From Oceanospirillales bacterium (GTDB lineage: Bacteria; Pseudomonadota; Gammaproteobacteria; Pseudomonadales; Balneatricaceae), in NCBI GenBank assembly GCA_018223185.1, contig JAAEYW010000001.1, positions 124,001 through 188,000 of the forward strand: a stretch of 64,000 nt of DNA. Reading direction: 5' to 3'. Shown piece after piece: positions 1 to 64,000 of this stretch. The translations under genes were made by a program, and so were the position numbers. The notes beneath the pieces were generated by a model. That model was not told the origin of the DNA. It saw nothing but the letters and a program-made list of their open reading frames with translations, and did not search any database. The stretch's first letter is position 1, and the number at the start of each line of letters is the position of its first letter.

Positions 1-260
1 TAACTAACTATATGTCAGGTCGTGTGAATCTGTCACAAAAGGTTTGTTCAAATGAAGAATTTACTTTTTAACTTAATGTTAATTAAGATCTTTTTCGAAT
101 TGTATTAAAGCTGTGGAGGCTTTTGTCAGGTTAAACCTGAGTGCCTGAAAACCACAGCAAAGTTAGAAATAACATTCTGTTATAGCACTTACAGTTCAGC
201 TCTATGTTGCCTGTTAGTTTAAAAAATCTAATCATTGACGTGAATAATACTCAAATAATA
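1..260. other. Upstream intergenic region, no gene seen
   Basis: AT-rich stretch from the window edge to the promoter of the sugar operon. No open reading frame with a credible start and no RNA gene were recognised. TGTGA at 23-27 and TCACA at 33-37 resemble CRP half-sites, but they are separated by 5 rather than 6 bases. Any gene to the left lies outside the window. Confidence 0.5.
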
Positions 261-289
261 TTGACAACTCAATGCCTCCCGCCTAATAT
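261..289 (+). promoter_or_regulatory. Sigma-70 promoter of the sugar-uptake operon
   Basis: TTGACA at 261-266 and TAATAT at 284-289 are separated by exactly 17 bases, a near-consensus housekeeping promoter. The predicted transcription start is near 296, inside the palindromic operator that follows. No other strong promoter was noticed between here and 8524, so it probably drives the regulator and the whole transporter/hydrolase operon. Confidence 0.75.
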
Positions 290-305
290 TTGACAACGTT
301 GTCAA
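290..305. promoter_or_regulatory. LacI-family operator palindrome
   Basis: TTGACAACGTTGTCAA is a perfect 16-bp palindrome with the central CG typical of LacI/GalR-family operators. It starts one base after the -10 box and covers the expected transcription start, where a bound repressor would block initiation. A half copy (TTGACAAC) occurs at 261-268, overlapping the -35 box. The simplest reading is autoregulation by the repressor encoded just downstream, with inducer release opening the whole operon. Confidence 0.75.
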
Positions 306-322
306 TAAGTGGTCATTGGTTG

Positions 323-1333
323 ATGGTATCAATTAAGCAGGTGGCTGAGCAGGCCGGAGTTTCCTTTAAAACCGTTTCCAGGGTGGTCAATAAAGACCCT
401 AATGTGCGTGAAGAAACCCGTGCCCGAGTCTTAGAAGCGATTGCGGCCTTGAACTACAGGCCCAACCGGGCTGCCCGTATGATGCGTAATCAGGAGTCGG
501 GTGTTATCGGCTTTATCTCTGATGAGGTGGTTACTCAGCCCTATGCCGGAGATCTGTTGATTGGTGCTCAGCAAGTCGCGAGTCTGCATGATAAGGTTTT
601 AATGGTGGTAAACATTGAAAACGATCGGGTTGGCAGGCAGCGAGCTATTGATATGTTGCTGGAGCGGCGGGTAGAAGGCCTGGTTTATGCGAGCTACTAC
701 CATAAAGAGGTGCAGGTGCCGCAAGAGATGTTGCAGGTGCCGTCGGTGTTAGTGAACTGCTATGCTGAAAATGAGGCACTCGCAACCTTTATTCCTGATG
801 AAGTTCAGGCTGGATATGATGCAACACGACTGCTGATTGAACAGGGCCATAAAATAATTGGTCATATCACTTTGAATCCGGATATTGTCGCTGCTGTAAA
901 GCGACTCGAGGGTTACCGGAAGGCACTTGCTGAGGCTGGTATTGCGTATGATCCTTTATTGGTTGTTCAGGGGGAACCCCGATTTGATGAAGCCGCGAAT
1001 TCTGTCAGTGTTGAACAAGCGGTTGCAGCGCTATTGGAGTTGAAGCATCAACCAACGGCTTTTGTTTGTGGAAAAGATGAATTTGCAATGCAGGCCTACT
1101 TTGAGTTTGCCAAGCGTGGCTTGCAGGTAGGCAGAGACATCGCGATTACCAGTTTTGACAACCAGCGTATGATAGCGCCAGGCTTGTCTCCCGGGCTGAC
1201 GACCATGGCATTGCCACATTTTGAGATGGGGCAGGCCGCGATGAATAGTATTTTCAATCAGGGGGGCGATATTGCTACCCGGTTGATACCGTTTTCAGTG
1301 ATTGAGCGGCAGTCTCATTTACTGAAAAATTAG
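323..1333 (+). CDS. LacI-family transcriptional repressor of fructoside uptake
   Basis: DNA-binding repressor of the LacI/GalR family, about 336 residues. The N-terminal helix-turn-helix (IKQVAEQAGVSFKTVSRVVN) is followed by a hinge helix (RPNRAARMMRNQ) and a periplasmic-binding-protein-like sugar domain. The start at 323 is chosen because the MVSIKQVAEQAGVS opening is canonical; an in-frame TTG at 290 lies inside the operator, upstream of the probable transcription start. The gene heads an operon for an ABC sugar transporter and a GH32 hydrolase, so the inducer is probably sucrose or a related fructoside or breakdown product (inference). The palindrome at 290-305 is its probable binding site. 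Confidence 0.88.
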   Translation: MVSIKQVAEQAGVSFKTVSRVVNKDPNVREETRARVLEAIAALNYRPNRAARMMRNQESGVIGFISDEVVTQPYAGDLLIGAQQVASLHDKVLMVVNIENDRVGRQRAIDMLLERRVEGLVYASYYHKEVQVPQEMLQVPSVLVNCYAENEALATFIPDEVQAGYDATRLLIEQGHKIIGHITLNPDIVAAVKRLEGYRKALAEAGIAYDPLLVVQGEPRFDEAANSVSVEQAVAALLELKHQPTAFVCGKDEFAMQAYFEFAKRGLQVGRDIAITSFDNQRMIAPGLSPGLTTMALPHFEMGQAAMNSIFNQGGDIATRLIPFSVIERQSHLLKN

Positions 1334-1372
1334 CGCTTAAAATAAAGAAAAAATAACAATAAGGGTCGAAAC

Positions 1373-2644
1373 ATGAAAATAATGAAAGTTTCTCTTTTGT
1401 CTTGCGCAATTATGACAACGTTGACATTGGATGTCAGCAGCGCAATGGCTGCTCCTTCTGAAGTCAAACTGTGGCGTCATGAAACGAGTAATATTAAAGA
1501 GATTGAAGTCAGCAAGGCGACCATCGAGCGCTTTAACCAGTCGCAAGCTAAGTGGCATATAACCGCAGAGATGATACCCGAGGGCTCCTATACTCAGACG
1601 GTAACCGCTGCAGCGCTGGCCGGAGATCTGCCATGTGTCCTGGATATGGATCAGCCGGTTGTGCCTAACTTTGCATGGTCTGGTTATCTGCTTCCCCTTG
1701 AAGGCCTGCTGTCCAAAGATGCTCTTAATGGCCTGATTGGCAGTGCGAAAGGTACATACAAGGGTAAAGTCTATTCTGTCGGTCAGTTCGATGTAGCGCT
1801 GGCGCTGTTTACCCGTCAATCGATTCTTGAGAAATATAACCTGCGTCAGGCAACCTTTGAACAGCCCTGGACTAAGGCTGAGCTGCTGGATGCCCTGGCT
1901 AAACTGAAAGCATCCGGTGAATACCAGTATCCACTGGCGATGCGTACCGGCTGGACCGGTGAGTGGTACTCCTATGGATATGCGCCGATGCTGCAAAGCT
2001 TTGGTGCTGATCAGATCGATCGTGATAACTACGTAAAATCTGAAGGCGTGCTCAACGGTGAGGCAGGCCTGGCCTGGGGGGCATTCTTCCAAAGCCTGTT
2101 TAACAATGAGTATGTCGATCGTAACCCAAGTGATGACAAAGGGTTTGTTCAGGGGCGCGCTGCACTGGACTACGTGGGTAGCTGGGAGATGGCAAATCAC
2201 TCCAAGCGCTGGGGCGATGACCTGGTTGTGATGCCTGTGCCTGATTTTGGTGGTGGTCCGGTTATCGGTGGTGGTTCATGGCAGTGGGGGATCGCTAAGT
2301 CATGTTCAAACCCTGAAGGTGCCGCTGCATTCGTTGACTTTATGCTGCAACCTGAAGAGATCGCAGCAATGTCGGTGGCAACGGGTATGATTCCTTCTTC
2401 TCCGGAAGCCGCAGAGCTGACTGACCATTATCAGGTTGGTGGAGACTGGCGTTATTTTTACGACTTTACCGCCGCTTTTGCTGAACTGCGTCCGGCTACA
2501 CCGGCCTATCCGATTATTTCCAGTACCTTTGAAAAAATGGCTCGTAATATAAAAGATGGCGCTAATGTGCAGGATGCCCTGGATGAGGCTGTAGATACTA
2601 TCGAACGCAATATTTCTGATAATAAAGGCTACGGTTTTAACTAA
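1373..2644 (+). CDS. ABC sugar transporter, periplasmic binding protein
   Basis: Extracellular solute-binding protein of the carbohydrate class (family 1, MalE/ThuE-like), 423 residues. A Sec signal peptide covers about residues 1-26, ending in SSAMA before APSEVKLWRHE. The mature part carries the expected carbohydrate-binding fold features, such as the ...GGGSWQWGIAKSC... stretch near residue 300. It delivers substrate to the two permeases encoded next. The GH32 enzyme in the operon suggests sucrose or short fructo-oligosaccharides, but substrate cannot be read from this sequence. Translation may also start at the ATG at 1382. A stem-loop follows the gene, consistent with this component being made in excess over the membrane subunits. 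Confidence 0.88.
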   Translation: MKIMKVSLLSCAIMTTLTLDVSSAMAAPSEVKLWRHETSNIKEIEVSKATIERFNQSQAKWHITAEMIPEGSYTQTVTAAALAGDLPCVLDMDQPVVPNFAWSGYLLPLEGLLSKDALNGLIGSAKGTYKGKVYSVGQFDVALALFTRQSILEKYNLRQATFEQPWTKAELLDALAKLKASGEYQYPLAMRTGWTGEWYSYGYAPMLQSFGADQIDRDNYVKSEGVLNGEAGLAWGAFFQSLFNNEYVDRNPSDDKGFVQGRAALDYVGSWEMANHSKRWGDDLVVMPVPDFGGGPVIGGGSWQWGIAKSCSNPEGAAAFVDFMLQPEEIAAMSVATGMIPSSPEAAELTDHYQVGGDWRYFYDFTAAFAELRPATPAYPIISSTFEKMARNIKDGANVQDALDEAVDTIERNISDNKGYGFN

Positions 2645-2661
2645 GTAAATCAGCCTTTTCG

Positions 2662-2700
2662 GACTGTTATTGTGCTCTGTAAAGGAGAGCAGTAACAGTC
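2662..2700 (+). other. Intergenic mRNA stem-loop after the binding-protein gene
   Basis: GACTGTTA (2662-2669) pairs with TAACAGTC (2693-2700), and GCTCT (2674-2678) with AGAGC (2686-2690). No U-tract follows, so it is unlikely to be a full terminator. Similar structures between binding-protein and permease genes protect upstream mRNA in other ABC operons (family knowledge). Confidence 0.6.
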
Positions 2701-2728
2701 TGATAGTGAAGCAGCGAGATATCTGTGT

Positions 2729-3859
2729 ATGAATGCTAATACGTCTGTTAACAGTAGCGACACGTTAACCGTGTCATCAGGTCGACCTTCTGAGCCCCAG
2801 CGTCCACCGAGAAAGCGTTATGTCTTTCTTATGAGTGCTCCGGCTTTGCTTGGCCTGTTTATGTTCCTGGTTTTGCCGTTTCTGATGGCATTGGGAATGT
2901 CGTTTACCGATCAGCGTTTGTTGTCGCCTAATGCGACAGAGTGGGTTGGTTTACGCAACTATGACCGTTTGTTAAACATTAGCTGGTTGGTTCAGGAACC
3001 GGTTTCAGACGCAGCTGGCAATCTGAAACAGACCGCCGATGGCGAGCTGGTCTATCCAAGACTGCGTTCAGTTCTGCGCAACGATCCTGAATATAAAGAT
3101 TTTAAAGAGTATACCCACTGGTCTTTTGACAATAAGCGTGTTGTCCTTCTGGCTAAGGACCCGAGCTTCATTCAGTCCATTATTAATACATTATTGTTTG
3201 TGATTCTGGTCGTACCGATCCAGTGCGGCACCGCCTTAGGGTTGGCGCTGCTGATTAATCAGAAGCTGCGGGGAATCTTCCTGTTTCGAACGGTATTCTT
3301 CTCGCCGGTGGTGACATCGATTGTTGTGGTGTCTATCGTCTGGAGCTTTCTGTATCACAAAGATTTAGGACTATTTAACCACTATCTGAGTGCGATGTCG
3401 TTCGGACTCATCGGTCCGGTCGACTGGCTGGGTGATCCTGATTGGGCTATGCCTTCGATTGTGCTGATGTCTGCCTGGCAGGCTGCCGGTGTGCAGATGC
3501 TTATTTTCCTTGCCGGTTTGCAGGGTATATCCGGCGATCTCTATGAAGCCGCTGAACTCGATGGTGCCGGTCCCTGGGGTAAGTTTGTCAACGTTACTCT
3601 GCCGGGGCTAAAGAACACCACTATCTTCGTTGTTATCAGTACGACGATTCAGGCCTTTGGTCTGTTTACTCAGGTCGATGTCATGACCCGGGGTGGCCCT
3701 CAGGGATCTACCTCAACGGTTATGTATCATGCAGTGACTAAAGGTTTCAGGGAACAGGATATTGCCTACGGATCTGCGATCAGCGTGATTTTCTTTCTGG
3801 CTATTCTGGCAATTGCGTTGCTACAAAAACGCTTCTTTGACAAGCGGGAGGATGCGTAA
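2729..3859 (+). CDS. ABC sugar transporter permease (MalF-like)
   Basis: Inner-membrane permease of the binding-protein-dependent family, 376 residues. A charged cytoplasmic N-terminus of about 30 residues precedes the first membrane helix (about 31-56). A long periplasmic insertion follows (about residues 85-150), as in MalF-type subunits, and then five more helices. The EAA loop that contacts the ATPase is seen as AAELDGAGPWGKFVNVTLPG around residues 275-295. The stop codon overlaps the next start by one base (TAATG at 3857-3861), indicating translational coupling with the second permease. Confidence 0.88.
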   Translation: MNANTSVNSSDTLTVSSGRPSEPQRPPRKRYVFLMSAPALLGLFMFLVLPFLMALGMSFTDQRLLSPNATEWVGLRNYDRLLNISWLVQEPVSDAAGNLKQTADGELVYPRLRSVLRNDPEYKDFKEYTHWSFDNKRVVLLAKDPSFIQSIINTLLFVILVVPIQCGTALGLALLINQKLRGIFLFRTVFFSPVVTSIVVVSIVWSFLYHKDLGLFNHYLSAMSFGLIGPVDWLGDPDWAMPSIVLMSAWQAAGVQMLIFLAGLQGISGDLYEAAELDGAGPWGKFVNVTLPGLKNTTIFVVISTTIQAFGLFTQVDVMTRGGPQGSTSTVMYHAVTKGFREQDIAYGSAISVIFFLAILAIALLQKRFFDKREDA

Positions 3860-4728
3860 TGAAACACTTACGAAAGTTGGGCGCTTATCTGTTTCTTCTA
3901 TTGATCGGTTATGTGTTTCTGTTCCCGCTGCTGTTTATGATTATGTCCTCTTTTAAACCGGAGCAGGTTATTTTTGCCGATCTTTACAGTATTCGGGCCA
4001 TTCTGCCGGTTGGCGATCTTACTCTGGATAACTACCGTCAGGTATTTGAAAAGAGTGATGTTTTACTCTATTTCCGTAACTCAATACTGATTACGTCGGC
4101 GACAGTGATTCTGGGGTTGTTCGTCAATAGCTTGCTGGCATTCACGCTCTCCCGTATGCGCTGGAGTGGTCGGAAATATATTCTTGCGGCGGTGGTGGCG
4201 CTGATGATTATCCCTATCGAAGCGATTGTGGTGCCACTGTTACTGTTGGTGTCTAAGCTGCCAACGATCGGCTGGGAGCAGGGTGGCTTCGTTCTTATGG
4301 GGTCCTGGCTGAACTCACTGGAAGTACAGATTCTGCCTTTCGTTGCGAACTCCTTTTTCATCTTTCTGTTCTATCAGTTTTTCAGGGATATACCGAAAGA
4401 TTTTGATGAGGCTGCAGAGCTGGATGGGGCAACGCCTTTTCAGATCTATCGACACATTATCGTGCCAATGTCAGGGCCTGTTTTTGCCACAGTAGCCATC
4501 CTGCATTTCCTGCTGATGTGGAATCAGTATATCTGGCCGATTATGGCGGTGCAGGGAGAGGACGCCCGTCCGGTCATGCCGGGTATTCAGATATTCTTTG
4601 GCAGACAGACCAGCTGGGGTGAAATTATGGCCTATGCCTCATTTGTTACCTTGCCGGTACTGGCTGTGTTCCTGGCGTTTCAGAAGAAATTTGTAAGCAG
4701 TCTGGCTGGTGCCGGAATCAAGGGTTGA
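3859..4728 (+). CDS. ABC sugar transporter permease (MalG-like)
   Basis: Second permease of the transporter, 289 residues with about six membrane helices. The N-terminal helix (LGAYLFLLLIGYVFLFPLLF) and the EAA loop (EAAELDGATPFQIYRHIIVP, about residues 180-200) are typical of MalG/ThuG-type subunits. The gene begins in the TAATG overlap with the preceding permease gene. It forms the transmembrane channel with that subunit and is energised by the ATPase encoded at 4796. Confidence 0.88.
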   Translation: MKHLRKLGAYLFLLLIGYVFLFPLLFMIMSSFKPEQVIFADLYSIRAILPVGDLTLDNYRQVFEKSDVLLYFRNSILITSATVILGLFVNSLLAFTLSRMRWSGRKYILAAVVALMIIPIEAIVVPLLLLVSKLPTIGWEQGGFVLMGSWLNSLEVQILPFVANSFFIFLFYQFFRDIPKDFDEAAELDGATPFQIYRHIIVPMSGPVFATVAILHFLLMWNQYIWPIMAVQGEDARPVMPGIQIFFGRQTSWGEIMAYASFVTLPVLAVFLAFQKKFVSSLAGAGIKG

Positions 4729-4795
4729 TTGGTTACCTGAGAATAAGAATTAACGTTTTGATTGCCTGTATGGCAGGTGGTCACGGGAGAAGAAA

Positions 4796-5935
4796 ATGGC
4801 AGACGTAAAACTGACCAAAGTCGTTAAGCGCTATGGTGATGTTGAAACAATCCACGGTATTGATCTGGATATTAAGGATGGTGAATTCGTTGTCTTCGTT
4901 GGTCCATCCGGTTGTGGCAAATCGACGCTGCTGCGCATGGTTGCAGGGCTTGAAGAGATCACAGAAGGTGAGCTGCATATTGATAATGAATGCGTTACCT
5001 CTGTTGCCGCATCCCGTCGGGGTGTGGCGATGGTGTTTCAGTCTTATGCCCTGTATCCACATATGACGGTGCGTGAAAATATGGGATTCGGCCTGAAAAT
5101 GGCCAAAACGGATAAGGATGAGATCAAGCGTCGGGTGGATGAATCGGCAAAAATTCTCCAGTTAGAGCCGTTATTGGATCGCAAACCTAAAGCGCTCTCT
5201 GGCGGCCAGCGTCAGCGTGTCGCCATTGGCCGGACAATCGTCCGTAATCCCAAGGTGTTCCTGTTTGATGAGCCGCTGTCAAATCTGGATGCAGAGCTTC
5301 GGGTTAAGATGCGGGTTGAGATCGCTAAACTGCATTCACAGTTGAAGAATACCATGATCTATGTAACCCATGATCAGGTTGAGGCGATGACAATGGCCGA
5401 TAAGATTGTCGTTTTGCGCGGTGGAAATATTGAGCAGGTCGGAAGCCCGATTGAGCTGTACCTGAATCCGGTCAATGAGTTTGTTGCGGGCTTTATCGGC
5501 TCTCCCCGGATGAATTTTTTTGAGTGTGATGTGATTAGCCAAACCAGCAGTTCATTGCGGCTAAGGTTACCCTGCTCAACGGAGGTTGAGCTCGACGCAG
5601 ATGTGAGTGCCTCGCCCGGGATGAGCAAGGTGAAGCTGGGTATTCGACCGGAGCACCTGCAGGAAGACCATCAGGGGAAGGTAAAGATAGGTGTTGATGT
5701 TGATGTTGTCGAACACCTGGGTGGTGCGACCTATATCTATGCCCGTTATGCCGGAGACAATGAGCTTATCGTTCAGGCGGGTGGTTTAAGTCCCGTACGA
5801 AGGGGGCATCACTGTGATATCAGTTTCGATCTGGATCAGTGTCACCTGTTTGATTGTAATGGTTTGTCTCTGAGGGCGGCACAGCCGATACCCCTTCAGA
5901 CCGAGGTATCAGTTCAGGAATTGGTTTTAGGCTGA
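4796..5935 (+). CDS. ABC sugar transporter ATPase (MalK/UgpC family)
   Basis: Nucleotide-binding subunit, 379 residues. Visible motifs in order: Walker A GPSGCGKST (about residue 37), Q-loop VFQSYALYP, signature LSGGQRQR (about 133), Walker B VFLFDEPLSNLD (about 153-164) and the H-loop THDQ. The C-terminal third is a TOBE/MOP-like regulatory domain (LGIRPEHL), as in the MalK/UgpC/ThuK class. It powers import through the two permeases upstream. MalK-type C-terminal domains can also bind regulators, but nothing here shows that. Confidence 0.9.
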   Translation: MADVKLTKVVKRYGDVETIHGIDLDIKDGEFVVFVGPSGCGKSTLLRMVAGLEEITEGELHIDNECVTSVAASRRGVAMVFQSYALYPHMTVRENMGFGLKMAKTDKDEIKRRVDESAKILQLEPLLDRKPKALSGGQRQRVAIGRTIVRNPKVFLFDEPLSNLDAELRVKMRVEIAKLHSQLKNTMIYVTHDQVEAMTMADKIVVLRGGNIEQVGSPIELYLNPVNEFVAGFIGSPRMNFFECDVISQTSSSLRLRLPCSTEVELDADVSASPGMSKVKLGIRPEHLQEDHQGKVKIGVDVDVVEHLGGATYIYARYAGDNELIVQAGGLSPVRRGHHCDISFDLDQCHLFDCNGLSLRAAQPIPLQTEVSVQELVLG

Positions 5936-6002
5936 GTTCGGATTCAATTTTTTATAGGTATGCCGGTATAGCCGGAATACAACTATTTTACAGCGGTATT
6001 CT

Positions 6003-7502
6003 ATGACTTCTGCAGCAGCTTCTTTTGTGTCAGCAACTGTGACTGAGCGTCCATTGCTGCATTTTACACCACCTAAGGCGTGGATGAATGATCCGAATGG
6101 TTTGGTTTATTTTGACGGAGAGTACCATCTTTTCTATCAGTATTATCCTGATGGGCTTGAGTGGGGCCCAATGCACTGGGGACATGCGGTCAGTACCAAT
6201 CTTATCGATTGGCAGCATCTGGAGATAGCGCTTTTCCCTGATGACAATGGAATGTGTTTTTCCGGAAGTGCCATTGTCGATTACAACGATACCAGTGGTT
6301 TGTTTAATGGCGAGTCCGGGCTGTTGTTGTTTTACACTGCACACCGGGTGACGGGTGACGGACATGACGATTATGAGCAGGATCAGTGCATTGCTTTCAG
6401 TAGTGATAAGGGGCGTAGCTGGCAGAAGTATGCAGGAAACCCCGTTATCCCGGTGCCGGGTTTTCGGGATTTCCGTGACCCTAAAGTGATCTGGCATGCG
6501 GCCTCTCAGCATTGGATTATGGCACTGGCCTGTGGCCAGTTGATTCGTTTTTATCGTTCTGAAAACCTGCTGGACTGGACTCTTTGCAGTGAGTTTGGTG
6601 CCGCTGAGGGCGCTCATACCAAGGGGCCGTGGGAGTGCCCGGATCTGTTTGAACTGCCGGTTGACGGCGGTCAAGGCAGTCGCTGGGTACTGATTGTCGG
6701 TGTGGGGGCGGGCGAAGATAGCTGGGGCTCGTTTACTCAGTATTTCATTGGCGACTTTGATGGTATCCATTTTCATAATGAAAATGAGCCTGATCGCGTT
6801 TTGCTGATGGATCAGTCCCGTGATTTCTATGCGGTCCAAAGCTGGTCAGATACGCCGGATAACCGGAGGGTTGCGATCGCCTGGGTTAATAACTGGTTGT
6901 ATGCCAATAAGATCCCTGAAAATGGCTGGCGTGGGATGATGACGGTTCCAAGAGAGATCCGTCTTGTTTCTACGGAAGATGGCGTGCGCATCGGCCAGCG
7001 TTTTGTTGCCGAGTTGGACGAGTGTTCTTACCGGCAACACAAAACAATCGTTGCTGAAACCCGGCGTCAGGGCACCCACATTGATCTGGCGACGGCTCAG
7101 AGCATTAATAAACCGTTGCGGGGCTTATTAACGTTAAAAATGGAGAAAGACAGCCGGGTTGCTCTATATCTTAGTCAGACACAGCAGCCGGATCTGATTT
7201 TTCAGCTTGATGAGATGGGTGTGGCAATGCATTACCAGCGATCAGGGCAAAATGGTTGTGAGGCTTTTGACCGATATTTTCCTTTTAGTGTCCACCTGCC
7301 AGTCACTGATGGCAGTGATTCTGTTTCGCTTGAATGGATAAGTGATAATGGTTGTCTTGAATTGCTCGTTAACGATGGACTGTATTCATTAACGGCCTTG
7401 CAGCTCTGTCACTCTGCGGCGGAGGGTCATCATGCCGCTAAAATGGTCGTCGAAAATGGCGAGGTGCTGATTGAAAAGAGTGAGACCCGTATTCCTGACT
7501 AG
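6003..7502 (+). CDS. GH32 beta-fructofuranosidase (sucrose/sucrose-6-phosphate hydrolase type)
   Basis: Glycoside hydrolase family 32, 499 residues, with no signal peptide and therefore cytoplasmic. The three family signatures are present: WMNDPNG with the nucleophile Asp30, FRDP around residues 157-160, and WECPDLF with acid/base Glu211. A beta-sandwich region follows in the C-terminal third. It would cleave imported sucrose or fructo-oligosaccharides to glucose and fructose. The partner is an ABC importer rather than a PTS, so free sucrose is a more likely substrate than sucrose-6-phosphate (inference). No fructokinase or glucokinase is in the window. Confidence 0.88.
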   Translation: MTSAAASFVSATVTERPLLHFTPPKAWMNDPNGLVYFDGEYHLFYQYYPDGLEWGPMHWGHAVSTNLIDWQHLEIALFPDDNGMCFSGSAIVDYNDTSGLFNGESGLLLFYTAHRVTGDGHDDYEQDQCIAFSSDKGRSWQKYAGNPVIPVPGFRDFRDPKVIWHAASQHWIMALACGQLIRFYRSENLLDWTLCSEFGAAEGAHTKGPWECPDLFELPVDGGQGSRWVLIVGVGAGEDSWGSFTQYFIGDFDGIHFHNENEPDRVLLMDQSRDFYAVQSWSDTPDNRRVAIAWVNNWLYANKIPENGWRGMMTVPREIRLVSTEDGVRIGQRFVAELDECSYRQHKTIVAETRRQGTHIDLATAQSINKPLRGLLTLKMEKDSRVALYLSQTQQPDLIFQLDEMGVAMHYQRSGQNGCEAFDRYFPFSVHLPVTDGSDSVSLEWISDNGCLELLVNDGLYSLTALQLCHSAAEGHHAAKMVVENGEVLIEKSETRIPD

Positions 7503-7627
7503 CTGATATCTGGTGTAAAATCGGTTATTCAAAACCGCTTCGGATTTTCAGTGGTTCTAACTTAAATAGTCTGATGAAAGGTCGTTACCATGCTCAACAG
7601 AACCGGTGTCCGATGGGGTATTTACGC

Positions 7628-8524
7628 ATGAAAAACGCTATCGAGCAGGAAATTTCGAGCTATGAAAACGGCAGCTATGAACTGCAATGGTTCGGGTACG
7701 ATTTGCAGATATTTAAATATGCCTGGGGAGAGTTAGTCATCTCACTTGATGGCGGGCAGGTATTGCTGTTTCGTCCGGTCGGCGAGAGTGCTGTTCTGTG
7801 GCTGACAGAGAAGCCTGCTGATGCCCCTGGGGCGATCCGTGGCGGTATACCTGTTTGCTGGCCATGGTTTGCCGAGCATCCTGACACGCCTGAACTGCCA
7901 AAGCACGGTGTTGCGCGAACAGCCTGTTGGCAGATCGAACATCAGATGGTTGATCAGTCGGGTGGGCGCTGGGTGTTGTCACCGGAGCAATCACTTTGGG
8001 CCGGGGTTCAGTTGCAACTGGAGATCATCGTTGCAGACGCAGAGCTTTCGCTGGCGTTGACCACGACGAACCGCTCAGATCAGCCAGTGACGATGACTCA
8101 GGCGCTGCACAGTTATTTTGCTGTGTCCGATATCAGTGATATTGAAATACAGGGGCTGGATGAGTGTCGTTGCCTGGATAAGGTTCAGGGTATGCAACCG
8201 GGAGTGATGCAACACTCGCTGCGTTTTAACGCTGAAACTGATCTGGTGGTTGAGCATGCCGGGAATGACGAGGCGGTGGTGATTATTGATCATGGCTGGA
8301 GGCGTGCATTACGCATATCTAAGCAGGGGAGTGGCTCAACGGTTATCTGGAACCCGGGGCCTGCGGCCGCAAACATCAGTGATGTAGGGATGGATCAGGT
8401 GTCTCAGTTTGTCTGTGTTGAGGCGGCCAGAACCCGGTTTTTCGATGATCCGGTTGTGGCGGTCGGTGCAACTCAGACGCTGGCCACGTCAGTCAGAGTA
8501 CTGCCATATCCGGCAGTCCGGTAA
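7628..8524 (+). CDS. D-hexose-6-phosphate mutarotase / aldose 1-epimerase family
   Basis: Galactose-mutarotase-fold protein of the YeaD class (glucose-6-phosphate 1-epimerase), about 298 residues. It shows the class motifs GAIRGGIPVCWPWFAEH, PKHGVART and the later WNPGP. It would interconvert the alpha and beta anomers of hexose phosphates arising from sucrose cleavage, feeding glucose-6-phosphate dehydrogenase, which uses the beta form. An in-frame ATG at 7574 would add 18 residues; 7628 is preferred because of the GGGG ribosome-binding stretch at 7615-7618. It is the last gene of the operon and is followed by a strong terminator. Confidence 0.8.
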   Translation: MKNAIEQEISSYENGSYELQWFGYDLQIFKYAWGELVISLDGGQVLLFRPVGESAVLWLTEKPADAPGAIRGGIPVCWPWFAEHPDTPELPKHGVARTACWQIEHQMVDQSGGRWVLSPEQSLWAGVQLQLEIIVADAELSLALTTTNRSDQPVTMTQALHSYFAVSDISDIEIQGLDECRCLDKVQGMQPGVMQHSLRFNAETDLVVEHAGNDEAVVIIDHGWRRALRISKQGSGSTVIWNPGPAAANISDVGMDQVSQFVCVEAARTRFFDDPVVAVGATQTLATSVRVLPYPAVR

Positions 8525-8553
8525 CACCGGTTTACACAATGAAATAATCATAA

Positions 8554-8581
8554 GGGGCTGATGGGATCAGCCCCTTTTTTT
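8554..8581 (+). terminator. Rho-independent terminator of the sugar operon
   Basis: A 9-bp perfect stem GGGGCTGAT / ATCAGCCCC (8554-8562 and 8566-8574) with loop GGG is followed by a T-run at 8575-8581. It ends the LacI/ABC/GH32/epimerase operon just before the convergent methylglyoxal synthase gene. Confidence 0.9.
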
Positions 8582-8607
8582 ACTGTTTTTTACGAACTGG
8601 TTTATGT

Positions 8608-9072
8608 TTACTGGTTCTTCAGGCGTTTCTGCAAATAGCTTTCATAATCGGGTACGCTGTAGCGGTGTTTCTGACTCAGGAGAGGCGAGCTGATCATGAA
8701 GTCGGCAGAGCTTCTGCTGCAGGCAACGGCAACGTTCCAGACAGCGGCTACCCGCAGCAGCGCTTTAACGTCGGGGTCATGCGGCATCGGCTCAAAGGGA
8801 TCCCAGAAAAATACGATAATATCGATCTTCTGTTCTGTCAGCATGGCGCCAATCTGCTGGTCGCCACCCAGTGGGCCGCTAATGAGCTTAGTAATCGGCA
8901 CGTTGAGACTTTTTTCCAGCAGATGACCGGTGGTGCCGGTGGCATACAGCTGGTGCTGGCTGAGGATAGCCAGATGTTTGTGGGTCCAGTCGAGCAGATC
9001 CTGCTTCATATTATCGTGAGCGATCAGTGCGATGCGTTTCCGTTCTGGCATCTCTATCTGCTTCATATCCAT
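8608..9072 (-). CDS. mgsA: Methylglyoxal synthase
   Basis: Converts dihydroxyacetone phosphate to methylglyoxal and phosphate, a bypass of lower glycolysis when sugar phosphates accumulate. The 154-residue protein aligns closely from memory with E. coli MgsA (152 residues). It has LYATGTTG (phosphate binding), SGPLGGDQQ with catalytic Asp71, and PHDPDVKALLR with His98 and Asp101 at the same numbering. It is cytoplasmic. It stands alone between the terminator of the sugar operon and the eda transcript. Its position beside sugar-uptake and Entner-Doudoroff genes fits a safety-valve role. Confidence 0.95.
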   Translation of the reverse strand: MDMKQIEMPERKRIALIAHDNMKQDLLDWTHKHLAILSQHQLYATGTTGHLLEKSLNVPITKLISGPLGGDQQIGAMLTEQKIDIIVFFWDPFEPMPHDPDVKALLRVAAVWNVAVACSRSSADFMISSPLLSQKHRYSVPDYESYLQKRLKNQ

Positions 9073-9129
9073 TCAGGTCACCTTTTAATACGTTGTCTTA
9101 GTGCATTTTGTCTGTCGGGATCGGCGTAT

Positions 9130-9153
9130 AAAAAAGCCCGCATTACAGCGGGC
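9130..9153 (-). terminator. Terminator of the zwf-pgl-eda transcript
   Basis: GCCCGC (9136-9141) and GCGGGC (9148-9153) form a stem. On the minus strand it is followed by six T (A-run 9130-9135 on the plus strand). It lies downstream of eda. Confidence 0.75.
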
Positions 9154-9175
9154 AAACCTTACATCAGGTATTCTT

Positions 9176-9254
9176 TTGGTCAGAGCCAGACCTGTTAGTC
9201 AGAGCTGTGTTAGTCAAAGCTCTATTAATCAGAGCTCTATTAATCAGAGTTAAA
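9176..9254. repeat. 15-bp tandem repeat in the 3' tail of eda
   Basis: Four consecutive 15-bp units start at 9195, 9210, 9225 and 9240, of the form TTARTCARAGCTNTR (the last is degenerate). A fifth related unit lies at 9176-9190, separated by four bases. The units sit between the eda stop codon and its terminator, so they are transcribed as the 3' untranslated region of the eda message. Confidence 0.75.
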
Positions 9255-9287
9255 GCCTGCGGCAGTGCTGTTGGCCATTGCGTGGGA

Positions 9288-9944
9288 TCAGGACACACTT
9301 TTAACCGCTTCTCTGGCAAGTTTCATGATGGCTGCCCAGTCTTTATTGGCGATCAGTTCATCCGGGGTTAGCCAGGTACCGCCGACACACATGACATTTG
9401 GCAGTGCCAGATAGTCAGCGGCGGTGTGAACTCTGATGCCGCCGGTAGGGCAGAAGCGGATATCGCCGAAGGGACCACCAAATGCTTTTAATGCCGTTGT
9501 ACCACCCGATATTTCAGCAGGGAAGAACTTAAAGCGTTTATAGCCGCGTTTAATGCCTTCCATCATCTCAGAAACGGTCTGAATGCCCGGCAGATAGGGG
9601 ATATCACTGTTTATGCCGTAATCTAACAGTTCACTGGTGATGCCCGGGCTTACAATGAATGAGCTGCCGCTATCCACTGAGCGTTTATAATCATCGGGAT
9701 TGATGACGGTACCGGCACCAACATGCGCTCCCGGCACTGACCGGGCTATTGCTTCGATCGCTTTCAGGGCATTCTCTGTGCGCAGAGTGACTTCCAGAAC
9801 GGGCAATCCTCCTTCAACCAGTGCTTCAGCGATGGGAACGGCATCTTCCACTTTTTCTATGGTCAGTACCGGAATTACCGGGCCCAGGCTGCATAGGTTA
9901 TCTATCCTGGTCATCATCCCGGCTGATAGTGTGTTGTTAGTCAT
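9288..9944 (-). CDS. eda: KDPG aldolase (2-keto-3-deoxy-6-phosphogluconate aldolase)
   Basis: Cleaves 2-keto-3-deoxy-6-phosphogluconate to pyruvate and glyceraldehyde-3-phosphate, the last Entner-Doudoroff step. The class I aldolase is about 218 residues. It has EVTLRT (catalytic Glu), GAGTV, and RFKFFPAE carrying the Schiff-base lysine, followed by GGPFGDIRFCPTGG. The start at 9944 is preferred over an in-frame ATG at 9959 because ACGGGA lies just upstream. It is third in the minus-strand order zwf, pgl, eda, the arrangement found in pseudomonads, where HexR controls it. 6-phosphogluconate dehydratase (edd) is not in the window. Confidence 0.95.
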   Translation of the reverse strand: MTNNTLSAGMMTRIDNLCSLGPVIPVLTIEKVEDAVPIAEALVEGGLPVLEVTLRTENALKAIEAIARSVPGAHVGAGTVINPDDYKRSVDSGSSFIVSPGITSELLDYGINSDIPYLPGIQTVSEMMEGIKRGYKRFKFFPAEISGGTTALKAFGGPFGDIRFCPTGGIRVHTAADYLALPNVMCVGGTWLTPDELIANKDWAAIMKLAREAVKSVS

Positions 9945-10004
9945 AAGTAATCCCGTCATTTAATTCAGAGCCAGTGGCTGTGGTATCTCTAATAGCGTTT
10001 TTAT

Positions 10005-10712
10005 CTACGGTGCCCAGTAAATGATTAATGGGTGTTGCAGAAACAGACTGACCGGCATCGATTCAGGGGTGCTCGTCAGTGCCTGGGCCAGCGTTTCCAG
10101 CTTATCGTTGCCGCAAATATGTAAAATCCGTAACTCGCTGTTTAACAGGCGTGCTGGTGTCAGCGAGATTCTGGCGTAGGGCGCTGTGGTTGGGTTAACT
10201 GCAACACAGTCTGCTGTGCTGGAGAGCGCTGCAGAGAGTTCTGCCGAGCAGGGAAACAGAGAGGCCGTATGACCATCGTTACCCATTCCCAGAATGACCA
10301 CATCGAGCATTCCGTCAATCGCTGATAAGCGCTGTTGGCACTGTTCTGTCGCTTCCTCAGCAGAGCAGCCGGGTTGCCAGAGTGAGATGAAATCTGCACT
10401 GCCGGCGTTGCCCTGAAGCAGGTGAGTACGCAGTAGCTTCTCATTGCTGTCCGGTTTGTCAGGGCTTATCCAGCGATCATCCACCAGTGTAATACTGACT
10501 TTATTCCACGGCAGCTGTGCCTGACTCAGGCTCTGAAACAGGGGTACCGGAGTAGAACCGCCAGAGACTGCCAGGCTGGCGCGGCCTTTGTTTTTGATTG
10601 CGTTATTGAGCTGATCCTGGAGCAGTGCTGACAGGTGAGTGGTCAGCGCCTCTCTGGACTCAAAAGCCCGAACGTCTACATTGCCGGGAAAGCTGATTTC
10701 ACTGATCTTCAT
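10005..10712 (-). CDS. pgl: 6-phosphogluconolactonase
   Basis: DevB/SOL-type lactonase of about 235 residues that hydrolyses 6-phosphogluconolactone to 6-phosphogluconate. Family motifs are visible: AVSGGSTP (sugar-phosphate loop), VDDRW, and [13 protein letters not shown]. The start at 10712 has TGGGA upstream; an alternative ATG at 10727 lies further inside zwf. Either start overlaps the 3' end of zwf (stop at 10699), so the two are probably translationally coupled. Confidence 0.92.
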
Positions 10713-12174
10713 GCCAGCTATTCCCATCTTTGATTAACATCAGGTCTGACGCTTTGGGTCCCCAGCTACCTGCTGCGTAGGGCAGAGGAGGTTTGGTATC
10801 GCTGGCCCAGTGCTCCATCAGCTGATCACACCAGGTCCAGGCATGCTCGACCTCGTCGCGGCGCACAAAGAGGTACTGATTACCCTGAATCACTTCAAGC
10901 AGCAGTCGTTCGTAGGCGTCCGGAATCCGTTTTTGTTCAAACGCCTGGGAGAAGTTCAGCTTCAGTGGTTCGCTTCGCAGGCGCATCCCTTTGCCCAGTC
11001 CCTGGTCTTTGTTCAGGATCTGTAGCGAGATTCCCTCTTCCGGTTGTAAGCGGATAATCAGTTTATTCTGCGCCAGGTGTCTCTGGTTTTCGTCAAAAAT
11101 AAAGTGTGGCTGAGGTTTAAAGTGTATGGTTATCTGCGAGAGCTTTTCCGGCATCCGTTTTCCGGTGCGCAGGTAAAAGGGGACTCCGGCCCAGCGCCAG
11201 TTATTAATTTCAGCTTTTATGGCAACAAAGGTTTCTGTGTTGCTATCCGGATTGGCGCCTTCCTCTTCCATATAGCCGGGAACAGGTGCTCCCTCCAGCA
11301 TTCCTTTTGTATAACGTCCGCGCACGACATGGGTGGTGCACATCTCTGAGGTAATCGGACGCAGGGCTTTAAGTACCTTAACTTTTTCATTGCGGATCAT
11401 GTCTGCAGACAGGTCATCCGGCGGGTCCATCGCGGTGAGGCAGAGCAGCTGTAACAGGTGATTTTGCACCATATCCCGCATCTGTCCGGCCTGATCAAAA
11501 TAGCCCCAGCGGCCTTCAATCCCTACTTTTTCCGCCACGGTGATCTCAACGTGGGAGATATGGCTTTGATTCCATTGGGAGCCAAACAGAGGGTTAGCAA
11601 AGCGCAGGGCTATCAGATTCTGTACCGTTTCTTTGCCCAGATAGTGATCGATACGGTAGATCTGGGTTTCGTCGAAATACTCGGCGACCTGATCATTCAC
11701 CTCATTGGAGGACTTCAGGTTATGGCCGATCGGCTTTTCCAGTACGACACAGCTGTTGGTGTTGATACAGCCGCACTTGGTCAGGTTTTTGCTGATTGAT
11801 CCATAAATTGAAGCGGGGGTCGCGTAGTAGAAGATACGTGCCCGTTCGGCGCTGGTATCCAGCGTGGCTTTCAGATCCTGATAGCTTTCAGCTTCGGTAA
11901 AGTTAACGGAGCAGTATTCAACTTTGTCCAGAAAACGGTTCAGGGCTTCAGGTTCCAGTTCTTCAGGCTTTACAAATCGGGCCAGGCTTTCCTTGCAGAT
12001 GTCGGAGAAGCTGTTGGTGTCTTCCTCGTGTCTTGCTACGCCAATAATGCGTGAGTCCTGTCCCAGAAAGCCGGCACTTTCCAGCTGAAAAAGTGAGGGG
12101 ATAAGCTTCCTCTGAGCCAGGTCACCCATGGCACCGAAGATCACTATGTCGCTGGAGGTATTCGCTATAGACAT
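10699..12174 (-). CDS. zwf: Glucose-6-phosphate 1-dehydrogenase
   Basis: Oxidises glucose-6-phosphate to 6-phosphogluconolactone with NAD(P)+, the entry to the Entner-Doudoroff and oxidative pentose-phosphate routes. The 491-residue protein has the N-terminal nucleotide-binding [11 protein letters not shown] and the active-site RIDHYLGKE (about residues 178-186). It also shows the substrate-binding EKPIGHN and YLRTGKRM segments. It is first in the zwf-pgl-eda operon and divergent from hexR across a 245-bp regulatory gap with candidate HexR sites. Confidence 0.96.
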
Positions 12175-12190
12175 GGCTGAACCTGTATTT

Positions 12191-12206
12191 TGTAGTTATT
12201 AAAACA
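12191..12206. promoter_or_regulatory. Candidate HexR site, zwf side
   Basis: TGTAGTTATTAAAACA, 17 bp upstream of the zwf start codon, is flanked by T and A to give TTGT...ACAA ends. HexR operators in gammaproteobacteria are imperfect TGTAATTWAATTACA-like palindromes (family knowledge). The match here is partial. Confidence 0.4.
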
Positions 12207-12370
12207 ATATAACGGGTATATTATGTGAGTTTAATCGGTTATTCAATACTATATATGTAATATAACAACGCAATTGGTTGTTTGTTACCTTACTTTTTTC
12301 TCTTATGACCTAAAAAATAGTGCTGGAAGCTGTTTTTATAGGGATGTATAGTCACCCTTATGTTAACAAA

Positions 12371-12386
12371 TGTAGTTAAATAACCA
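12371..12386. promoter_or_regulatory. Candidate HexR site, hexR side
   Basis: TGTAGTTAAATAACCA, 34 bp upstream of the hexR start, matches about 12 of 15 positions of the TGTAATTAAATTACA-type HexR palindrome. A weaker TGTAATATAACA lies at 12256-12267. The position suits autoregulation. Confidence 0.5.
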
Positions 12387-12419
12387 CCTTTTAGTCTACT
12401 TAAACAGAGTAATTATGAT

Positions 12420-13265
12420 ATGAACCTGTTAGAGCAGATTTACGATCGTCTTGAATCGTTAAATAAATCTGAGCGTAAAGTTGCCAATGTCATCATTGGC
12501 GATCCGGCAACGGCAACGCGATTAAGTATAGCGTCACTGGCTCAGGCCGCGTCTGTCAGTGAACCAACCGTGAATCGCTTCTGTCGCAACTTTGAAGCGA
12601 AAGGCTACCCGGATTTTAAGATTCAGCTGGCCCAGAGCCTGGCGGGAGGGACTCCTTATGTCAGCCGTAATGTTGAGCAGGATGATTCCACGGAAGAGTA
12701 TACGGATAAGATTTTCACCTCGACGATTGCTGCGCTGGATATTGCCCGTAAAGGAGTGAATGCCGGACTGATCAGTAAAGCGGTTGATTATCTTATACAG
12801 GCGAAGCAGATATCCTTTCTGGGGCTGGGGGCGTCAGGCCCGGTTGCCAACGACGCTCAGCATAAGTTTTTCAGATTCAATCTGCCTGTGGCTGCCTACG
12901 AAGATGTGCTGATGATGCGTATGGTCGCTGCGGCCGCACATACAGGCGATGTATTTGTGGTTATCTCCTATACCGGTCGCACCCGGGAGCTGGTTGATGT
13001 TGCTAAGATTGCCAGAGAGAATGGTGCAACGGTTATTGGTATCTCCGCTGAAAACTCACCGCTGGCTAAAGAGTGTACGGTATTGCTGGCGGCACCTACG
13101 CCGGAAGACACCGATATCTATATGCCGATGACATCACGCATCGTCCAGTTAGCACTATTAGATGTTCTCGCAACCGGGGTTACTTTGCGACGCGGGGTCG
13201 ATTTCCATCAACACCTTAAAAAGATTAAAGAGAGCCTGAAAGCTACCCGTTATCCCAGCGAGTAG
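12420..13265 (+). CDS. hexR: HexR, RpiR-family regulator of central sugar metabolism
   Basis: 281-residue regulator with an N-terminal RpiR-type helix-turn-helix ([20 protein letters not shown], about residues 36-56) and a C-terminal SIS domain. The SIS domain (about 128-255; [28 protein letters not shown]) binds phosphosugars. In relatives HexR senses KDPG and controls zwf, pgl and eda. The divergent placement with zwf supports that role here. It is followed immediately by a terminator. Confidence 0.93.
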
Positions 13266-13303
13266 CGATGCCTGTAGCCGATCGTTTTATAAAATGTTGT
13301 CAG

Positions 13304-13329
13304 AAAACCCGCAAACAGCGGGTTTTTTT
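13304..13329 (+). terminator. Terminator of hexR
   Basis: A 9-bp stem AAAACCCGC (13304-13312) / GCGGGTTTT (13318-13326) with loop AAACA is followed by T through 13329. The symmetric A and T runs could make it work in both directions. Confidence 0.88.
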
Positions 13330-13836
13330 GTATTTACCCGGACGTTGGTACTTATACGCTGAACAGATCCCGTTATTCATATGGAACATCGCGTGCCAGA
13401 CAGGGTTTTTAATGAACTCTGGATTATCTGCAACACCACAGGTACCCATCAACCCGACGGGTGCTGATTGTGTTATGTATGTCGCCGGTGAGCACGTTTG
13501 CGCCTGAAATGCTCAGAGCAGTGGTGTCAGCTATGATAAACATAACAGCTTTTGAATGCCTTTACCTAGTCACACCACAACGTCGTCCATGCTGATGTCA
13601 GCCAGCCATAACAGGGGTAGTCGCCTGAAGTGAATTTATAGATATATTCCAGAAGAGAGTTTTTTATTAATAATGGAATAAATTGTGTTAAAAATAACAG
13701 GCTGAGATGAACTTAAACGGGGGGAGCTGATGGAGGTCATTGTACTGCTGTAACGCTTATATTCAGATAAGAAGGCGAGAGTTTTTATGGCTGCTCTTCA
13801 CCTGTAACGCCGTCAATGTCATGAGGGATTGAGAAT
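13330..13836. other. Intergenic region before the hydrogenase operon
   Basis: About 500 bases with no convincing gene. A 79-codon reading frame at 13268-13507 runs through the hexR terminator and has no recognisable content. The last 200 bases are AT-rich and should hold the hox promoter. No canonical sigma-54 -24/-12 element was found. GTGTTAAAAATAAC at 13685-13698 recurs exactly at 33633-33646. Confidence 0.5.
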
Positions 13837-15669
13837 ATGAATAACAAGATCCAGGCGATCATTCAGCGTTATCAGGCAGACAGGACCCGTCTGCTTGATA
13901 TGCTCTGGGAGTTACATTATCTGTATGGTTACCTTCCCGATAAGGCTCTGTCGGAGCTGGCAGCTGGCCTGAATTTGTCAGTCGATGACGTGCGTGAAAC
14001 CAGTTCTTTCTACCATTATTTTCATGACCACCCAACGGGCAGGTACACCCTCTATCTCAGCAATACAGTGATTGCCAGAATGAATGGCTATCAGCAGGTG
14101 CTGGCGGCACTGGAGCGTGAGACCGGGGCGCCTGTCGGAGGCATGGATGAATCAGGGACTTTCAGTCTGTATGAAACGCCCTGTATCGGCCTGAGTGATC
14201 AGGAACCGGCGATGTTGGTTGATGATGTGGTATTTACCCGGCTGACGCCCGAAAAAGTATCAGACATTATCCGCCAGTTAAAACGGGGCCGGTCACCCGC
14301 AGAGATCGCTAATCCCAAAGCCCTGCCCGAAGACGAGGTTGCCTATGTTGATCAGCTGATTGACACCCCTGTGTGTAAGACCGGCGAAGTGTTTTTTCAG
14401 CAACAGGATGACTATGCCGGGCTACTGCAAAATGCCCTCGATGCGGGTCCCGATGCTGTTATCGGGATTATGACTTCAGCCGGACTGAGGGGACATGGAG
14501 GGGCCGGTTTCTCCACCGGATTGAAATGGCGTCTGTGCCGCGAGGCACCCGGTGCGGCTAAATATGTTATCTGTAATGCTGACGAAGGTGAGCCTGGCAC
14601 CTTCAAAGACCGGGCTCTGCTGACCCGTTCGCCACAGGCGGTATTCATGGGGATGATTCTCGCCGCCAGCGCGATTGGTGCCCGTGAGGGAATTATCTAT
14701 CTGCGCCGGGAGTACATCTACCTCAAGGCCTATCTGGAGAAACAGCTGCAACAGTTCAGAGAACAGGGGTTGCTGGGAGACCGTATTCTCGGGCGGGCCG
14801 GTTTTTGTTTTGATATCCGCATTCAGATGGGTGCCGGTGCTTATATCTGCGGAGATGAATCAGCACTGATCGAATCCTGCGAGGGTAAGCGGGGCACTCC
14901 CCGGGTGAAACCGCCCTACCCGGTACAGCAGGGCTATCTGGGGATGCCAACCTGCGTCAACAATGTTGAAACCCTGGCTGCGGTAACCCGGGTGATGCAG
15001 CAGGGGGCTGACTGGTATCAGGGACTGGGCACGGATGACTCCAGAGGCTGTCGTCTGTTGAGTGTTTCGGGGGATTGTTTACGCCCCGGAATATACGAAA
15101 TAGAGTGGGGAACTACCCTGAATCAGGTGCTGTCGCTTGTCGGGGCGGCCGATCCCTGGGCGGTGCAGGTCAGCGGCCCGTCCGGTGAGTGTGTTGCGGT
15201 CGGAAAAAGTGGCGAGCGGCGCTTCGGTTATGGCGATCTCTGCTGCAATGGTTCTTTAATGATCTTCAACCGTTCAAGGGATCTGCTCGATATTGTGCAC
15301 CATTTTATGCAGTTTTTTGTTGATGAGTCCTGCGGCATCTGTACCCCGTGTCGAGCGGGTAATATTGATCTGCGTGACAAGGTTGAACGGATTATGGCCG
15401 GCAGAGGCTGTCAGCAGGATCTCGATGAAATAGTGAGCTGGGGATCACTGGTGCGCAGTACCAGCCGCTGTGGACTGGGGGGGAGTTCGCCCAATCCGAT
15501 TCTCACCACATTACAGCAGTTCCCGGAAATCTATCAGGCAAAACTGGTGCAGCAGCAGGGGGCTCTGCTGCCATCATTTGATCTGGATAAGGCTCTGCAG
15601 GGCAACGAACAGGCGCGGATCGAGCTTACCCAGACAGAGCTTACAGCGCTTCCGGAGGTGACGAAATGA
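13837..15669 (+). CDS. hoxF: NAD-reducing hydrogenase diaphorase subunit HoxF
   Basis: Flavin-containing diaphorase subunit of the bidirectional NAD-linked [NiFe]-hydrogenase, 610 residues, a fused NuoE-like plus NuoF-like protein. Residues 1 to about 150 are NuoE-like but keep only one obvious cluster cysteine (ETPCIGLSD), so a [2Fe-2S] centre there is doubtful. The NuoF-like part has the FMN/NADH motifs GHGGAGFSTG and CNADEGEPGTFKDR. The [4Fe-4S] ligands are Cys499, Cys502 and Cys505 (SCGICTPCRAG) plus Cys545. It passes electrons between NAD(H) and the HoxYH module. GAGGGA precedes the ATG at 13837. First gene of hoxFUYHW; the stop overlaps hoxU by four bases. Confidence 0.93.
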   Translation: MNNKIQAIIQRYQADRTRLLDMLWELHYLYGYLPDKALSELAAGLNLSVDDVRETSSFYHYFHDHPTGRYTLYLSNTVIARMNGYQQVLAALERETGAPVGGMDESGTFSLYETPCIGLSDQEPAMLVDDVVFTRLTPEKVSDIIRQLKRGRSPAEIANPKALPEDEVAYVDQLIDTPVCKTGEVFFQQQDDYAGLLQNALDAGPDAVIGIMTSAGLRGHGGAGFSTGLKWRLCREAPGAAKYVICNADEGEPGTFKDRALLTRSPQAVFMGMILAASAIGAREGIIYLRREYIYLKAYLEKQLQQFREQGLLGDRILGRAGFCFDIRIQMGAGAYICGDESALIESCEGKRGTPRVKPPYPVQQGYLGMPTCVNNVETLAAVTRVMQQGADWYQGLGTDDSRGCRLLSVSGDCLRPGIYEIEWGTTLNQVLSLVGAADPWAVQVSGPSGECVAVGKSGERRFGYGDLCCNGSLMIFNRSRDLLDIVHHFMQFFVDESCGICTPCRAGNIDLRDKVERIMAGRGCQQDLDEIVSWGSLVRSTSRCGLGGSSPNPILTTLQQFPEIYQAKLVQQQGALLPSFDLDKALQGNEQARIELTQTELTALPEVTK

Positions 15670-16370
15670 GTATTCAGATAACCATTGATGGTCAGCCGGT
15701 TGCCGCCGAAGAGGGGCATAACCTGGTGGATGTTGCTGCTGAAAACGGCGTTTATATTCCCACTCTGTGTTATCTGAAGGGACACCCCTGTCTGGGTACC
15801 TGCCGGGTCTGCTCGGTCCGGGTAAATGGCCATGTTGCGGCCGCCTGCAGTGTGCCGGTGGCTGATGGTATGCAGGTGGAGGTCGAAACCACAGAGCTGG
15901 CTGATATGCGCAAAGCCCTGATCGAGTTTCTCTTTTCAGAGGGCAATCATAACTGTCCGAGTTGTGAAAAAAGTGGTCGCTGCGATCTTCAGGCAACCGG
16001 TTATGAGGTGGGGATGATGGTATCACGCTTTCCTTACCGTTTTCCTGTACGGGAGCGGGCGGTGGTGGCTGACCATATCTGGCTGGAACGCGACCGCTGT
16101 ATATTCTGTCAGCGTTGCGTTGAGTTTATCCGCGACAGAAAAACCGATCAGAAAATCTTCAGCATCAAGGGGCGTGGCAGCACGGCACAGATTGAGATTA
16201 ATACAGAACTCGCTAATGCGATGCCGCCTGAGCAGGTGCGGGAAGCCGCCGATATCTGCCCTGTGGGCTGCATTCTTGAAAAAGGTGTCGGGTTTAATGA
16301 TCCGATCGGGCAGCGTAAGTTTGAGATTCAATCGGTGCGTGAGCGGGCGCTGGGGGATAAAAAGAAATGA
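15666..16370 (+). CDS. hoxU: NAD-reducing hydrogenase subunit HoxU
   Basis: Iron-sulfur electron-transfer subunit homologous to the N-terminus of NuoG, 234 residues. It begins with a [2Fe-2S] ferredoxin-like domain (TLCYLKGHPCLGTCRVC and a later CSVPV). A His-Cys [4Fe-4S] binding segment (HNCPSCEKSGRCDLQ) follows, then a ferredoxin-type cluster region (DRCIFCQRC ... CPVGC). It wires HoxF to HoxY. It overlaps hoxF and hoxY by four bases each (ATGA), so the subunits are translationally coupled. Confidence 0.93.
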   Translation: MSIQITIDGQPVAAEEGHNLVDVAAENGVYIPTLCYLKGHPCLGTCRVCSVRVNGHVAAACSVPVADGMQVEVETTELADMRKALIEFLFSEGNHNCPSCEKSGRCDLQATGYEVGMMVSRFPYRFPVRERAVVADHIWLERDRCIFCQRCVEFIRDRKTDQKIFSIKGRGSTAQIEINTELANAMPPEQVREAADICPVGCILEKGVGFNDPIGQRKFEIQSVRERALGDKKK

Positions 16371-16996
16371 GCAAGCCTGATAACAACAATACCTATTCCC
16401 ACGATCTTCCGGCCCGTCAACTCGACCCTGAACTGCAGGCTGCGCGGGATGAAAAAATCAAAGTGGCGATGATCGGCCTGTGCGGCTGCTGGGGGTGTAC
16501 GCTGTCACTTCTGGATATGGATGAAGCGCTGCTGGGGCTGTTGGACAAAGTGACTATTTTGCGTTCATCACTGACCGATATTAAGCGGATTCGCGAGCGG
16601 TGTGCCATCGGTTTTGTCGAAGGGGGCGTGGCAAACGAGGAAAATATTGAGACGCTGAAAGAGTTTCGCGAAAACTGTGACATTCTGATATCCGTGGGTG
16701 CCTGTGCTGTCTGGGGTGGTGTTCCGGCGATGCGTAATGAGGCAGAGCTGACCGACTGCCTGAAAGAGGCCTATGTTGCATCAGTCACCGCGGTGCCTGA
16801 TGCAATACCCACGATTCCGTACCACGAAGATATACCGAGGATAACCACTAAGGTATACCCCTGCCACGAAGTGGTCAGAATGGATTACTTTATCCCCGGT
16901 TGCCCGCCAGATGGTGCGACTATTCTTAAAGTGCTGGATGATCTTATTAACGGGCGGGAGTTCGATCTGCCTGCGTCGATTAACCGATACGATTAA
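16367..16996 (+). CDS. hoxY: [NiFe]-hydrogenase small subunit HoxY
   Basis: Small subunit, 209 residues, carrying the proximal iron-sulfur cluster beside the NiFe site. The characteristic LCGCWGCTLSLLD motif is at residues 38-50 (Cys39, Cys41, Cys44). Further ligands are in SVGACAVWGG and FIPGCPPDG. It lacks the Tat signal and the extra clusters of membrane-bound uptake hydrogenases, as expected for a soluble group 3d enzyme. It pairs with HoxH, encoded 14 bases downstream. Confidence 0.93.
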   Translation: MSKPDNNNTYSHDLPARQLDPELQAARDEKIKVAMIGLCGCWGCTLSLLDMDEALLGLLDKVTILRSSLTDIKRIRERCAIGFVEGGVANEENIETLKEFRENCDILISVGACAVWGGVPAMRNEAELTDCLKEAYVASVTAVPDAIPTIPYHEDIPRITTKVYPCHEVVRMDYFIPGCPPDGATILKVLDDLINGREFDLPASINRYD

Positions 16997-17010
16997 CAGA
17001 GGGAACCGAG

Positions 17011-18477
17011 ATGAGTCGAAAACTGGTTATTGATCCTGTTACCCGTATAGAGGGGCATGGCAAGGTTACCATTCAGCTGGATGACAGTAACCGCGTGACC
17101 GATGCCCGGCTTCATGTGGTGGAGTTTCGCGGTTTTGAAAAACTGATACAGGGGCATCCTTACTGGGAAGCGCCGATGCTGCTGCAGCGGATCTGCGGTA
17201 TCTGTTTTGTCAGCCATCACTTGTGCGGCGCCAAAGCACTGGATGATATGGTTGGCGTGGGACTGGGGTCTGGAATCGATATGCTGCCAACGCCGGAAAA
17301 AATTCGCCGGCTGGGGCATTATGCCCAGCAGTTACAATCCCATGTGACCGCCTACTTTTATCTGGTTGTCCCCGAGATGCTGTTCGGTATGGATGCTCCG
17401 CCAGAGCAGCGCAATGTGCTGGGGCTGGTGGAACAGAACCCGGCGCTGGTAAAACGGGTTGTTGCACTACGCAAGTGGGGGCAGGAACTGATCAAAGCGG
17501 TATTAGGTAAGCGGATGCACGGCATCAGCTCAATCCCTGGCGGGGTGAGCAAGAATCTCAGCGCAGAGGAACGGGATCGCTTCCTGCTGGGGGAGGAGGG
17601 GTTACTCTCTATCGATGAGGTGATTGAATACGCTCAGGATGGTCTGAATCTGTTTTATGATTTTCATGAAAAACACCGGGAACAGGTCGATAGTTTTGCT
17701 GTAGTCCCGTCACTGGATATGTGTCTGGTCAATGACGAGGGCAACGTGGATTACTACCATGGCAAAATCCGTATTCTCGATGAAAACAAGAATATCGTGC
17801 GGGAGTTTGATTACCACGACTATCTTGAGCATTTCTCCGAAGCGACCGAAGAGTGGAGTTATATGAAGTTCCCCTTCCTGAAACAGCTGGGACGGGAAAA
17901 AGGCTCTGTACGGGTGGGGCCTCTGGCGCGGATGAACGTGACTAAATCCCTCCCCACACCACTGGCGCAGGCAGCCCTGGAAAAGTTTCATGACTATACC
18001 GGCGGCAGGTCAAACAGTATGACGCTGCATACTAACTGGGCACGGGCCATTGAGATCATCCACTCCGCGGAGCTGATTAAAGAGCTGCTGAATGATCCCG
18101 ACCTGCAAAATGAGCAGTTGCTGATGACACCGGCTGAAAACGACTGGACCGGTGAGGGGATCGGTGTTGTTGAGGCGCCCCGGGGGACTCTGTTGCATCA
18201 CTACCAGGCCAATAAAGAGGGCGCGATTACGTTTGCCAATCTGATTGTTTCGACAACTCAGAACAACAGTGTCATCAATCGAACAGTTCAGTCCGTGGCC
18301 GAGGATTATATCAGTGGTAAAGCTGAAATCACCGAAGGAATGATGAACGCTATCGAAGTGGGGATTCGCGCTTACGATCCCTGCCTGAGTTGCGCTACCC
18401 ATGCGCTGGGACAGATGCCACTGGCGGTTTCTCTGTTTGATGCTGAGGGGAACGTGGTTGATGAACAGCGTCGTTAA
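17011..18477 (+). CDS. hoxH: [NiFe]-hydrogenase large (catalytic) subunit HoxH
   Basis: Catalytic subunit, 488 residues, binding the NiFe(CN)2CO centre. The N-terminal ligand motif is RICGICFVSHH (Cys62 and Cys65). The C-terminal motif is DPCLSCATH (Cys458 and Cys461). The 24 residues after His464 form the tail that an endopeptidase removes after nickel insertion (family knowledge). Length and both motifs match NAD-reducing HoxH of Ralstonia/Cupriavidus type. The probable protease gene, hoxW, overlaps its 3' end. Confidence 0.95.
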   Translation: MSRKLVIDPVTRIEGHGKVTIQLDDSNRVTDARLHVVEFRGFEKLIQGHPYWEAPMLLQRICGICFVSHHLCGAKALDDMVGVGLGSGIDMLPTPEKIRRLGHYAQQLQSHVTAYFYLVVPEMLFGMDAPPEQRNVLGLVEQNPALVKRVVALRKWGQELIKAVLGKRMHGISSIPGGVSKNLSAEERDRFLLGEEGLLSIDEVIEYAQDGLNLFYDFHEKHREQVDSFAVVPSLDMCLVNDEGNVDYYHGKIRILDENKNIVREFDYHDYLEHFSEATEEWSYMKFPFLKQLGREKGSVRVGPLARMNVTKSLPTPLAQAALEKFHDYTGGRSNSMTLHTNWARAIEIIHSAELIKELLNDPDLQNEQLLMTPAENDWTGEGIGVVEAPRGTLLHHYQANKEGAITFANLIVSTTQNNSVINRTVQSVAEDYISGKAEITEGMMNAIEVGIRAYDPCLSCATHALGQMPLAVSLFDAEGNVVDEQRR

Positions 18478-18937
18478 ACCAGCCCCGCTGTCATTGGCAG
18501 ACTTTAACCGGACAGATTGCCTGATCTATGGCATCGGCAATGTTGGTCGTCAGGATGATGGGCTGGGGTGGGCATTTATTGACTGGCTTGAAACGGCAGG
18601 CATCTGCCCTGAGGCTGAGATGGTGCGTAATTATCAGCTGTTTCTCGAAGATGCAGACCTGATCAGCCATAAACAGAAAGTGCTGTTTGTCGATGCTACC
18701 CGGGATTCAGACGTGGAGGCGTTCTCTTTGCAGCCGGCCAGTGCCAGGCTTGATTTCACCTTTACCTCTCATGCGATCTCCATCCCGGCCATCATGGCGA
18801 CCTGCCAGCTCTGCTTTGATACACAGCCAGCGGTTTATGTGCTGGCTATCAGGGGGTATGAATGGGCGTTGCAGGAGGGGCTGACCGCCGGTGCCAGGGC
18901 TAATTTAGAGCGCTCTATCGCCCACTTGACCCTATAG
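18461..18937 (+). CDS. hoxW: Hydrogenase maturation endopeptidase, HoxW-like
   Basis: About 158 residues, related to the HyaD/HybD/HoxW nickel-dependent proteases that trim the large-subunit C-terminus. It opens with the family stretch IYGIGNVGRQDDGLGWAFIDWL, containing the conserved GxGN and the acidic D-D pair, and has FVDATRDSD further on. The ATG at 18461 is chosen because GAGGGG precedes it by about ten bases. An upstream ATG at 18401 lies deep in hoxH. The overlap with hoxH is 17 bases. Its divergence from better-known members makes HoxW a family-level call supported by position. Confidence 0.8.
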   Translation: MNSVVKPAPLSLADFNRTDCLIYGIGNVGRQDDGLGWAFIDWLETAGICPEAEMVRNYQLFLEDADLISHKQKVLFVDATRDSDVEAFSLQPASARLDFTFTSHAISIPAIMATCQLCFDTQPAVYVLAIRGYEWALQEGLTAGARANLERSIAHLTL

Positions 18938-18995
18938 CCCATGTCACTCTATTGAAGCGGAGCTATCTGTTTATCTGGCAGACTGGCCAGAGGTA

Positions 18996-19016
18996 GAAAC
19001 AGCAGTATGCTGTTTC
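18996..19016 (+). terminator. Possible terminator of the hox operon
   Basis: A 9-bp stem GAAACAGCA / TGCTGTTTC with loop GTA is followed by a pyrimidine-rich but interrupted tract (TCCTGTTCTCC...). It is plausible as the end of hoxFUYHW, but the weak U-tract lowers confidence. Confidence 0.45.
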
Positions 19017-19061
19017 TCCTGTTCTCCTGTTTCTTTTTTATGGTCTGAATCCAGACAAATC

Positions 19062-19091
19062 TGATCTTTCTCTGGCTGGCTTGCGTAATAG
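19062..19091 (+). promoter_or_regulatory. Predicted ChrR-sigma promoter of the DUF2878 operon
   Basis: TGATCT (19062-19067), 16 bases, then CGTAATAG (19084-19091). The same TGATCY-N16/17-CGTA layout precedes the three other transcription units of this cluster. TGATCC is the -35 element I recall for the singlet-oxygen sigma factor of Rhodobacter sphaeroides. The -10 box ends about 20 bases before the first start codon. Confidence 0.7.
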
Positions 19092-19111
19092 TTTCTGGAG
19101 GAACAGAGACT

Positions 19112-19633
19112 ATGAGATCAGGTTTGTCGCAGAAGTTTTGGGTTAATCAGGCGGGTTTTCAGCTGGCATGGTGGTGTGCGATTTTATTCACCAGCCAGAG
19201 TTTACCCGTTCTTATCATCTTATTGCTGCTGCACTTTCTGTTTCACCGACATCCTCTCAATGAAGCTTATGTGGTACTGGCCTGCGGTCTGATCGGGTTC
19301 AGCGTTGATCTGTTGCTGACAGCGGCGGGGTTTTTTCGTTTCGGGTCAGCAGCACTGCCTCCTTTGTGGTTACTTTTGCTGTGGTTCAGTTTCTCTGCAA
19401 CCCTGAGGCAGAGTCTGAGCTTTTTTCATAACCGCAGGATGCTTGCATCAGTGTGCGGAGGCATCTCAGGTGGCCTGGCATATATTGCGGCGGCAAAACT
19501 GGGAGCCGTCAGCATCGGTTTATCGACAGTCCCGGGCTTTCTGGTGCTGATGTTCATCTGGATGGGATTGTTTCCGCTGCAGATATGGCTGAGCACCCGG
19601 CAGTTTCCGGGGGAGGTCAGGGGTGCGTATTAA
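19112..19633 (+). CDS. DUF2878 family membrane protein
   Basis: 173-residue hydrophobic protein with about five membrane helices and the N-terminal VNQAGFQLAWW signature of DUF2878. No biochemical function is established for the family. It is the first gene of a tightly packed five-gene operon. GGAGGAAC lies just upstream of the ATG. In related marine bacteria these genes travel with a CFA-synthase-like gene and a ChrR-type sigma factor, so a role in membrane-lipid change under photo-oxidative stress is likely (inference). It overlaps the next gene by 11 bases. Confidence 0.8.
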   Translation: MRSGLSQKFWVNQAGFQLAWWCAILFTSQSLPVLIILLLLHFLFHRHPLNEAYVVLACGLIGFSVDLLLTAAGFFRFGSAALPPLWLLLLWFSFSATLRQSLSFFHNRRMLASVCGGISGGLAYIAAAKLGAVSIGLSTVPGFLVLMFIWMGLFPLQIWLSTRQFPGEVRGAY

Positions 19634-20138
19634 TCTGTTTCTGATCACATTGCTTCTGTTTGTGGCAGGTCTGCACCCTGCGGTAGCAAAACCGTTGCCT
19701 CAGAACATGAAGCTTATAGGGGAGGCTGAACTGAAGGTGCTTTGGTTCAGGGTTTATAACGCCCGGCTCGAAAGCCCTGAGGGGACTTTTGTTTCTGAAT
19801 CGATGCCTCTGCTGCTGACGCTTGAATATCAGCGCAATATCAGTAAACAGGAGCTGCTTGAAGAGACCTGTAGCCAATGGCAAAGGGCCGGTATTGATCC
19901 GCATGATCAGGCGTTATGGCTCACTTCATTGAATGAACTATGGCCGGATATCCGCAGGCATGATTCGCTTAGTTTTTATCAGGATTCCGACGGATATGGA
20001 TATTTTTATTATAACCAGCGCTATCTGGGCAGTATCAGGAATAACCGCTTCAGCCGGGCATTTCTCGATATCTGGTTATCTGATAACAGTGATTTCCCGC
20101 AGTTAACCCGGCAGCTAACCGGCAGACTCCCGGAGTAG
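19623..20138 (+). CDS. Chalcone-isomerase-like periplasmic protein
   Basis: 171 residues with a Sec signal peptide (about residues 1-22, ending VAKP). The mature domain resembles the bacterial chalcone-isomerase-like family (KLIGEAELKVLWFRVYNARL; LEYQRNIS; GSIRNNRFSRAFLDIWL). These proteins share the fatty-acid-binding chalcone isomerase fold, and a fatty-acid-binding role is the usual suggestion; nothing catalytic can be claimed. The start codon is GTG at 19623, with a GGGGGAGGTCAGG ribosome-binding stretch inside the previous gene. It probably acts in the periplasm alongside the lipoprotein encoded next. Confidence 0.75.
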   Translation: MRINLFLITLLLFVAGLHPAVAKPLPQNMKLIGEAELKVLWFRVYNARLESPEGTFVSESMPLLLTLEYQRNISKQELLEETCSQWQRAGIDPHDQALWLTSLNELWPDIRRHDSLSFYQDSDGYGYFYYNQRYLGSIRNNRFSRAFLDIWLSDNSDFPQLTRQLTGRLPE

Positions 20139-20151
20139 AAGGAAGATAGAT

Positions 20152-20745
20152 ATGACTCACACTGCCTCTTTACTGGCACTGGCTTTACCCGTTTTTTTAA
20201 TACTGCCTGGTTGTGCCAGTTCACTTGATAATTACCGCGATGAAAAGCCGTCATTAGCGCTGGATCAGTTTTTTAACGGACGTCTGGTTGCTTATGGCAT
20301 GGTGCAGAGCTTTTCTGGCAAGGTTACCCGCCGTTTCCGGGCTGACATTTCGGCGCAGTGGCTGGAGGGAAAGGGGACGCTGGATGAGCAGTTCTATTTC
20401 AGTGATGGTGAGCAGCAGAGCCGTTGCTGGACGATAGTCAGGGAGGGGAATCGCTATAGGGGGACAGCCGGCGATATTGTGGGCGAGGCTCTCGGTGAAG
20501 TTCAGGGTAATACGCTTAACTGGCGTTATACCCTGCAGGTACCCGTGAACGGCAGGGTCTGGAATATAGCGCTGGATGACTGGCTCTATTTGATAGATGA
20601 GAACAATCTGATCAACCGCACTAAAATGAAAAAGTTTGGCCTGCCCGTCGGTCAGTTAACCCTGCATATTCGTAAGCTATCTGACGCAGAGATTAGTCAG
20701 ACACTGCCTGCTGAATCGGCATGTAACCCGCAGGAAAATGTATGA
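20152..20745 (+). CDS. DUF3833 family lipoprotein
   Basis: 197 residues with a lipoprotein signal and lipobox LPGC (Cys at residue 21). The DUF3833 core follows (FFNGRLVAYGMVQSFSGKVTR ... DEQFYFSDGEQQSR ... WNIALDDWLYLIDE). Function is not known for this family. Its size and beta-rich pattern suggest a lipocalin-like ligand-binding shell, as noted for DUF3833 relatives (inference). The stop overlaps the next start (ATGA at 20742-20745). Consistent with an envelope function in the putative lipid-modification operon. Confidence 0.8.
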   Translation: MTHTASLLALALPVFLILPGCASSLDNYRDEKPSLALDQFFNGRLVAYGMVQSFSGKVTRRFRADISAQWLEGKGTLDEQFYFSDGEQQSRCWTIVREGNRYRGTAGDIVGEALGEVQGNTLNWRYTLQVPVNGRVWNIALDDWLYLIDENNLINRTKMKKFGLPVGQLTLHIRKLSDAEISQTLPAESACNPQENV

Positions 20746-21611
20746 ACAGAGATTCACTCGATAGCAGGGTGCCCTGGAAAACCGCCTGGGTTACCGGAGC
20801 GGGAAGGGGGATCGGTGCAGAGCTGAGCCGGTTGCTGTGTCGTCAGGGCGTAACCGTCTATGGCTCAGCCAGAAGTTCAGAGGAACTTGAACAATTACGC
20901 CAGGAACTGAGTCACTGTGATGGCGAGCTTATTCCTGTCGTGTTGGATATTCGCGATTCGCACGCCGTACAAAGGCTGTTTCATGACTGGGATGCCGTGG
21001 GCATTATGCCTGAGCTGGTGGTGCTGAATGCCGGCAGCCATGATCCGTTTTCTGTGTATGAGTTTTCTGCACAACGATGCAAAGAGCTGCTGGAGATTAA
21101 TTTACAGGGAACAATAAACTGTCTTGATCCTGTTTTATACCGTTATCTTGAAAGGGATAGTGCGACAGACTTACAGAGGCAAACTGAGCCGTTGGTGCCA
21201 GGTGGATTTTCAGGTGGATTGTCAGGACAGATTGCCGTGGTCTCGTCATCAGCGGGTTATCGTGGCCTGCCTGTAGCCGCGGCATACGGTGCGGGTAAGG
21301 CGGCGCTGATCAATCTGTGTGAGTCGCTGCGGTTGGATCTGCGCGGGAGTGGGATAAAGCTGCAATTGATAAATCCCGGTTTTGTGCGCACACCGTTAAC
21401 CGATAAAAATGATTTTCCAATGCCCGCGCTGATGGAACCTGATGAGGCGGCCAGACGGATAGTGAAAGGGCTTTTAAGTGACCGGTTTGAAATAATATTT
21501 CCCCGTCGCTTCGTTTATTTGTTAAAACTATTCAGAGTGATACCCTATCGCTGGTATTTCTGGCTGGTAGGCAGGGTGACAGGAGCGGGACAAGATGTCA
21601 GACACAATTAA
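20742..21611 (+). CDS. Short-chain dehydrogenase/reductase
   Basis: Classical SDR of 289 residues. The Rossmann motif is VTGAGRGIGAE (about residues 17-27), NAG occurs near residue 95, and the catalytic tetrad includes Ser in VVSSSAGYRG and Tyr/Lys in YGAGK. Residues after about 250 form a hydrophobic extension (YLLKLFRVIPYRWYFWLVGR) that may sit at the membrane. The substrate is unknown; by context it probably reduces or oxidises a lipid intermediate. It overlaps both its neighbours. Confidence 0.85.
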   Translation: MNRDSLDSRVPWKTAWVTGAGRGIGAELSRLLCRQGVTVYGSARSSEELEQLRQELSHCDGELIPVVLDIRDSHAVQRLFHDWDAVGIMPELVVLNAGSHDPFSVYEFSAQRCKELLEINLQGTINCLDPVLYRYLERDSATDLQRQTEPLVPGGFSGGLSGQIAVVSSSAGYRGLPVAAAYGAGKAALINLCESLRLDLRGSGIKLQLINPGFVRTPLTDKNDFPMPALMEPDEAARRIVKGLLSDRFEIIFPRRFVYLLKLFRVIPYRWYFWLVGRVTGAGQDVRHN

Positions 21612-22044
21612 CCTTACCGATACAGAGATTTTAAATAACTATGCCAGCAGTCTGGCCCGGCTGCAGCCGACGACTATCAGCGCTCTGGGGGAACTGGTTG
21701 CAGATGATGTTCTTTTTAGCGATCCGTTTAATCATGTTCAGGGTAAAGCTGCATTTCTCGGAATAATGGAAGAGATGTTCCGCCAACTCAGTGATGTGCG
21801 TTTCGAGCTGTTCGAATGTCAGTTGCAGGGACGAACGGGTTATCTGTATTGGCGTTTTTCTGCGGCCTCATCGCTGACAGGGGCTTTTTCAGCTGAAGGT
21901 GTCAGTCGTATCTGTTTAAGTGAGAATGGCCTGGTGATCAGTCATCAGGATTTCTGGGATGCCAGTATTCTGATGCAGGAGTTCCCCTTGTTGGGACGTG
22001 TGATCCGTTATATCCGCAAACGGGCTGCATATCGCAGCGAATAA
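21595..22044 (+). CDS. NTF2-like / SnoaL-type protein
   Basis: 149-residue protein of the nuclear-transport-factor-2-like fold (SnoaL/DUF4440-like), recognised from SDPFNHVQGKAAFLGIMEEMF and the later YLYWRFSA and DFWDAS strands. Such proteins are small-molecule binding or isomerase/cyclase scaffolds. Last gene of the DUF2878 operon, overlapping the SDR by 17 bases. The ligand is unknown. Confidence 0.75.
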   Translation: MSDTINLTDTEILNNYASSLARLQPTTISALGELVADDVLFSDPFNHVQGKAAFLGIMEEMFRQLSDVRFELFECQLQGRTGYLYWRFSAASSLTGAFSAEGVSRICLSENGLVISHQDFWDASILMQEFPLLGRVIRYIRKRAAYRSE

Positions 22045-22064
22045 ACCCTGTGCCGTTAATCAGA

Positions 22065-22091
22065 CACAACCGGTGAGTGTAGCCGGTTGTG
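22065..22091 (+). other. Stem-loop after the NTF2-like gene
   Basis: CACAACCGG (22065-22073) pairs with CCGGTTGTG (22083-22091) around a 9-base loop. There is no T-run, so termination would need Rho or the downstream repeat region. Confidence 0.5.
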
Positions 22092-22095
22092 CCAT

Positions 22096-22180
22096 ATCAT
22101 TCAGTTCAGGTCTTTTATTTCAGATCATTCAGTTAAGATCATTCAGTTCAGATCATTCAGTTCAGATCTTTCATCGGTTC
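22096..22180. repeat. 14-bp tandem repeat between convergent genes
   Basis: Three adjacent 14-bp copies of ATCATTCAGTTMAG (22124-22165) are flanked by further degenerate copies at 22096-22110 and 22166-22182. It lies between the NTF2-like gene and the convergent SemiSWEET gene, and its last degenerate copy reaches the 3' end of the latter. Confidence 0.75.
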
Positions 22181-22454
22181 AGCTTTGCTGTTTCAGTTTG
22201 CGTCTTTTATGCAGTGTCAGGGTGAGCACCATTGATGCCAGGATGAAAGTGACCAGATTGGCCAGTATCACCGGAATATCGCCAAGAATCAGCCCGTAAA
22301 CCAGCCATAAAGCAACCCCGATGGTAAACACTGAATACATCATCAGGGATATACCATCGACGTTTCCCGTCCTAAGTATGTGAACCACCTGGGGCACAAA
22401 AGAAAGTGTGGTGCAGGTGGCTGCCATGAGCCCTATCAGCGTGAAGTTTTCCAT
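22179..22454 (-). CDS. SemiSWEET-type sugar transporter (PQ-loop/MtN3 repeat)
   Basis: 91-residue membrane protein with three helices, one MtN3/PQ-loop triple-helix unit. It contains the conserved TLSFVPQVVHILRTGNVDGIS with the PQ dipeptide at residues 21-22. Bacterial SemiSWEETs dimerise to move sugars down a gradient. It is on the minus strand between the NTF2-like gene and the CFA-like gene, 114 bases downstream of the latter, so it may be co-transcribed with that operon. Its substrate and its link to the surrounding stress genes are unclear. Confidence 0.82.
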   Translation of the reverse strand: MENFTLIGLMAATCTTLSFVPQVVHILRTGNVDGISLMMYSVFTIGVALWLVYGLILGDIPVILANLVTFILASMVLTLTLHKRRKLKQQS

Positions 22455-22568
22455 CGTTGTGTCTTAAAGGTTGCTATAAAGTTGTCTGTAATAGTGGGGG
22501 ATCATAGGGCCCCCCGCGCCTTTATACAAATGATGTTTGTTAATGCAAACGGCTATCGTTGTATTTTT

Positions 22569-23945
22569 TTACTCAGGTGCCTGGTTTACCAGCTGATACA
22601 GTCCGACATCGATGGTGCCCTCTTCAAAACCCCCTTCGCAGTAGCAAAGATAGTAACGCCACAAACGTCTGAATTTTTCATCATAGCTCAGACGTTCCAG
22701 CTGTTCGGTGTGTTGTTCAAAGTTTTCCCGCCAGAGCTTCAGGGTGCGCGCATAATCTTTGCCAAACAGCTGTTTATATTTCAGGGTGAATCCATGTTCG
22801 GCAAATTTCTGTTCCAGTCGGCTGATGCAGGGTAGCATCCCCCCGGGGAATATATACCGTTGAATAAAATCAGCCTGATTACGATAGGTTTTAAAGCGCT
22901 CCTCCTCAATGCTGATCACCTGAAGAACCGCAGTGCCGCCAGGTTTAAGCGACTTTTTCAGGGTTTTAAAGTAGGTGTCCCAGTATTTTTCACCGACCGC
23001 TTCAAACATCTCAATTGAGACGACGGCATCATACTCGCTGATCAGATCACGGTAATCGGTAAGGCTGATGTTGGCACTTCTATCCAGCCCTGCAGTTTCA
23101 AGCCGGTCACGACTCCACTGCAGTTGTTCCGCCGACAGAGTAACCCCATGAACCCTGACGTTATGTTGCTGCAAAGCCTGTTCTGCAAAGCCTCCCCAGC
23201 CACATCCAATCTCGAGAATGTGATCGTTCTCACGGGGATTCAGTAATTTCAGAATCTGTTGGTATTTGGCAGTCTGCCCCTGTTCGAGTGACTGCTGTCC
23301 GGATTCAAACAGCGCCGATGAATAGGACATTGTCGGGTCGAGCCAGAGCCGGTAAAAGTCGTTGCCCAGATCATAGTGCGCCGCTATATTTCGCCGGCTG
23401 CCGCTACGGCTGTTCTGGTTACGCCAGTGATGGATGTTATCAAATACCTGTTTAATGAAACCGGCTTTGGCAAACCCATCGAGAGTCTTTTCGTTTTGCA
23501 ACGCCCAGCGAACCAGCGCCGTCAGATCGGGTGAATCCCATTCTCCGGCAATATAGCCCTCAGACCAGCCCGTTATCCCGCCGGTATAGAGGCGTGCAAG
23601 GCAGCGCAGACTGTTGAGCTGAACGGTGACCTGTAGCGTATCACTGCTAAGGTTCTGGCTATCTTCAGCGTTGTTCAGCGGTGTGTTTTCCTGATGCAGG
23701 CTGCCTTTGCCAAAAGCCTGCTGATAGCCACTGGGCATGATCAGATGGATACGCCCCCGGGTTTCGCTGAGAGCGGTGCTGAGCCGGTTAATAATCTTTT
23801 GTTCCAGCCAGCCGGGCTTGGTGGTCGCGCTATACTTGTTGTTATATTCCGGCTGAAATCTGTGTTGTGTTCCCGGCTGCGGGGAGAGCGCTCTGGCCTG
23901 TGACTGGCGTGCAGCTGCGGTTGACTGATAGTTACAGGTTTTCAT
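22569..23945 (-). CDS. Cyclopropane-fatty-acid synthase-like methyltransferase
   Basis: About 458 residues. The N-terminal part (to about 200) is the divergent lipid-binding region; the C-terminal part is an SAM-dependent methyltransferase. Family motifs include AHYDLGNDFYRLWLDPTMSYSS, the SAM-binding ILEIGCGWGGFAEQA, VSIEMFEAVGEKYW and FIQRYIFPGGMLP. Canonical enzymes add methylene to unsaturated phospholipid chains. Members in ChrR regulons make other methylated or furan-type lipids (recalled for Rhodobacter), so the exact product is uncertain. Third gene of a minus-strand operon with the amine-oxidase-like and DUF1365 genes. The start at 23945 is favoured over 23960. Confidence 0.88.
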   Translation of the reverse strand: MKTCNYQSTAAARQSQARALSPQPGTQHRFQPEYNNKYSATTKPGWLEQKIINRLSTALSETRGRIHLIMPSGYQQAFGKGSLHQENTPLNNAEDSQNLSSDTLQVTVQLNSLRCLARLYTGGITGWSEGYIAGEWDSPDLTALVRWALQNEKTLDGFAKAGFIKQVFDNIHHWRNQNSRSGSRRNIAAHYDLGNDFYRLWLDPTMSYSSALFESGQQSLEQGQTAKYQQILKLLNPRENDHILEIGCGWGGFAEQALQQHNVRVHGVTLSAEQLQWSRDRLETAGLDRSANISLTDYRDLISEYDAVVSIEMFEAVGEKYWDTYFKTLKKSLKPGGTAVLQVISIEEERFKTYRNQADFIQRYIFPGGMLPCISRLEQKFAEHGFTLKYKQLFGKDYARTLKLWRENFEQHTEQLERLSYDEKFRRLWRYYLCYCEGGFEEGTIDVGLYQLVNQAPE

Positions 23946-24744
23946 AGTGAGTTTCTCCATTGCGATCTGACCAACTGATGCTGTAGCTTTTTGACGTGTT
24001 ACGTGGTTGTAGCTTCAGGCCTTTCAGCCAGAGCCTCAGGGCTTCCCAGTGAATAGCACCCATAACCTTCACGGTCATTAGAGGGTGGCTGATAAACAGC
24101 TGTAGCAGGTTTTTATCGGTAATCTCTTGTCGCTGTCCGGTAAAGGTGGCGTTAAGTATCGGAGTGACTTCAGTGTCTGTTTTACTACTCTGCTGGATAC
24201 AGACTGAAACACTCTCCCGGGGGGGAAGAATTCTGAAGCTATAGGCGGTATTCATCGGCATAAAGGGGCTTACATACATCAGTTTATGGCAACTATGACG
24301 GACGATCTTTTCATCGGGTTTATCGTTTACCAGCAGGTAACTGTGTCGCTGACCAAAGGTGTTGCTGACTTCGTAGAGAATTACTTCAACTTCATCGTTG
24401 TGGTTATAGCAGAAGTAGACACTCAGGGGGTTGAAGGTATATCCCAGAATTCTTGGATAGCAGAGAAGCTCTATCCGGGCGGTGGCGGACTCATATCCCC
24501 GCGATGACAACAGTCCGGTGATTTCCTGACGCAGCTGTCCATCTCCCCGGCCATGATCTTTTTCATGAAATGAAAACAAGCTGAAATGGTTGATTGCAAA
24601 CAATCTGAAGCGGCTATTTAGCAGTGGCAGTTCATCAAGGTCTACACAGAGGGAAAAAACCCGATAGATAAACCGGTGTCGCTTTGGTGTGAAGCGGTGA
24701 TGCATAACAACACCTGCGAACACTGAGGAGTTGAGTTCAGCCAT
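23932..24744 (-). CDS. DUF1365 family protein
   Basis: 270 residues, DUF1365, recognised by the N-terminal GVVMHHRFTPKRHRFIYRVF, the internal RILGYTFNPLSVYFCYN and the VSPFMPMNTAYSF stretch. The function is not established. The family is almost always encoded between an FAD amine-oxidase-like gene and a CFA-synthase-like gene, exactly as here. This argues for a shared role in making an unusual membrane lipid. It overlaps both neighbours by a few bases, so the three are one translational unit. Confidence 0.85.
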   Translation of the reverse strand: MAELNSSVFAGVVMHHRFTPKRHRFIYRVFSLCVDLDELPLLNSRFRLFAINHFSLFSFHEKDHGRGDGQLRQEITGLLSSRGYESATARIELLCYPRILGYTFNPLSVYFCYNHNDEVEVILYEVSNTFGQRHSYLLVNDKPDEKIVRHSCHKLMYVSPFMPMNTAYSFRILPPRESVSVCIQQSSKTDTEVTPILNATFTGQRQEITDKNLLQLFISHPLMTVKVMGAIHWEALRLWLKGLKLQPRNTSKSYSISWSDRNGETHYENL

Positions 24745-26113
24745 GGACGCGCTCTCTTATCTCATTCTGAGTCGTTATCTCAGGTGTTTTTGCGGTGACA
24801 AAAATTCTGCTATTGGGGTTGTCCAGAAACCAGGGGCGTGGGATGCCTCCGAGCTGCTCGGCTACCGCCAACCCGGACTGAATACCATCTTCGTGGAAGC
24901 CGTAACCAAACCAGGCGCCGCAGAACCAGGTGTTTTGCTGACCCTGCAGGCTCCAGAGTTTTTGCTGGTTAATCAGAGAGTCCTGACCAAAGGCCGGGTG
25001 ATCGTAGAAAAAGCTGCGTATCAGTTTATCCGGTGCTGGTTCTTTAAGAGGGTTGAGCGAAACGATGACCGGTTGCTCTGTGGCCAGAGGTTGCAGTCGA
25101 TTCATCCAGTAACTGACGGATACCTGTCGTTCATCTCTGGTACTGCCTGAAGCCATATAGTTCCAGCTGGACCAGACCTTTTTGTTCCGTGGAAGCAGGC
25201 TCTCATCCAGATGAAGCAATGCCCGGTTTCTCTGATAGGGGAAGCTGCTGATGAGTTGTTTTTCCTGCTCAGTCGGGTTTTCCAGCAGTGCCAGTGCCTG
25301 ATCTGCATGGCAGGCGAGTACGACCTCATCATAATGCTCGTGCGCACCATGAAGGTCCTGAATAATGACCCCGTCAGGGCGGCGGATAACTTTGTGGATA
25401 CGACTGTTGGTTCTGACTTTGCCCTCCAGCGATGCAGCAATTTTACTGACATAGCCGATACTGCCGCCGGGAATGGTATGCCACTGAGGCCGGTCACTGA
25501 CCTGAAGCAGGCCATGATTCTGACAGAATCTGAGGAAGCTCAGAGCCGGATATTCCAGCATCTGTTGAACCGGAGTGGACCATATGGCTGCTCCCATGGG
25601 GAGCAGATGGTCATAGATAAAACGATCCCCATAGCCGTGCCGGTTAAGTAATTCTCCCAGGCTGACCTCGGCCAGGGAGGCGTCCGCCATCATATCGTCA
25701 GCGTTCCGGTAGAATCTCATCAGGTCTTTAATCATCGACCAGAAGGCAGGATTGATAAGGTTTCGTTTTTGCGCAAACAGTCCACCCAACCCGGAACCGC
25801 TGTACTCTAAGCCGCCATTATCAACAGAGACGGCGAATGACATGTCGGTTTCGCAGGTTGGCAGATTTATATAATCAAAGAATTTAACCAGATTGGGATA
25901 ATTATCAGGGTTAAACACAATAAAACCGGTATCAACATCGACCTGTGTGCCGTTAAGATCAAAGCTGACAGTGTTGGAGTGACCACCTAGCCGGTCATCC
26001 TTTTCATACAGTGTGATCCGGTGTGCTTTGTTTAACAGCCAGGCACAACTGAGTCCTGCGATACCTGAACCGATAACGGCAATTTTTTTCGGGCGGATGG
26101 CGGTAATATTCAT
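24737..26113 (-). CDS. FAD-dependent amine-oxidase-like oxidoreductase (lipid-modification operon)
   Basis: About 458 residues, a flavin oxidoreductase of the amine oxidase/protoporphyrinogen oxidase superfamily. It has the dinucleotide-binding KKIAVIGSGIAGLSCAWLL near the N-terminus and the RLGGHS arginine-glycine motif. The C-terminal FAD contact (WFCGAWFGYGFHEDGIQSGL) is also present. It probably oxidises or desaturates an acyl chain in concert with the DUF1365 and CFA-like proteins (inference). The ATG at 26113 gives the usual start just before the Rossmann motif; a GTG at 26146 would add 11 residues. It is the first gene after the promoter at 26226-26197. Confidence 0.85.
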   Translation of the reverse strand: MNITAIRPKKIAVIGSGIAGLSCAWLLNKAHRITLYEKDDRLGGHSNTVSFDLNGTQVDVDTGFIVFNPDNYPNLVKFFDYINLPTCETDMSFAVSVDNGGLEYSGSGLGGLFAQKRNLINPAFWSMIKDLMRFYRNADDMMADASLAEVSLGELLNRHGYGDRFIYDHLLPMGAAIWSTPVQQMLEYPALSFLRFCQNHGLLQVSDRPQWHTIPGGSIGYVSKIAASLEGKVRTNSRIHKVIRRPDGVIIQDLHGAHEHYDEVVLACHADQALALLENPTEQEKQLISSFPYQRNRALLHLDESLLPRNKKVWSSWNYMASGSTRDERQVSVSYWMNRLQPLATEQPVIVSLNPLKEPAPDKLIRSFFYDHPAFGQDSLINQQKLWSLQGQQNTWFCGAWFGYGFHEDGIQSGLAVAEQLGGIPRPWFLDNPNSRIFVTAKTPEITTQNEIRERVHG

Positions 26114-26196
26114 CTGAGCAGTCCATACTGTGGTCTGTTTAAACACTTCGGCAAGAGCGCTTTGATAAGCGCTCTGGCAAGTGCTTTGTTTGCAGG

Positions 26197-26226
26197 TCTA
26201 TACGTGGTTTTTTCAGAAAAGGATCA
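26197..26226 (-). promoter_or_regulatory. Predicted ChrR-sigma promoter of the CFA-like operon
   Basis: On the minus strand TGATCC (26226-26221), 16 bases, then CGTATAGA (26204-26197). It matches the same TGATCY-N16/17-CGTA pattern as the boxes at 19062, 26281 and 30502. It lies about 85 bases before the chosen start of the oxidoreductase gene. Confidence 0.75.
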
Positions 26227-26280
26227 CAGTGTCTGTTATGAATAAACAGCTTACACAGCTGAAATTTTTTTTCGAATAAA

Positions 26281-26310
26281 TGATCCGGATAGTTAGCTGA
26301 GTACGTAAAG
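26281..26310 (+). promoter_or_regulatory. Predicted ChrR-sigma autoregulatory promoter
   Basis: TGATCC (26281-26286), 17 bases, then CGTAAAG (26304-26310). It would let the sigma factor drive its own gene. The -10 box touches the ribosome-binding site of the ATG at 26318, which raises a start-codon question (see the sigma gene). Confidence 0.7.
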
Positions 26311-26317
26311 GAGGCAC

Positions 26318-26923
26318 ATGAAGAACAGACCACCGGGAGAAGATGTGGACAACATCGTACAACTGAATCAGGCCGAAATGGCCAGCTCTGACTGGAGCGA
26401 TCTGTTGGGCAGTCTGGCTGTAAAGCCTGATAAGCATATCTATGCCCGGTTGTTTAATCATTTTGCGCCCAAGGTTAAGGCCTACATTGTACGGCTGGGC
26501 GTTGCTCTGTCTGCGGCTGAAGAGCTGACTCAGGAAGTGATGTTGTCAGTGTGGCGCAAAGCGCACATGTACCATCCGGAGAAAGCTGCGGCGAGTACCT
26601 GGATCTTTACACTGGCACGAAATCAGAGCATTGACTGGATGCGCAAACAGAAGTATCCCCAGTACAGTCTCGATGAGTGGAGTGAAACGGCTTCGGAATC
26701 GGGGCAGGGAGAGCAGGAAGTATTATCAGACCGGGTAGCCCGTGCGATCAGCCAGCTACCCGAAAAACAGTCACAGGTCATCTATATGTCTTATTTCGAA
26801 GGGCGATCACATGGAGATATCGCCAGCCGTCTCGATATCCCACTGGGCAGTGTTAAATCCAGAATCCGTCTGGCTTCAGAAAAACTGAAACAGATCTGGG
26901 GAGGTGAGGAGTATGAATATTAA
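26318..26923 (+). CDS. ECF sigma factor, ChrR-partnered (RpoE/ECF11 type)
   Basis: 201-residue extracytoplasmic-function sigma factor. Region 2 (LFNHFAPKVKAYIVRLG ... EELTQEVMLSVWRKAHMYHPEKAAASTWIFTLARNQSIDW) and region 4 (ISQLPEKQSQVIYMSYFEGRSHGDIASRLDIPLGSVKSRIRLA) are complete. It pairs with the adjacent ChrR anti-sigma factor, as in the singlet-oxygen response of Rhodobacter sphaeroides. The ATG at 26318 has a perfect AGGAGG, but the predicted promoter would start transcription at about 26317. The ATG at 26378 (MASSDWSDLL) gives an N-terminus closer to RpoE proteins I recall. It overlaps chrR by 11 bases. Confidence 0.9.
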   Translation: MKNRPPGEDVDNIVQLNQAEMASSDWSDLLGSLAVKPDKHIYARLFNHFAPKVKAYIVRLGVALSAAEELTQEVMLSVWRKAHMYHPEKAAASTWIFTLARNQSIDWMRKQKYPQYSLDEWSETASESGQGEQEVLSDRVARAISQLPEKQSQVIYMSYFEGRSHGDIASRLDIPLGSVKSRIRLASEKLKQIWGGEEYEY

Positions 26924-27572
26924 TCATCACCTCGATGATGCAACACTGGTGAGCTATTCTGCCGGAGCGTTGTCTCAGGGTATGGCGCTGGTAGTGGCAT
27001 CCCATCTGTCAGTGTGTCCTCAGTGCCGTCAACGGGCTGAGATTAATGATGCGGTGGGCGGTGTATTGCTTGAATCGCTGGAATCCGAAACGGTTTCCGA
27101 CGATATGCTGGCATCTATACTAACGCAGCTGGATGACCTGCCGGCTGAGACGCATTCAGCGGTATCTGGCTTAACTCGGAAAACCATTGATCCTGAGATA
27201 CCCGCTCCGTTGAGAGAGTATATCGATTGCTCTCTTGATCAGCTGGAATGGAAGCGGATCGTCCCCGGCGTGACCTATTATGATATGCCGTGGGAAGGCC
27301 GTGGGGTTTCCCGTCTGCTGAGAATTGCACCGGGTAAGGCGATGCTGGCTCATACCCATAATGGTAACGAGCTGACCATGGTGCTGCGCGGTTCTTTTTC
27401 CGATGAGGTTGGACATTTTCGCCGGGGCGATGTGGCTGATCTTGATGATCAGATTGAGCACCAACCGCTGGTGGACAGCGAAGTAGACTGTATCTGCCTG
27501 ATCGCAACTGATGCGCCGCTCAGGTTTACCACGCTGTTTGGTAAGCTGGTGCAGCCGATTACTGGTTTCTGA
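26913..27572 (+). CDS. chrR: ChrR-type zinc/cupin anti-sigma factor
   Basis: About 219 residues. The N-terminal anti-sigma domain binds zinc through the HxxxCxxC motif seen in ASHLSVCPQC plus an earlier histidine. The C-terminal domain is a cupin (about residues 120-210; APGKAMLAHTHNGNELTMVLRGSF, FRRGDVADLDDQIEHQPLV) with a second metal site built from His and Glu. In the known system the cupin half is needed for singlet-oxygen or peroxide-triggered release of the sigma factor. The start at 26913 is preceded by GGAGGTGAGGAG. It is co-translated with the sigma gene. Confidence 0.92.
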   Translation: MNINHHLDDATLVSYSAGALSQGMALVVASHLSVCPQCRQRAEINDAVGGVLLESLESETVSDDMLASILTQLDDLPAETHSAVSGLTRKTIDPEIPAPLREYIDCSLDQLEWKRIVPGVTYYDMPWEGRGVSRLLRIAPGKAMLAHTHNGNELTMVLRGSFSDEVGHFRRGDVADLDDQIEHQPLVDSEVDCICLIATDAPLRFTTLFGKLVQPITGF

Positions 27573-27573
27573 T

Positions 27574-27789
27574 ATGAACAGGATCAACCCGAATAAGCTG
27601 AACCTCAGCAAGTGGACTGCAGTAACGCCCCAAAACAGAGAGAAGCATTTTCTTGTGACTAAGCTGTTAAAGGATGAAGAGGGCGTTGTGCAGCAGTGCG
27701 TTCTCGAAGCGGTATTAACCCACCGGCAGGAGATTATTGGCTGGCAGCAGCTGACAGACAGTGATCACTGGCAACAGGGATGGTGTTGA
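27574..27789 (+). CDS. TIGR02450 family small tryptophan-rich protein
   Basis: 71-residue basic protein beginning MNRINPNKLNLSKWTAV, matching the small TIGR02450 family (KW...REKHF ... W...W near the end). Function is unknown. It starts one base after the chrR stop codon and ends just before a bidirectional terminator, so it is the third gene of the sigma-chrR operon. The family is often found beside photolyase or ChrR genes, consistent with a role in light stress (inference). Confidence 0.8.
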   Translation: MNRINPNKLNLSKWTAVTPQNREKHFLVTKLLKDEEGVVQQCVLEAVLTHRQEIIGWQQLTDSDHWQQGWC

Positions 27790-27804
27790 AGGATGTGAGT
27801 GTAT

Positions 27805-27834
27805 AAAAAAGCCGGACAACTGTCCGGCTTTTTT
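27805..27834. terminator. Bidirectional terminator between TIGR02450 gene and photolyase
   Basis: Stem GCCGGAC (27811-27817) / GTCCGGC (27822-27828) with loop AACT is flanked by six A on the left and six T on the right. It can terminate the plus-strand chrR operon and the minus-strand photolyase transcript. Confidence 0.88.
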
Positions 27835-27943
27835 ATGATTGACTGAAGCTGTTTTTAGCTGCATCCCCTATATTCACATTCTTATATTTGCATCGCAAAG
27901 AGGGCTGTTAATACTGCCGCTGATCGAATCGTTTTTAGAATGC

Positions 27944-29389
27944 TTAACTGTGCTCTTTGAGTTGGCCAAAGGCGTCCAGTGCCTCTCTGCGCGTTTCCTT
28001 TAGGTCAAGGATCGGATGAGGGTAAGTCTGGCCCAATATGACACCCGCCTCGCTAAGCACCGATTCGGGCGCTTCCCAGGGGGTATGGATATAGCGGCTG
28101 GGCAGTCTTGCAAGTTCTGGCAGATAGTGCCGAACATAGGTGCCGTCCGGGTCAAACTTCTGTCCCTGAGTGACCGGGTTAAAAATTCTGAAGTATGGCG
28201 CTGCGTCTGTGCCGCATCCGGCAACCCATTGCCAGCTGGCACTGTTTGAGGCCAGATCGGCATCAACCAGTGTGTCCCAGAACCAGCGGGCACCGTGGTG
28301 CCAGTGCTGTAGCTGATTTTTCACCAGAAACGAGCCGACCAGCATACGTACCCGGTTATGCATATAGCCGGTCTGCCAAAGCTCACGCATTCCGGCATCG
28401 ATAACCGGAAACCCGGTTCTGCCGTGTTGCCAGTCACGACAGCGGTCCGGATCGTTTCTCCAGGGGAAATGGTTAAATCGCTGATTCAGATTTTCACGGG
28501 TCATGCCGGGGGTGTGATAGAGCTGGTAATAGGAAAACTCGCGCCAGCCAAGCTCCTTCAGAAAGGTGTCGAGGGCATCTTCGAGCCCTGGTCTGGTCGC
28601 CTGTTGCTGACTGTAATACCAGATCTGCCGGGGCGATATCTGCCCCCACTGGAGGTAGGGTGACAGCGTTGAGGTTGCCTCCAGCGATGGGAAATCCCTG
28701 CCTTTCTGATAATTTTGCAAACGTTCAGATGTGAACTGTTGTAACCGTTTCCAGGCGGCGTCTTCTGATATCTCCCAGTGTTCACTGATACGTTTATACC
28801 AGGGATGATCAGGCAGCAGTTGAAGCTGCTTCAGACTGATTTGATTCGCGTAGTCTTTGCCGGTGACCAGCTGTAGCTCGGGTCTGGGCAGGGGCTCATC
28901 CGGTGTCGGGGCGCTTAAGCAACCGTTGCGAAAAAACGGAGTAAATACTTTGTAAGGCGTTCCGTCTCCTTTGCTGATCTCCCAGGGTTCCCAAAGCAGT
29001 GAGCCATTATAGCTGTGCACGTTAATACCGGCGCTTTTCAGCTCTCGTTTTATCAGGCTGTCCCGACTGACTGTCTGGGGGGTGTAGCAGCGGTTCCAGA
29101 AAACGGCATCGGCTCCGGTCTCTTCGATCAGTTGCGACAAAATCTTCAGCGGGTCGCCTCTGAACAGTTTCAGGCAACCCTCAAGCTGCTGGTTAACAGA
29201 GTCCAGACTGTGGTGTAACCAGCAGCGACTGGCCGCGCCGGGGGACCATTCATCAGCAGCCGTATCAGAACCGCCGGTGTCGTCAATAAAAACCGGAATA
29301 ACCGGGCCTTGCTGCGCCGCATAGAACAGAGCCGGGTTATCCCGCAGTCTCAGATCATGACGCAGCCATACAATGACAGGTGTGCTCAA
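27944..29389 (-). CDS. phrB: Deoxyribodipyrimidine photolyase (cryptochrome/photolyase family)
   Basis: Light-driven repair of cyclobutane pyrimidine dimers. The 481-residue protein has the N-terminal antenna domain (VIVWLRHDLRLRDNPAL) and the C-terminal FAD domain. The latter shows TSTLSPYLQWGQISPRQIWYY, ELGWREFSYY, NHFPWR and the signature TGFPVIDAGMRELWQTGYMHNR ... ASNSASWQWVAGCGTDA, which includes the tryptophans for electron transfer. It is 12 bases downstream of the DUF523/DUF1722 gene, as in the E. coli ybgA-phrB operon. Predicted promoter at 30502-30473. Confidence 0.95.
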   Translation of the reverse strand: MSTPVIVWLRHDLRLRDNPALFYAAQQGPVIPVFIDDTGGSDTAADEWSPGAASRCWLHHSLDSVNQQLEGCLKLFRGDPLKILSQLIEETGADAVFWNRCYTPQTVSRDSLIKRELKSAGINVHSYNGSLLWEPWEISKGDGTPYKVFTPFFRNGCLSAPTPDEPLPRPELQLVTGKDYANQISLKQLQLLPDHPWYKRISEHWEISEDAAWKRLQQFTSERLQNYQKGRDFPSLEATSTLSPYLQWGQISPRQIWYYSQQQATRPGLEDALDTFLKELGWREFSYYQLYHTPGMTRENLNQRFNHFPWRNDPDRCRDWQHGRTGFPVIDAGMRELWQTGYMHNRVRMLVGSFLVKNQLQHWHHGARWFWDTLVDADLASNSASWQWVAGCGTDAAPYFRIFNPVTQGQKFDPDGTYVRHYLPELARLPSRYIHTPWEAPESVLSEAGVILGQTYPHPILDLKETRREALDAFGQLKEHS

Positions 29390-29401
29390 AGAATTACCTT
29401 T

Positions 29402-30439
29402 TTATACCAGGTTACGAAGTCCGAGGTGGGACGGATAGGGTTCGAGATAGCGCTGTGCACGAATATATTCACTGCCATTCTGGTTGATATAGTGTGACAG
29501 CAGAGTCATCGGGGTTATCAGGTTTACCTCGCCCAGCCGGTATTGTTCGAATACGCTGAGAATGTGCTGGCGGGCTGTGCTGTCAACACTCTGTTTCAGG
29601 TAGCCCATAATATGTTGCATCACATTACAGTGAGAGCCGCGGGAGGCCGGGGTGTTAATGGCGGACATAAACTGCTGATGATAGGTTTTGATCAGGGCGT
29701 CTAAAGGTTCTTTGTGCGCCACCGCCAGCATCTTGCCCAGTTCCCGGTAGGCAGTCTGATTGTGCGCCATTAAAAGGTACTTATAGCTGCTGTGAAATTG
29801 CAGCAGGTTGTGAAAACTGGCCTGTCCGGCCACTTCTGTGCGGAAATTGTGGTGCGCAAACACCCGCATAACGAAGTTTTCTCTTAACTGTGCATCGTTG
29901 AGTCTGCCATCCTCCTCGATGGGAAGGTTTGGGAAACGTTCCATCAGTGCACGGGCAAACAGGCCAGCCCCTCGCTCTTCGTGGGGATGGCCGGATGGCT
30001 GATAGATTTTTACCCGTTCCATACCACAGCTGGGGGAGTCTTTCTTCAGGATAAATCCATCCAGCTGCTCGCATCGGTTCAGCATTGGCTGGCATGCATC
30101 GGTCAGTTTTTTTCCGAGATCCTGCATCAGCAGGCTTTCTGAGTCGTTATCTGAATCCTGTTGCTGGTCTTTCTCAGCCTGTTCCTGAGATTTCTCAGAA
30201 GGGGGTCTCGAAAAAATCAGTTTGGGATTGGCCGGATCGCCGGTAAGACGCATGGTGGGCCTGGGTATGCCGAACCCTGCGGCCACTTCCGGACAAAATG
30301 ACTGAAACTTGAAATGCTTTGCCAGTTGGTTCTGGCAGATTCTGGACTGGCTGTGGCCGCCGTTAAAGCGAACCTCTTCACCCAGAACGCATGCACTGAT
30401 ACCGACAGGAATATCGGTTGTTTCGGATATCCGGTTCAT
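29402..30439 (-). CDS. DUF523-DUF1722 fusion protein (YbgA-like)
   Basis: 345 residues. An N-terminal DUF523 domain (PVGISACVLGEEVRFNGGH ... CPEVAAGFGIPRPTMRL ... DGFILKKDSPSCGMERVKIY) has four conserved cysteines able to hold an iron-sulfur cluster. A C-terminal DUF1722 domain (about residues 205-330) follows. Biochemical function has been uncertain; the gene commonly precedes a photolyase gene. DUF523 is interrupted by a low-complexity acidic linker of about 25 residues (SEKSQEQAEKDQQQDSDNDS) near residue 85. First gene of the operon with phrB. Confidence 0.88.
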   Translation of the reverse strand: MNRISETTDIPVGISACVLGEEVRFNGGHSQSRICQNQLAKHFKFQSFCPEVAAGFGIPRPTMRLTGDPANPKLIFSRPPSEKSQEQAEKDQQQDSDNDSESLLMQDLGKKLTDACQPMLNRCEQLDGFILKKDSPSCGMERVKIYQPSGHPHEERGAGLFARALMERFPNLPIEEDGRLNDAQLRENFVMRVFAHHNFRTEVAGQASFHNLLQFHSSYKYLLMAHNQTAYRELGKMLAVAHKEPLDALIKTYHQQFMSAINTPASRGSHCNVMQHIMGYLKQSVDSTARQHILSVFEQYRLGEVNLITPMTLLSHYINQNGSEYIRAQRYLEPYPSHLGLRNLV

Positions 30440-30472
30440 TCGTAATCCTTCTTTGATCGGCTTATATAAACT

Positions 30473-30502
30473 TTAATACGTAATCAGCTTAGCAATAGAT
30501 CA
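30473..30502 (-). promoter_or_regulatory. Predicted ChrR-sigma promoter of the DUF523-phrB operon
   Basis: On the minus strand TGATCT (30502-30497), 16 bases, then CGTATTAA (30480-30473). It is the fourth copy of the TGATCY-N16/17-CGTA pattern, about 34 bases before the start codon. Confidence 0.68.
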
Positions 30503-30561
30503 GCATCGCAAGAATAAATAATAGTTGCCCGACGATGGCTAAAAAACACACAAGAAAATTC

Positions 30562-30589
30562 TTGACTGTTTTAGTTGGTTATATATAAT
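30562..30589 (+). promoter_or_regulatory. Sigma-70 promoter of the putative small RNA
   Basis: TTGACT (30562-30567) and a perfect TATAAT (30584-30589) are separated by 16 bases. Transcription would start near 30595-30596 on the plus strand. No plus-strand protein gene follows before the terminator at 30744-30772. Confidence 0.7.
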
Positions 30590-30595
30590 TACCCA

Positions 30596-30772
30596 GTAAT
30601 TGACTCGGGTATTAATGGTTTGTATTGACTATCTGCTCTCTCTCACTCAGATATGATCTACAGAACAGCGTTTTTCCGATGATGTTCAACTGCTGTGGCC
30701 AATTTATTTGTCCGGCCAGTCCGGATTTAATTGTCCTCTTTGAAGCCGCTGTGTAAACAGCGGCTTTTTTTT
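30596..30772 (+). ncRNA. Putative ~177-nt small RNA, family not recognised
   Basis: A strong promoter (30562-30589) and a strong intrinsic terminator (30744-30772) define a free-standing unit of about 177 nt in the 383-bp gap between the DUF523 gene and pta. Inside, GAACAGC (about 30661) can pair with GCTGT (about 30694). A GC-rich segment with repeated GTCCGG and GGCC follows at about 30699-30725, then a single-stranded-looking TTAATTGTCCTCTTTG before the terminator. It does not match my memory of 6S, tmRNA, Spot 42, GcvB, RyhB or CsrB. One 13-codon frame (ATG at 30615, MVCIDYLLSLTQI) lacks a good ribosome-binding site. Confidence 0.6.
30744..30772 (+). terminator. Terminator of the putative small RNA
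   Basis: A 9-bp perfect stem AGCCGCTGT (30744-30752) / ACAGCGGCT (30757-30765) with a GTAA tetraloop is followed by eight T. The minus strand lacks a T-run on the other side, so it serves plus-strand transcripts, not pta. Confidence 0.92.
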
Positions 30773-30822
30773 ATCTGAATGGGGCTTCGCTGACCGATCT
30801 GACGGTTAATCTTAACCCTTAA

Positions 30823-32964
30823 TCAACCGTTTTCCGTAGCACCTGCCTGGATGGCTGTGAGCGCGATAGTGAATACAATATCGTCTACCAGTGCACCTCT
30901 GGACAGATCATTTACCGGTTTTCGCATCCCTTGCAGCATTGGACCGATGCTGATGACATCGGCACTGCGTTGTACTGCTTTGTAAGTGGTATTGCCGGTG
31001 TTGAGATCGGGGAAGATAAAGACCGTTGCCTGACCGGCAACCGTGCTGTCCGGGGCTTTTGACCGGGCGACGCTTTCCATCACCGCGGCATCATATTGCA
31101 GCGGGCCGTCAATCAGCAGGTCCGGGCGTTTTTCCCGCGCGATACGGGTCGCTTGCCGGACTTTTTCAACATCGGCCCCCTGACCTGAGCCGCCGGTAGA
31201 GTAGCTTATCATTGCCACGCGGGGAGGGATGCCAAACGCGATGGCTGACTCTGCCGACTGGATCGCAATATCCGCCAGCTGCTCTGCGTTGGGATCAGGG
31301 TTTATAGCGCAGTCACCATAGATCAGCACTTGTTCCGGAAGACACATAAAGAAGATCGAAGACACCAGATTACAACCGGGAGCGGTTTTGATCAGCTGCA
31401 TTGGCGGCCGGATAGTGTTCGCGGTAGTGTGCTCTGCGCCGCTGACCAGGCCGTCGACATGGCCCATCTCCAGCATCAGCGTTCCCAGTACGACATTATC
31501 CTGCAGCTGTTCTTCGGCGATAATCTCCGTCATCCCTTTATGTTGTCGCAGTTCAACCAGACGATTGATATAGTCATTACGGATCAGTTGCGGATCACTG
31601 ATGGTGACATTGTCATTCAGTATCACCCCCTGGTTTTTGGCGATCTGAATGATCTCTTTGGTGTTGCCCAGCAGAACGCAACGGGCGATCCCTCTTTCTG
31701 CACAGATAGCCGCTGCTTTTACGGTGCGGGGTTCATTACCCTCAGGCAGTACGATAACCCTGTTCGCCAGGCGGGCGCGTTTGATCAACTGATAGCGGAA
31801 TGCCGGTGGTGAGAGGCGTCGCTGGTAGTTGTAATCCACCAGAGTTGCAAGCCAGTCATGGTCAATATGGGCCGCTGTCGCTTCTTTAATATCACGAATG
31901 CGCGGCAGATCATCCGCACGGGTTTCCTGATTCAGCTGCGTCATCGCCATCGCGGTTTGCCAGCTATCCAGTGGAATGCTGAGGATCGGCAGCCCCGCCT
32001 CGCAGGCCCCGGCACACAGCTTCAGTACCGCAGCAGAGGGCGTAAACCCGCCGGTTAGTATCAGTGCCGACAGTTCTACACCATTGACCGCTGCCATGCA
32101 GGCTGCAACGATCATATCGTCACGGTCTCCCGGGGTGAAGACCAGCGACCCTGGGCGGAGTTCATTGACAGCATTCGCCACGGTTCTGGCGCACATGGTT
32201 ATTCTGCTGACCCGGCGGGTGGCGATATCACCAGTGTTGATGACGGCTGCATTCAGGTAATCCGCGATATCCTTTACTCTGGGAGTAATCAGGTCCCGGT
32301 TCCATGGAATGCAGCCGAGCAGACGAAACTGGCTATTGAAGATCGTTGCGTGTTCGCGCACGACCTCCTCCGTGAGGCTGTGGGTCACGGTGTTGCCGGT
32401 GCTCAGAAATGGCTGCATATGCCCTTCACGGTTAACCGGGGCGCCCAGCTTACTGAGTATGCAGCCAAGAAGTTGTTTGCTTTTAATGCCGCCATACGCT
32501 CGGGCGGTAATATCGATATGATCCTGCAGGGCTTCAACAGTGTCGTTGCCTGGCGTTGCAACCAGTACCACCTGAGCATCCAGAGCCTTGGCAATCTCCT
32601 TATTAATTCGGGTCGCATAGGGCTGGCTTTCTGTATGTACCATCCCTTCGATAATGACGACTTCATTATCTGCGGGCAGGCTCTGTTCATACCGGGCCAC
32701 AATCTGTTCCAGAACCTGACTGCCTTTATCCTGGCTGACCAGTTGCTCGACATCGCGAATCGCAACCGGTTCTGCAATGGGTGAGCTGCAGTCCCCCTGC
32801 AGCATGGCGATAGTGATATCCGTGCCATTGCCGTTGCCCTGAGCGATCGGTTTAAAGAAGTGAACCTTAATACCCTGGCGGTTCATGGCCTGAAACAGGC
32901 CCAGCACAGCGGTAGTAAGTCCTGCACCCACGCCGGTAGGCGCAAGAAGTAATGCTTGAGACAT
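30823..32964 (-). CDS. pta: Phosphate acetyltransferase (long form)
   Basis: Interconverts acetyl-CoA and acetyl phosphate. It is the 713-residue form with an N-terminal P-loop/BioD-like domain (LLLAPTGVGAGLTTAVLGLF) and a central DRTGG regulatory domain (about 215-330; VFTPGDRDDMIVAA, LTGGFTPSAAV). The C-terminal PTA domain (about 390-710) shows VIVLPEGNEPRTVKAAA, GLVSGAEHTTANTIRPPMQ and SYSTGGSGQGADVEKVR. Acetate kinase (ackA), its usual partner, is not adjacent: more than 800 bases of non-coding DNA lie upstream. It may therefore be co-regulated with ackA elsewhere, or serve another acetyl-phosphate-producing route. Confidence 0.95.
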   Translation of the reverse strand: MSQALLLAPTGVGAGLTTAVLGLFQAMNRQGIKVHFFKPIAQGNGNGTDITIAMLQGDCSSPIAEPVAIRDVEQLVSQDKGSQVLEQIVARYEQSLPADNEVVIIEGMVHTESQPYATRINKEIAKALDAQVVLVATPGNDTVEALQDHIDITARAYGGIKSKQLLGCILSKLGAPVNREGHMQPFLSTGNTVTHSLTEEVVREHATIFNSQFRLLGCIPWNRDLITPRVKDIADYLNAAVINTGDIATRRVSRITMCARTVANAVNELRPGSLVFTPGDRDDMIVAACMAAVNGVELSALILTGGFTPSAAVLKLCAGACEAGLPILSIPLDSWQTAMAMTQLNQETRADDLPRIRDIKEATAAHIDHDWLATLVDYNYQRRLSPPAFRYQLIKRARLANRVIVLPEGNEPRTVKAAAICAERGIARCVLLGNTKEIIQIAKNQGVILNDNVTISDPQLIRNDYINRLVELRQHKGMTEIIAEEQLQDNVVLGTLMLEMGHVDGLVSGAEHTTANTIRPPMQLIKTAPGCNLVSSIFFMCLPEQVLIYGDCAINPDPNAEQLADIAIQSAESAIAFGIPPRVAMISYSTGGSGQGADVEKVRQATRIAREKRPDLLIDGPLQYDAAVMESVARSKAPDSTVAGQATVFIFPDLNTGNTTYKAVQRSADVISIGPMLQGMRKPVNDLSRGALVDDIVFTIALTAIQAGATENG

Positions 32965-33773
32965 CAGAGTTCCTTGGGTCTTTAGCGACCTTAGTTCGTG
33001 CCCGGCACTTTATTCGGGACTGAATCATCATAGTAAAAAAAGGAACCAGATCTGGAAGAGTTTTTATTGACTGGTATGACCGTTGATTCTACGGGGTTGC
33101 TGAAGAAAATTACAGATCTTACTTGTTAACTTTATGTATCAAACAGAGGGGGGCGCTGAGATATTCATATTGTCTGTCAGACCGGTAAAGCAGGAATGAA
33201 TCGCTGCAGGATTAAAGGTTTTACCGGGCAGGTCAGCGACTTCCCATGCGGGGTCACGGCGTCATGTGTTGCAACCGGTCTGGGGTCAGTAATACGCCAT
33301 TGTTGATAAAGTGATTTTCTTCGTTTGTGCAAAATAACTTTATTGATAGTTATTATTTATGAAGATTGATTTTTTAATATTTGTTGTGAATATTGAACAA
33401 ATGTACTCCCCTGAAAGGGGTAGTCTTAGGAAATAGAGCGCTTTTTAGCCAGTTTATGATGCATAAAAGCTCTGTTTATTTACTGATTTATGTCATTAAA
33501 ACAACGTATTACGTTAAATTTATATGACTGAAGTATGTTTTTATGAAAACCTTTAATGTAGCTGTGAAAAGTAGTTATCTGCGTTGTTGTGGCATTTTTA
33601 TGAACAGATGGACTTTCTATTTCTAATAAGCGGTGTTAAAAATAACGCACATCTGCCGCTTGAGGGGTAGATTAGTAAATCAGGTGTATCACAGCAAAAA
33701 TCAACTAATAGATTGTCTGTGTTATGACCGAAAAACCTGAGCCATCAGATTAAATAATAAAAGGACAACGATA
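32965..33773. other. Long intergenic region upstream of pta and the first TRAP operon
   Basis: About 800 AT-rich bases with no supported gene, holding the divergent promoters of pta (minus) and the TRAP operon (plus). The clearest element is the inverted repeat at 33404-33424, with a second AGGGGTAG half-site at 33664-33671. GTGTTAAAAATAAC (33633-33646) sits between arms AAGCGG and CCGCTT. No RNA gene was recognised. Confidence 0.5.
33404..33424. promoter_or_regulatory. Inverted repeat, probable activator site
   Basis: TACTCCCCT-GAA-AGGGGTAGT is a near-perfect inverted repeat about 350 bases ahead of the first TRAP gene. The half-site AGGGGTAG recurs at 33664-33671, near the expected promoter. 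It could bind a dimeric regulator such as the LuxR-type protein at 38252-39121 (inference). Confidence 0.45.
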
Positions 33774-34790
33774 GTGAAGAGAAGAGACCTGCTTAAAGCT
33801 GCTGCAACCGGTATTGCAGCTGCACCACTGGCCCTGTCATCCACAACTGCTAAGGCGGGCGACAGTGTTCGCTTACGCATGCAGACTCTGTATGGTACAG
33901 AGACTGACGACCTTTACAAAATGTTCGCTAACGATGTTAAAGCCGTATCTAACAAAAGCGTACGTATTCAGCGTTTCCGCGGTTCTGAACTGGTGCCTAA
34001 TGATCAGATGCTGGACTCCGTATCCAAAGGCACTCTGGATATGTGTCAGGGCTATGCCGGTTACTGGGCTGGGCAGCTGGATCTTGGCAAAATTGAATCG
34101 GGTATTCCGGGTGCATGGACCAGCTATGATGAAGCGATCTATCTGCATCAGAAGCAGGGTCTGACCGCTTTGCTGGAAGAGGCTTACGCTGAGAAGGGCG
34201 TTAAGTATCTGGGGGCTATCTTTGGTGGACCTTATGATCTGCTGACAACCAAGCCGGTTAACAGCCTGGAAGACCTGAAAAAAATGAAGATTCGTGCAAC
34301 TGCAACGGTTGCCGGTATTCTGGAAAAGTTTGATATTCCAACGGTATATCTGCCAAGCCAGGAGCTTTATGTTGCCCTGTCCACCGGTGCAATTGATGGC
34401 GTGATCTACGGCGGATCACTGGAATATAAAGCACTGAAGCTGCATGAGTCTGCTAAATATTACACCTACCTGAACATGATCAACCCAGGCTATGCCGACG
34501 GTATGCTGATCAACATGAAGAAGTGGGAGTCTCTGTCTGAAGATCAGCAGAAAGCTCTGGAACTGGCAACCGCTAAGCATGCAGTTAACATGCACGCATG
34601 GAATGTAAACGGCTGCCTGGATGTGAACGGCGAAGGTATTTTTGAGTTTGCATCTCTGCCTGAAGCGGATTCTAAAGCGCTCACCGCTGCTGCGATGGAT
34701 GTCTGGAAGGAAGAAGCTGCAAAATCGCCGCGCAATGCCAAAGCAATTGACGCGATTATTGCAACTGCCAAGGCGACCGGGAGAGTCTGA
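33774..34790 (+). CDS. TRAP transporter solute-binding protein (DctP family), Tat-exported
   Basis: Periplasmic binding component, 338 residues. The N-terminus KRRDLLKAAATGIAAAPLAL carries a twin-arginine motif, so export is probably through Tat, with cleavage near residue 28 (AKA). The DctP fold is evident, including IRATATVAGILEKF and ALSTGAIDGVIYGG, where a conserved arginine and the TGAIDG segment contact ligand. The start is GTG at 33774 with AAGGA upstream. The substrate is unknown; the hyuBA genes 5 kb downstream suggest a cyclic amide or carboxylate (inference). It overlaps the DctQ gene by one base. Confidence 0.87.
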   Translation: MKRRDLLKAAATGIAAAPLALSSTTAKAGDSVRLRMQTLYGTETDDLYKMFANDVKAVSNKSVRIQRFRGSELVPNDQMLDSVSKGTLDMCQGYAGYWAGQLDLGKIESGIPGAWTSYDEAIYLHQKQGLTALLEEAYAEKGVKYLGAIFGGPYDLLTTKPVNSLEDLKKMKIRATATVAGILEKFDIPTVYLPSQELYVALSTGAIDGVIYGGSLEYKALKLHESAKYYTYLNMINPGYADGMLINMKKWESLSEDQQKALELATAKHAVNMHAWNVNGCLDVNGEGIFEFASLPEADSKALTAAAMDVWKEEAAKSPRNAKAIDAIIATAKATGRV

Positions 34791-35311
34791 TGGCAATACT
34801 TTCTCAATATCTTGCTTTTCAGGACAGGGTATCTGAGTGGGTTGGCCGGACCTTCAGCTGGTTGTGTCTGGCCATGATTGCAGGGCTTTGCTACGAGGTA
34901 TCGGCGCGTTATCTGTTTAACAGCCCTACCTCGTGGGCACACGAATCGACCACTATGCTGTACGGTACTTTCTGCATACTGGCGGGGGTTTATACCCATA
35001 AACACCACGGTCATGTACGCAGTGAAGTGATCTACAACCTGTTCCCTGAACGGGGACGGGCAGCGTTGGACGTGATCACCGGGCTGATTGGCCTGGTGGT
35101 GTTTTCAGTGTTCTTTTACATAACCTTCAATTTCGCTGCCGATTCCTGGGCGATGAGAGAGGTTTCATCTAAAAGTACCTGGGGTCCTGTCGTGTATCCC
35201 TTTAAGTCTGTGCTCCCTCTGGCTGTTGGTCTGATGATTCTGCAGAGCATCGCTGCGCTGATTCGCAGCATCATGGTCGTTATCGGGGTGCAACCAGAAC
35301 CGCAGGTCTGA
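34790..35311 (+). CDS. TRAP transporter small membrane subunit (DctQ family)
   Basis: 173 residues with four membrane helices, the small permease component of a TRAP system. The helix-2 region has the family-like EVSARYLFNSPTSWAHE, and a periplasm-facing IYNLFPERGRAALD loop follows. It begins in a TGATG overlap with the binding-protein gene. It partners the DctM subunit encoded about 100 bases downstream after a strong stem-loop. Confidence 0.85.
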   Translation: MAILSQYLAFQDRVSEWVGRTFSWLCLAMIAGLCYEVSARYLFNSPTSWAHESTTMLYGTFCILAGVYTHKHHGHVRSEVIYNLFPERGRAALDVITGLIGLVVFSVFFYITFNFAADSWAMREVSSKSTWGPVVYPFKSVLPLAVGLMILQSIAALIRSIMVVIGVQPEPQV

Positions 35312-35357
35312 TTCTGGCTGTACTACCGGGCACTGCTCTGTAACTCCTTATACCTGA

Positions 35358-35386
35358 ACCGGTAGGCAATTTGTTTGCTTACCGGT
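35358..35386 (+). other. 12-bp stem-loop between dctQ and dctM
   Basis: ACCGGTAGGCAA (35358-35369) pairs with TTGCTTACCGGT (35375-35386) with one G-T pair and loop TTTGT. There is no U-tract. Possible mRNA processing or stability element; partial attenuation cannot be excluded. Confidence 0.65.
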
Positions 35387-35415
35387 CAGTTCATCATTTA
35401 AGCAAAGGTGTATTT

Positions 35416-36741
35416 GTGTTAGATCTAGATCCCTTAGTGGTTACCTTTGGCATGTTCTTCTCGATGCTGATCCTGCTGGCAATGGGTGCCCCACTAACCT
35501 GGGCCCTGTTGACGGTTGGTACAGGCTCAGCGTATTTTTTGTGGGGTCCTGCCGGTCTTGAATTGCTGGCAACCAGCGCATTCTCGGCGATGGACAACTT
35601 CCTTCTGGTCGCCTTGCCGATGTTTATCTTCATGGGCCTTATGCTACAGCGCTCCGGTATTACCGATGATCTGTTTGATATGATCAACAAGCTCATGGGG
35701 GGGATTCCCGGTGGTCTGGGAATGGGAACCGTGGTTATCTGCGCCATCATCGCTGCGATGGCGGGTGTCTCCGGTGCGGCCACTGTAAGTCTGGGTATTA
35801 TTGCACTGCCATCAATGCTCAGTCGTGGCTACGATAAAAAGCTGGTGACCGGAACGATAATGGCCGGTGGGGCGTTAGGCTTTCTGATTCCACCCAGTGT
35901 ACTGATGATCGTCTATGCGTTTCTGGCACGGGAGTCGGTGGGTAAGCTGTTCGCTGCGGGTATGATGCCCGGCCTTATGCTGGCCGGTATCTATATGCTG
36001 TATATCTTCCTGTTTGCATTGAAAAACCCGGAAAAGGCTCCGTCAATCTCTCTGTCAGAGCGGTTAAGCACAGTGGATAAGTTCAAAGCATTGAAGGCGC
36101 TGATTCTGCCTGGTGCTCTGATTACAACCGTGCTGGGTTTTATCATCGGAGGGGTGACTTCACCTTCTGAAGCATCGGCTGTCGGTGCTGCCGGTTCTCT
36201 GGTCTGTGCAGCGATCTATCGCACGCTCAATCTGAAAATGCTGAAAGAGGTGCTGATGAGCACCACCCAGCTGATGGGGATGCTGTTGTGGATTACAATT
36301 GCGGCGGTATTCTTCAGTAAGATCTATATCGGCCTGGGTGCCGGTATGCTGATTACAGAACTGGTGCAGGATTCCAACCTTTCGCCTTATCTGGTGATTG
36401 TAGCGATGCTGGCAACCTACTTCATACTGGGGATGTTTCTGGACGATTTTGCAATTGTCTTCATCACCGTACCGTTGTTTGTGCCGATTGTGCAGGAGAT
36501 GGGTTTCGATACTGTGTGGTTCGCCGTGCTGTTTATTATCAGTATGCAAACCGCCTATCTGACACCACCCTTTGGGTATAATCTCTTCTATATGCGCTCG
36601 GTAGCGCCACCGTCGATAACGATCTACGATCTGTATAAAGCGGTTATTCCGTTTATTATTCTGCAGGTTATAGGTCTGGCGCTGGTGGTGATCTTTCCTG
36701 AAATTGCGCTTTGGCTGCCTAACCTCATATTTGAATCCTGA
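35416..36741 (+). CDS. TRAP transporter large permease (DctM family)
   Basis: About 441 residues with about 12 membrane helices, the ion-coupled transport subunit. Family landmarks are ALPMFIFMGLMLQRSG, GVSGAATVSLGIIALPSML, GALGFLIPPSVLMIVYAF and ILGMFLDDFAIVFITVPLF. The GTG at 35416 is preferred, with AAAGGTG five bases upstream; an in-frame TTG at 35371 lies inside the stem-loop. It completes the first TRAP system and is followed by a bidirectional terminator. Confidence 0.9.
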   Translation: MLDLDPLVVTFGMFFSMLILLAMGAPLTWALLTVGTGSAYFLWGPAGLELLATSAFSAMDNFLLVALPMFIFMGLMLQRSGITDDLFDMINKLMGGIPGGLGMGTVVICAIIAAMAGVSGAATVSLGIIALPSMLSRGYDKKLVTGTIMAGGALGFLIPPSVLMIVYAFLARESVGKLFAAGMMPGLMLAGIYMLYIFLFALKNPEKAPSISLSERLSTVDKFKALKALILPGALITTVLGFIIGGVTSPSEASAVGAAGSLVCAAIYRTLNLKMLKEVLMSTTQLMGMLLWITIAAVFFSKIYIGLGAGMLITELVQDSNLSPYLVIVAMLATYFILGMFLDDFAIVFITVPLFVPIVQEMGFDTVWFAVLFIISMQTAYLTPPFGYNLFYMRSVAPPSITIYDLYKAVIPFIILQVIGLALVVIFPEIALWLPNLIFES

Positions 36742-36800
36742 CAGTTATACTCAAAGCGACTCTGTATTGAGGACTTATACCCTTAATATTTCAGCTTAAA

Positions 36801-36825
36801 AAGCCGCGCTCAGCGCGGCTTTTTT
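36801..36825. terminator. Bidirectional terminator after the first TRAP operon
   Basis: Stem AAGCCGCGC (36801-36809) / GCGCGGCTT (36813-36821) with loop TCA is flanked by A on the left and TTTTTT on the right. It separates the TRAP operon from the convergent SpoIIAA-like gene. Confidence 0.9.
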
Positions 36826-36827
36826 GT

Positions 36828-37223
36828 TCAGTGTCGCTGGGTTGAGTGCATCGCCTTAAGCCAGTGGAGGCCATCCTCCTCAGACAGAAAAGTGCGAAAG
36901 TTGATACCGTGCATCATGGCCGACTGTTCGGCGATGATGTTCTCTTTCTGGTTAACCGGGTCTTTATCAACGTAGGCGATCGCCAGCTCAGACCAGAGCC
37001 AGTCCTGAACGCCTTCAACGATATTGAATGTATCCATGAGTGAGCGTGTGCCACTCAGATGGAAAACTGCCAGAATCAGGTTGAAGTCCTTCGCTTTGCA
37101 GAGGCTGGCAACACGTTCCCACATTGTCAGGGATTCATGTGTTACATCTGTCAGCTCTCTTGATCCTTTAACTTCAACCCGCAGATAGTAACCACATTCC
37201 GTGATGGTGTACTGATATGCCAT
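36828..37223 (-). CDS. SpoIIAA-like (STAS-fold) protein
   Basis: 131 residues resembling the SpoIIAA-like/STAS family (KGSRELTDVTHESLTMWERVASLCKAKDFNLILAVFHLSG ... LAIAYVDKDP ... NFRTFLSEEDGLHWL). Such small cytoplasmic proteins are usually stand-alone; some relatives bind lipids or partner proteins, but no function is assigned. It lies between the TRAP terminator and an unknown secreted-protein gene on the same strand, with a 68-base gap. Confidence 0.7.
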   Translation of the reverse strand: MAYQYTITECGYYLRVEVKGSRELTDVTHESLTMWERVASLCKAKDFNLILAVFHLSGTRSLMDTFNIVEGVQDWLWSELAIAYVDKDPVNQKENIIAEQSAMMHGINFRTFLSEEDGLHWLKAMHSTQRH

Positions 37224-37291
37224 CGGTAATCTCCAGATGCTAATTAATCTATTGAAGCATAAGTTTTTAATAAAACAATATTTAAGGTCTG

Positions 37292-38062
37292 TTAGCGCCA
37301 GTTTATCCAGTAGCTGTATTCAATACGGCTGGAGTTGTCGAGGGTCGCTTTAAACGATTCGGACGGTTTGTCCTGACACTGCACCGGCTGGAATTCAGGT
37401 TCGGCCCAGCCGGTCATTCCCCCCATATAAGCGCGCTGGTATCCCCATTTACCGCAGGAGAGCAGGGCATCATAGCCCTGATCCCGTTCACATACCACAC
37501 AGGTTTCAAAGCTGATATTGATGTCTATCCCCTCTTTACCCCAGACATCAGACACATAGGGTGTATCGTAGATCGAAACGGTAGACGCCCTGACGGGCCG
37601 GCCCTGCCAGGGTTTATCACTGTCATCTGCCGGGACCAGATGAACGCCCCGGCCATATTCAAGCGGAGCGTTATCGTAGAAAGGGTCGGGAAACTGATCA
37701 GGGACATCAATCTGTGAAGCCTGTTCTCCCGGAGGCAGGCGGGTGTTACTGTTGCGAACCTGCAACATCCTGTAGCGATCACAGTCCGGCAGGTTGAGTA
37801 AGTGAGTGTCTCCGGCATTATTGCTGAAAAAATGAATCTCCAGTCCTACCCCGGTTGCGTTGTCACCCGGGATGTAAGCCGCGCCGCTTCGGCTGCTGTG
37901 ATACCACTCCCGGGAAAACACCAGAAAGCCGACGGGATGATCTTCAAACGTCACCGGGCAGGTTTTACCGACCAGCAGCTCTGTGGCTGTCAGCTGTGCA
38001 GGGATGAGGGGGCTGACAATGAACAACAGAGACAACCCTGATAGCATAATAGTGCGCAACAT
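37292..38062 (-). CDS. Unrecognised secreted protein
   Basis: 256 residues with a clear Sec signal (about residues 1-26, ending LTATE). The mature protein has seven or so cysteines, including the pair CVVC followed by ERDQGYDALLSCGKWGYQRAY. It is rich in Asp, Pro and aromatic residues, suggesting a compact disulfide-bonded periplasmic or extracellular domain. I do not recognise a family. It lies alone between two terminators with the SpoIIAA-like gene downstream. No catalytic motif could be identified. Confidence 0.6.
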   Translation of the reverse strand: MLRTIMLSGLSLLFIVSPLIPAQLTATELLVGKTCPVTFEDHPVGFLVFSREWYHSSRSGAAYIPGDNATGVGLEIHFFSNNAGDTHLLNLPDCDRYRMLQVRNSNTRLPPGEQASQIDVPDQFPDPFYDNAPLEYGRGVHLVPADDSDKPWQGRPVRASTVSIYDTPYVSDVWGKEGIDINISFETCVVCERDQGYDALLSCGKWGYQRAYMGGMTGWAEPEFQPVQCQDKPSESFKATLDNSSRIEYSYWINWR

Positions 38063-38148
38063 ATTCTAAGTTTAGACGTTGCAGACCGGAGTAATTCAGA
38101 TTTAATCAAATTGTCATGCAGGCATGTTAATGCCGATAGAGCGTGCTG

Positions 38149-38172
38149 AAAACCGGCTGATAAGCCGGTTTT
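38149..38172. terminator. Bidirectional terminator after the LuxR-type gene
   Basis: A 10-bp perfect stem AAAACCGGCT (38149-38158) / AGCCGGTTTT (38163-38172) with loop GATA. The A/T ends supply short U-tracts on both strands. On the minus strand it terminates the LuxR gene transcript. Confidence 0.75.
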
Positions 38173-38251
38173 AAATAGTTCGCAGGGTGTCTGTCAGAGT
38201 CGCTGCCCTGACGTGCTTGCAGAGCTGCCTGATCGGTTGCTCAGGCAGACC

Positions 38252-39121
38252 TTAATTCGCTGACGGGGGCTTGAGATAGTTGGAAAGCGGGTCTGGTGGC
38301 GAATCCGGTGTCACCATCCGCAGTGAATCAATAAACAGGTGAAACATCTCTGCCTGGGAGTTTATATCCAGCTTAGCGTAGATGTTTTTACGATGATGTT
38401 TGATGGTTTCCGGGCTGATCTCGAGTTTTTCAGCGATATATTTCACCGCATAACCCCGCAATATCAACTGCAATATCTGAGTTTCTCTCTGGGTCAGTAC
38501 TGAGCTGCCGAAATTACTCAGGGCGCACTCCAGATGGGAGTCCAGAAAATGATCCTTTTGTACTTTTTGTGAACTGGCCCACCACTTCAGCAGAATCGCT
38601 TTAACCGTTGAGTAAACCCGTTGTATGAGGCCCTGTTGCGCCGCTGTAAATCTGGGTTTATTGTCCTGCCGGCTGATGGATACCTGAATACTGGCGTTTT
38701 CAGTTGGGATAATCAGGCAGATTTCATCACCAAAATTGACCAGACGGTAGTAAACCCGATAGAACTCACTCTGCTTAAAGCCATCAGGGGCGACATCAGA
38801 CAGACTGTATACCCCTTCGGCAGAACCATCGGTCGCAAGCCGGTAGAAGGGGTCCAGCAGATACGCGCTCTCCAGATACTGATCGATATGGATACGCGGG
38901 TCTTCACCTTTACGGCGTTTACGTGACGGGCAGTAGGGCTGTCGGCCCTCAGGGTAGACAATCAGAGTGCTGCCATCCGCATCGACGATCCTTCGCAGGG
39001 TGTCCATCAGATTATCAACGGCTTCGTCATTCACCCCGTGGGTGATAATCCCTGCAATGGCGTCATGCCATAGCATAAGGGGCTGTTTAGCTACACGGTG
39101 AAACTTCGACAAATCAGACAA
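38252..39121 (-). CDS. LuxR-family transcriptional regulator
   Basis: 289 residues. The C-terminal LuxR/FixJ helix-turn-helix is at about residues 207-265 (LTQRETQILQLILRGYAVKY, then SPETIKHHRKNIYAKL). The N-terminal 190 residues match no named sensor domain I recognise and lack a receiver-domain phospho-acceptor pattern. It is divergent from hyuB with a 331-base gap, so it is the best candidate regulator of hyuBA and perhaps of the TRAP operon (inference). Its own transcript ends at the terminator at 38149-38172. Confidence 0.82.
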   Translation of the reverse strand: MSDLSKFHRVAKQPLMLWHDAIAGIITHGVNDEAVDNLMDTLRRIVDADGSTLIVYPEGRQPYCPSRKRRKGEDPRIHIDQYLESAYLLDPFYRLATDGSAEGVYSLSDVAPDGFKQSEFYRVYYRLVNFGDEICLIIPTENASIQVSISRQDNKPRFTAAQQGLIQRVYSTVKAILLKWWASSQKVQKDHFLDSHLECALSNFGSSVLTQRETQILQLILRGYAVKYIAEKLEISPETIKHHRKNIYAKLDINSQAEMFHLFIDSLRMVTPDSPPDPLSNYLKPPSAN

Positions 39122-39452
39122 CCTTAATCAGCGATGTTTTGAATAGCTAATTAAAGCCTGCTTTTCGTGTGGAGACAATAGCCGCTCTGCACGAGATGAA
39201 AATTAGCGTTATTTTCCGGATAACAACACCTTATATGGTGTTTACTCCGGCAGCCTGTAAAAACATAGCTGAGTCCCTGCTTCTGGGTGTGCTGTTATTT
39301 AATCTCACAGTTCACGCAGAGACAAAGAATAAGTCACCGCCCATCAATAAATAGATGCTGCTCGCCCATAGACTGTTTGTTAACCCGTTTGACCCTGATC
39401 TTCCAAAGGCCAGGGCAAACCCGATTCATACAAAAACAATAAGGGGTACAAC
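39122..39452. other. Divergent regulatory gap between luxR-type gene and hyuB
   Basis: 331 bases holding the two divergent promoters. A 61-codon plus-strand frame (39169-39354) with a hydrophobic middle is present but has no ribosome-binding site or recognisable content. Just before hyuB, AAGGGGTACAAC supplies the Shine-Dalgarno sequence and resembles the AGGGGTA half-site noted upstream of the TRAP operon. Confidence 0.45.
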
Positions 39453-41192
39453 ATGTCTACCAGTGTCGATCCAATCACACTTGCCGTTGTCCGTGGTGCG
39501 CTTGAAACAGCGCAGCGTGAGATGACGCTGACATTAGAGAAAACCGGTCGTTCCAGTGTCTTTAATCTGGCCCATGATTACAGTAACGCGCTGTTTGACC
39601 ATTTTCCGGAGATGATTCTGCAGGGGCAGGATATCCCGATCCATCTGGGGTCACTGATCCCTGCTATGAAAGAGGTGGCAGGCTTCTTTGGTGATGATAT
39701 CCACGAAGGCGATGTTATCTATCATAACGATCCCGCCTATAAAGGCAGCCATATTCTGGACTGCTGCATGTACAAGCCCGTTTTCTACAAGGGAGAGCTG
39801 GTTTTCTGGACCGTATGTAAAGGCCATCTGACCGATATCGGCGGGCCGGTCCCCGCAGGTTATAACCCCGCTGCGACTGAGATCTATGCCGAGGGATTGC
39901 GGATTCCACCCGTGAAACTCTGGGAAAAGGGTAAGCGCCGGGAAGATGTGGTTAATCTGCTGCTGACCAATATGCGTGCCCGTCGCGATCAGGAAGGTGA
40001 TCTGAACGCTCAGTACGGTGCCTGCCGTGTCGGCGAGCGTAATCTGATCGCATTGCTGGATAAATATGGCGTTAAACAGATTCAGGCCTGTATTGCCGAA
40101 CTGAAGAATATGGCTGACCGGCAGATGCGTTCGCTGATAGAGGCGGTTCCGGATGGTGAATACTTCGGTTCAGCGGTGCTGGAAGATTCCGGTCATGGTT
40201 TTGGCGAGATGGAGATCACCTCTAAAGTGACAATCAAGGGCGACAAGCTGCACATTGAAGTTCAGAGCCCGCCGCAGATTCCCTATTTTATCAACTCCTA
40301 TGAAGGCAATTCTATGTCCGGGGTTTACCTCGGGCTGATGATGTTCGCTCAGCTGCCTCCGCCGTATAACGAAGGCTTATACCGTTGTGTATCGGTAGAC
40401 CTGGGTAAGAAAGGCACCCTCTGTAATGCTCAGGAACCCGCGCCTCATGTGAACTGTACCACTACGCCGATGGAAACCCTGACCGATGCGGTGCGTAAAG
40501 CCCTGGAGCAGGCGGCACCGGAACGCGTAGCTGCATCCTGGGGACACGCCAGCGGTATCAACATTGCGGGTATCGACCCCCGAACCGGTGAGCAGTACGT
40601 CACAATGGTGCTGGCATCGATTATTTCCGGTGCCGGTGCAACTCAGGTGATGGATGGCTGGCACGCCTGTGGCCCGTTGTGCTGTTTCGGCGCGCTCAGC
40701 TCCGGTGATATTGAACTGCTGGAATACTCCTATCCGATCATTATTCGTCGCTATGGCCTGATTCAGGACAGCGGTGGTGCGGGTATGTATCGCGGCGGTT
40801 CAGGTACTGTCTGGGAGGTTGAACCGATCGATCATGATATGACCGTGGTGGCTTTTGGTGAAGGACGTCAGATCCCGACGATGGGCGCTGCCGGTGCAGA
40901 GAATCAGCTTATTGAGCCTAAGCTGGGCAAGCTGGTGGTGAAAGGTGAACAGGAGCAGGTTTACAAGGCCAATACCATCCTCACAGTTAAACCGGGTGAA
41001 CGGGTTGCAAACTTTAACCCCGGCGGTGGTGGCTTTGGTAATCCGAAGAGTCGTCCTCCTGAAGCGGTTCTGTCTGATTATCAGAACGGCCTGATCTCTC
41101 TGGAGGCTGCATCACAGGAATATGGCGTTGTGATTGACTCCCGCTCTATGAGCGTAGATCAGCAGGCCACTGCCGCGCTGCGTCAGCAGTAA
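39453..41192 (+). CDS. hyuB: Hydantoinase B / oxoprolinase-family subunit (HyuB)
   Basis: 579-residue member of the Hydantoinase_B family (N-methylhydantoinase B, 5-oxoprolinase B part, acetone carboxylase alpha-like). Landmarks: DPITLAVVRGALETAQREM, the metal-proximal FPEMILQGQDIPIHLG, NDPAYKGSHILD and the C-terminal GGSGTVWEVEP and FNPGGGGFGNP. With HyuA it would catalyse ATP-dependent ring opening of a hydantoin or oxoproline, or carboxylation of a ketone; the choice cannot be made from sequence. The order hyuB before hyuA and creatinase elsewhere in the window make N-methylhydantoin an attractive substrate (inference). Confidence 0.88.
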   Translation: MSTSVDPITLAVVRGALETAQREMTLTLEKTGRSSVFNLAHDYSNALFDHFPEMILQGQDIPIHLGSLIPAMKEVAGFFGDDIHEGDVIYHNDPAYKGSHILDCCMYKPVFYKGELVFWTVCKGHLTDIGGPVPAGYNPAATEIYAEGLRIPPVKLWEKGKRREDVVNLLLTNMRARRDQEGDLNAQYGACRVGERNLIALLDKYGVKQIQACIAELKNMADRQMRSLIEAVPDGEYFGSAVLEDSGHGFGEMEITSKVTIKGDKLHIEVQSPPQIPYFINSYEGNSMSGVYLGLMMFAQLPPPYNEGLYRCVSVDLGKKGTLCNAQEPAPHVNCTTTPMETLTDAVRKALEQAAPERVAASWGHASGINIAGIDPRTGEQYVTMVLASIISGAGATQVMDGWHACGPLCCFGALSSGDIELLEYSYPIIIRRYGLIQDSGGAGMYRGGSGTVWEVEPIDHDMTVVAFGEGRQIPTMGAAGAENQLIEPKLGKLVVKGEQEQVYKANTILTVKPGERVANFNPGGGGFGNPKSRPPEAVLSDYQNGLISLEAASQEYGVVIDSRSMSVDQQATAALRQQ

Positions 41193-41224
41193 ACCGATAA
41201 CAATAACAATTAAGGAACGGAATT

Positions 41225-43303
41225 ATGCGTAATAAATACCGTCTGGGTATCGATGCCGGTGGTACCTTCACAGATTTTGTACTGGCTGAAAACAACGGTG
41301 AACTGCGGGTGTTTAAAAGCCCTTCAACACCACAGGATGGCACCATCGCCATTAAAGCAGGCCTGACACAGATATCCGAAGCCGTGGGCCGCTCAATCGA
41401 AGAGATCGTGCAGGACTGTGACCTCTGTATCAATGGTACGACTGTTGCCCTGAACGCTCTGATCGAGAAGAAAGGGGTCAAGGTGGGGCTGATCTGTACC
41501 GCAGGCCATGAAGACAGTCTGGAGATCCGTCTGGGACATAAAGAGGAGGGCTATCGTTACGAAGCAGACTTCCCTCCGGCGCATATGATTGTGCCGCGCC
41601 ATCTGCGCCGGCCAATCAATGAGCGGGTTATTGGTACCGGTGAAGTGGATCAGCCAATGCGTGAGCAGGAAGTGCGTGACGCGGTCAGCTACTTCAAAGC
41701 TCAGGGCGTAGAAAGTGTGGCGATCTCGTTTGTCTGGGCTGTGCGTAACTCTGCCCATGAAAAACGCGCTAAGGAGATTGTTCAGGAAATGATGCCCGGT
41801 GTGTTTGTCTGCACTGGCAGTGAAGTGTATCCGCAGGTGCGAGAGTACACCCGTACTTCAACAACAGTAGTGAACGCTTATCTCAGCCCGGTTATGCGTC
41901 GCTATGTGCAGAAGATTGATGATTATTTTAAATCGCTGGGGGCAAAATATCCGGTCCGGTATTTCCAGTCCAATGGCGGTCTGGCGATTGGTGAAGCGAT
42001 GCAGGGGCGGGCGGTAAACGCGATTAATTCAGGGCCGGCATCAGCACCACAGGCAGGCTTGTTTGTTGGTAAGCCGTTCGGTATCGACAATGTGATAACT
42101 GTGGATATGGGCGGAACGTCGTTCGATATCACTCTGACGAAAGATGGCCAGACGAACCTGAACAAGAATATCGACTTCCTGCGCTATCGTATCGGCGTGC
42201 CGATGATTCAGGTGGAAACCCTGGGTGCCGGTGGTGGTTCACTCTGTCAGGTGGATCAGTACGGTATGCTGCAGGTCGGTCCTGAAAGCGCCGGTGCTAC
42301 TCCTGGTCCTGTTTGCTATGGCAAAGGCGGTACTATTCCGGCAGTGACCGATGCGAACTTAGTACTGGGTTACCTGAATCCCGATGCGGTTCTGGGCGGC
42401 ACCATCAATCTCGACCGGGACGCGGCCATTGCTGCAGTTAAAAAGCATGTTGCCGATCCGCTGGGAATCAGTGTTGAGAAAGCCGCTTACGGCATCAGTA
42501 CGATCGTAAACCTGAATATGGTGAACGGTATTCGCCGGGTTTCCATCGAGCGAGGCTATGACCCACGGGATTTTGCCCTGCTCTGTGCCGGCGGCGCGGC
42601 GGGCATGCATATCACCGCACTGGCAGAAGAGATTGGCAGCACCACGGTGCTGGTGCCGAAAGTATCTTCAGTCTTCTGTGCCTTCGGTCAGATCATTTCC
42701 GATGTCCGCTATAACTATCTGGCGTCAGAACCGATGCGGCTGGACGATGATGCCAACCTGGATGCCCTGAACGCCAAGTTTGAGGATCTGGAGCAGCAGG
42801 GGCGTGAACACCTGATCTCTGATGGCTTTAATACAGACGATATCAGTTATACCCGTAGTGTCGAGATGCGTTATGTCGGTCAGATTCACGAGTGTAATGT
42901 GGAGATCCACCCGGGCAAAATCTGCCGCGAAAAGATGTCCGCTATTCTGGATGATTTCCACAAGCGCCATGAAGAGCTGTACACCTATTCAGAACCGCAC
43001 AATCCGGTAGAGCTGGTGAATATCGAATCGACGATGGTCGGTAATGTCGCCAAGCCTAACTTCCAGACACTCGAATCCCGTGGTGACACAGCGGAAGATG
43101 CACTCATCGGATACCGTCCGGCACTGTTTGATGCTGATGGCCACTGGACCGATACCGCCGTGTATTCCGGCCCTAAACTGGATGTCGGTATTGAGATCAG
43201 CGGTCCTGCCGTGGTGGAGGAACCCACGACCAATATCGTAGTACGTCCCGGCTGGAAACTGGTGCTTGAACCGAACCAGTGTTATCGCCTGACCCGTTCC
43301 TGA
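41225..43303 (+). CDS. hyuA: Hydantoinase A / oxoprolinase-family subunit (HyuA)
   Basis: 692-residue ATP-dependent subunit. The N-terminal actin-like ATPase motif is LGIDAGGTFTDFVLAE; VDMGGTSFDIT and INSGPASAPQAG follow in the central Hydantoinase_A domain. Its length fits N-methylhydantoinase A better than the fused 5-oxoprolinase. It is 32 bases downstream of hyuB with AAGGAACGG before the ATG. Partner of HyuB; cytoplasmic. Confidence 0.9.
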   Translation: MRNKYRLGIDAGGTFTDFVLAENNGELRVFKSPSTPQDGTIAIKAGLTQISEAVGRSIEEIVQDCDLCINGTTVALNALIEKKGVKVGLICTAGHEDSLEIRLGHKEEGYRYEADFPPAHMIVPRHLRRPINERVIGTGEVDQPMREQEVRDAVSYFKAQGVESVAISFVWAVRNSAHEKRAKEIVQEMMPGVFVCTGSEVYPQVREYTRTSTTVVNAYLSPVMRRYVQKIDDYFKSLGAKYPVRYFQSNGGLAIGEAMQGRAVNAINSGPASAPQAGLFVGKPFGIDNVITVDMGGTSFDITLTKDGQTNLNKNIDFLRYRIGVPMIQVETLGAGGGSLCQVDQYGMLQVGPESAGATPGPVCYGKGGTIPAVTDANLVLGYLNPDAVLGGTINLDRDAAIAAVKKHVADPLGISVEKAAYGISTIVNLNMVNGIRRVSIERGYDPRDFALLCAGGAAGMHITALAEEIGSTTVLVPKVSSVFCAFGQIISDVRYNYLASEPMRLDDDANLDALNAKFEDLEQQGREHLISDGFNTDDISYTRSVEMRYVGQIHECNVEIHPGKICREKMSAILDDFHKRHEELYTYSEPHNPVELVNIESTMVGNVAKPNFQTLESRGDTAEDALIGYRPALFDADGHWTDTAVYSGPKLDVGIEISGPAVVEEPTTNIVVRPGWKLVLEPNQCYRLTRS

Positions 43304-43316
43304 TACAGGTTTTACC

Positions 43317-43356
43317 GCCTCATGGTTGTGCTTACAGGCAACTGTGAGGCGGTGGC
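43317..43356 (+). other. Stem-loop after hyuA
   Basis: ACCGCCTCA (43317-43325) pairs with TGAGGCGGT (43348-43356), and GTTG/CAAC extends the stem inward. The absence of a T-run makes intrinsic termination uncertain. Confidence 0.55.
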
Positions 43357-43469
43357 TCAGTCGTTAAACCGAATAGGAAGTTCACTATCCTGATGGCAGG
43401 ATATTCAGTCAGATAGGTTCCGGCGTATCTGGCTGCTTTTTTAGTCTTAATAAGGAGATTGTAAGACAA

Positions 43470-43487
43470 TAAGGGTATTTGCCCTTA
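43470..43487. promoter_or_regulatory. Inverted repeat upstream of the AraC-type gene
   Basis: TAAGGG-TATTTG-CCCTTA is a perfect 6-bp inverted repeat about 65 bases before the AraC-family start codon. TCTTA (43445-43449) and TAAGA (43462-43466) form a second pair beside it. It is a candidate regulator site or small hairpin. Confidence 0.4.
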
Positions 43488-43551
43488 GAAAAAACAGGGT
43501 TACAATTAACAGCCATATGGACTCAATAACAATAAAGAGAGGCGTTCATAT

Positions 43552-44508
43552 ATGCACAATCGTTACAGCACTCACCTGCTGCCCCAGCGGGAGCGGCAGG
43601 ATTACTGGAGAGAGGTGATTGAAAATGCCTACTTTCCATTAGAGTTGGATTTTCGCAATCCAAACGAATTTCATGGTCATCTGAGTCAGTGGCAGATGGG
43701 CGGGGTGGGTATCTCGCGGATGGAAAGCTCTGCGACCTGCTTCAAGCGGGTGAAACAGCAGATTGATGAATCTGAACCCTATTTCCTGATCACCATTCCT
43801 GCGCAGGATCAGGTTCGTTTTTCACAGGCTGATCACACAATCGTTTGTAATCCCGGTGCGTTTATTCTTGAGCGCAGTGATCTCCCCTATGAGTTCAGCT
43901 ATAGCAAAGACAATGCTCTCTGGGTTGTCAGGGTGCCGGTGTCTCTGCTCCAGACCCGTATTCGTCAACCCGAACGATTTCTCTATATGGAGTTTGATAA
44001 AAGCAAGGGGATGGGCAATGTGTTCTTCAGCTTCCTGAGAACCATGGTGCAGCAGGCTTCCTATACCAATGAAGCTGCCCACGATATTCTCAGCAACCAG
44101 CTGATCGATCTGTTAGCCCACAGCATGGAAAACGACGACCGGGTGCTGATGAGTAATGAGGCTAACCTGCGTAATGTCCATCTGCGGAATATCGAAGCGT
44201 TTGTGCGCGAGAATATTCAGCGCTCAGAGCTGTCTCCGGATATGATCGCCGTTGCCTGCAACATCTCTACCCGTTACCTGCATAAACTGTTTAAAGACTC
44301 AGACCAGACCGTTAGTCAGTGGATTAAAGAGTTGCGCCTGCAATCGGCACTCAATGATATTCGCGCTGGCAACCGGCATACGACCCTGGCAGAGATTGCT
44401 TACCGGTGGGGTTTCAATGATCAGGCGCATTTCTGTCGGCTGTTTAAATCCCGGTTTAGCTGTACGCCAAAAGAGATGCGGTGCGTTTCGCTTAAGAGCA
44501 GCCGTTAG
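43552..44508 (+). CDS. AraC-family regulator (FeaR/NphR-like, AraC-binding-2 type)
   Basis: 318 residues. The N-terminal AraC-binding-2 (cupin-like) sensor begins LPQRERQDYWREVIENAYFPLEL and includes GAFILERSDLPYEF. The C-terminal double helix-turn-helix has SPDMIAVACNISTRYLHKLF and TLAEIAYRWGFNDQAHFCRLFK. FeaR-type members activate amine, nitrile or aromatic catabolism. It lies 248 bases after hyuA in the same direction, so it may control hyuBA or the nearby NCS1 permease gene (inference). Confidence 0.88.
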   Translation: MHNRYSTHLLPQRERQDYWREVIENAYFPLELDFRNPNEFHGHLSQWQMGGVGISRMESSATCFKRVKQQIDESEPYFLITIPAQDQVRFSQADHTIVCNPGAFILERSDLPYEFSYSKDNALWVVRVPVSLLQTRIRQPERFLYMEFDKSKGMGNVFFSFLRTMVQQASYTNEAAHDILSNQLIDLLAHSMENDDRVLMSNEANLRNVHLRNIEAFVRENIQRSELSPDMIAVACNISTRYLHKLFKDSDQTVSQWIKELRLQSALNDIRAGNRHTTLAEIAYRWGFNDQAHFCRLFKSRFSCTPKEMRCVSLKSSR

Positions 44509-44711
44509 CCGGCGCTACGCTTCCTGCCCGATCCGAGACCTCTTTTGGCCCGGTGTGCGGGGTTGTTCAGCTCTTTTCGTAAGCGCTTGTTTTTAATAGC
44601 GTACAGCAGTAACCGCTTACCGCTTACCGCTGTTAAGCCTCATCGGGTTTGTCCTGTGTTTCACCCTTCATAAACGGTTTTTACCGGTGCTGCCGTCGCA
44701 ATCCAGGCGGA

Positions 44712-45041
44712 TTAATCTTCCATCCAGCTCAGCGCAGCCATTACTGCGGGCAGCCCTATGGTGCTGGTGAGCAGTATCAGCGCATGCTGAATCTCCCCGG
44801 TGCTGGCTCCGGCTTGCCGGGCGCGCCTGACATGGCTGTGAAACGCGCCTTCTGAACGGACACTGGCCGCCGCTGCCAGCTGGATCAACTGAGCGGTTTT
44901 GTCATCAATAGGGCCGGCATCCCTGACTGTTTTGCCGAGTTGTTCAACCGCTGTAGCATAATCCGGATAGTGTGCCATGATCCGGCTAAACGTTTTTGGT
45001 AGTGGGGCTTCCGGTGGATTTAAAATAGTATCTCGGGACAT
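44712..45041 (-). CDS. Carboxymuconolactone-decarboxylase-family protein lacking CxxC
   Basis: 109 residues with the CMD/AhpD fold pattern (LIQLAAAASVRSEGAFHSHVRRARQAGASTGEIQHALILLTSTIGLPAVMAAL). The CxxC redox pair of AhpD-type members is absent: the equivalent stretch reads SEGAFHSH. Thus peroxidase-type activity is unlikely, and a decarboxylase/hydrolase-like or accessory role is more probable. It is on the minus strand, divergent from the NCS1 permease gene. It may belong to the hydantoin or base catabolic genes around it. Confidence 0.8.
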   Translation of the reverse strand: MSRDTILNPPEAPLPKTFSRIMAHYPDYATAVEQLGKTVRDAGPIDDKTAQLIQLAAAASVRSEGAFHSHVRRARQAGASTGEIQHALILLTSTIGLPAVMAALSWMED

Positions 45042-45266
45042 CTGATCTGCCTCCTGAACACATCAAGGATAACTTCAGATTAGCAGTGTTTCTCAGGATC
45101 ACACCAGCCTTATCATGGTCAACAGTGTAAGGGGGCTCTCAGAGCAGGGCTGAATTCCCTGATATACAAATCCCGCTTCCCCCATCGTCAATAATCTCTT
45201 GCGCCGTTCTCTTATTCTGAATTCATCCCTAGTCAGGGACATTATTAATAATAAGAGAGAGTTGTT

Positions 45267-46625
45267 ATGGCTGGAAATATAAAAACAAACAGTGGTTCGG
45301 CCACTCTGTCGGTGCCCCATGAAGAACGGATGAACCGGGGCTCACTGAGCATGGCCTGGTGGGCCATCTGCAGTGCAATGTTCTGGTTGGTGGTGTCGGC
45401 AACCCTGGCGATGAACTTCGGTACTATTAATACGCTGATCGGTCTTGCACTGTCTGTAGTGACGTACGGTCTGATCAATGCGGTGATAACCCGTTATGCG
45501 ATTCGTACCGGCCTGTCGGTAGCGCTTTTTTCCCGGGTACTGTTCGGCAAAGTCGGCGCGACGCTGGCAACCCTGATCTTTTTCGCGACAGCGATCTATT
45601 ACTCAGTGTTTGAAGGTTCTGTCATCGCAGTGGCGATCCAGGCGTACTTTCCCTCACTGAGCATCGAATTAGCGTATCTGCTGGTGGTGCTCTACAGCGT
45701 CCCGCTGGTGTTTGGCAGTGTACAAAACTGGCTGGATAAATTTAACGGTATTCTGCTGCCGTTTTATATTCTCGGCCTGATCGCGGCAGTGGCCGTAACT
45801 ATCAATGAATACGGCTACAGCAATGCCTGGCTTAATCTGGGACCCGAAGCCGGTAACCCTGAGAATGGCTGGTGGAACTGTTTTACCTACTTCATGGGTG
45901 TCTGGATTCTGATGATGTACACCTGGGACTATGCCCGCTTTGGTAAAGAGGACGATTCCCGTTTTCATGCCAACATCAACTTCGGCATGCCGTTCTATCT
46001 TTTCACGTTTATGGTGAACGGCGTGGTGGGGATCTTTCTGGCGGCGACTATTCCAACTGAGGGGGGCTTGTCTGAAGTTTCAGTGGTGTTGGCGATTCTG
46101 AAACTGATGGGGATCTGGGGCTTGCTGTTTGTCTGGGTCAGTCAGACCCGCATCAACACTGCCAACTTCTACCTGGCAGCGGAAAATATGCAGGCGTTTT
46201 TTGAACGATTCGGTCTCGCATCGGTGCCGCGTTTTGTCTGGGCGATCGCTGTCGGTGCGGTGGTTTATGCGCTGATGCTGTTAAACGTGTTCAGTTTCAT
46301 TTTGCAGGCGCTGGCCTACCAGGGAATTTTCGTGGTGGCCTGGGTGGCAATCGCCCTGGCGCATATTTTCTCGCCGAAGTATGACGAGCTGTTTGGCGGG
46401 CATATTGAATGTTGCCCTCAACGGGTCACTTCGTTCAACCCTTGCGGTCTGATCGCCTGGTTCTCAGGTGCAGGTTTGGGGATTCTTATCCTGAACTATG
46501 CCAACGCCTCCCTGGCACTGTTCTCTGCACCCATCACTTTCCTGGTGTCATTCTGCGTCTATCTGATGTTGCTCAATAGCGCGAAACATCACTGGTTTGT
46601 CCGGGATGAATCGCTGACCAACTAG
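45267..46625 (+). CDS. NCS1-family permease (cytosine/purine/allantoin/hydantoin type)
   Basis: 452-residue inner-membrane transporter with about 12 helices of the nucleobase-cation-symport-1 family. Recognisable segments are SLSMAWWAICSAMFWLVVSATLAM, VLFGKVGATLATLIF and YFMGVWILMMYTWDYARFGK. Substrates in the family include cytosine, allantoin, thiamine and hydantoins. Proximity to hyuBA makes a hydantoin or related ring compound plausible (inference). It is followed by a porin gene in the same direction. Confidence 0.83.
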   Translation: MAGNIKTNSGSATLSVPHEERMNRGSLSMAWWAICSAMFWLVVSATLAMNFGTINTLIGLALSVVTYGLINAVITRYAIRTGLSVALFSRVLFGKVGATLATLIFFATAIYYSVFEGSVIAVAIQAYFPSLSIELAYLLVVLYSVPLVFGSVQNWLDKFNGILLPFYILGLIAAVAVTINEYGYSNAWLNLGPEAGNPENGWWNCFTYFMGVWILMMYTWDYARFGKEDDSRFHANINFGMPFYLFTFMVNGVVGIFLAATIPTEGGLSEVSVVLAILKLMGIWGLLFVWVSQTRINTANFYLAAENMQAFFERFGLASVPRFVWAIAVGAVVYALMLLNVFSFILQALAYQGIFVVAWVAIALAHIFSPKYDELFGGHIECCPQRVTSFNPCGLIAWFSGAGLGILILNYANASLALFSAPITFLVSFCVYLMLLNSAKHHWFVRDESLTN

Positions 46626-46750
46626 GATCTCCTGCTCTGGCTGTAGCGATTGCTGCGGCCGGTTTTCCAAAATTGCAGCCTGTTATGCCATCCCGGCAGG
46701 GCAGGTTGCGCCCTTAAAAACTTAAAAATAACAATATAAAGGTAACTGAT

Positions 46751-47905
46751 ATGAAAAAACTGATTCCCGCTCTGGCTTTGGCTGTAACGGCCGGACAGGT
46801 TCAGGCACTGACTCTGCAAGCCGGTGACTGGACGCTGGGCGTTTCCGGTAATGTGAACAGCCATGCAGTTTTTGCCGAGTGTGATGATTCTGGCAATCAG
46901 GTGGATGCGAATGCACTGCTGTGTACCGGTGAAAACGCATCGTCTGTTTCTAACGGCTATATTCCCGCTTCGATTATGTGGACTGTGGCAACGCAGCAGC
47001 AGGGGTATGATATTTCAGCCAATATCGCACTGGAGCCGGGCCTCACCACTAATGCTGCGTTTAATGGGCAGGATGATGATCAGGCGATCCGGGCCTTTCT
47101 GTTAGCGAAGAAAGAGGGCATGGGGACGATTAAAGCGGGCCGTGATTACGGTGTTTTTGCACTGGATGTGATTCTGGCAGATATGTCGCTGATCGGTGTG
47201 GGGGCTCACGGGCTGGTTAAGAGCCCGCTAAACACCAGTTTCGGCAGTGTCGGGTATGGTTATATCTTTACCGACCGTATCTCGCAGATCAGTTTCGCTA
47301 CCCCGCTGGGAGACAGTGCTGAAGCCACTATCGGTGTGTTTCAGCCGCTTGACCTGATTACTCTGGGAGCGGGCGTCAGCACCACCGGTGACAGTGGCTC
47401 ATCACTGCCGGGCGTGCACGGAAAGCTGCGTTTTAACAGCGAGAATGGCTTTGTCTCCGCCAGTTTTCTCAGCCAGACCGTTAAGGCAGGCAGTGCCGAT
47501 TACACCAGTCATGCCGTTGATCTGACCGCCAGCTATGCATTCAACGATCTGGGTGTGGTCGCGTCCTGCTTCACTGCAGACGGTGTGGGCACGGCCGGTC
47601 TGTTTATTGATGCTGCCGATGTGAACGGTGAAGCGCGTCGCTCAAAAGGTTGCTTTGGTCAGCTGACCTATCAGAATGACGCAACTAAATATGGTATCAG
47701 CCTGGGGCAGACCCGTCTGGACAAGACCGCTGCTGATCCCGACACGCTGATGAAAAGTCAGACCAAAGCGACCATCGGTGCTTATCACAACCTGACGGAT
47801 AACCTGCTGATGATCGCCGAATACTCCCGCTTCAATGCGAAAAACCATCTGGATGATGAGCTGGAAAACAGCAGTGTCAACCTGGGGCTGGCGTTCTTTT
47901 TCTAA
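46751..47905 (+). CDS. Outer-membrane general porin
   Basis: 384 residues with a signal peptide (MKKLIPALALAVTAGQVQA) and the general-porin pattern: repeated amphipathic strands, WTLGVSGNVNSH at the mature N-terminus and a C-terminal aromatic end (SSVNLGLAFFF) for assembly. The mid-region GTIKAGRDYGVFALDVILAD resembles porin loop 3. It lies 125 bases after the NCS1 permease gene and may supply its substrate across the outer membrane. It is followed by a strong terminator. Confidence 0.85.
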   Translation: MKKLIPALALAVTAGQVQALTLQAGDWTLGVSGNVNSHAVFAECDDSGNQVDANALLCTGENASSVSNGYIPASIMWTVATQQQGYDISANIALEPGLTTNAAFNGQDDDQAIRAFLLAKKEGMGTIKAGRDYGVFALDVILADMSLIGVGAHGLVKSPLNTSFGSVGYGYIFTDRISQISFATPLGDSAEATIGVFQPLDLITLGAGVSTTGDSGSSLPGVHGKLRFNSENGFVSASFLSQTVKAGSADYTSHAVDLTASYAFNDLGVVASCFTADGVGTAGLFIDAADVNGEARRSKGCFGQLTYQNDATKYGISLGQTRLDKTAADPDTLMKSQTKATIGAYHNLTDNLLMIAEYSRFNAKNHLDDELENSSVNLGLAFFF

Positions 47906-47934
47906 CCCCGTCAAAAGTATTTCCCCTTACTTTC

Positions 47935-47959
47935 AGGCTTACTTCGGTAAGCCTTTTTT
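47935..47959 (+). terminator. Terminator of the porin gene
   Basis: An 8-bp stem AGGCTTAC / GTAAGCCT with a stable TTCG tetraloop (47943-47946) is followed by a T-run to 47959. Confidence 0.92.
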
Positions 47960-48192
47960 ATTTCTGGCGGATAACAACTAGCCACATAACAAGTTACAGC
48001 ATTGGACCGCAGCTACGCTACAGCCACTGTGTAAAGCGTTAAACGTCATAGTCAGAGATAGTCATGTATGAGAAGGTGCTTGAGAATCTATGGAACCCAC
48101 GAATTAGTACACCTGAAATAGATGACTTTCTTGACTCATTGATCGTAACCTTGTTAGGTCGTTGGCGAGTTATTAACGCTATGGAGGGCGCT

Positions 48193-48685
48193 TTGAAAAG
48201 AATTTTATGTGTAATAGTTATATTTTTGTTGGCAGGGTGTGCATCAGCAGAATCCTTGGTGATCTCTTCAAAGTTATATATCGATTATCAACGCCCCGAT
48301 ACTTCTCTTCACACTGAAGATACCATTCTGTTTAAATATCATGAATGGTCATTCTCTCATTCTGTTGTTGGTCCTCAAACTTTTTATAACGGCATTGATC
48401 TAACTGGATTGGAGCATGACTATATTGAAAGTTTGTTTGTTAAAGAGAAAAGAATTTCCTTCCTGGTTAGCAGTACTTTCTGAAGAGCAGGCTGAAGTGC
48501 TTAATGTCCAGGGAAGTGAAACCGGCCATATCTTGTTAGGTGAAGCGAGCATTTTCTTTTCATACGATAATGAGGCTGAAACAGGATTTATTTTTGTACT
48601 GGAAGAGTTGCAAGCACATCAGATACAGATACGAGGTGATATTAAGTATTACAGACAGCTTATTGAAAATATCAAGGAGAGATAA
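48193..48685 (+). pseudogene. Frameshifted small lipoprotein gene
   Basis: A TTG start at 48193, with GGAGGG just upstream, gives MKRILCVIVIFLLAGCASAES, a textbook lipoprotein signal with lipobox LAGC. The frame stops at 48483. The +1 frame continues sensibly (LAVLSEEQAEVLNVQGSE through YYRQLIENIKER, stop 48685), so a one-base indel near 48455-48465 has probably split one protein of about 160 residues. An alternative is two overlapping genes. The region is visibly AT-richer than its neighbours, suggesting recent acquisition. No family recognised. Confidence 0.6.
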
Positions 48686-48868
48686 GTGAGCTTAGATATG
48701 GCAGCCCAGTTGGCTCTAAAGAGGTTTCTGGTAAAGGTTTATGGAGCGCAAGCTAATTCTTGGGCGATGAATGACAAAGTGTTTGATGTTACATATCAAT
48801 TATTAGAAGAGTCATCTAAGTGTTCGGACATAATGGATTTGGTGCCTCGTCCTTATGCACCGGGGTAA
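48686..48868 (+). pseudogene. Truncated small helical protein, unknown family
   Basis: Starts with GTG at 48686 directly after the previous stop codon, with AAGGAGAG upstream, and runs 60 residues (LALKRFLVKVYGAQANSWAM ... DIMDLVPRPYAPG). The stop follows a GGGG run at 48862-48865. Removing one G would extend the protein helically (KAVVKYLTAQARSMLIRQL) into the 29-bp tandem repeat. This suggests a frameshift or a sequencing homopolymer error. No family recognised; it belongs with the broken lipoprotein gene upstream. Confidence 0.5.
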
Positions 48869-49278
48869 AGCTGTGGTGAAGTATCTTACAGCTCAGGCCA
48901 GGTCTATGCTTATCCGTCAGCTCAGGCCAGGTCTATGCTTATCCGTCAGCTCAGGGCCATAGAACAATATTACATATCCTGTGTAAAAATGGCCGCTAAT
49001 AGAATGAAAATTCCAATGCTGGAAACAGCAAATGGGTTGTAGTGATTTGATAAGCCGGGGTAGGTCTGGGTGGGCTAAGCGGAGCCTGGATCAGTGACGA
49101 TACGGTTAAAAGAGCACAGTTAGCTTGAGGTAACTTTGTTTTTTTCTGGCAGCTCGGAGATACCTTATCTTCGGAAGTGGGCAACTTTATTTAATCTAAA
49201 ATAAACCCGTACTTTTTTTCCGCAGAGATTATTAGAAGACAGAAAATTTTAACAGCGTAATCGAAACGGTTGTGTGCC
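48869..49278. other. Decayed region without an intact gene
   Basis: Contains the 29-bp tandem repeat (48889-48955) and then about 300 bases with no intact gene. A short frame near 49055-49127 ending in GAWISDDTVKRAQLA may be the tail of a lost gene. Base composition is AT-rich, matching the broken genes to the left. Confidence 0.45.
48889..48955. repeat. 29-bp direct tandem repeat
   Basis: Two identical head-to-tail 29-bp units occupy 48889-48917 and 48918-48946, followed by the first nine bases of a third (48947-48955). The unit begins CAGCTCAGG and ends TTATCCGT. There is no spacer, so it is not a CRISPR. Because 29 is not a multiple of three, the duplication would disrupt any frame running through it. 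Confidence 0.9.
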
Positions 49279-50325
49279 TCAGCTGTGTTGTTTCTGCCGT
49301 GCGGCACTCGGTGACAGGCCGAAGTAGTCTTTATAGCAATTGCTGAAGTGACTGGTGCTGACAAAACCACTGGCCAGTGCAACATTGGTAATGGTTTCAT
49401 TGGTTTGTAGCAGCAGGCGCCGGGCGTGAGTGATACGCAGTTCAAGGTAGTAGCGTGAAGGGCTGGTTTCCAGATGGGTCTGGAACAGTCGTTCCATCTG
49501 TCTGCGGGAGATCCCTACATGGGCGGCCAGTTCTTCCAGTGTCAGGGGCTCTTCTATGTTGTTGTTCATCAGTTGCATCAGCGAACGGAGATTTTCCGGA
49601 TGAGTAGGGTTATCGCCGGCCTGAAGTTTCATTTTACCGCCACTTTCGGCAACCTGATCGCAACTGAGTATTTCCCGGATTGCCCGGGCCGTGTCATCGC
49701 CGTAATACTGTTCAACCAGTGTCAGCATCATTTGCAGGGCGCTAACGGGGCCGGCACAGGTTACACATCGCTCGGTGATAACCAGTGCAGTATCAGCCAG
49801 TTGAACCCGGGGAAACTCCTCACGGATGAACGCATGATTATCCGGGTGTGCCGCGCAGGGCTTATTATCTAACAGCCCGGCATAAGCAATAGCAACGCTG
49901 CCGTTCCAGATGCCGCCCAGAGTCAGGCCAAGTTTGTTTGCAGCTTTCAGGGTTTCAGTCAGTTGCCGGTTCTCGTTCAGGTCGCAACGAAAGCCGCCAC
50001 AGACAATCAGAATATCAATGTTGCCCCGGTGTTCAATGGTGATGTGTTCCAGCGTTGTATTGGTGGCAATCTCAATACCCAGATCGCTCAGTACCTTACG
50101 GGAATCAACACCGATGATGATATGCTCAAACAGGGGTGCTGTACGTACCAGGTTGGTCGTGACTAATGCATCAACCGCCGCAGTAAAGGCCATCATTGAA
50201 AAGTGTTCCAGCAGTACAAACCCAACCGTCACCGGTTTTTCAGGCGCCCCCTCAGCAGGCAGATAGCGGCTGTTGCTGCTGCGCATGGCTGAGCTGAAGT
50301 CACGTTTTTTGGGAGTGTCTTGCAT
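49279..50325 (-). CDS. GlxA-family AraC regulator (GbdR/CdhR/CahR class)
   Basis: About 348 residues. The N-terminal DJ-1/PfpI-like amidotransferase domain (VGFVLLEHFSMMAFTAAVDAL ... ILIVCGGFRCD) is followed by an AraC helix-turn-helix pair (LTLEELAAHVGISRRQMERLF; ITNVALASGFVSTSHFSNCYKDYFG). In pseudomonads this class controls catabolism of glycine betaine, carnitine, creatine, arginine and similar compounds. The ATG at 50325 is chosen because family members begin shortly before TVGFVLLEHF; a longer frame reaches 50490. Divergent from the LysR gene; candidate regulator of the amine genes or creatinase downstream (inference). Confidence 0.88.
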   Translation of the reverse strand: MQDTPKKRDFSSAMRSSNSRYLPAEGAPEKPVTVGFVLLEHFSMMAFTAAVDALVTTNLVRTAPLFEHIIIGVDSRKVLSDLGIEIATNTTLEHITIEHRGNIDILIVCGGFRCDLNENRQLTETLKAANKLGLTLGGIWNGSVAIAYAGLLDNKPCAAHPDNHAFIREEFPRVQLADTALVITERCVTCAGPVSALQMMLTLVEQYYGDDTARAIREILSCDQVAESGGKMKLQAGDNPTHPENLRSLMQLMNNNIEEPLTLEELAAHVGISRRQMERLFQTHLETSPSRYYLELRITHARRLLLQTNETITNVALASGFVSTSHFSNCYKDYFGLSPSAARQKQHS

Positions 50326-50616
50326 GTTTTGAATCTCTTGTTGGGCACTAGAAAAAGTTACTGATAGCAGTTCAGAAGACGCTGGGGGTATATCGTTGCT
50401 GTAGTCAGCCTCTGCTGTTATGTTTATTTTTAAAAGCTTGCTGACTGAAGAATCTGTGTATTCATGATCCCCTGAATATTTAATGGCCACAGTGCTGCGC
50501 TGTGGTAGGTTAGTCTATAGTCTGAAAATAGTGTCGGTAAAGCGACTTTTCATTATTTGAATAGAATACTTTTAATTATGGTAAAACATGTAGAGCCGGA
50601 TCAGGTCTTATTGAAA

Positions 50617-51564
50617 ATGCCTTCTCTCCGAGCGGTTAAGTCATTTGTTGCTGCAGCTAAATATCAGAACTTTACCCGGGCAGCTGAGGCGCTGTGTGTG
50701 ACTCAGGCTGCTGTGAGCCGCCAGATCCGTGAATTGGAGTCTGCGTTGGGGGTGGCGCTTTTTAAACGAGCCGGACGAGCCGTTGAGTTAACGGAAGCGG
50801 GAACTATTTTCTATGATGCTGCTTACCTTTCCTTTGTAAATATTGCTCAGGCTGCTCAGCGAATCCAAAACAGAGACAGGAAAAATCAGGAACTGACAAT
50901 CTGTTGTTCGCCAGCGTTTTCAGCGTTTTGGTTATCAAATCGTTTACCGGTTTTTTTTGCAGCTAACCCTGATATTGACGTTAGTGTGGTGACTACAAAT
51001 AACTTTTTGCATATGGAACCGGGAATGCATCCCGATATTTTTATAAATAAAGTGAGTGATTCCCGGGAAGGCTATCATTCACTACCGCTCTTTTTTGATC
51101 TTATCTATCCGGTCTGTTCGCCACTCTTTCTGAAACAGCACCCTGAAATCGTAACGCTGGATGGTTTACAGAATACGACCTTACTTAATTTAAGTCCCTA
51201 TGGGCGTTCCCAGATTGCGGAACATATTGACTGGGGAGTCTGGTTTAATAGTCAGGGTATTGACGTTGATATAGGCCCTACCGGGGAACGTCATCTGTTC
51301 AATGCGAATGATTACAATATGCTGATTCAGATGGTGCTGAATCATCAGGGCGTTAGCCTTGGCTGGCATCATCTGGTTTCGCCGTTGATTGAACAGGGAT
51401 GGCTTGTCAGGGTAGGTGAAGCCGAAAGTAGTTATCGGGAAAAACTTCATTATCTGACTTTTTCAGAAAGTAAGCAGAATAATCCGGCTTTTCGTGCCTT
51501 TCGAGACTGGTTTCTGAATGTGCTTGAATCAGAAAAAACCTGGGTGGGAGATGCTTTTTCATAA
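50617..51564 (+). CDS. LysR-family regulator (GcvA-like)
   Basis: About 315 residues, with the N-terminal LysR helix-turn-helix (MPSLRAVKSFVAAAKYQNFTRAAEALCVTQAAVSRQIRELE) and a type-2 periplasmic-binding fold after residue 90. The opening MPSLRA...F is typical of the GcvA subgroup, which favours the ATG at 50617. ATG 50578 and TTG 50557 would add residues with weak ribosome-binding sites. It lies 140 bases upstream of the DapA-family gene in the same direction and probably activates that operon (inference). Confidence 0.86.
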   Translation: MPSLRAVKSFVAAAKYQNFTRAAEALCVTQAAVSRQIRELESALGVALFKRAGRAVELTEAGTIFYDAAYLSFVNIAQAAQRIQNRDRKNQELTICCSPAFSAFWLSNRLPVFFAANPDIDVSVVTTNNFLHMEPGMHPDIFINKVSDSREGYHSLPLFFDLIYPVCSPLFLKQHPEIVTLDGLQNTTLLNLSPYGRSQIAEHIDWGVWFNSQGIDVDIGPTGERHLFNANDYNMLIQMVLNHQGVSLGWHHLVSPLIEQGWLVRVGEAESSYREKLHYLTFSESKQNNPAFRAFRDWFLNVLESEKTWVGDAFS

Positions 51565-51639
51565 CCTCAGGTTATGTTTTTGGCGAAAAAAAGGTTGATT
51601 GTGTCGTGGTGACCACCGTCGGTAAGATTTGATGAAGTT

Positions 51640-51668
51640 CGGACAATGTGTTTCCCAATTTATGTCCG
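51640..51668 (+). other. Inverted repeats upstream of the DapA-family gene
   Basis: CGGACA (51640-51645) and TGTCCG (51663-51668) are inverted around 17 bases, in the leader of the catabolic operon. Just upstream, GTGGT-G-ACCAC occurs at 51606-51616. Either could be a regulator site for the LysR protein; no promoter was confidently assigned. Confidence 0.35.
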
Positions 51669-51704
51669 GTCAAGAAAACAATGATAACGACGACGGTGAA
51701 CTAA

Positions 51705-52610
51705 ATGCACTTCGAAGGAATTTATACTCCTGTAATCACACCATTCAAGGCTGATTACTCCATCGACTATGATGCCTATTCGATTCATGTTCAATACCTT
51801 CTTGAGTCTGGTGTTCACGGCCTGATGATTGGTGGTACTACTGGCGAGTACTATGTTGAGAGCCATGAAGAAAGGGTGGAGTTGCTCAAGATTGCTCGTC
51901 AAATTTGTGGTGACAAGCTGCAGATTATTTTCGGTACAGGTTCTGTTGATCCGAAAAGTTCTATTAAGCTGGCAGAAGATGCCGCTAAATATAAGGCAGA
52001 TGTGGTTCTGCTGGCGACCCCTCCATATTCTCTGCCGACTCAGCGAGAGCTGGCGGAGCATGCGCTGACCATTGATCGTGCCGCTAACCTTCCTGCAATG
52101 CTTTATAACTATCCCGATCGTATGGGGGTGAACATGGAATCCGAGTTCTTCGACCGTGTTGCCAGCTGCGACAATATCTGCAGCATTAAAGAGAGCTCTG
52201 GTGATATCAATCGTCTGCATATGCTGGTTAATGACTACCCAAAAATTCAGGTTGCCTGCGGTATGGATGATCAGGCTCTGGAGTTCTTTGCCTGGGGAGC
52301 AAAAAGCTGGGTATGTGCCGGATCGAATTTCCTGCCGACAGAGCACATTGCACTATATAACGCCTGTGTAGTGCAGAATGATTTTGCCAAAGGGCGCCGT
52401 ATCATGGCTGAGATGATGCCGTTGATGCATGTTCTGGAACAGGGCGGCAAGTTTATTCAGAGCGTTAAGCATGGTGTAACACTGGATGGCCGCTTCGCAG
52501 GAGAGGTGCGTAAGCCTTTGCTGGGTCTTGATGATGCAGAAAAAGATGCTATGGCTCAGGTTGTGAGTGAATTGAAAGTAAATATCGCCAAAATCGTTGC
52601 AGAGGGTTAA
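51705..52610 (+). CDS. DapA/NAL-family lyase or deaminase
   Basis: 301-residue class I aldolase-type TIM barrel. Conserved features are GGTTGEYYV (pyruvate-binding loop), MLYNYPDRMG with the catalytic Tyr, and CSIKESSGD with the Schiff-base Lys near residue 164. Members include dihydrodipicolinate synthase, sialic acid lyase, KDG-type dehydratases and the pyrroline-4-hydroxy-2-carboxylate deaminase of hydroxyproline breakdown. Co-occurrence with an aldehyde dehydrogenase and an FAD oxidase points to catabolism, not lysine synthesis. The following gene starts within 4 bases of its stop. Confidence 0.83.
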   Translation: MHFEGIYTPVITPFKADYSIDYDAYSIHVQYLLESGVHGLMIGGTTGEYYVESHEERVELLKIARQICGDKLQIIFGTGSVDPKSSIKLAEDAAKYKADVVLLATPPYSLPTQRELAEHALTIDRAANLPAMLYNYPDRMGVNMESEFFDRVASCDNICSIKESSGDINRLHMLVNDYPKIQVACGMDDQALEFFAWGAKSWVCAGSNFLPTEHIALYNACVVQNDFAKGRRIMAEMMPLMHVLEQGGKFIQSVKHGVTLDGRFAGEVRKPLLGLDDAEKDAMAQVVSELKVNIAKIVAEG

Positions 52611-52613
52611 GTG

Positions 52614-54104
52614 ATGGCTGATCTACTGACACATGAAGAGTATAAATCAATTGCAGCGAAGCTGACGCCTCCTTCCATGAGCTTTGTTAATGGCAGCTTG
52701 CGTCCTGCCAGTGATGGAGCCACTATTGCTGTGACTAACCCGGCAACCGGGGAGTTGATTACCACTATTCCTGCGTGTACGGCAGAAGATGTTGATTATG
52801 CCGTTGCCAGTGCACGAGCGGCATTTGAAAGTGGTTGCTGGAGTAAGCTGCACCCGGCAGAACGCAAGGACATTCTGATTAAATTTACCCGACTGATCGA
52901 AGCGCATGGTGATGAGTTGGCGGTTCTTGAAAGCCTGGATTCGGGTAAGCCTGTGTCTGACTGCGTAACGATCGATATTCCAGAAGTGATACATACTATT
53001 TCCTGGCATGCGGAGCTGATCGATAAAATTTACGACCAGACTGCACCTGTTGGCTCGGGTGCTGTGGCAATGGTTGTACGTGAGCCTGTTGGTGTTGTGG
53101 GCGCAGTATTACCCTGGAACTTCCCGATTCTGATGCTGGCATGGAAAATCGCCCCCTCATTAGCTGCCGGGTGTTCGGTGGTGCTTAAACCTGCCGCCCA
53201 GACCTCCCTGACTGCAATTCGTGTGGCGGAGCTGGCTGCGCAAGCGGGTGTACCTGCAGGTGTATTTAATGTTGTTACTGGTTCTGGTCGGGTAGTGGGT
53301 GAGGCTATAGGTCGTCATATGGATATCGATATGGTGACGTTCACCGGATCAACGGTTACCGGACGCCGTTTCCTTAACTACTCTGCTGACTCCAATATCA
53401 AGGAAGTGGTGCTGGAGCTGGGTGGTAAAAACCCGTGTGTAGTGCTGGATGATGCGGAAGATCTGGATGCCGTTGCCGAACAGGTTGTTGCTGCGGCTTT
53501 CTGGAATATGGGCGAAAACTGCTCAGCAGGTTCTCGCTTGATTGTTCAGGATGGTATTAAAGATCAGCTGTTGGAAAAAATTGTTCTGCACGCTAAAAAG
53601 TGGAAAACAGGCGATCCCCTCGATCCATCAAACCAGCTGGGTGCTCTGGTTGATAAAGGTCATTTTGACAAGGTAACCGAATACTTTGATATTGCAAAGC
53701 AGGATGGCAATAGGCTGGTAATGGGCGGGGAATCCGTTGATGGTTGCTACGTGATGCCAACTATCTATGACAATGTGAAAAACAGTGATCGTCTGGCAAA
53801 AGAGGAAATTTTTGGTCCTGTTTTATCGGTGATTACTGTCAGCAGTTACGAAGAAGCTATAGCGGTGGCCAATGATACGGAATACGGTCTGGCAGCATCA
53901 GTATTTACTGCCAATGCTAAAAAATCCCTGCGCGCCGCTCAGGCGTTGCGTGCCGGTACAGTAACCGTCAACTGTTTTGGTGAAGGTGATATCACTACGC
54001 CTTTTGGTGGCTATAAGCAGTCTGGATTTGGTGGACGTGACAACTCAATTCATGCGCATGATCAGTTTACTCAGTTGAAAACTATTTGGATCGATTTAGG
54101 TTGA
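52614..54104 (+). CDS. NAD(P)-dependent aldehyde dehydrogenase (PuuC-like)
   Basis: About 496 residues, a classic ALDH. The sequence shows GVVGAVLPWNFP, FTGSTVTGR, the general-base Glu in LELGGKNP, and the catalytic Cys in MGENCSAGSR. The C-terminus ends SGFGGRDNSIHAHDQFTQLKT, very like PuuC/gamma-aminobutyraldehyde-type enzymes. It would oxidise a semialdehyde produced by the upstream lyase or by the FAD oxidase, for example alpha-ketoglutarate semialdehyde if the pathway is hydroxyproline-like (inference). The ATG at 52614 follows the dapA-type stop directly; GTG at 52611 is an alternative. Confidence 0.9.
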   Translation: MADLLTHEEYKSIAAKLTPPSMSFVNGSLRPASDGATIAVTNPATGELITTIPACTAEDVDYAVASARAAFESGCWSKLHPAERKDILIKFTRLIEAHGDELAVLESLDSGKPVSDCVTIDIPEVIHTISWHAELIDKIYDQTAPVGSGAVAMVVREPVGVVGAVLPWNFPILMLAWKIAPSLAAGCSVVLKPAAQTSLTAIRVAELAAQAGVPAGVFNVVTGSGRVVGEAIGRHMDIDMVTFTGSTVTGRRFLNYSADSNIKEVVLELGGKNPCVVLDDAEDLDAVAEQVVAAAFWNMGENCSAGSRLIVQDGIKDQLLEKIVLHAKKWKTGDPLDPSNQLGALVDKGHFDKVTEYFDIAKQDGNRLVMGGESVDGCYVMPTIYDNVKNSDRLAKEEIFGPVLSVITVSSYEEAIAVANDTEYGLAASVFTANAKKSLRAAQALRAGTVTVNCFGEGDITTPFGGYKQSGFGGRDNSIHAHDQFTQLKTIWIDLG

Positions 54105-54257
54105 TTTGAGGACGTCCCGGTATTTATCTCTCTATTAATACCCGATGCTCTGATTCTAAGGGCATGTGCTTTTTCTTCGCAAAGCGGGTAAGCCCTTGTT
54201 CACGGCTCGGGGACTGCCTGCTTTGACGAAGGCTTGCTACGCTGTATGGAGCCTATA

Positions 54258-55610
54258 ATGGCAAAGAAAAATAACATAGCGGTAAAACGTTTACCTCTAG
54301 ATCCAGGTCCTGCCGCCTGGAATAGTATTTTACCCGAGGCTCAAAAGTACCCGACGCTGACGAGCGATATTCAGGCTGACTGGGTTATTGTAGGTGGAGG
54401 GTTTGCGGGTCTGGCGGCGGCAGAGCGTTTGTCGCAGCTGGTAGGTAATGAAACTATTGTTTTGGTAGAAGCCGGGCGGCTGGCTGAAGGTCCGGCAGGA
54501 CGCAATAGCGGATTTATGATTGATCTGCCCCATGAGTTGAATTCTGAAACCTATGCCGGTGCACATGAACAGGATCTGCGTCAGATCAGATTGAACCGGG
54601 CCGCAATTGATTTCGCCCGGGATATGGCAAGGGAGTACGATATCGGTCCGGATGTATTTGATTCCTGCGGTAAAGTAACAGCAGCAGGTTCAGATAAAGG
54701 TGTTGCTCATATTGAAAGCTATCGTAAGCACCTGGAAACGCTGGGTGAGCGTTATGAGCTTAGAAGCGCTGCCGAAATGAAAGACTGGACCGGCAGCGAT
54801 TTTTACCAGAAGGGATTGTTTACACCGGGGGCGGTGATGATTCAACCCGCAGGGTTTATTCGTCAGGTGGCTCATGGATTGAGTAAGCGAGTCTCTATCT
54901 ATGAGAACAGTCCGGTGACGGAGATGCAGCTGGGGGCTGATCATACAGTGCTTACTCCCCGGGGAAAAATTCGTACAAAAGGGGTGATTCTGGCAGTCAA
55001 TGGCCATGTTCAGTCGTTTGGTTTTTTCCCAGGCCGGTTACTACATGTCTTTACATATGCCTCGATGACCAGAGCGCTGAGCCGTGATGAGGTTAAACGG
55101 CTTGGTGGTACGAAAGACTGGGGTGTTCTGCCAGCTGATCCTATGGGAACAACTGTCCGGCGCAGTTCAGATTGCATGGGAAGTGGAGATCGGATCGTGA
55201 TCCGCAATCATGCGACGCTGAACCAGTCGATTGAGGCAACTCCTGGTAATATGAAACGTGCTGCCATGTTGCAGGATCGCTCATTTGCCAACCGTTTTCC
55301 AATGCTAACCGGTGTTGATATGGAGTATCGTTGGGGCGGACGTTTATGCCTTACCCTTAACTCCGTCCCTGCTTTTGGTGAGGTGGAAAACAGGGTGTGG
55401 TCCGCATGCTGTCAGAATGGGCTAGGTACAGTCAAAGGGACGTTGTCCGGAATGATGGCAGCGGAACAGGCCGTGTTGGGACATAGTGAATTACTTGATC
55501 AGTTTATAGATTATGCCGTTCCATCCCGGTTACCGCCGGATCCCTTTTTGTCTATTGGAGCTAATGTGACGATGCGATTTAAGGAATGGCAGGCAGGTAT
55601 CGAACTCTGA
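54258..55610 (+). CDS. FAD-dependent amine/amino-acid oxidoreductase (DAO/PuuB-OrdL family)
   Basis: About 450 residues. The FAD-binding ADWVIVGGGFAGLAAAERL is near residue 45, AGRNSGFMIDLPHELNSE follows, and the C-terminal MAAEQAVLG region completes a D-amino-acid-oxidase-fold enzyme. Close relatives are gamma-glutamylputrescine oxidase and sarcosine/proline-type oxidases. The start at 54258 has TGGAG seven bases upstream; a TTG at 54234 is also in frame. The substrate is likely a secondary amine or N-containing amino acid. A strong terminator follows. Confidence 0.85.
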   Translation: MAKKNNIAVKRLPLDPGPAAWNSILPEAQKYPTLTSDIQADWVIVGGGFAGLAAAERLSQLVGNETIVLVEAGRLAEGPAGRNSGFMIDLPHELNSETYAGAHEQDLRQIRLNRAAIDFARDMAREYDIGPDVFDSCGKVTAAGSDKGVAHIESYRKHLETLGERYELRSAAEMKDWTGSDFYQKGLFTPGAVMIQPAGFIRQVAHGLSKRVSIYENSPVTEMQLGADHTVLTPRGKIRTKGVILAVNGHVQSFGFFPGRLLHVFTYASMTRALSRDEVKRLGGTKDWGVLPADPMGTTVRRSSDCMGSGDRIVIRNHATLNQSIEATPGNMKRAAMLQDRSFANRFPMLTGVDMEYRWGGRLCLTLNSVPAFGEVENRVWSACCQNGLGTVKGTLSGMMAAEQAVLGHSELLDQFIDYAVPSRLPPDPFLSIGANVTMRFKEWQAGIEL

Positions 55611-55647
55611 ATCAGATGTTAAGGTGGTTTTACGGAAATATAAAAAA

Positions 55648-55679
55648 GGCCGGTCAGATTATTTGACCGGCCTTTTTTT
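55648..55679 (+). terminator. Terminator of the DapA/ALDH/FAD-oxidase operon
   Basis: A 9-bp perfect stem GGCCGGTCA (55648-55656) / TGACCGGCC (55664-55672) is preceded by six A and followed by seven T. It separates the catabolic genes from the second TRAP operon. Confidence 0.93.
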
Positions 55680-56004
55680 ATTGTTGTTTTACTCTGCCAT
55701 CAAGAGAAATTCGGTTTTGTATAACTCTATGTATTAGAAGAAGAAATTGTCCTGATATTACTAAATTTTATATTAACCATTTAAAAACAGTAGCTTAAGT
55801 GAATCGATTGTAAGATTTTTATTGGAATCTGGTTTTACATTGTAAAAGTTGTACGTTTTATACGCAGATTGATGGCTTGATTTGATAACTCAGAGTTATG
55901 AAAAGTGCGGTGAATTAGTCATTGGACGGTGATTGGCAATGGTTTTTATACTGGATTTACGTTTTAGAAACATATTGTTATTCAGTGCATCCTAGGAGGC
56001 GTGG
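55680..56004. other. AT-rich promoter region of the second TRAP operon
   Basis: About 325 bases, strongly AT-rich, with no gene seen apart from the 12-codon leader frame that follows at 56005. The promoter of the TRAP operon should lie here but no clear -35/-10 pair stood out. Confidence 0.45.
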
Positions 56005-56043
56005 ATGAAAATGTTTTTAGAAGGTTTTGTTTTCAGTGATTAA
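56005..56043 (+). CDS. 12-codon upstream ORF (possible leader peptide)
   Basis: An ATG at 56005 with a perfect AGGAGG (55994-55999) five bases upstream opens a frame of 12 codons (MKMFLEGFVFSD) ending in TAA at 56041-56043. This is 23 bases before the binding-protein start. The ribosome-binding site is stronger than that of the gene it precedes (AGGA), suggesting a leader peptide or translational coupling. Four of 12 residues are Phe. No rho-independent attenuator follows it. Confidence 0.5.
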   Translation: MKMFLEGFVFSD

Positions 56044-56066
56044 AAAAAATAAAACAGGACTATTGT

Positions 56067-57098
56067 ATGAAAGTATTTGCTAAAAAACTTTTAAAAATCT
56101 CTCAGATAGCTGCGATCTCTGCTGCTGTTGCCCTGACTGCCAGTTTGAATGTATCAGCCAGTACTGATAATCATAAGTTTAATCTGGCTCTTGAGTCAGG
56201 TGACCGTGAGTCTGCTTCCGGTAAGTCAATGCAGATGTGGGCTGACCTGATAAAACAGAAATCTGATGGGCGAATAAAGGTTAATATCTTCTATCAGGGT
56301 GAACTGGGTGGTCAGCAGGAGCTGTTCGACCAGCTGGTTAAAGGCAATATTCATATGATGCTGACCTGGCCGCAAACCTCCTATGATGAACGTCTGGGGG
56401 TTAACTATATCCCATACCTGACACTGGGCTGGAAAGATGCACTGGCTGCATATGGTGAAAATGGCTGGCTGAAAAATATTCTTGGACCCGTTTATTCAGA
56501 TATTGGTTTGAAATACTTCGGACCTTATCCAGAAGGTTTTGGTGGTATCGCAACTAAAGGCCGTTATGCAACAAATTTTGAAGACGCCCAGGGTATGAAA
56601 GTGCGTTCTCAGCCGGTTTTTCCTCTGCCGCAGACAATGCAGGCAATGGGGTTTCAGGCCGTGCCTATCGACTGGGCTGAAGTGTATACCTCGATCCAGA
56701 CCGGTGTTGTCGATGGTGATTCCAGTAATGTTATCTACTGGGACTATGAATACTTCCGTGATCAGCTGGACTACTTCGTTCACTCCAAGCATAACTTCTC
56801 ATCTTACGCGATGCTGATGAACAACGATGCCTGGGACGCGCTGGATGCTGAAGATCAGAAAATCATCGCTGATGCCGCTCAGGTTGTTATTGACAAGCAG
56901 TTTGTTGACGCTAAAGCAGAAGATGATAAGTGGATAAAAGCTGCACAGAGTGCGGGGATGGAGTACGTCGTGCCAACTACTGAGCAGATGGCTGCCTGGG
57001 TTAAGCGTGTCCGTGCCGAGGTATGGCCTCTTGCTGAAGATAAGTTGGGTAAAGAGCTGATGGATAAGATTCGTGTCAATGCATCAGTACCACAATAA
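56067..57098 (+). CDS. TRAP transporter solute-binding protein (DctP family)
   Basis: 343 residues with a Sec signal peptide (about residues 1-32, ending LNVSAS). The mature DctP fold includes MKVRSQPVFPLPQTMQAMG (with the conserved carboxylate-binding Arg) and YTSIQTGVVDGDSSNVIYWDYEYF. It is expected to bind a carboxylate-containing solute; the preceding FAD-oxidase/ALDH/DapA operon suggests an amino-acid or imino-acid-like compound (inference). First structural gene of the second TRAP operon. Confidence 0.88.
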   Translation: MKVFAKKLLKISQIAAISAAVALTASLNVSASTDNHKFNLALESGDRESASGKSMQMWADLIKQKSDGRIKVNIFYQGELGGQQELFDQLVKGNIHMMLTWPQTSYDERLGVNYIPYLTLGWKDALAAYGENGWLKNILGPVYSDIGLKYFGPYPEGFGGIATKGRYATNFEDAQGMKVRSQPVFPLPQTMQAMGFQAVPIDWAEVYTSIQTGVVDGDSSNVIYWDYEYFRDQLDYFVHSKHNFSSYAMLMNNDAWDALDAEDQKIIADAAQVVIDKQFVDAKAEDDKWIKAAQSAGMEYVVPTTEQMAAWVKRVRAEVWPLAEDKLGKELMDKIRVNASVPQ

Positions 57099-57124
57099 CG
57101 TGTCCACCGACCTGTTACTGAACT

Positions 57125-57151
57125 GTTAAATCATGCGCTATGACATTTAAC
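57125..57151 (+). other. Stem-loop between binding protein and DctQ genes
   Basis: GTTAAAT (57125-57131) pairs with ATTTAAC (57145-57151). There is no terminator U-tract. It is comparable in position to the stem-loop after the ABC binding-protein gene. Confidence 0.45.
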
Positions 57152-57224
57152 ACGCTCTGAAACAGGAATAGGCAGCTGGTCTGACCGCCGGCTGCTTCTT
57201 TCTTCAAGTCTCAGGAGAAATCTA

Positions 57225-57737
57225 ATGACGGGACTACTAAGTTTTATTGAAAAAGTGGATATGTTGCTGGCACTGATTGTTAAACCGATTGTGGTTGTGA
57301 TCAGTCTGGCGATAGCTTTTATGCTGTCTTATGGCATATTCAGCCGGGCGGTGCTGGGTACTCCGGTATTTGGTCTTGAAGAGCTGATTCTGATGGGGGC
57401 TATGTGGCTGTACATGTTAGGAGCCGTACTTGCTTCCCGGGATCGTTCACACCTCTGTGCTGATTTTGTTCAGGTGATTACTGATAACCAGCGAATCGTC
57501 ACTTTTATGCATCTTCTTGCGACCCTTGTGTCTTTGTTTATGGCTGTGATGTTTGCAACCTGGAGCTATGATCTGATGCTCTGGGGTCTGAAAAAAGGAC
57601 AGACTACCACTGTATTCCATCTGCCCTGGTACCTGTCTCAGAGTAGTCTTTTTGTAGCCAGTACTCTGTTCATTTTCTATTTGATCCGTGATTTCTGTAA
57701 TGATCTGCTGAGTTTTCGTAATTCGCAGTCCAGCTGA
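57225..57737 (+). CDS. TRAP transporter small membrane subunit (DctQ family)
   Basis: 170 residues with four membrane helices. DctQ features include FSRAVLGTPVFGLEELILMGAMWLYMLGAVLASRDRSHL, where a charged motif follows helix 2. AGGAGA lies upstream of the ATG. It forms the membrane complex with the DctM subunit encoded 59 bases downstream. Confidence 0.88.
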   Translation: MTGLLSFIEKVDMLLALIVKPIVVVISLAIAFMLSYGIFSRAVLGTPVFGLEELILMGAMWLYMLGAVLASRDRSHLCADFVQVITDNQRIVTFMHLLATLVSLFMAVMFATWSYDLMLWGLKKGQTTTVFHLPWYLSQSSLFVASTLFIFYLIRDFCNDLLSFRNSQSS

Positions 57738-57796
57738 AAGCCAGGCTGTCTATTAGACAAGACCTCTAACAACTATATGTTTCACAGGAATTTATT

Positions 57797-59095
57797 ATGG
57801 GTGCTTTGCTCGCTATAGTTGCAGTGGTGATTCTGATGATGATCGGTGTGCCGGTTGTTTTCTCTTTTGCTGCTATGACGATGATTTTATCGATCGTTTA
57901 CGACGTTGACATATCGTCGCTTATGACGACTGGCTTCTGGTCAGTTAATTCAATTATTTTGTTGGCATTACCGTTGTTCGTCATGACCGGTTATCTGATG
58001 CAGGCAGGTGGTATGGCCGCTCGCCTGGTATACTTTGTTGAAGCATTGGTTGGAAAATCACGCAGCGGGATGGGCTCTTCTATGGTCGTGGCCTGTGGCG
58101 TGTTTGGAGCTATTTCCGGTACCGCTTCGGCTGCCGTAGCTTCCATTGGGACGATTATGATCGGGCCAATGGAAAGGCATGGTTATTCCAGAGAGTATAC
58201 CAGTGCATTACTAGGTATCTCTTCGCTGCTGGGACTGCTGATTCCACCAAGTATTACCATGATTCTGTACGCGGTGGTTACCCGTCAGTCGGTAGCTGCC
58301 TGCTTTCTGGCAACCATTGGGCCGGGTATTCTGCTGATTTTTTTACTCTGTTTTCTGAACTGGATCAAAATGCGTAATCATCCCGATCCGGATCAGCAGG
58401 TGCTGAGTTTCCGTCAGCGGGTCGGGGAGGTGGGTGATAATGCCTGGAAGGCATTTCCTGCGCTAATGTTACCGGTTATTATTCTGGGGGGGATTTATGG
58501 TGGCGTATTTACGCCCACTGAAGCCGCCGCCATTGCGGTAACCTATGCTATACCAGTGGGCCTTTTCGTTTATCGTGAACTGGATCTGCGTAAAATCGGT
58601 CGCTGCATGGTGGATGCCGCTGCTACGACGGGGGTGATCATGGTTATTCTGGTGTTCTCCTTTGTTGCAAGCCGTATTTTTACTTTTGAGCGGGTACCTC
58701 AGGAACTGACTGAATTATTGATGGATATGTTCCAGAATAAATTAATGATTCTCTTGGTGGTGAATATCTTCCTGATTTTACTTGGGATGATTATGGATGA
58801 TGTCAGTGTCGTAGCAATTATCAGTCCGCTTTTGCTGCCTGTTATGGTTAATATTGGCGTTGATCCGGTTCACTTTGCCGCCATTGTTGGCACCAGTGTT
58901 GTCATAGGCTGCAACAGTCCGCCAATGGCACCCATCTTGTTCATGACCTGCCGTATAGGTAATGTTGGGATGTCTCAGGTTATGCGTCCGGCAATGGGCT
59001 TTATGATTTTTGCTGCGTTACCGGTTATGCTAATAACAACTTACTGGTCACCTCTGGCGTTATATTTACCACGGGCATTCGGTTACGTTGACTAA
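57797..59095 (+). CDS. TRAP transporter large permease (DctM family)
   Basis: 432 residues with about 12 membrane helices. It has the family landmarks ALPLFVMTGYLMQAGGMAARLV, FGAISGTASAAVASIGTIM, GLLIPPSITMILYAV, FTPTEAAAIAV and LGMIMDDVSVVAIISPLLLP. Completes the second TRAP system. A terminator with a UUCG loop follows. Confidence 0.92.
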   Translation: MGALLAIVAVVILMMIGVPVVFSFAAMTMILSIVYDVDISSLMTTGFWSVNSIILLALPLFVMTGYLMQAGGMAARLVYFVEALVGKSRSGMGSSMVVACGVFGAISGTASAAVASIGTIMIGPMERHGYSREYTSALLGISSLLGLLIPPSITMILYAVVTRQSVAACFLATIGPGILLIFLLCFLNWIKMRNHPDPDQQVLSFRQRVGEVGDNAWKAFPALMLPVIILGGIYGGVFTPTEAAAIAVTYAIPVGLFVYRELDLRKIGRCMVDAAATTGVIMVILVFSFVASRIFTFERVPQELTELLMDMFQNKLMILLVVNIFLILLGMIMDDVSVVAIISPLLLPVMVNIGVDPVHFAAIVGTSVVIGCNSPPMAPILFMTCRIGNVGMSQVMRPAMGFMIFAALPVMLITTYWSPLALYLPRAFGYVD

Positions 59096-59129
59096 ACTGG
59101 CTTAGCGTCAGCCGTCTATCCACATATAG

Positions 59130-59157
59130 CAGGGCTTCGGCCCTGTTTGCCTTTTTT
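59130..59157 (+). terminator. Terminator of the second TRAP operon
   Basis: Stem CAGGGC (59130-59135) / GCCCTG (59140-59145) with a TTCG loop is followed by TTTGCC and then six T (59152-59157). The interrupted U-tract makes it moderately strong. Confidence 0.75.
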
Positions 59158-59175
59158 GGTTTAAGGTGACCAGGT

Positions 59176-59883
59176 TTGAATAATTGTCGTAAACAGTTCT
59201 GGCTGGGTGTGCGGGATCTGCTGCCGCTGGTTTCAGGTGTGTTGCCGTTCGGGCTGATTGTTGGTGCGACCGGTGTTTCGCTGGGAATGACACCCGAAAT
59301 GGTAGTGGGAATGTCTGCTCTGTTTTTTGCCGGTTCTGCCCAGCTGGCCGCGTATTCGCTGATTCAGGATAACGCGCCCTTTATCATTATTCTGGCCACT
59401 GCTGTGGTGATAAATCTGCGCTTTGCTATCTATAGTGCAGCGTTTGCTCCGTTGCTGGGGCCGCTGCCCAAACGTTATCGTTTCACACTGGCATATATGT
59501 TGTCTGATCAGACCTACGGGCTCTGTTCTATGCCGGAACAGATGGCAAAAACAACGCCTGAGCGTATCGGGTATCTGGCGGGGGTGACACTGGCTTTGTA
59601 TGTTACCTGGCTGGTTTCGGTTATTCTGGGTATCGCCCTGGGAGCGGGGATTCCACCCCACTGGTCGCTTGAGTTTACGATTCCTCTGGCATTTCTTGCC
59701 ATGCTGGTGACGACCATTACCAGTCGTTTGCTGTTTATGGTGGCGGTTATCTCTGGTAGCTGCGCGGTACTGTTTCAGCTGCTGCCTTTTAACACGGGTT
59801 TTATTGTTGCCGTGGTTGCCGGTGTCAGCGGTGGCTTGTTGCTACCCGGATTGCTGAAGACGAAGGGAGCAACTCATGACTGA
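59176..59883 (+). CDS. azlC: AzlC-family branched-chain amino acid exporter subunit
   Basis: 235-residue membrane protein, recognised by the AzlC pattern SGVLPFGLIVGATGVSLGMTPEMVVGMSALFFAGSAQLA and NLRFAIYSAAF. With AzlD it forms a two-component exporter (branched-chain or other amino acids). The start is TTG at 59176 with AAGGTGACCAGG upstream. The last eight bases overlap azlD. Amino-acid export here may protect against by-products of the nitrogen-compound catabolism next door (inference). Confidence 0.9.
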   Translation: MNNCRKQFWLGVRDLLPLVSGVLPFGLIVGATGVSLGMTPEMVVGMSALFFAGSAQLAAYSLIQDNAPFIIILATAVVINLRFAIYSAAFAPLLGPLPKRYRFTLAYMLSDQTYGLCSMPEQMAKTTPERIGYLAGVTLALYVTWLVSVILGIALGAGIPPHWSLEFTIPLAFLAMLVTTITSRLLFMVAVISGSCAVLFQLLPFNTGFIVAVVAGVSGGLLLPGLLKTKGATHD

Positions 59884-60208
59884 TACTCTGCAGCTCTGGC
59901 TACTGTTTGTGGCCGTTGGCGTGGGTACCTTTCTGATCCGGCTATCATTTATTCAGTTGCATGGCAGCGCCGAAGCGCTGATAAATCGCAGTAAGCATAT
60001 CCTCATGTTACTGCCCCCGGCGATTCTGGCCGCGCTCTGTATTCCTGCCATCATCTTTTCCCGGCCACTGACTGACTATCAGGTAGAGTACTTTCAGCTG
60101 GCGGCTGCACTGGTGGCTATTCTGATCGCCCGGTTCAGTCGCAGTGTTTTCTGGCCAGTGGTCGGCGGGATGCTCTGCCTCTGGCTGTTGCGCTTTATAA
60201 GCAGCTAG
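59876..60208 (+). CDS. azlD: AzlD-family exporter subunit
   Basis: 110-residue hydrophobic protein with four helices, the AzlD family (FLIRLSFIQLHG ... HILMLLPPAILAALCIPAIIF). It is translationally coupled to azlC by an eight-base overlap and is the obligate partner of that subunit. Confidence 0.88.
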   Translation: MTDTLQLWLLFVAVGVGTFLIRLSFIQLHGSAEALINRSKHILMLLPPAILAALCIPAIIFSRPLTDYQVEYFQLAAALVAILIARFSRSVFWPVVGGMLCLWLLRFISS

Positions 60209-60568
60209 AACGTTGAGTCTGCCGGGCAGCAGCGCAGGATTGCCGTGCTTGCTGGGGTCAGACGTAAAATCTGGTTTTTCCTGCCTGTATAAAACCCAAA
60301 GTCTTCGTTACATCGTTAAGCGGAGCTTGAAATAAGCTCCGCTATAAGCGCTTTTCTTTCCTTTGTTATATCTGCACATCCTCTTAGATGGGCGTTATCG
60401 CCGGTCATTTGTAATGTAAATGTTTGTATAAGAACTATTGATTTCTATTATGTTCTGGTGGCGGTTAATCTGATTTCACAGCATCAAATAGCTTGCTGAC
60501 ATCACCTTCAGACCAGCAAAAGCGTCTTAGGTTATACGTATAAAATTAAAAATAAGAGGATTTCAAAT
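60209..60568. other. Intergenic region before creatinase
   Basis: 360 bases with no gene seen. It holds the probable azlCD terminator at 60319-60343. The creatinase promoter must lie in the AT-rich stretch from about 60360 on; no confident -35/-10 pair was identified. Confidence 0.5.
60319..60343 (+). terminator. Probable terminator after azlCD
   Basis: A 10-bp perfect stem AGCGGAGCTT (60319-60328) / AAGCTCCGCT (60334-60343) with loop GAAAT is followed by ATAAGCGCTTTTCTTTC, a weak U-tract. Confidence 0.6.
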
Positions 60569-61780
60569 ATGCAGATGCCACAAACTTTGTCGATCCCTAA
60601 CGGTGAAAAGGTACGGCCGACTTTCTCAAAAGAGGAGCTGGGAGCCCGCCTGGCAAAACTGCGTCAGTATATGGCTGAAAGTAACCTGCAGGCCGTGCTG
60701 TTTACGTCTTACCACAACATTAACTACTACAGCGATTTTGTTTATTGCCGCTTTGGTCGTGACTATGGGCTGGTTGTTACTCAGGACTCCTATACCACAG
60801 TCACTGCGAATATTGATGGTGGTCAGCCATATCGGCGCAACCAGTTAGGTGACAATGTTGTGTATACCGACTGGCAGAAAGACAACTTCTTCTATGCCCT
60901 GAAAAACCTGATTAAGGATGGCGCGAACATCGGCGTTGAATATGACCATATGCCGTTGCAGAACCTGGAAAAAATGAAAGCGGCGTTCCCGTCGTCAGAT
61001 TTTTCCGATATCGGCGTGCCGACGATGAAGATGCGCATGATCAAGTCAGAGGAAGAGATCGCCGTGATTAAAAACGGTGCACGGGTTGCTGATATTGGTG
61101 GTGCCGCTATTCGTGAAGCGATTGCGGTGGGTGTCCCTGAATATGAAATTGCCCTGGCCGGTGTGCAGGCGATGGTGCGCGAGATCGCAGCCACTTATCC
61201 CCATGCTGAGCTGATGGATACCTGGGTCTGGTTCCAGTCCGGTATCAACACCGACGGTGCACATAATCCGGTGACCAGTCGCAAAGTGGAAGCGGGAGAT
61301 ATCCTCAGCCTGAACACCTTCCCGATGATCGCCGGTTATTACACCGCACTGGAACGGACGCTTTTCAGTGAGTTTGTCTCTGATCGTCATCTGGAACTGT
61401 GGGAGATCAACTGTAAGGTGCATCGTCGCGGACTGGAACTGATTCGTCCGGGAGCCCGCTGCTGCGATATCGCTGCCGAGCTGAATGAAATATTCCTGGA
61501 GCACGATGTATTGCAGTACCGGACTTTCGGCTACGGTCACTCCTTCGGAACTCTGAGCCATTACTACGGCCGTGAAGCGGGCCTGGAGTTGCGGGAAGAT
61601 ATCGACACCGTTATTGAGCCTGGCATGGTGGTGTCTATGGAGCCGATGCTGATGCTACCTGAAGGACTCGCAGGTGCCGGTGGTTACCGTGAACATGACA
61701 TTCTTGTGGTCGGGGAAGACAGTGTTGAAAACATCACTAAGTTCCCATTTGGTCCGGAACATAACATCGTTAAATCCTGA
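60569..61780 (+). CDS. Creatinase (creatine amidinohydrolase)
   Basis: Hydrolyses creatine to sarcosine and urea. The 403-residue protein matches my memory of Pseudomonas putida creatinase along its whole length and at identical numbering. Shared stretches include TSYHNINYYSDF, ANIDGGQPYRR, WFQSGINTDGAHNPVTSRKV with the catalytic His232, YRTFGYGHSFGTLSHYYG and VSMEPMLMLPEGL. It has the pita-bread fold of M24 metallopeptidases but no metal is needed in creatinase. It is cytoplasmic. Encoded ahead of a TRAP transporter that could import creatine or a related guanidino acid (inference). No creatininase or sarcosine oxidase is in the window. Confidence 0.9.
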   Translation: MQMPQTLSIPNGEKVRPTFSKEELGARLAKLRQYMAESNLQAVLFTSYHNINYYSDFVYCRFGRDYGLVVTQDSYTTVTANIDGGQPYRRNQLGDNVVYTDWQKDNFFYALKNLIKDGANIGVEYDHMPLQNLEKMKAAFPSSDFSDIGVPTMKMRMIKSEEEIAVIKNGARVADIGGAAIREAIAVGVPEYEIALAGVQAMVREIAATYPHAELMDTWVWFQSGINTDGAHNPVTSRKVEAGDILSLNTFPMIAGYYTALERTLFSEFVSDRHLELWEINCKVHRRGLELIRPGARCCDIAAELNEIFLEHDVLQYRTFGYGHSFGTLSHYYGREAGLELREDIDTVIEPGMVVSMEPMLMLPEGLAGAGGYREHDILVVGEDSVENITKFPFGPEHNIVKS

Positions 61781-61797
61781 TAACCCACGCGTTGAAT

Positions 61798-61829
61798 CAC
61801 CTCCTGAGTAACCGTGTTACCTGAGGTGA
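61798..61829 (+). other. Stem-loop between creatinase and the TRAP genes
   Basis: TCACCTC (61798-61804) pairs with GAGGTGA (61823-61829), and GTAAC (61808-61812) with GTTAC (61816-61820). There is no U-tract. It may be a processing or stability element in a creatinase-TRAP transcript. Confidence 0.55.
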
Positions 61830-61937
61830 ATATATCTCCTGTCCTTATATCAACAGCAGTGTAAGGGCAGGGGGTGCCTGCTGTTATAGCGGGTTTTACA
61901 GATTCTGTTGCACTAATAAAAATAAATAGGTGGTCAA

Positions 61938-62963
61938 ATGACTCAATTGAGAAAGAGATTCACAGGGATGCTTGCGGCAGCAGCCCTGTCAGCAAGTACT
62001 TTAGCGCTTATGCTTTCAGGCCAGACTCAGGCTGCTGAGGGTGGCCATATCCTGGCGCATGTTATGCCGACGGATCATATTTTCAACAGCGTTTCTGAAC
62101 AGTTTATCAGTAAGCTGGATGAGCTGTCCGGTGGTTCTGTAAAGATCGAATACCATCCGGGTGGTGATCTGGGTGACTGGGGAACCATAACTGAACAGGT
62201 GATGCAGGGCGCTATACCGATGACGATGGCCTGGTCTAACTCTGAACTGGATCCCCGGCTGGATATTGCCAACCTGGGGTTTGTTGCTGATGACTGGCCC
62301 GGCGCACGTAAAGTCTATGGTCCGGGCAGCAAAATGGATACGCTTTTTGCTGAGATTTATGACGGTCTGAACGTTGAACTGCTGGGTACATTACCGACAG
62401 ACTTCACCGGCTATGTCGTGCGCAAAGGGGTGGACGTTCCCATCAATGTTCCTGCGGATGCGAAAGGTTTCAAAATTCGCGTGCCTAACTACCCGATGGC
62501 AATAGACCGCTACAGCGCACTGGGTTTCTCTGTAGTCCCCATGGCATTCTCTGAAGTGCACACTGCACTGCAAACCGGCGCAATTGATGGCCGGGCCTTT
62601 TCTCCTCCCTATGAAGTACTGATGTTCCGTGACGTGTTACGTGCTTATGTTTATACCCGCGAATCATTTGAGCCGACCTTCTGGATCGCAAGCAAAAGCT
62701 GGCTGGCTGGTCTGAGCGATCAGGAACGCGCCTGGGTACATGAAGCTGCCGATTATGCGACCGGATGGGCATGGGATAACGCTGAACAGTTCAGTCAGGG
62801 CTGGCTGGATAAAATCCGTCAGGCCGGAATTGAAGTGATCGAACAGGACCCGACTCTGGCGGCAGCGTATAAAAAGACGGTGATGAACGTTGAGTGGCCG
62901 ATCATGGAGGGTTTGCTGGGCAAAAAAATCATGGATGACATGAAGGAAACAGCCGGTCTGTAA
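61938..62963 (+). CDS. TRAP transporter solute-binding protein (DctP family), creatinase-linked
   Basis: 341 residues with a Sec signal (about 1-33, ending GQTQAAEG). The mature protein has the DctP fold (FKIRVPNYPMAIDRYSALGF with the ligand Arg; HTALQTGAIDGRAFSPPYE). It follows creatinase by about 157 bases. It is probably co-transcribed and responsible for uptake of creatine or another substrate of the same pathway (inference). The DctQ gene follows 77 bases downstream. Confidence 0.88.
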   Translation: MTQLRKRFTGMLAAAALSASTLALMLSGQTQAAEGGHILAHVMPTDHIFNSVSEQFISKLDELSGGSVKIEYHPGGDLGDWGTITEQVMQGAIPMTMAWSNSELDPRLDIANLGFVADDWPGARKVYGPGSKMDTLFAEIYDGLNVELLGTLPTDFTGYVVRKGVDVPINVPADAKGFKIRVPNYPMAIDRYSALGFSVVPMAFSEVHTALQTGAIDGRAFSPPYEVLMFRDVLRAYVYTRESFEPTFWIASKSWLAGLSDQERAWVHEAADYATGWAWDNAEQFSQGWLDKIRQAGIEVIEQDPTLAAAYKKTVMNVEWPIMEGLLGKKIMDDMKETAGL

Positions 62964-63040
62964 GGCTCAGGTTTGTTCTGGAGCATCTGCAATCACAGTT
63001 GCAGATGTTCTTCATATGAGCACTCAAGAGGAGCTTGAAT

Positions 63041-63631
63041 ATGAGTATTGAATATACACATCCGGATGAGTTGATCGGACCGACGTTTGTTAAGGCAATC
63101 CCGGGCGATGCAGGCATACAGCAGCGCAGTCTTTTTTTCAGAATGGAAGCACAGTTGGCGCAGATTATCTCTGTTGCCATGGTTATTTCTACAATGTCTC
63201 TCGGCTTTCTGATGGCCGCCCAGGTGGTTATGCGCTATGGCCTAGAGTCGCCATTTCTAGGGATTGAGGAGTTAGCTCCGATGCTGGCTCTGTGGGCTTA
63301 CTTTCTCGGAATGATCTGTGCCACCCGCGATCAGGACCACATTTCCGGGGGCATTGTGGCGCTGCTATTCGAGAATGAGACCCTGATTAAGGTAATTCGT
63401 CTGGTGGGTAGCGGAGCGTGTCTGCTTGCGGTCTGTTTATTTGGTTATTTTGCACTGAAATTTGCACTGTTCAATTTCGATCTGGGACGTAAAAGCGTGT
63501 ACATGCGCTGGCCTAAGTATCTCTGGGATTTCAGCATGGTGGTGGGCTTTATATTAATGGGGTTCTATTACTGCCTTCAGATTATCGCCGAAGTGCGGGA
63601 TCTGAAAAATGGCCAGAACAACAATACGTAA
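63041..63631 (+). CDS. TRAP transporter small membrane subunit (DctQ family)
   Basis: About 196 residues with a cytoplasmic N-terminal extension of about 40 residues followed by four membrane helices. The DctQ signature is seen as VVMRYGLESPFLGIEELAPMLALWAYFLGMICATRDQDHI. The ATG at 63041 is chosen with AAGAGGAGC upstream; a TTG at 63035 is in frame. Third TRAP system, small subunit. Confidence 0.87.
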   Translation: MSIEYTHPDELIGPTFVKAIPGDAGIQQRSLFFRMEAQLAQIISVAMVISTMSLGFLMAAQVVMRYGLESPFLGIEELAPMLALWAYFLGMICATRDQDHISGGIVALLFENETLIKVIRLVGSGACLLAVCLFGYFALKFALFNFDLGRKSVYMRWPKYLWDFSMVVGFILMGFYYCLQIIAEVRDLKNGQNNNT

Positions 63632-63646
63632 TTAGAAGGCAGGGCC

Positions 63647-64000
63647 ATGACAATATTCTTTATAACTGTTTTAGCGGTCGTAATACTGCTGCTTCTTGAA
63701 GTGCCGGTTGGCTTTTCTTTCGGGCTGGGAGCGCTGTTTTACGGTATTTCTAACGGTACCGATATCTCTTTCCATGCTGCATATGGTTATTCGCAGATAG
63801 GTGCATTTTCTTTACTGGCGCTGCCGCTGTTTGTGCAGGCGGGCACCCTGATGGGTACCGGTGGTATTTCTGAGCGCCTGCTTGATTTTGTTGATGCTTT
63901 TGTTGGCAGGACAAAAGGGGGATTGGGGGCTGTTACGGTATTGAGTTGTGCTATGTTTGGCGCGATTTCGGGCAGTGCTTCTGCTGCAATTGCCGCGATC
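63647..64000 (+). CDS. TRAP transporter large permease (DctM family), cut by window end
   Basis: The first 118 codons of a DctM subunit, open at the window edge. It begins MTIFFITVLAVVILLLLEVP, with the family landmarks ALPLFVQAGTLMGTGGISERLLDF and MFGAISGSASAAIAAI. AAGGCAGGG precedes the ATG at 63647. Completes the creatinase-linked TRAP system outside the window. Confidence 0.9.
   Translation, partial: MTIFFITVLAVVILLLLEVPVGFSFGLGALFYGISNGTDISFHAAYGYSQIGAFSLLALPLFVQAGTLMGTGGISERLLDFVDAFVGRTKGGLGAVTVLSCAMFGAISGSASAAIAAI

Follow-up and report, generated by a model that had tools for sequence, protein, structure and literature searches.

A conserved, very probable free-standing small RNA gene of Amphritea, with ccoN as a possible target

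The interval between a DUF523 gene and pta, both on the minus strand of the window (the whole stretch of 64,000 nucleotides that was analysed), contains at 30562-30772 what looks like a complete transcription unit on the plus strand. Does this unit encode a small RNA (sRNA), and if so, on which mRNA might that RNA act? A sequence-only reading had proposed a free-standing sRNA of about 177 nt belonging to no known family. The features on which our answer draws are as follows.

29402-30439, minus strand: DUF523 gene (2-thiouracil desulfurase and DUF1722 domains)
30562-30589, plus strand: predicted sigma-70-type promoter TTGACT-N16-TATAAT, aligned in 11 loci and present in L092 too
30595-30772, plus strand: predicted small RNA of about 178 nt (12 of 17 Amphritea genomes, conservation profile)
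30595-30610, plus strand: conserved 5' block AGTAATTGACTCGGGT (alignment, folds, conservation profile)
30631-30652, plus strand: predicted hairpin AUCUG/CAGAU with C/U-rich loop CUCUCUCUCACU (30636-30647), helix 1
30683-30701, plus strand: most conserved segment UGUUCAACUGCUGUGGCCA, proposed target-pairing (seed) region, with 0.94 mean pairwise identity in 30685-30699
30697-30736, plus strand: predicted second stem GGYCAAUU/AAUUGNCC with an inner stem, helices 2 and 3
30735-30742, plus strand: pyrimidine-rich stretch 5' of the terminator, a possible Hfq site, conserved in the alignment (Hfq gene in the genome)
30742-30772, plus strand: predicted intrinsic terminator, 11-bp stem and 8-T tail, helix 4 of the consensus structure
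30823-32964, minus strand: pta

The promoter boxes (TTGACT 30562-30567, TATAAT 30584-30589) agree with the consensus at 11 of 12 positions, and the site is the best of five promoter-like sites in 29500-31500, where shuffles average 2.0, which confirms the near-consensus promoter of the sequence-only reading. Among relatives, the -10 box varies to TATACT (G010) and TAGAAT (G005) and carries a 2-nt insertion in G009. The position of the -10 box would place the 5' end at about 30595, and the T-run the 3' end at 30772, giving a transcript of about 178 nt, close to the length first proposed; no ORF of at least 60 aa lies between the DUF523 gene and pta. The terminator had been described with a GTAA tetraloop: its stem (30742-30767, 11 pairs) and its run of eight T (30765-30772) are conserved, but the loop GTAA, present here, is not kept in relatives. 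As had been argued from the minus-strand orientation of both flanking genes, the RNA is not a leader, since the next plus-strand gene downstream is called only from 33774. Two marks of Hfq-type sRNAs, an Hfq gene in the genome and a terminator with at least seven U, are found here (eight T in the window, and a T-run conserved in relatives), and the unit stands alone between genes with its own predicted promoter, as a trans-encoded sRNA would. The RNA is probably trans-acting and Hfq-dependent.

Conservation in close relatives, which the sequence-only reading had named as its own test, was found in the genus that we infer to be Amphritea. A BLAST search with 30540-30800 against 95 genomes, our own included, gave matches in 16, of which 11 reach into the RNA unit (E 2.4e-8 or better) and the other five are short pieces of promoter or terminator. 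All 11, with our own genome counted, are Amphritea genomes, and G005 is matched over the 3' part only. A covariance model built from these 11 sequences (R1) recovered a twelfth homologue in G007 at 61.7 bits, with promoter, block, and terminator present, so that the unit is found in 12 of 17 Amphritea genomes, with promoter, stems, and terminator conserved. Among the rest, all that matches in G001, G002, G003, and G012 is the C-terminal part of pta, at 41-42%, and the fragmented assembly G004 yielded no RNA match and only an N-terminal piece of pta. In the 12-sequence profile, mean pairwise identity reaches 0.94 in the block (30685-30699), against 0.72-0.79 for 30565-30609 and 0.77-0.87 in the terminator, and it is only 0.35-0.59 in the interior segments 30610-30639, 30655-30684, and 30715-30729. 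Flank identity is 0.26-0.50 upstream (30505-30549) and 0.15-0.26 downstream (30775-30819), conservation ending at the T-run. This drop in identity, together with the retention of the unit in most of the genus, argues against a chance arrangement.

Beyond the genus, no further homologue was recognised when 116 genomes of the family were searched with R1; besides the 12 true matches there were 24 weak ones, and none of the 17 inspected has a promoter plus block. G007 itself has a second, weak R1 match at 32.8 bits. A search of the order with model R2 (293 genomes) gave matches at E up to 0.01 in 20 of the 292 other genomes, the best at 39.1 bits, and the best five of these 20 do not contain the promoter-block unit; both covariance searches were run with Infernal's stricter filters. 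The 15-base block pattern was matched in nine of 390 genomes, one match being our own unit and the other eight falling within open frames 187-619 codons long and lacking a T-run. We rejected the idea of a family-wide RNA with the same seed: the pattern occurs in 83 of 116 family genomes, many of these rows being ccoN on the opposite strand, and none of 10 inspected matches outside ccoN resembles a comparable unit.

In the consensus fold that RNAalifold predicts from 11 sequences, a hairpin carrying a C/U-rich loop is followed by a second stem and the terminator, and the block stays unpaired ahead of its GG. One pair of helix 1 is changed on both sides among the 11 sequences and two are when G007 is added; for helices 2 and 3 together the counts are four and five. 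The G007 hairpin has other stem letters and keeps the C/U-rich loop, and in G005 the hairpin is not alignable. Overall, 95.0% of cells are paired and 8 pairs are changed on both sides in the 11 sequences, values of which neither is reached in 500 shuffles, the structure having been derived from the same alignment; controls with partners slid by 1-3 columns are only 27-49% paired. With G007 included and the alignment fitted to that structure, the values are 95.3% and 10 pairs, and again none of 500 shuffles is as good, although the kinship of sequences alone can exceed such shuffle controls. The two predicted internal stems and the terminator are thus conserved, with pairing retained through changes on both sides. 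A stem of GAACAGC with GCTGT, proposed earlier, proved wrong, being kept in relatives neither in the alignment nor in single-sequence folds; the U/C-rich stretch noted ahead of the terminator is borne out as pyrimidine-rich and conserved.

The 5' domain is less regular. CGG in the 5' block may, with moderate support, pair with CCG at 30676-30678 and close a long 5' arm. The full 5' stem AGUAAUUGAC/UUCAACUGCU was rejected by eye: five of 12 sequences have AC in place of AG, with no change on the 3' side. G005 could form a similar stem from different letters, UUGAUCAG/CUGAUCAA, which suggests that part of the 5' stem may be real. Against shuffles, the domain alone shows excess stability only in G006 (z -3.48), the other 11 of the 12 sequences ranging from -1.05 to +1.49. 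When arms were swapped among 10 of the 12 sequences, 56 of 5000 permutations matched the own arms, and the own arm ranked first in only 2 of 10. In single-sequence folds of at least G000, G016, G006, and G014, the conserved block pairs with the RNA's own 5' end; such pairing would compete with a target and speaks against easy access to the block, whose GG and CA at the 3' end are also shared with the second stem.

What might the block, which reads UUCAACUGCUGUGGYCA, pair with? Its complement, searched with up to 3 mismatches in nine genomes, gave 63 matches, eight of them the RNA gene itself, against 8 for a backward control, a ratio that is not a test because the control differs in composition. 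In all nine genomes ccoN, encoding cbb3 oxidase subunit I, was matched directly after ATGA. Among the 47 of 55 non-self matches that were inspected (40 fetched plus seven ccoN, leaving out four in G006 and four in G008), ccoN is, under a crude ORF rule, the only gene whose start was matched in two or more genomes. The 40 fetched matches include two to ccoN, the other seven ccoN matches lying outside them, and two further ones just upstream of a start with no longer frame opposite (L177, L206), in unrelated genes. A match common to G014 and G008 (L202, L212) falls within a single gene, 79-139 nt past the first start that could be assigned, and is therefore not counted as a start.

In each of the 11 genomes having both partners, the own sRNA is predicted to pair with the own ccoN at -22.6 to -33.4 kcal/mol, with at least 16 pairs over ccoN +2 to +20 (start and codons 2-7); ccoN was not found in the G013 assembly. 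The variation in the block is compatible with this duplex: a 1-nt deletion in G008 would remove a mismatched A, G015 extends the duplex, and a C to U change in G013 could wobble with G. The duplex has internal G.G and A.C mismatches, which are conserved as well. Among 699 start regions drawn by crude start rules from 864 kb (18.8% of the genome), to which the ccoN stretch was added on purpose, ccoN comes third when only hybrid energy is considered and first when target-opening energy is added, a measure that counts the opening of the target but not that of the sRNA. Averaged over 10 linker variants, it ranks fourth by hybrid energy and first after the top 60 were re-ranked with opening. An initial trial on 83 start regions had placed one of them ahead of ccoN when the linker was used, 24 when the loop was used, and 59 when the RNA was taken in full. 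Dinucleotide-shuffled 18-mers match a start region 0.019 times per 699, which, scaled to some 4,000 genes, would amount to about 0.1 chance seed matches at starts per genome. It is worth noting that codon 3 of ccoN is ACT and not ACA in all four Amphritea genomes without the RNA, whereas G004, where the status of the RNA is undecided, has ACA; the G000 linker pairs with ACT-type ccoN at -18.4 vs -23.0, and ACT may represent a single change in one clade.

If these predictions hold, the block UGUUCA-A-CUGCUGUG-G-YCA would pair with ccoN mRNA at +2 to +20, the duplex would stop ribosome binding, and less of the cbb3-type high-affinity oxidase would be made. The C/U-rich loop could in addition bind the GAGAG Shine-Dalgarno of ccoN mRNA, a pairing of ordinary strength and in crossed order relative to that of the block. 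We regard ccoN as a main target only tentatively, on the grounds of where the predicted duplex lies, how accessible the target is, and how well the limits of the block fit the duplex.

The ccoN start (L215-L227, L232, L245-L264) also appears to be an element of its own. From -40 to +60 it is 100% identical in the 11 RNA-bearing Amphritea genomes, silent sites included; codon identity at the start is still 0.98 when three genomes without the RNA are added, is 0.55-0.85 farther inside the gene, and the start is similar across much of the family. Conservation in genomes without the RNA means that the RNA is not its cause, and the matches in nine of nine genomes are nearer one observation than nine. 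The identity at silent sites points to an RNA-level constraint on the ccoN start itself. A broader view, in which a genus-specific sRNA evolved to control cbb3 oxidase through this ultraconserved start, itself an RNA-level control element that much of the family would share and to which different genera would apply different regulators, is on balance rather unlikely.

The RNA may equally be a trans-acting sRNA that matches ccoN by chance and finds its real targets among other mRNAs through the block, the C/U-rich loop, or the 5' end, a reading we consider a serious possibility, somewhat short of probable. The energy of the ccoN duplex is unexceptional, 82% of 150 shuffled linkers having as many start regions at such energies; 5' end, loop, and block are all conserved, the start-region scan covered less than a fifth of the genome, and stronger hybrids exist in the own genome. 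One is with cysB (L298 17845-18819, minus strand), where about 13 contiguous pairs with the block fall at the first codons because these read CTG CAG CAG TTG, and in G000 this hybrid is stronger than that with ccoN. However, the cysB pairing is inconstant, its energy in 11 genomes lying anywhere between -16.6 and -32.2 kcal/mol, and cysB was rejected as a conserved target since the pairing is not kept in all relatives, whereas ccoN is the only start-region match found in all nine genomes among the matches inspected.

Other explanations concern the nature of the unit. A short mRNA or dual-function RNA, with the block encoding a micropeptide that contains FNCCGQ, is improbable: the frame Phe-Asn-Cys-Cys-Gly-Gln (30682-30702, plus strand) is open in 11 of 12 sequences, all changes in those 11 are silent (TTC/TTT, GGC/GGT, CAA/CAG), and an in-frame ATG, GTG, or TTG lies upstream, but G008 has a frame-shifting deletion, the tail after FNCCGQ has no common length or sequence, no properly spaced Shine-Dalgarno was seen by eye, and RNA pairing could explain the same silent changes. 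We give little credence to the idea that the RNA acts in cis, as an antisense RNA to the 3' end of pta, and not in trans. In 11 of 12 loci the RNA and pta converge, and in nine of these the pta stop codon is 24-50 nt away, yet the terminator of the RNA lies ahead of that stop codon, the gap grows to 287 nt in G005 and to 748 nt with an intervening ORF in G007, and G006 has no pta in roughly 5 kb on either side. The DUF523 start lies less than 1.5 kb from the RNA in 10 of 12 loci, about 2.4 kb away in G010, and the gene was not found in the G007 genome. With no pta near the RNA in G006 and DUF523 distant in G010 and not found in G007, the RNA is tied to neither gene, and its divergent start from the DUF523-phrB operon, which had been remarked on, is incidental. 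An untranscribed unit conserved as protein-binding DNA is the most remote of these readings, given the RNA hallmarks of helix changes on both sides, retained loop make-up, and a terminator with a T-run. The free-standing sRNA gene proposed at the outset is supported: the locus very probably represents an uncatalogued, genus-level sRNA gene of Amphritea, and this gene with ccoN as a main target, taken together, makes a plausible proposal that falls a little below even chances.

Near this locus, a TGATCY-N16-CGTA site lies upstream of DUF523-phrB (30477-30502, minus strand) and is visible in several relatives; another lies upstream of amine oxidase/cyclopropane synthase genes (26201-26226, minus strand), and genes for an ECF-type sigma factor and a ChrR-cupin protein (26318-27572, plus strand) adjoin such a site. 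The window has three matches vs 0.92 expected, and 6 of 100 shuffles reach three. Together with the sigma and ChrR genes, the sites resemble what we take to be an ECF11/RpoE-ChrR singlet-oxygen regulon.

Few sRNA studies of Oceanospirillales-type marine bacteria came up in the literature searched, one of them on Alcanivorax (PMC9788540). The term small RNA is absent from the Amphritea literature searched, and the available portions of the mostly open-access papers searched, including PMC8632094 and PMC8307010, contain no description of the Amphritea RNA or of any sRNA acting on ccoN. For the RNA described here there are a structure, an alignment that is conserved, and a single, specific candidate target; if that target is true, the high-affinity oxidase would be regulated by an RNA. 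A further lead, valid whether or not the RNA acts there, is the ccoN start with its 60 nt of identity at silent sites.

Among known families, none of 4227 in Rfam matched the window at its gathering score, in line with the earlier assignment to no known family. All 14 listed matches fall below that score, and PinT, FnrS, BjrC1505, and the other families were rejected. PinT (RF01404), with a gathering score of 60, reaches 24.3 bits over only 50 nt (30718-30767), where the pre-terminator and terminator letters are partly similar to those of the Amphritea RNA. FnrS (RF01796) reaches 22.2 bits, also against 60, with a matched part of similar length, a terminator similar in letters, and, if the ccoN target is right, a shared tie to oxygen-dependent metabolism. 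RybB is an Hfq-dependent trans-encoded sRNA that pairs at the start codon or first codons. Like RybB-type sRNAs, the Amphritea RNA has its own predicted promoter, a conserved block, a terminator with a long U tail, an Hfq gene in the genome, and predicted pairing at +2 to +20; unlike them, its block lies in the middle of the RNA and not at the 5' end, and no Rfam model matches it at the gathering score. OxyS-fhlA represents the two-site pairing type, and here too the loop could meet the Shine-Dalgarno and a second site would lie in the coding part, but the sites of the Amphritea RNA would be in crossed order, which makes simultaneous pairing doubtful. Finally, the HRC-8-4 motif of Rhodobacterales lies mostly between ccoNOQP and ccoGHIS (PMC8632094). 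By contrast, the Amphritea sRNA and ccoN are on separate contigs (C41 and C20); the likeness is that of an RNA motif linked with cbb3 oxidase genes (PMC8632094).
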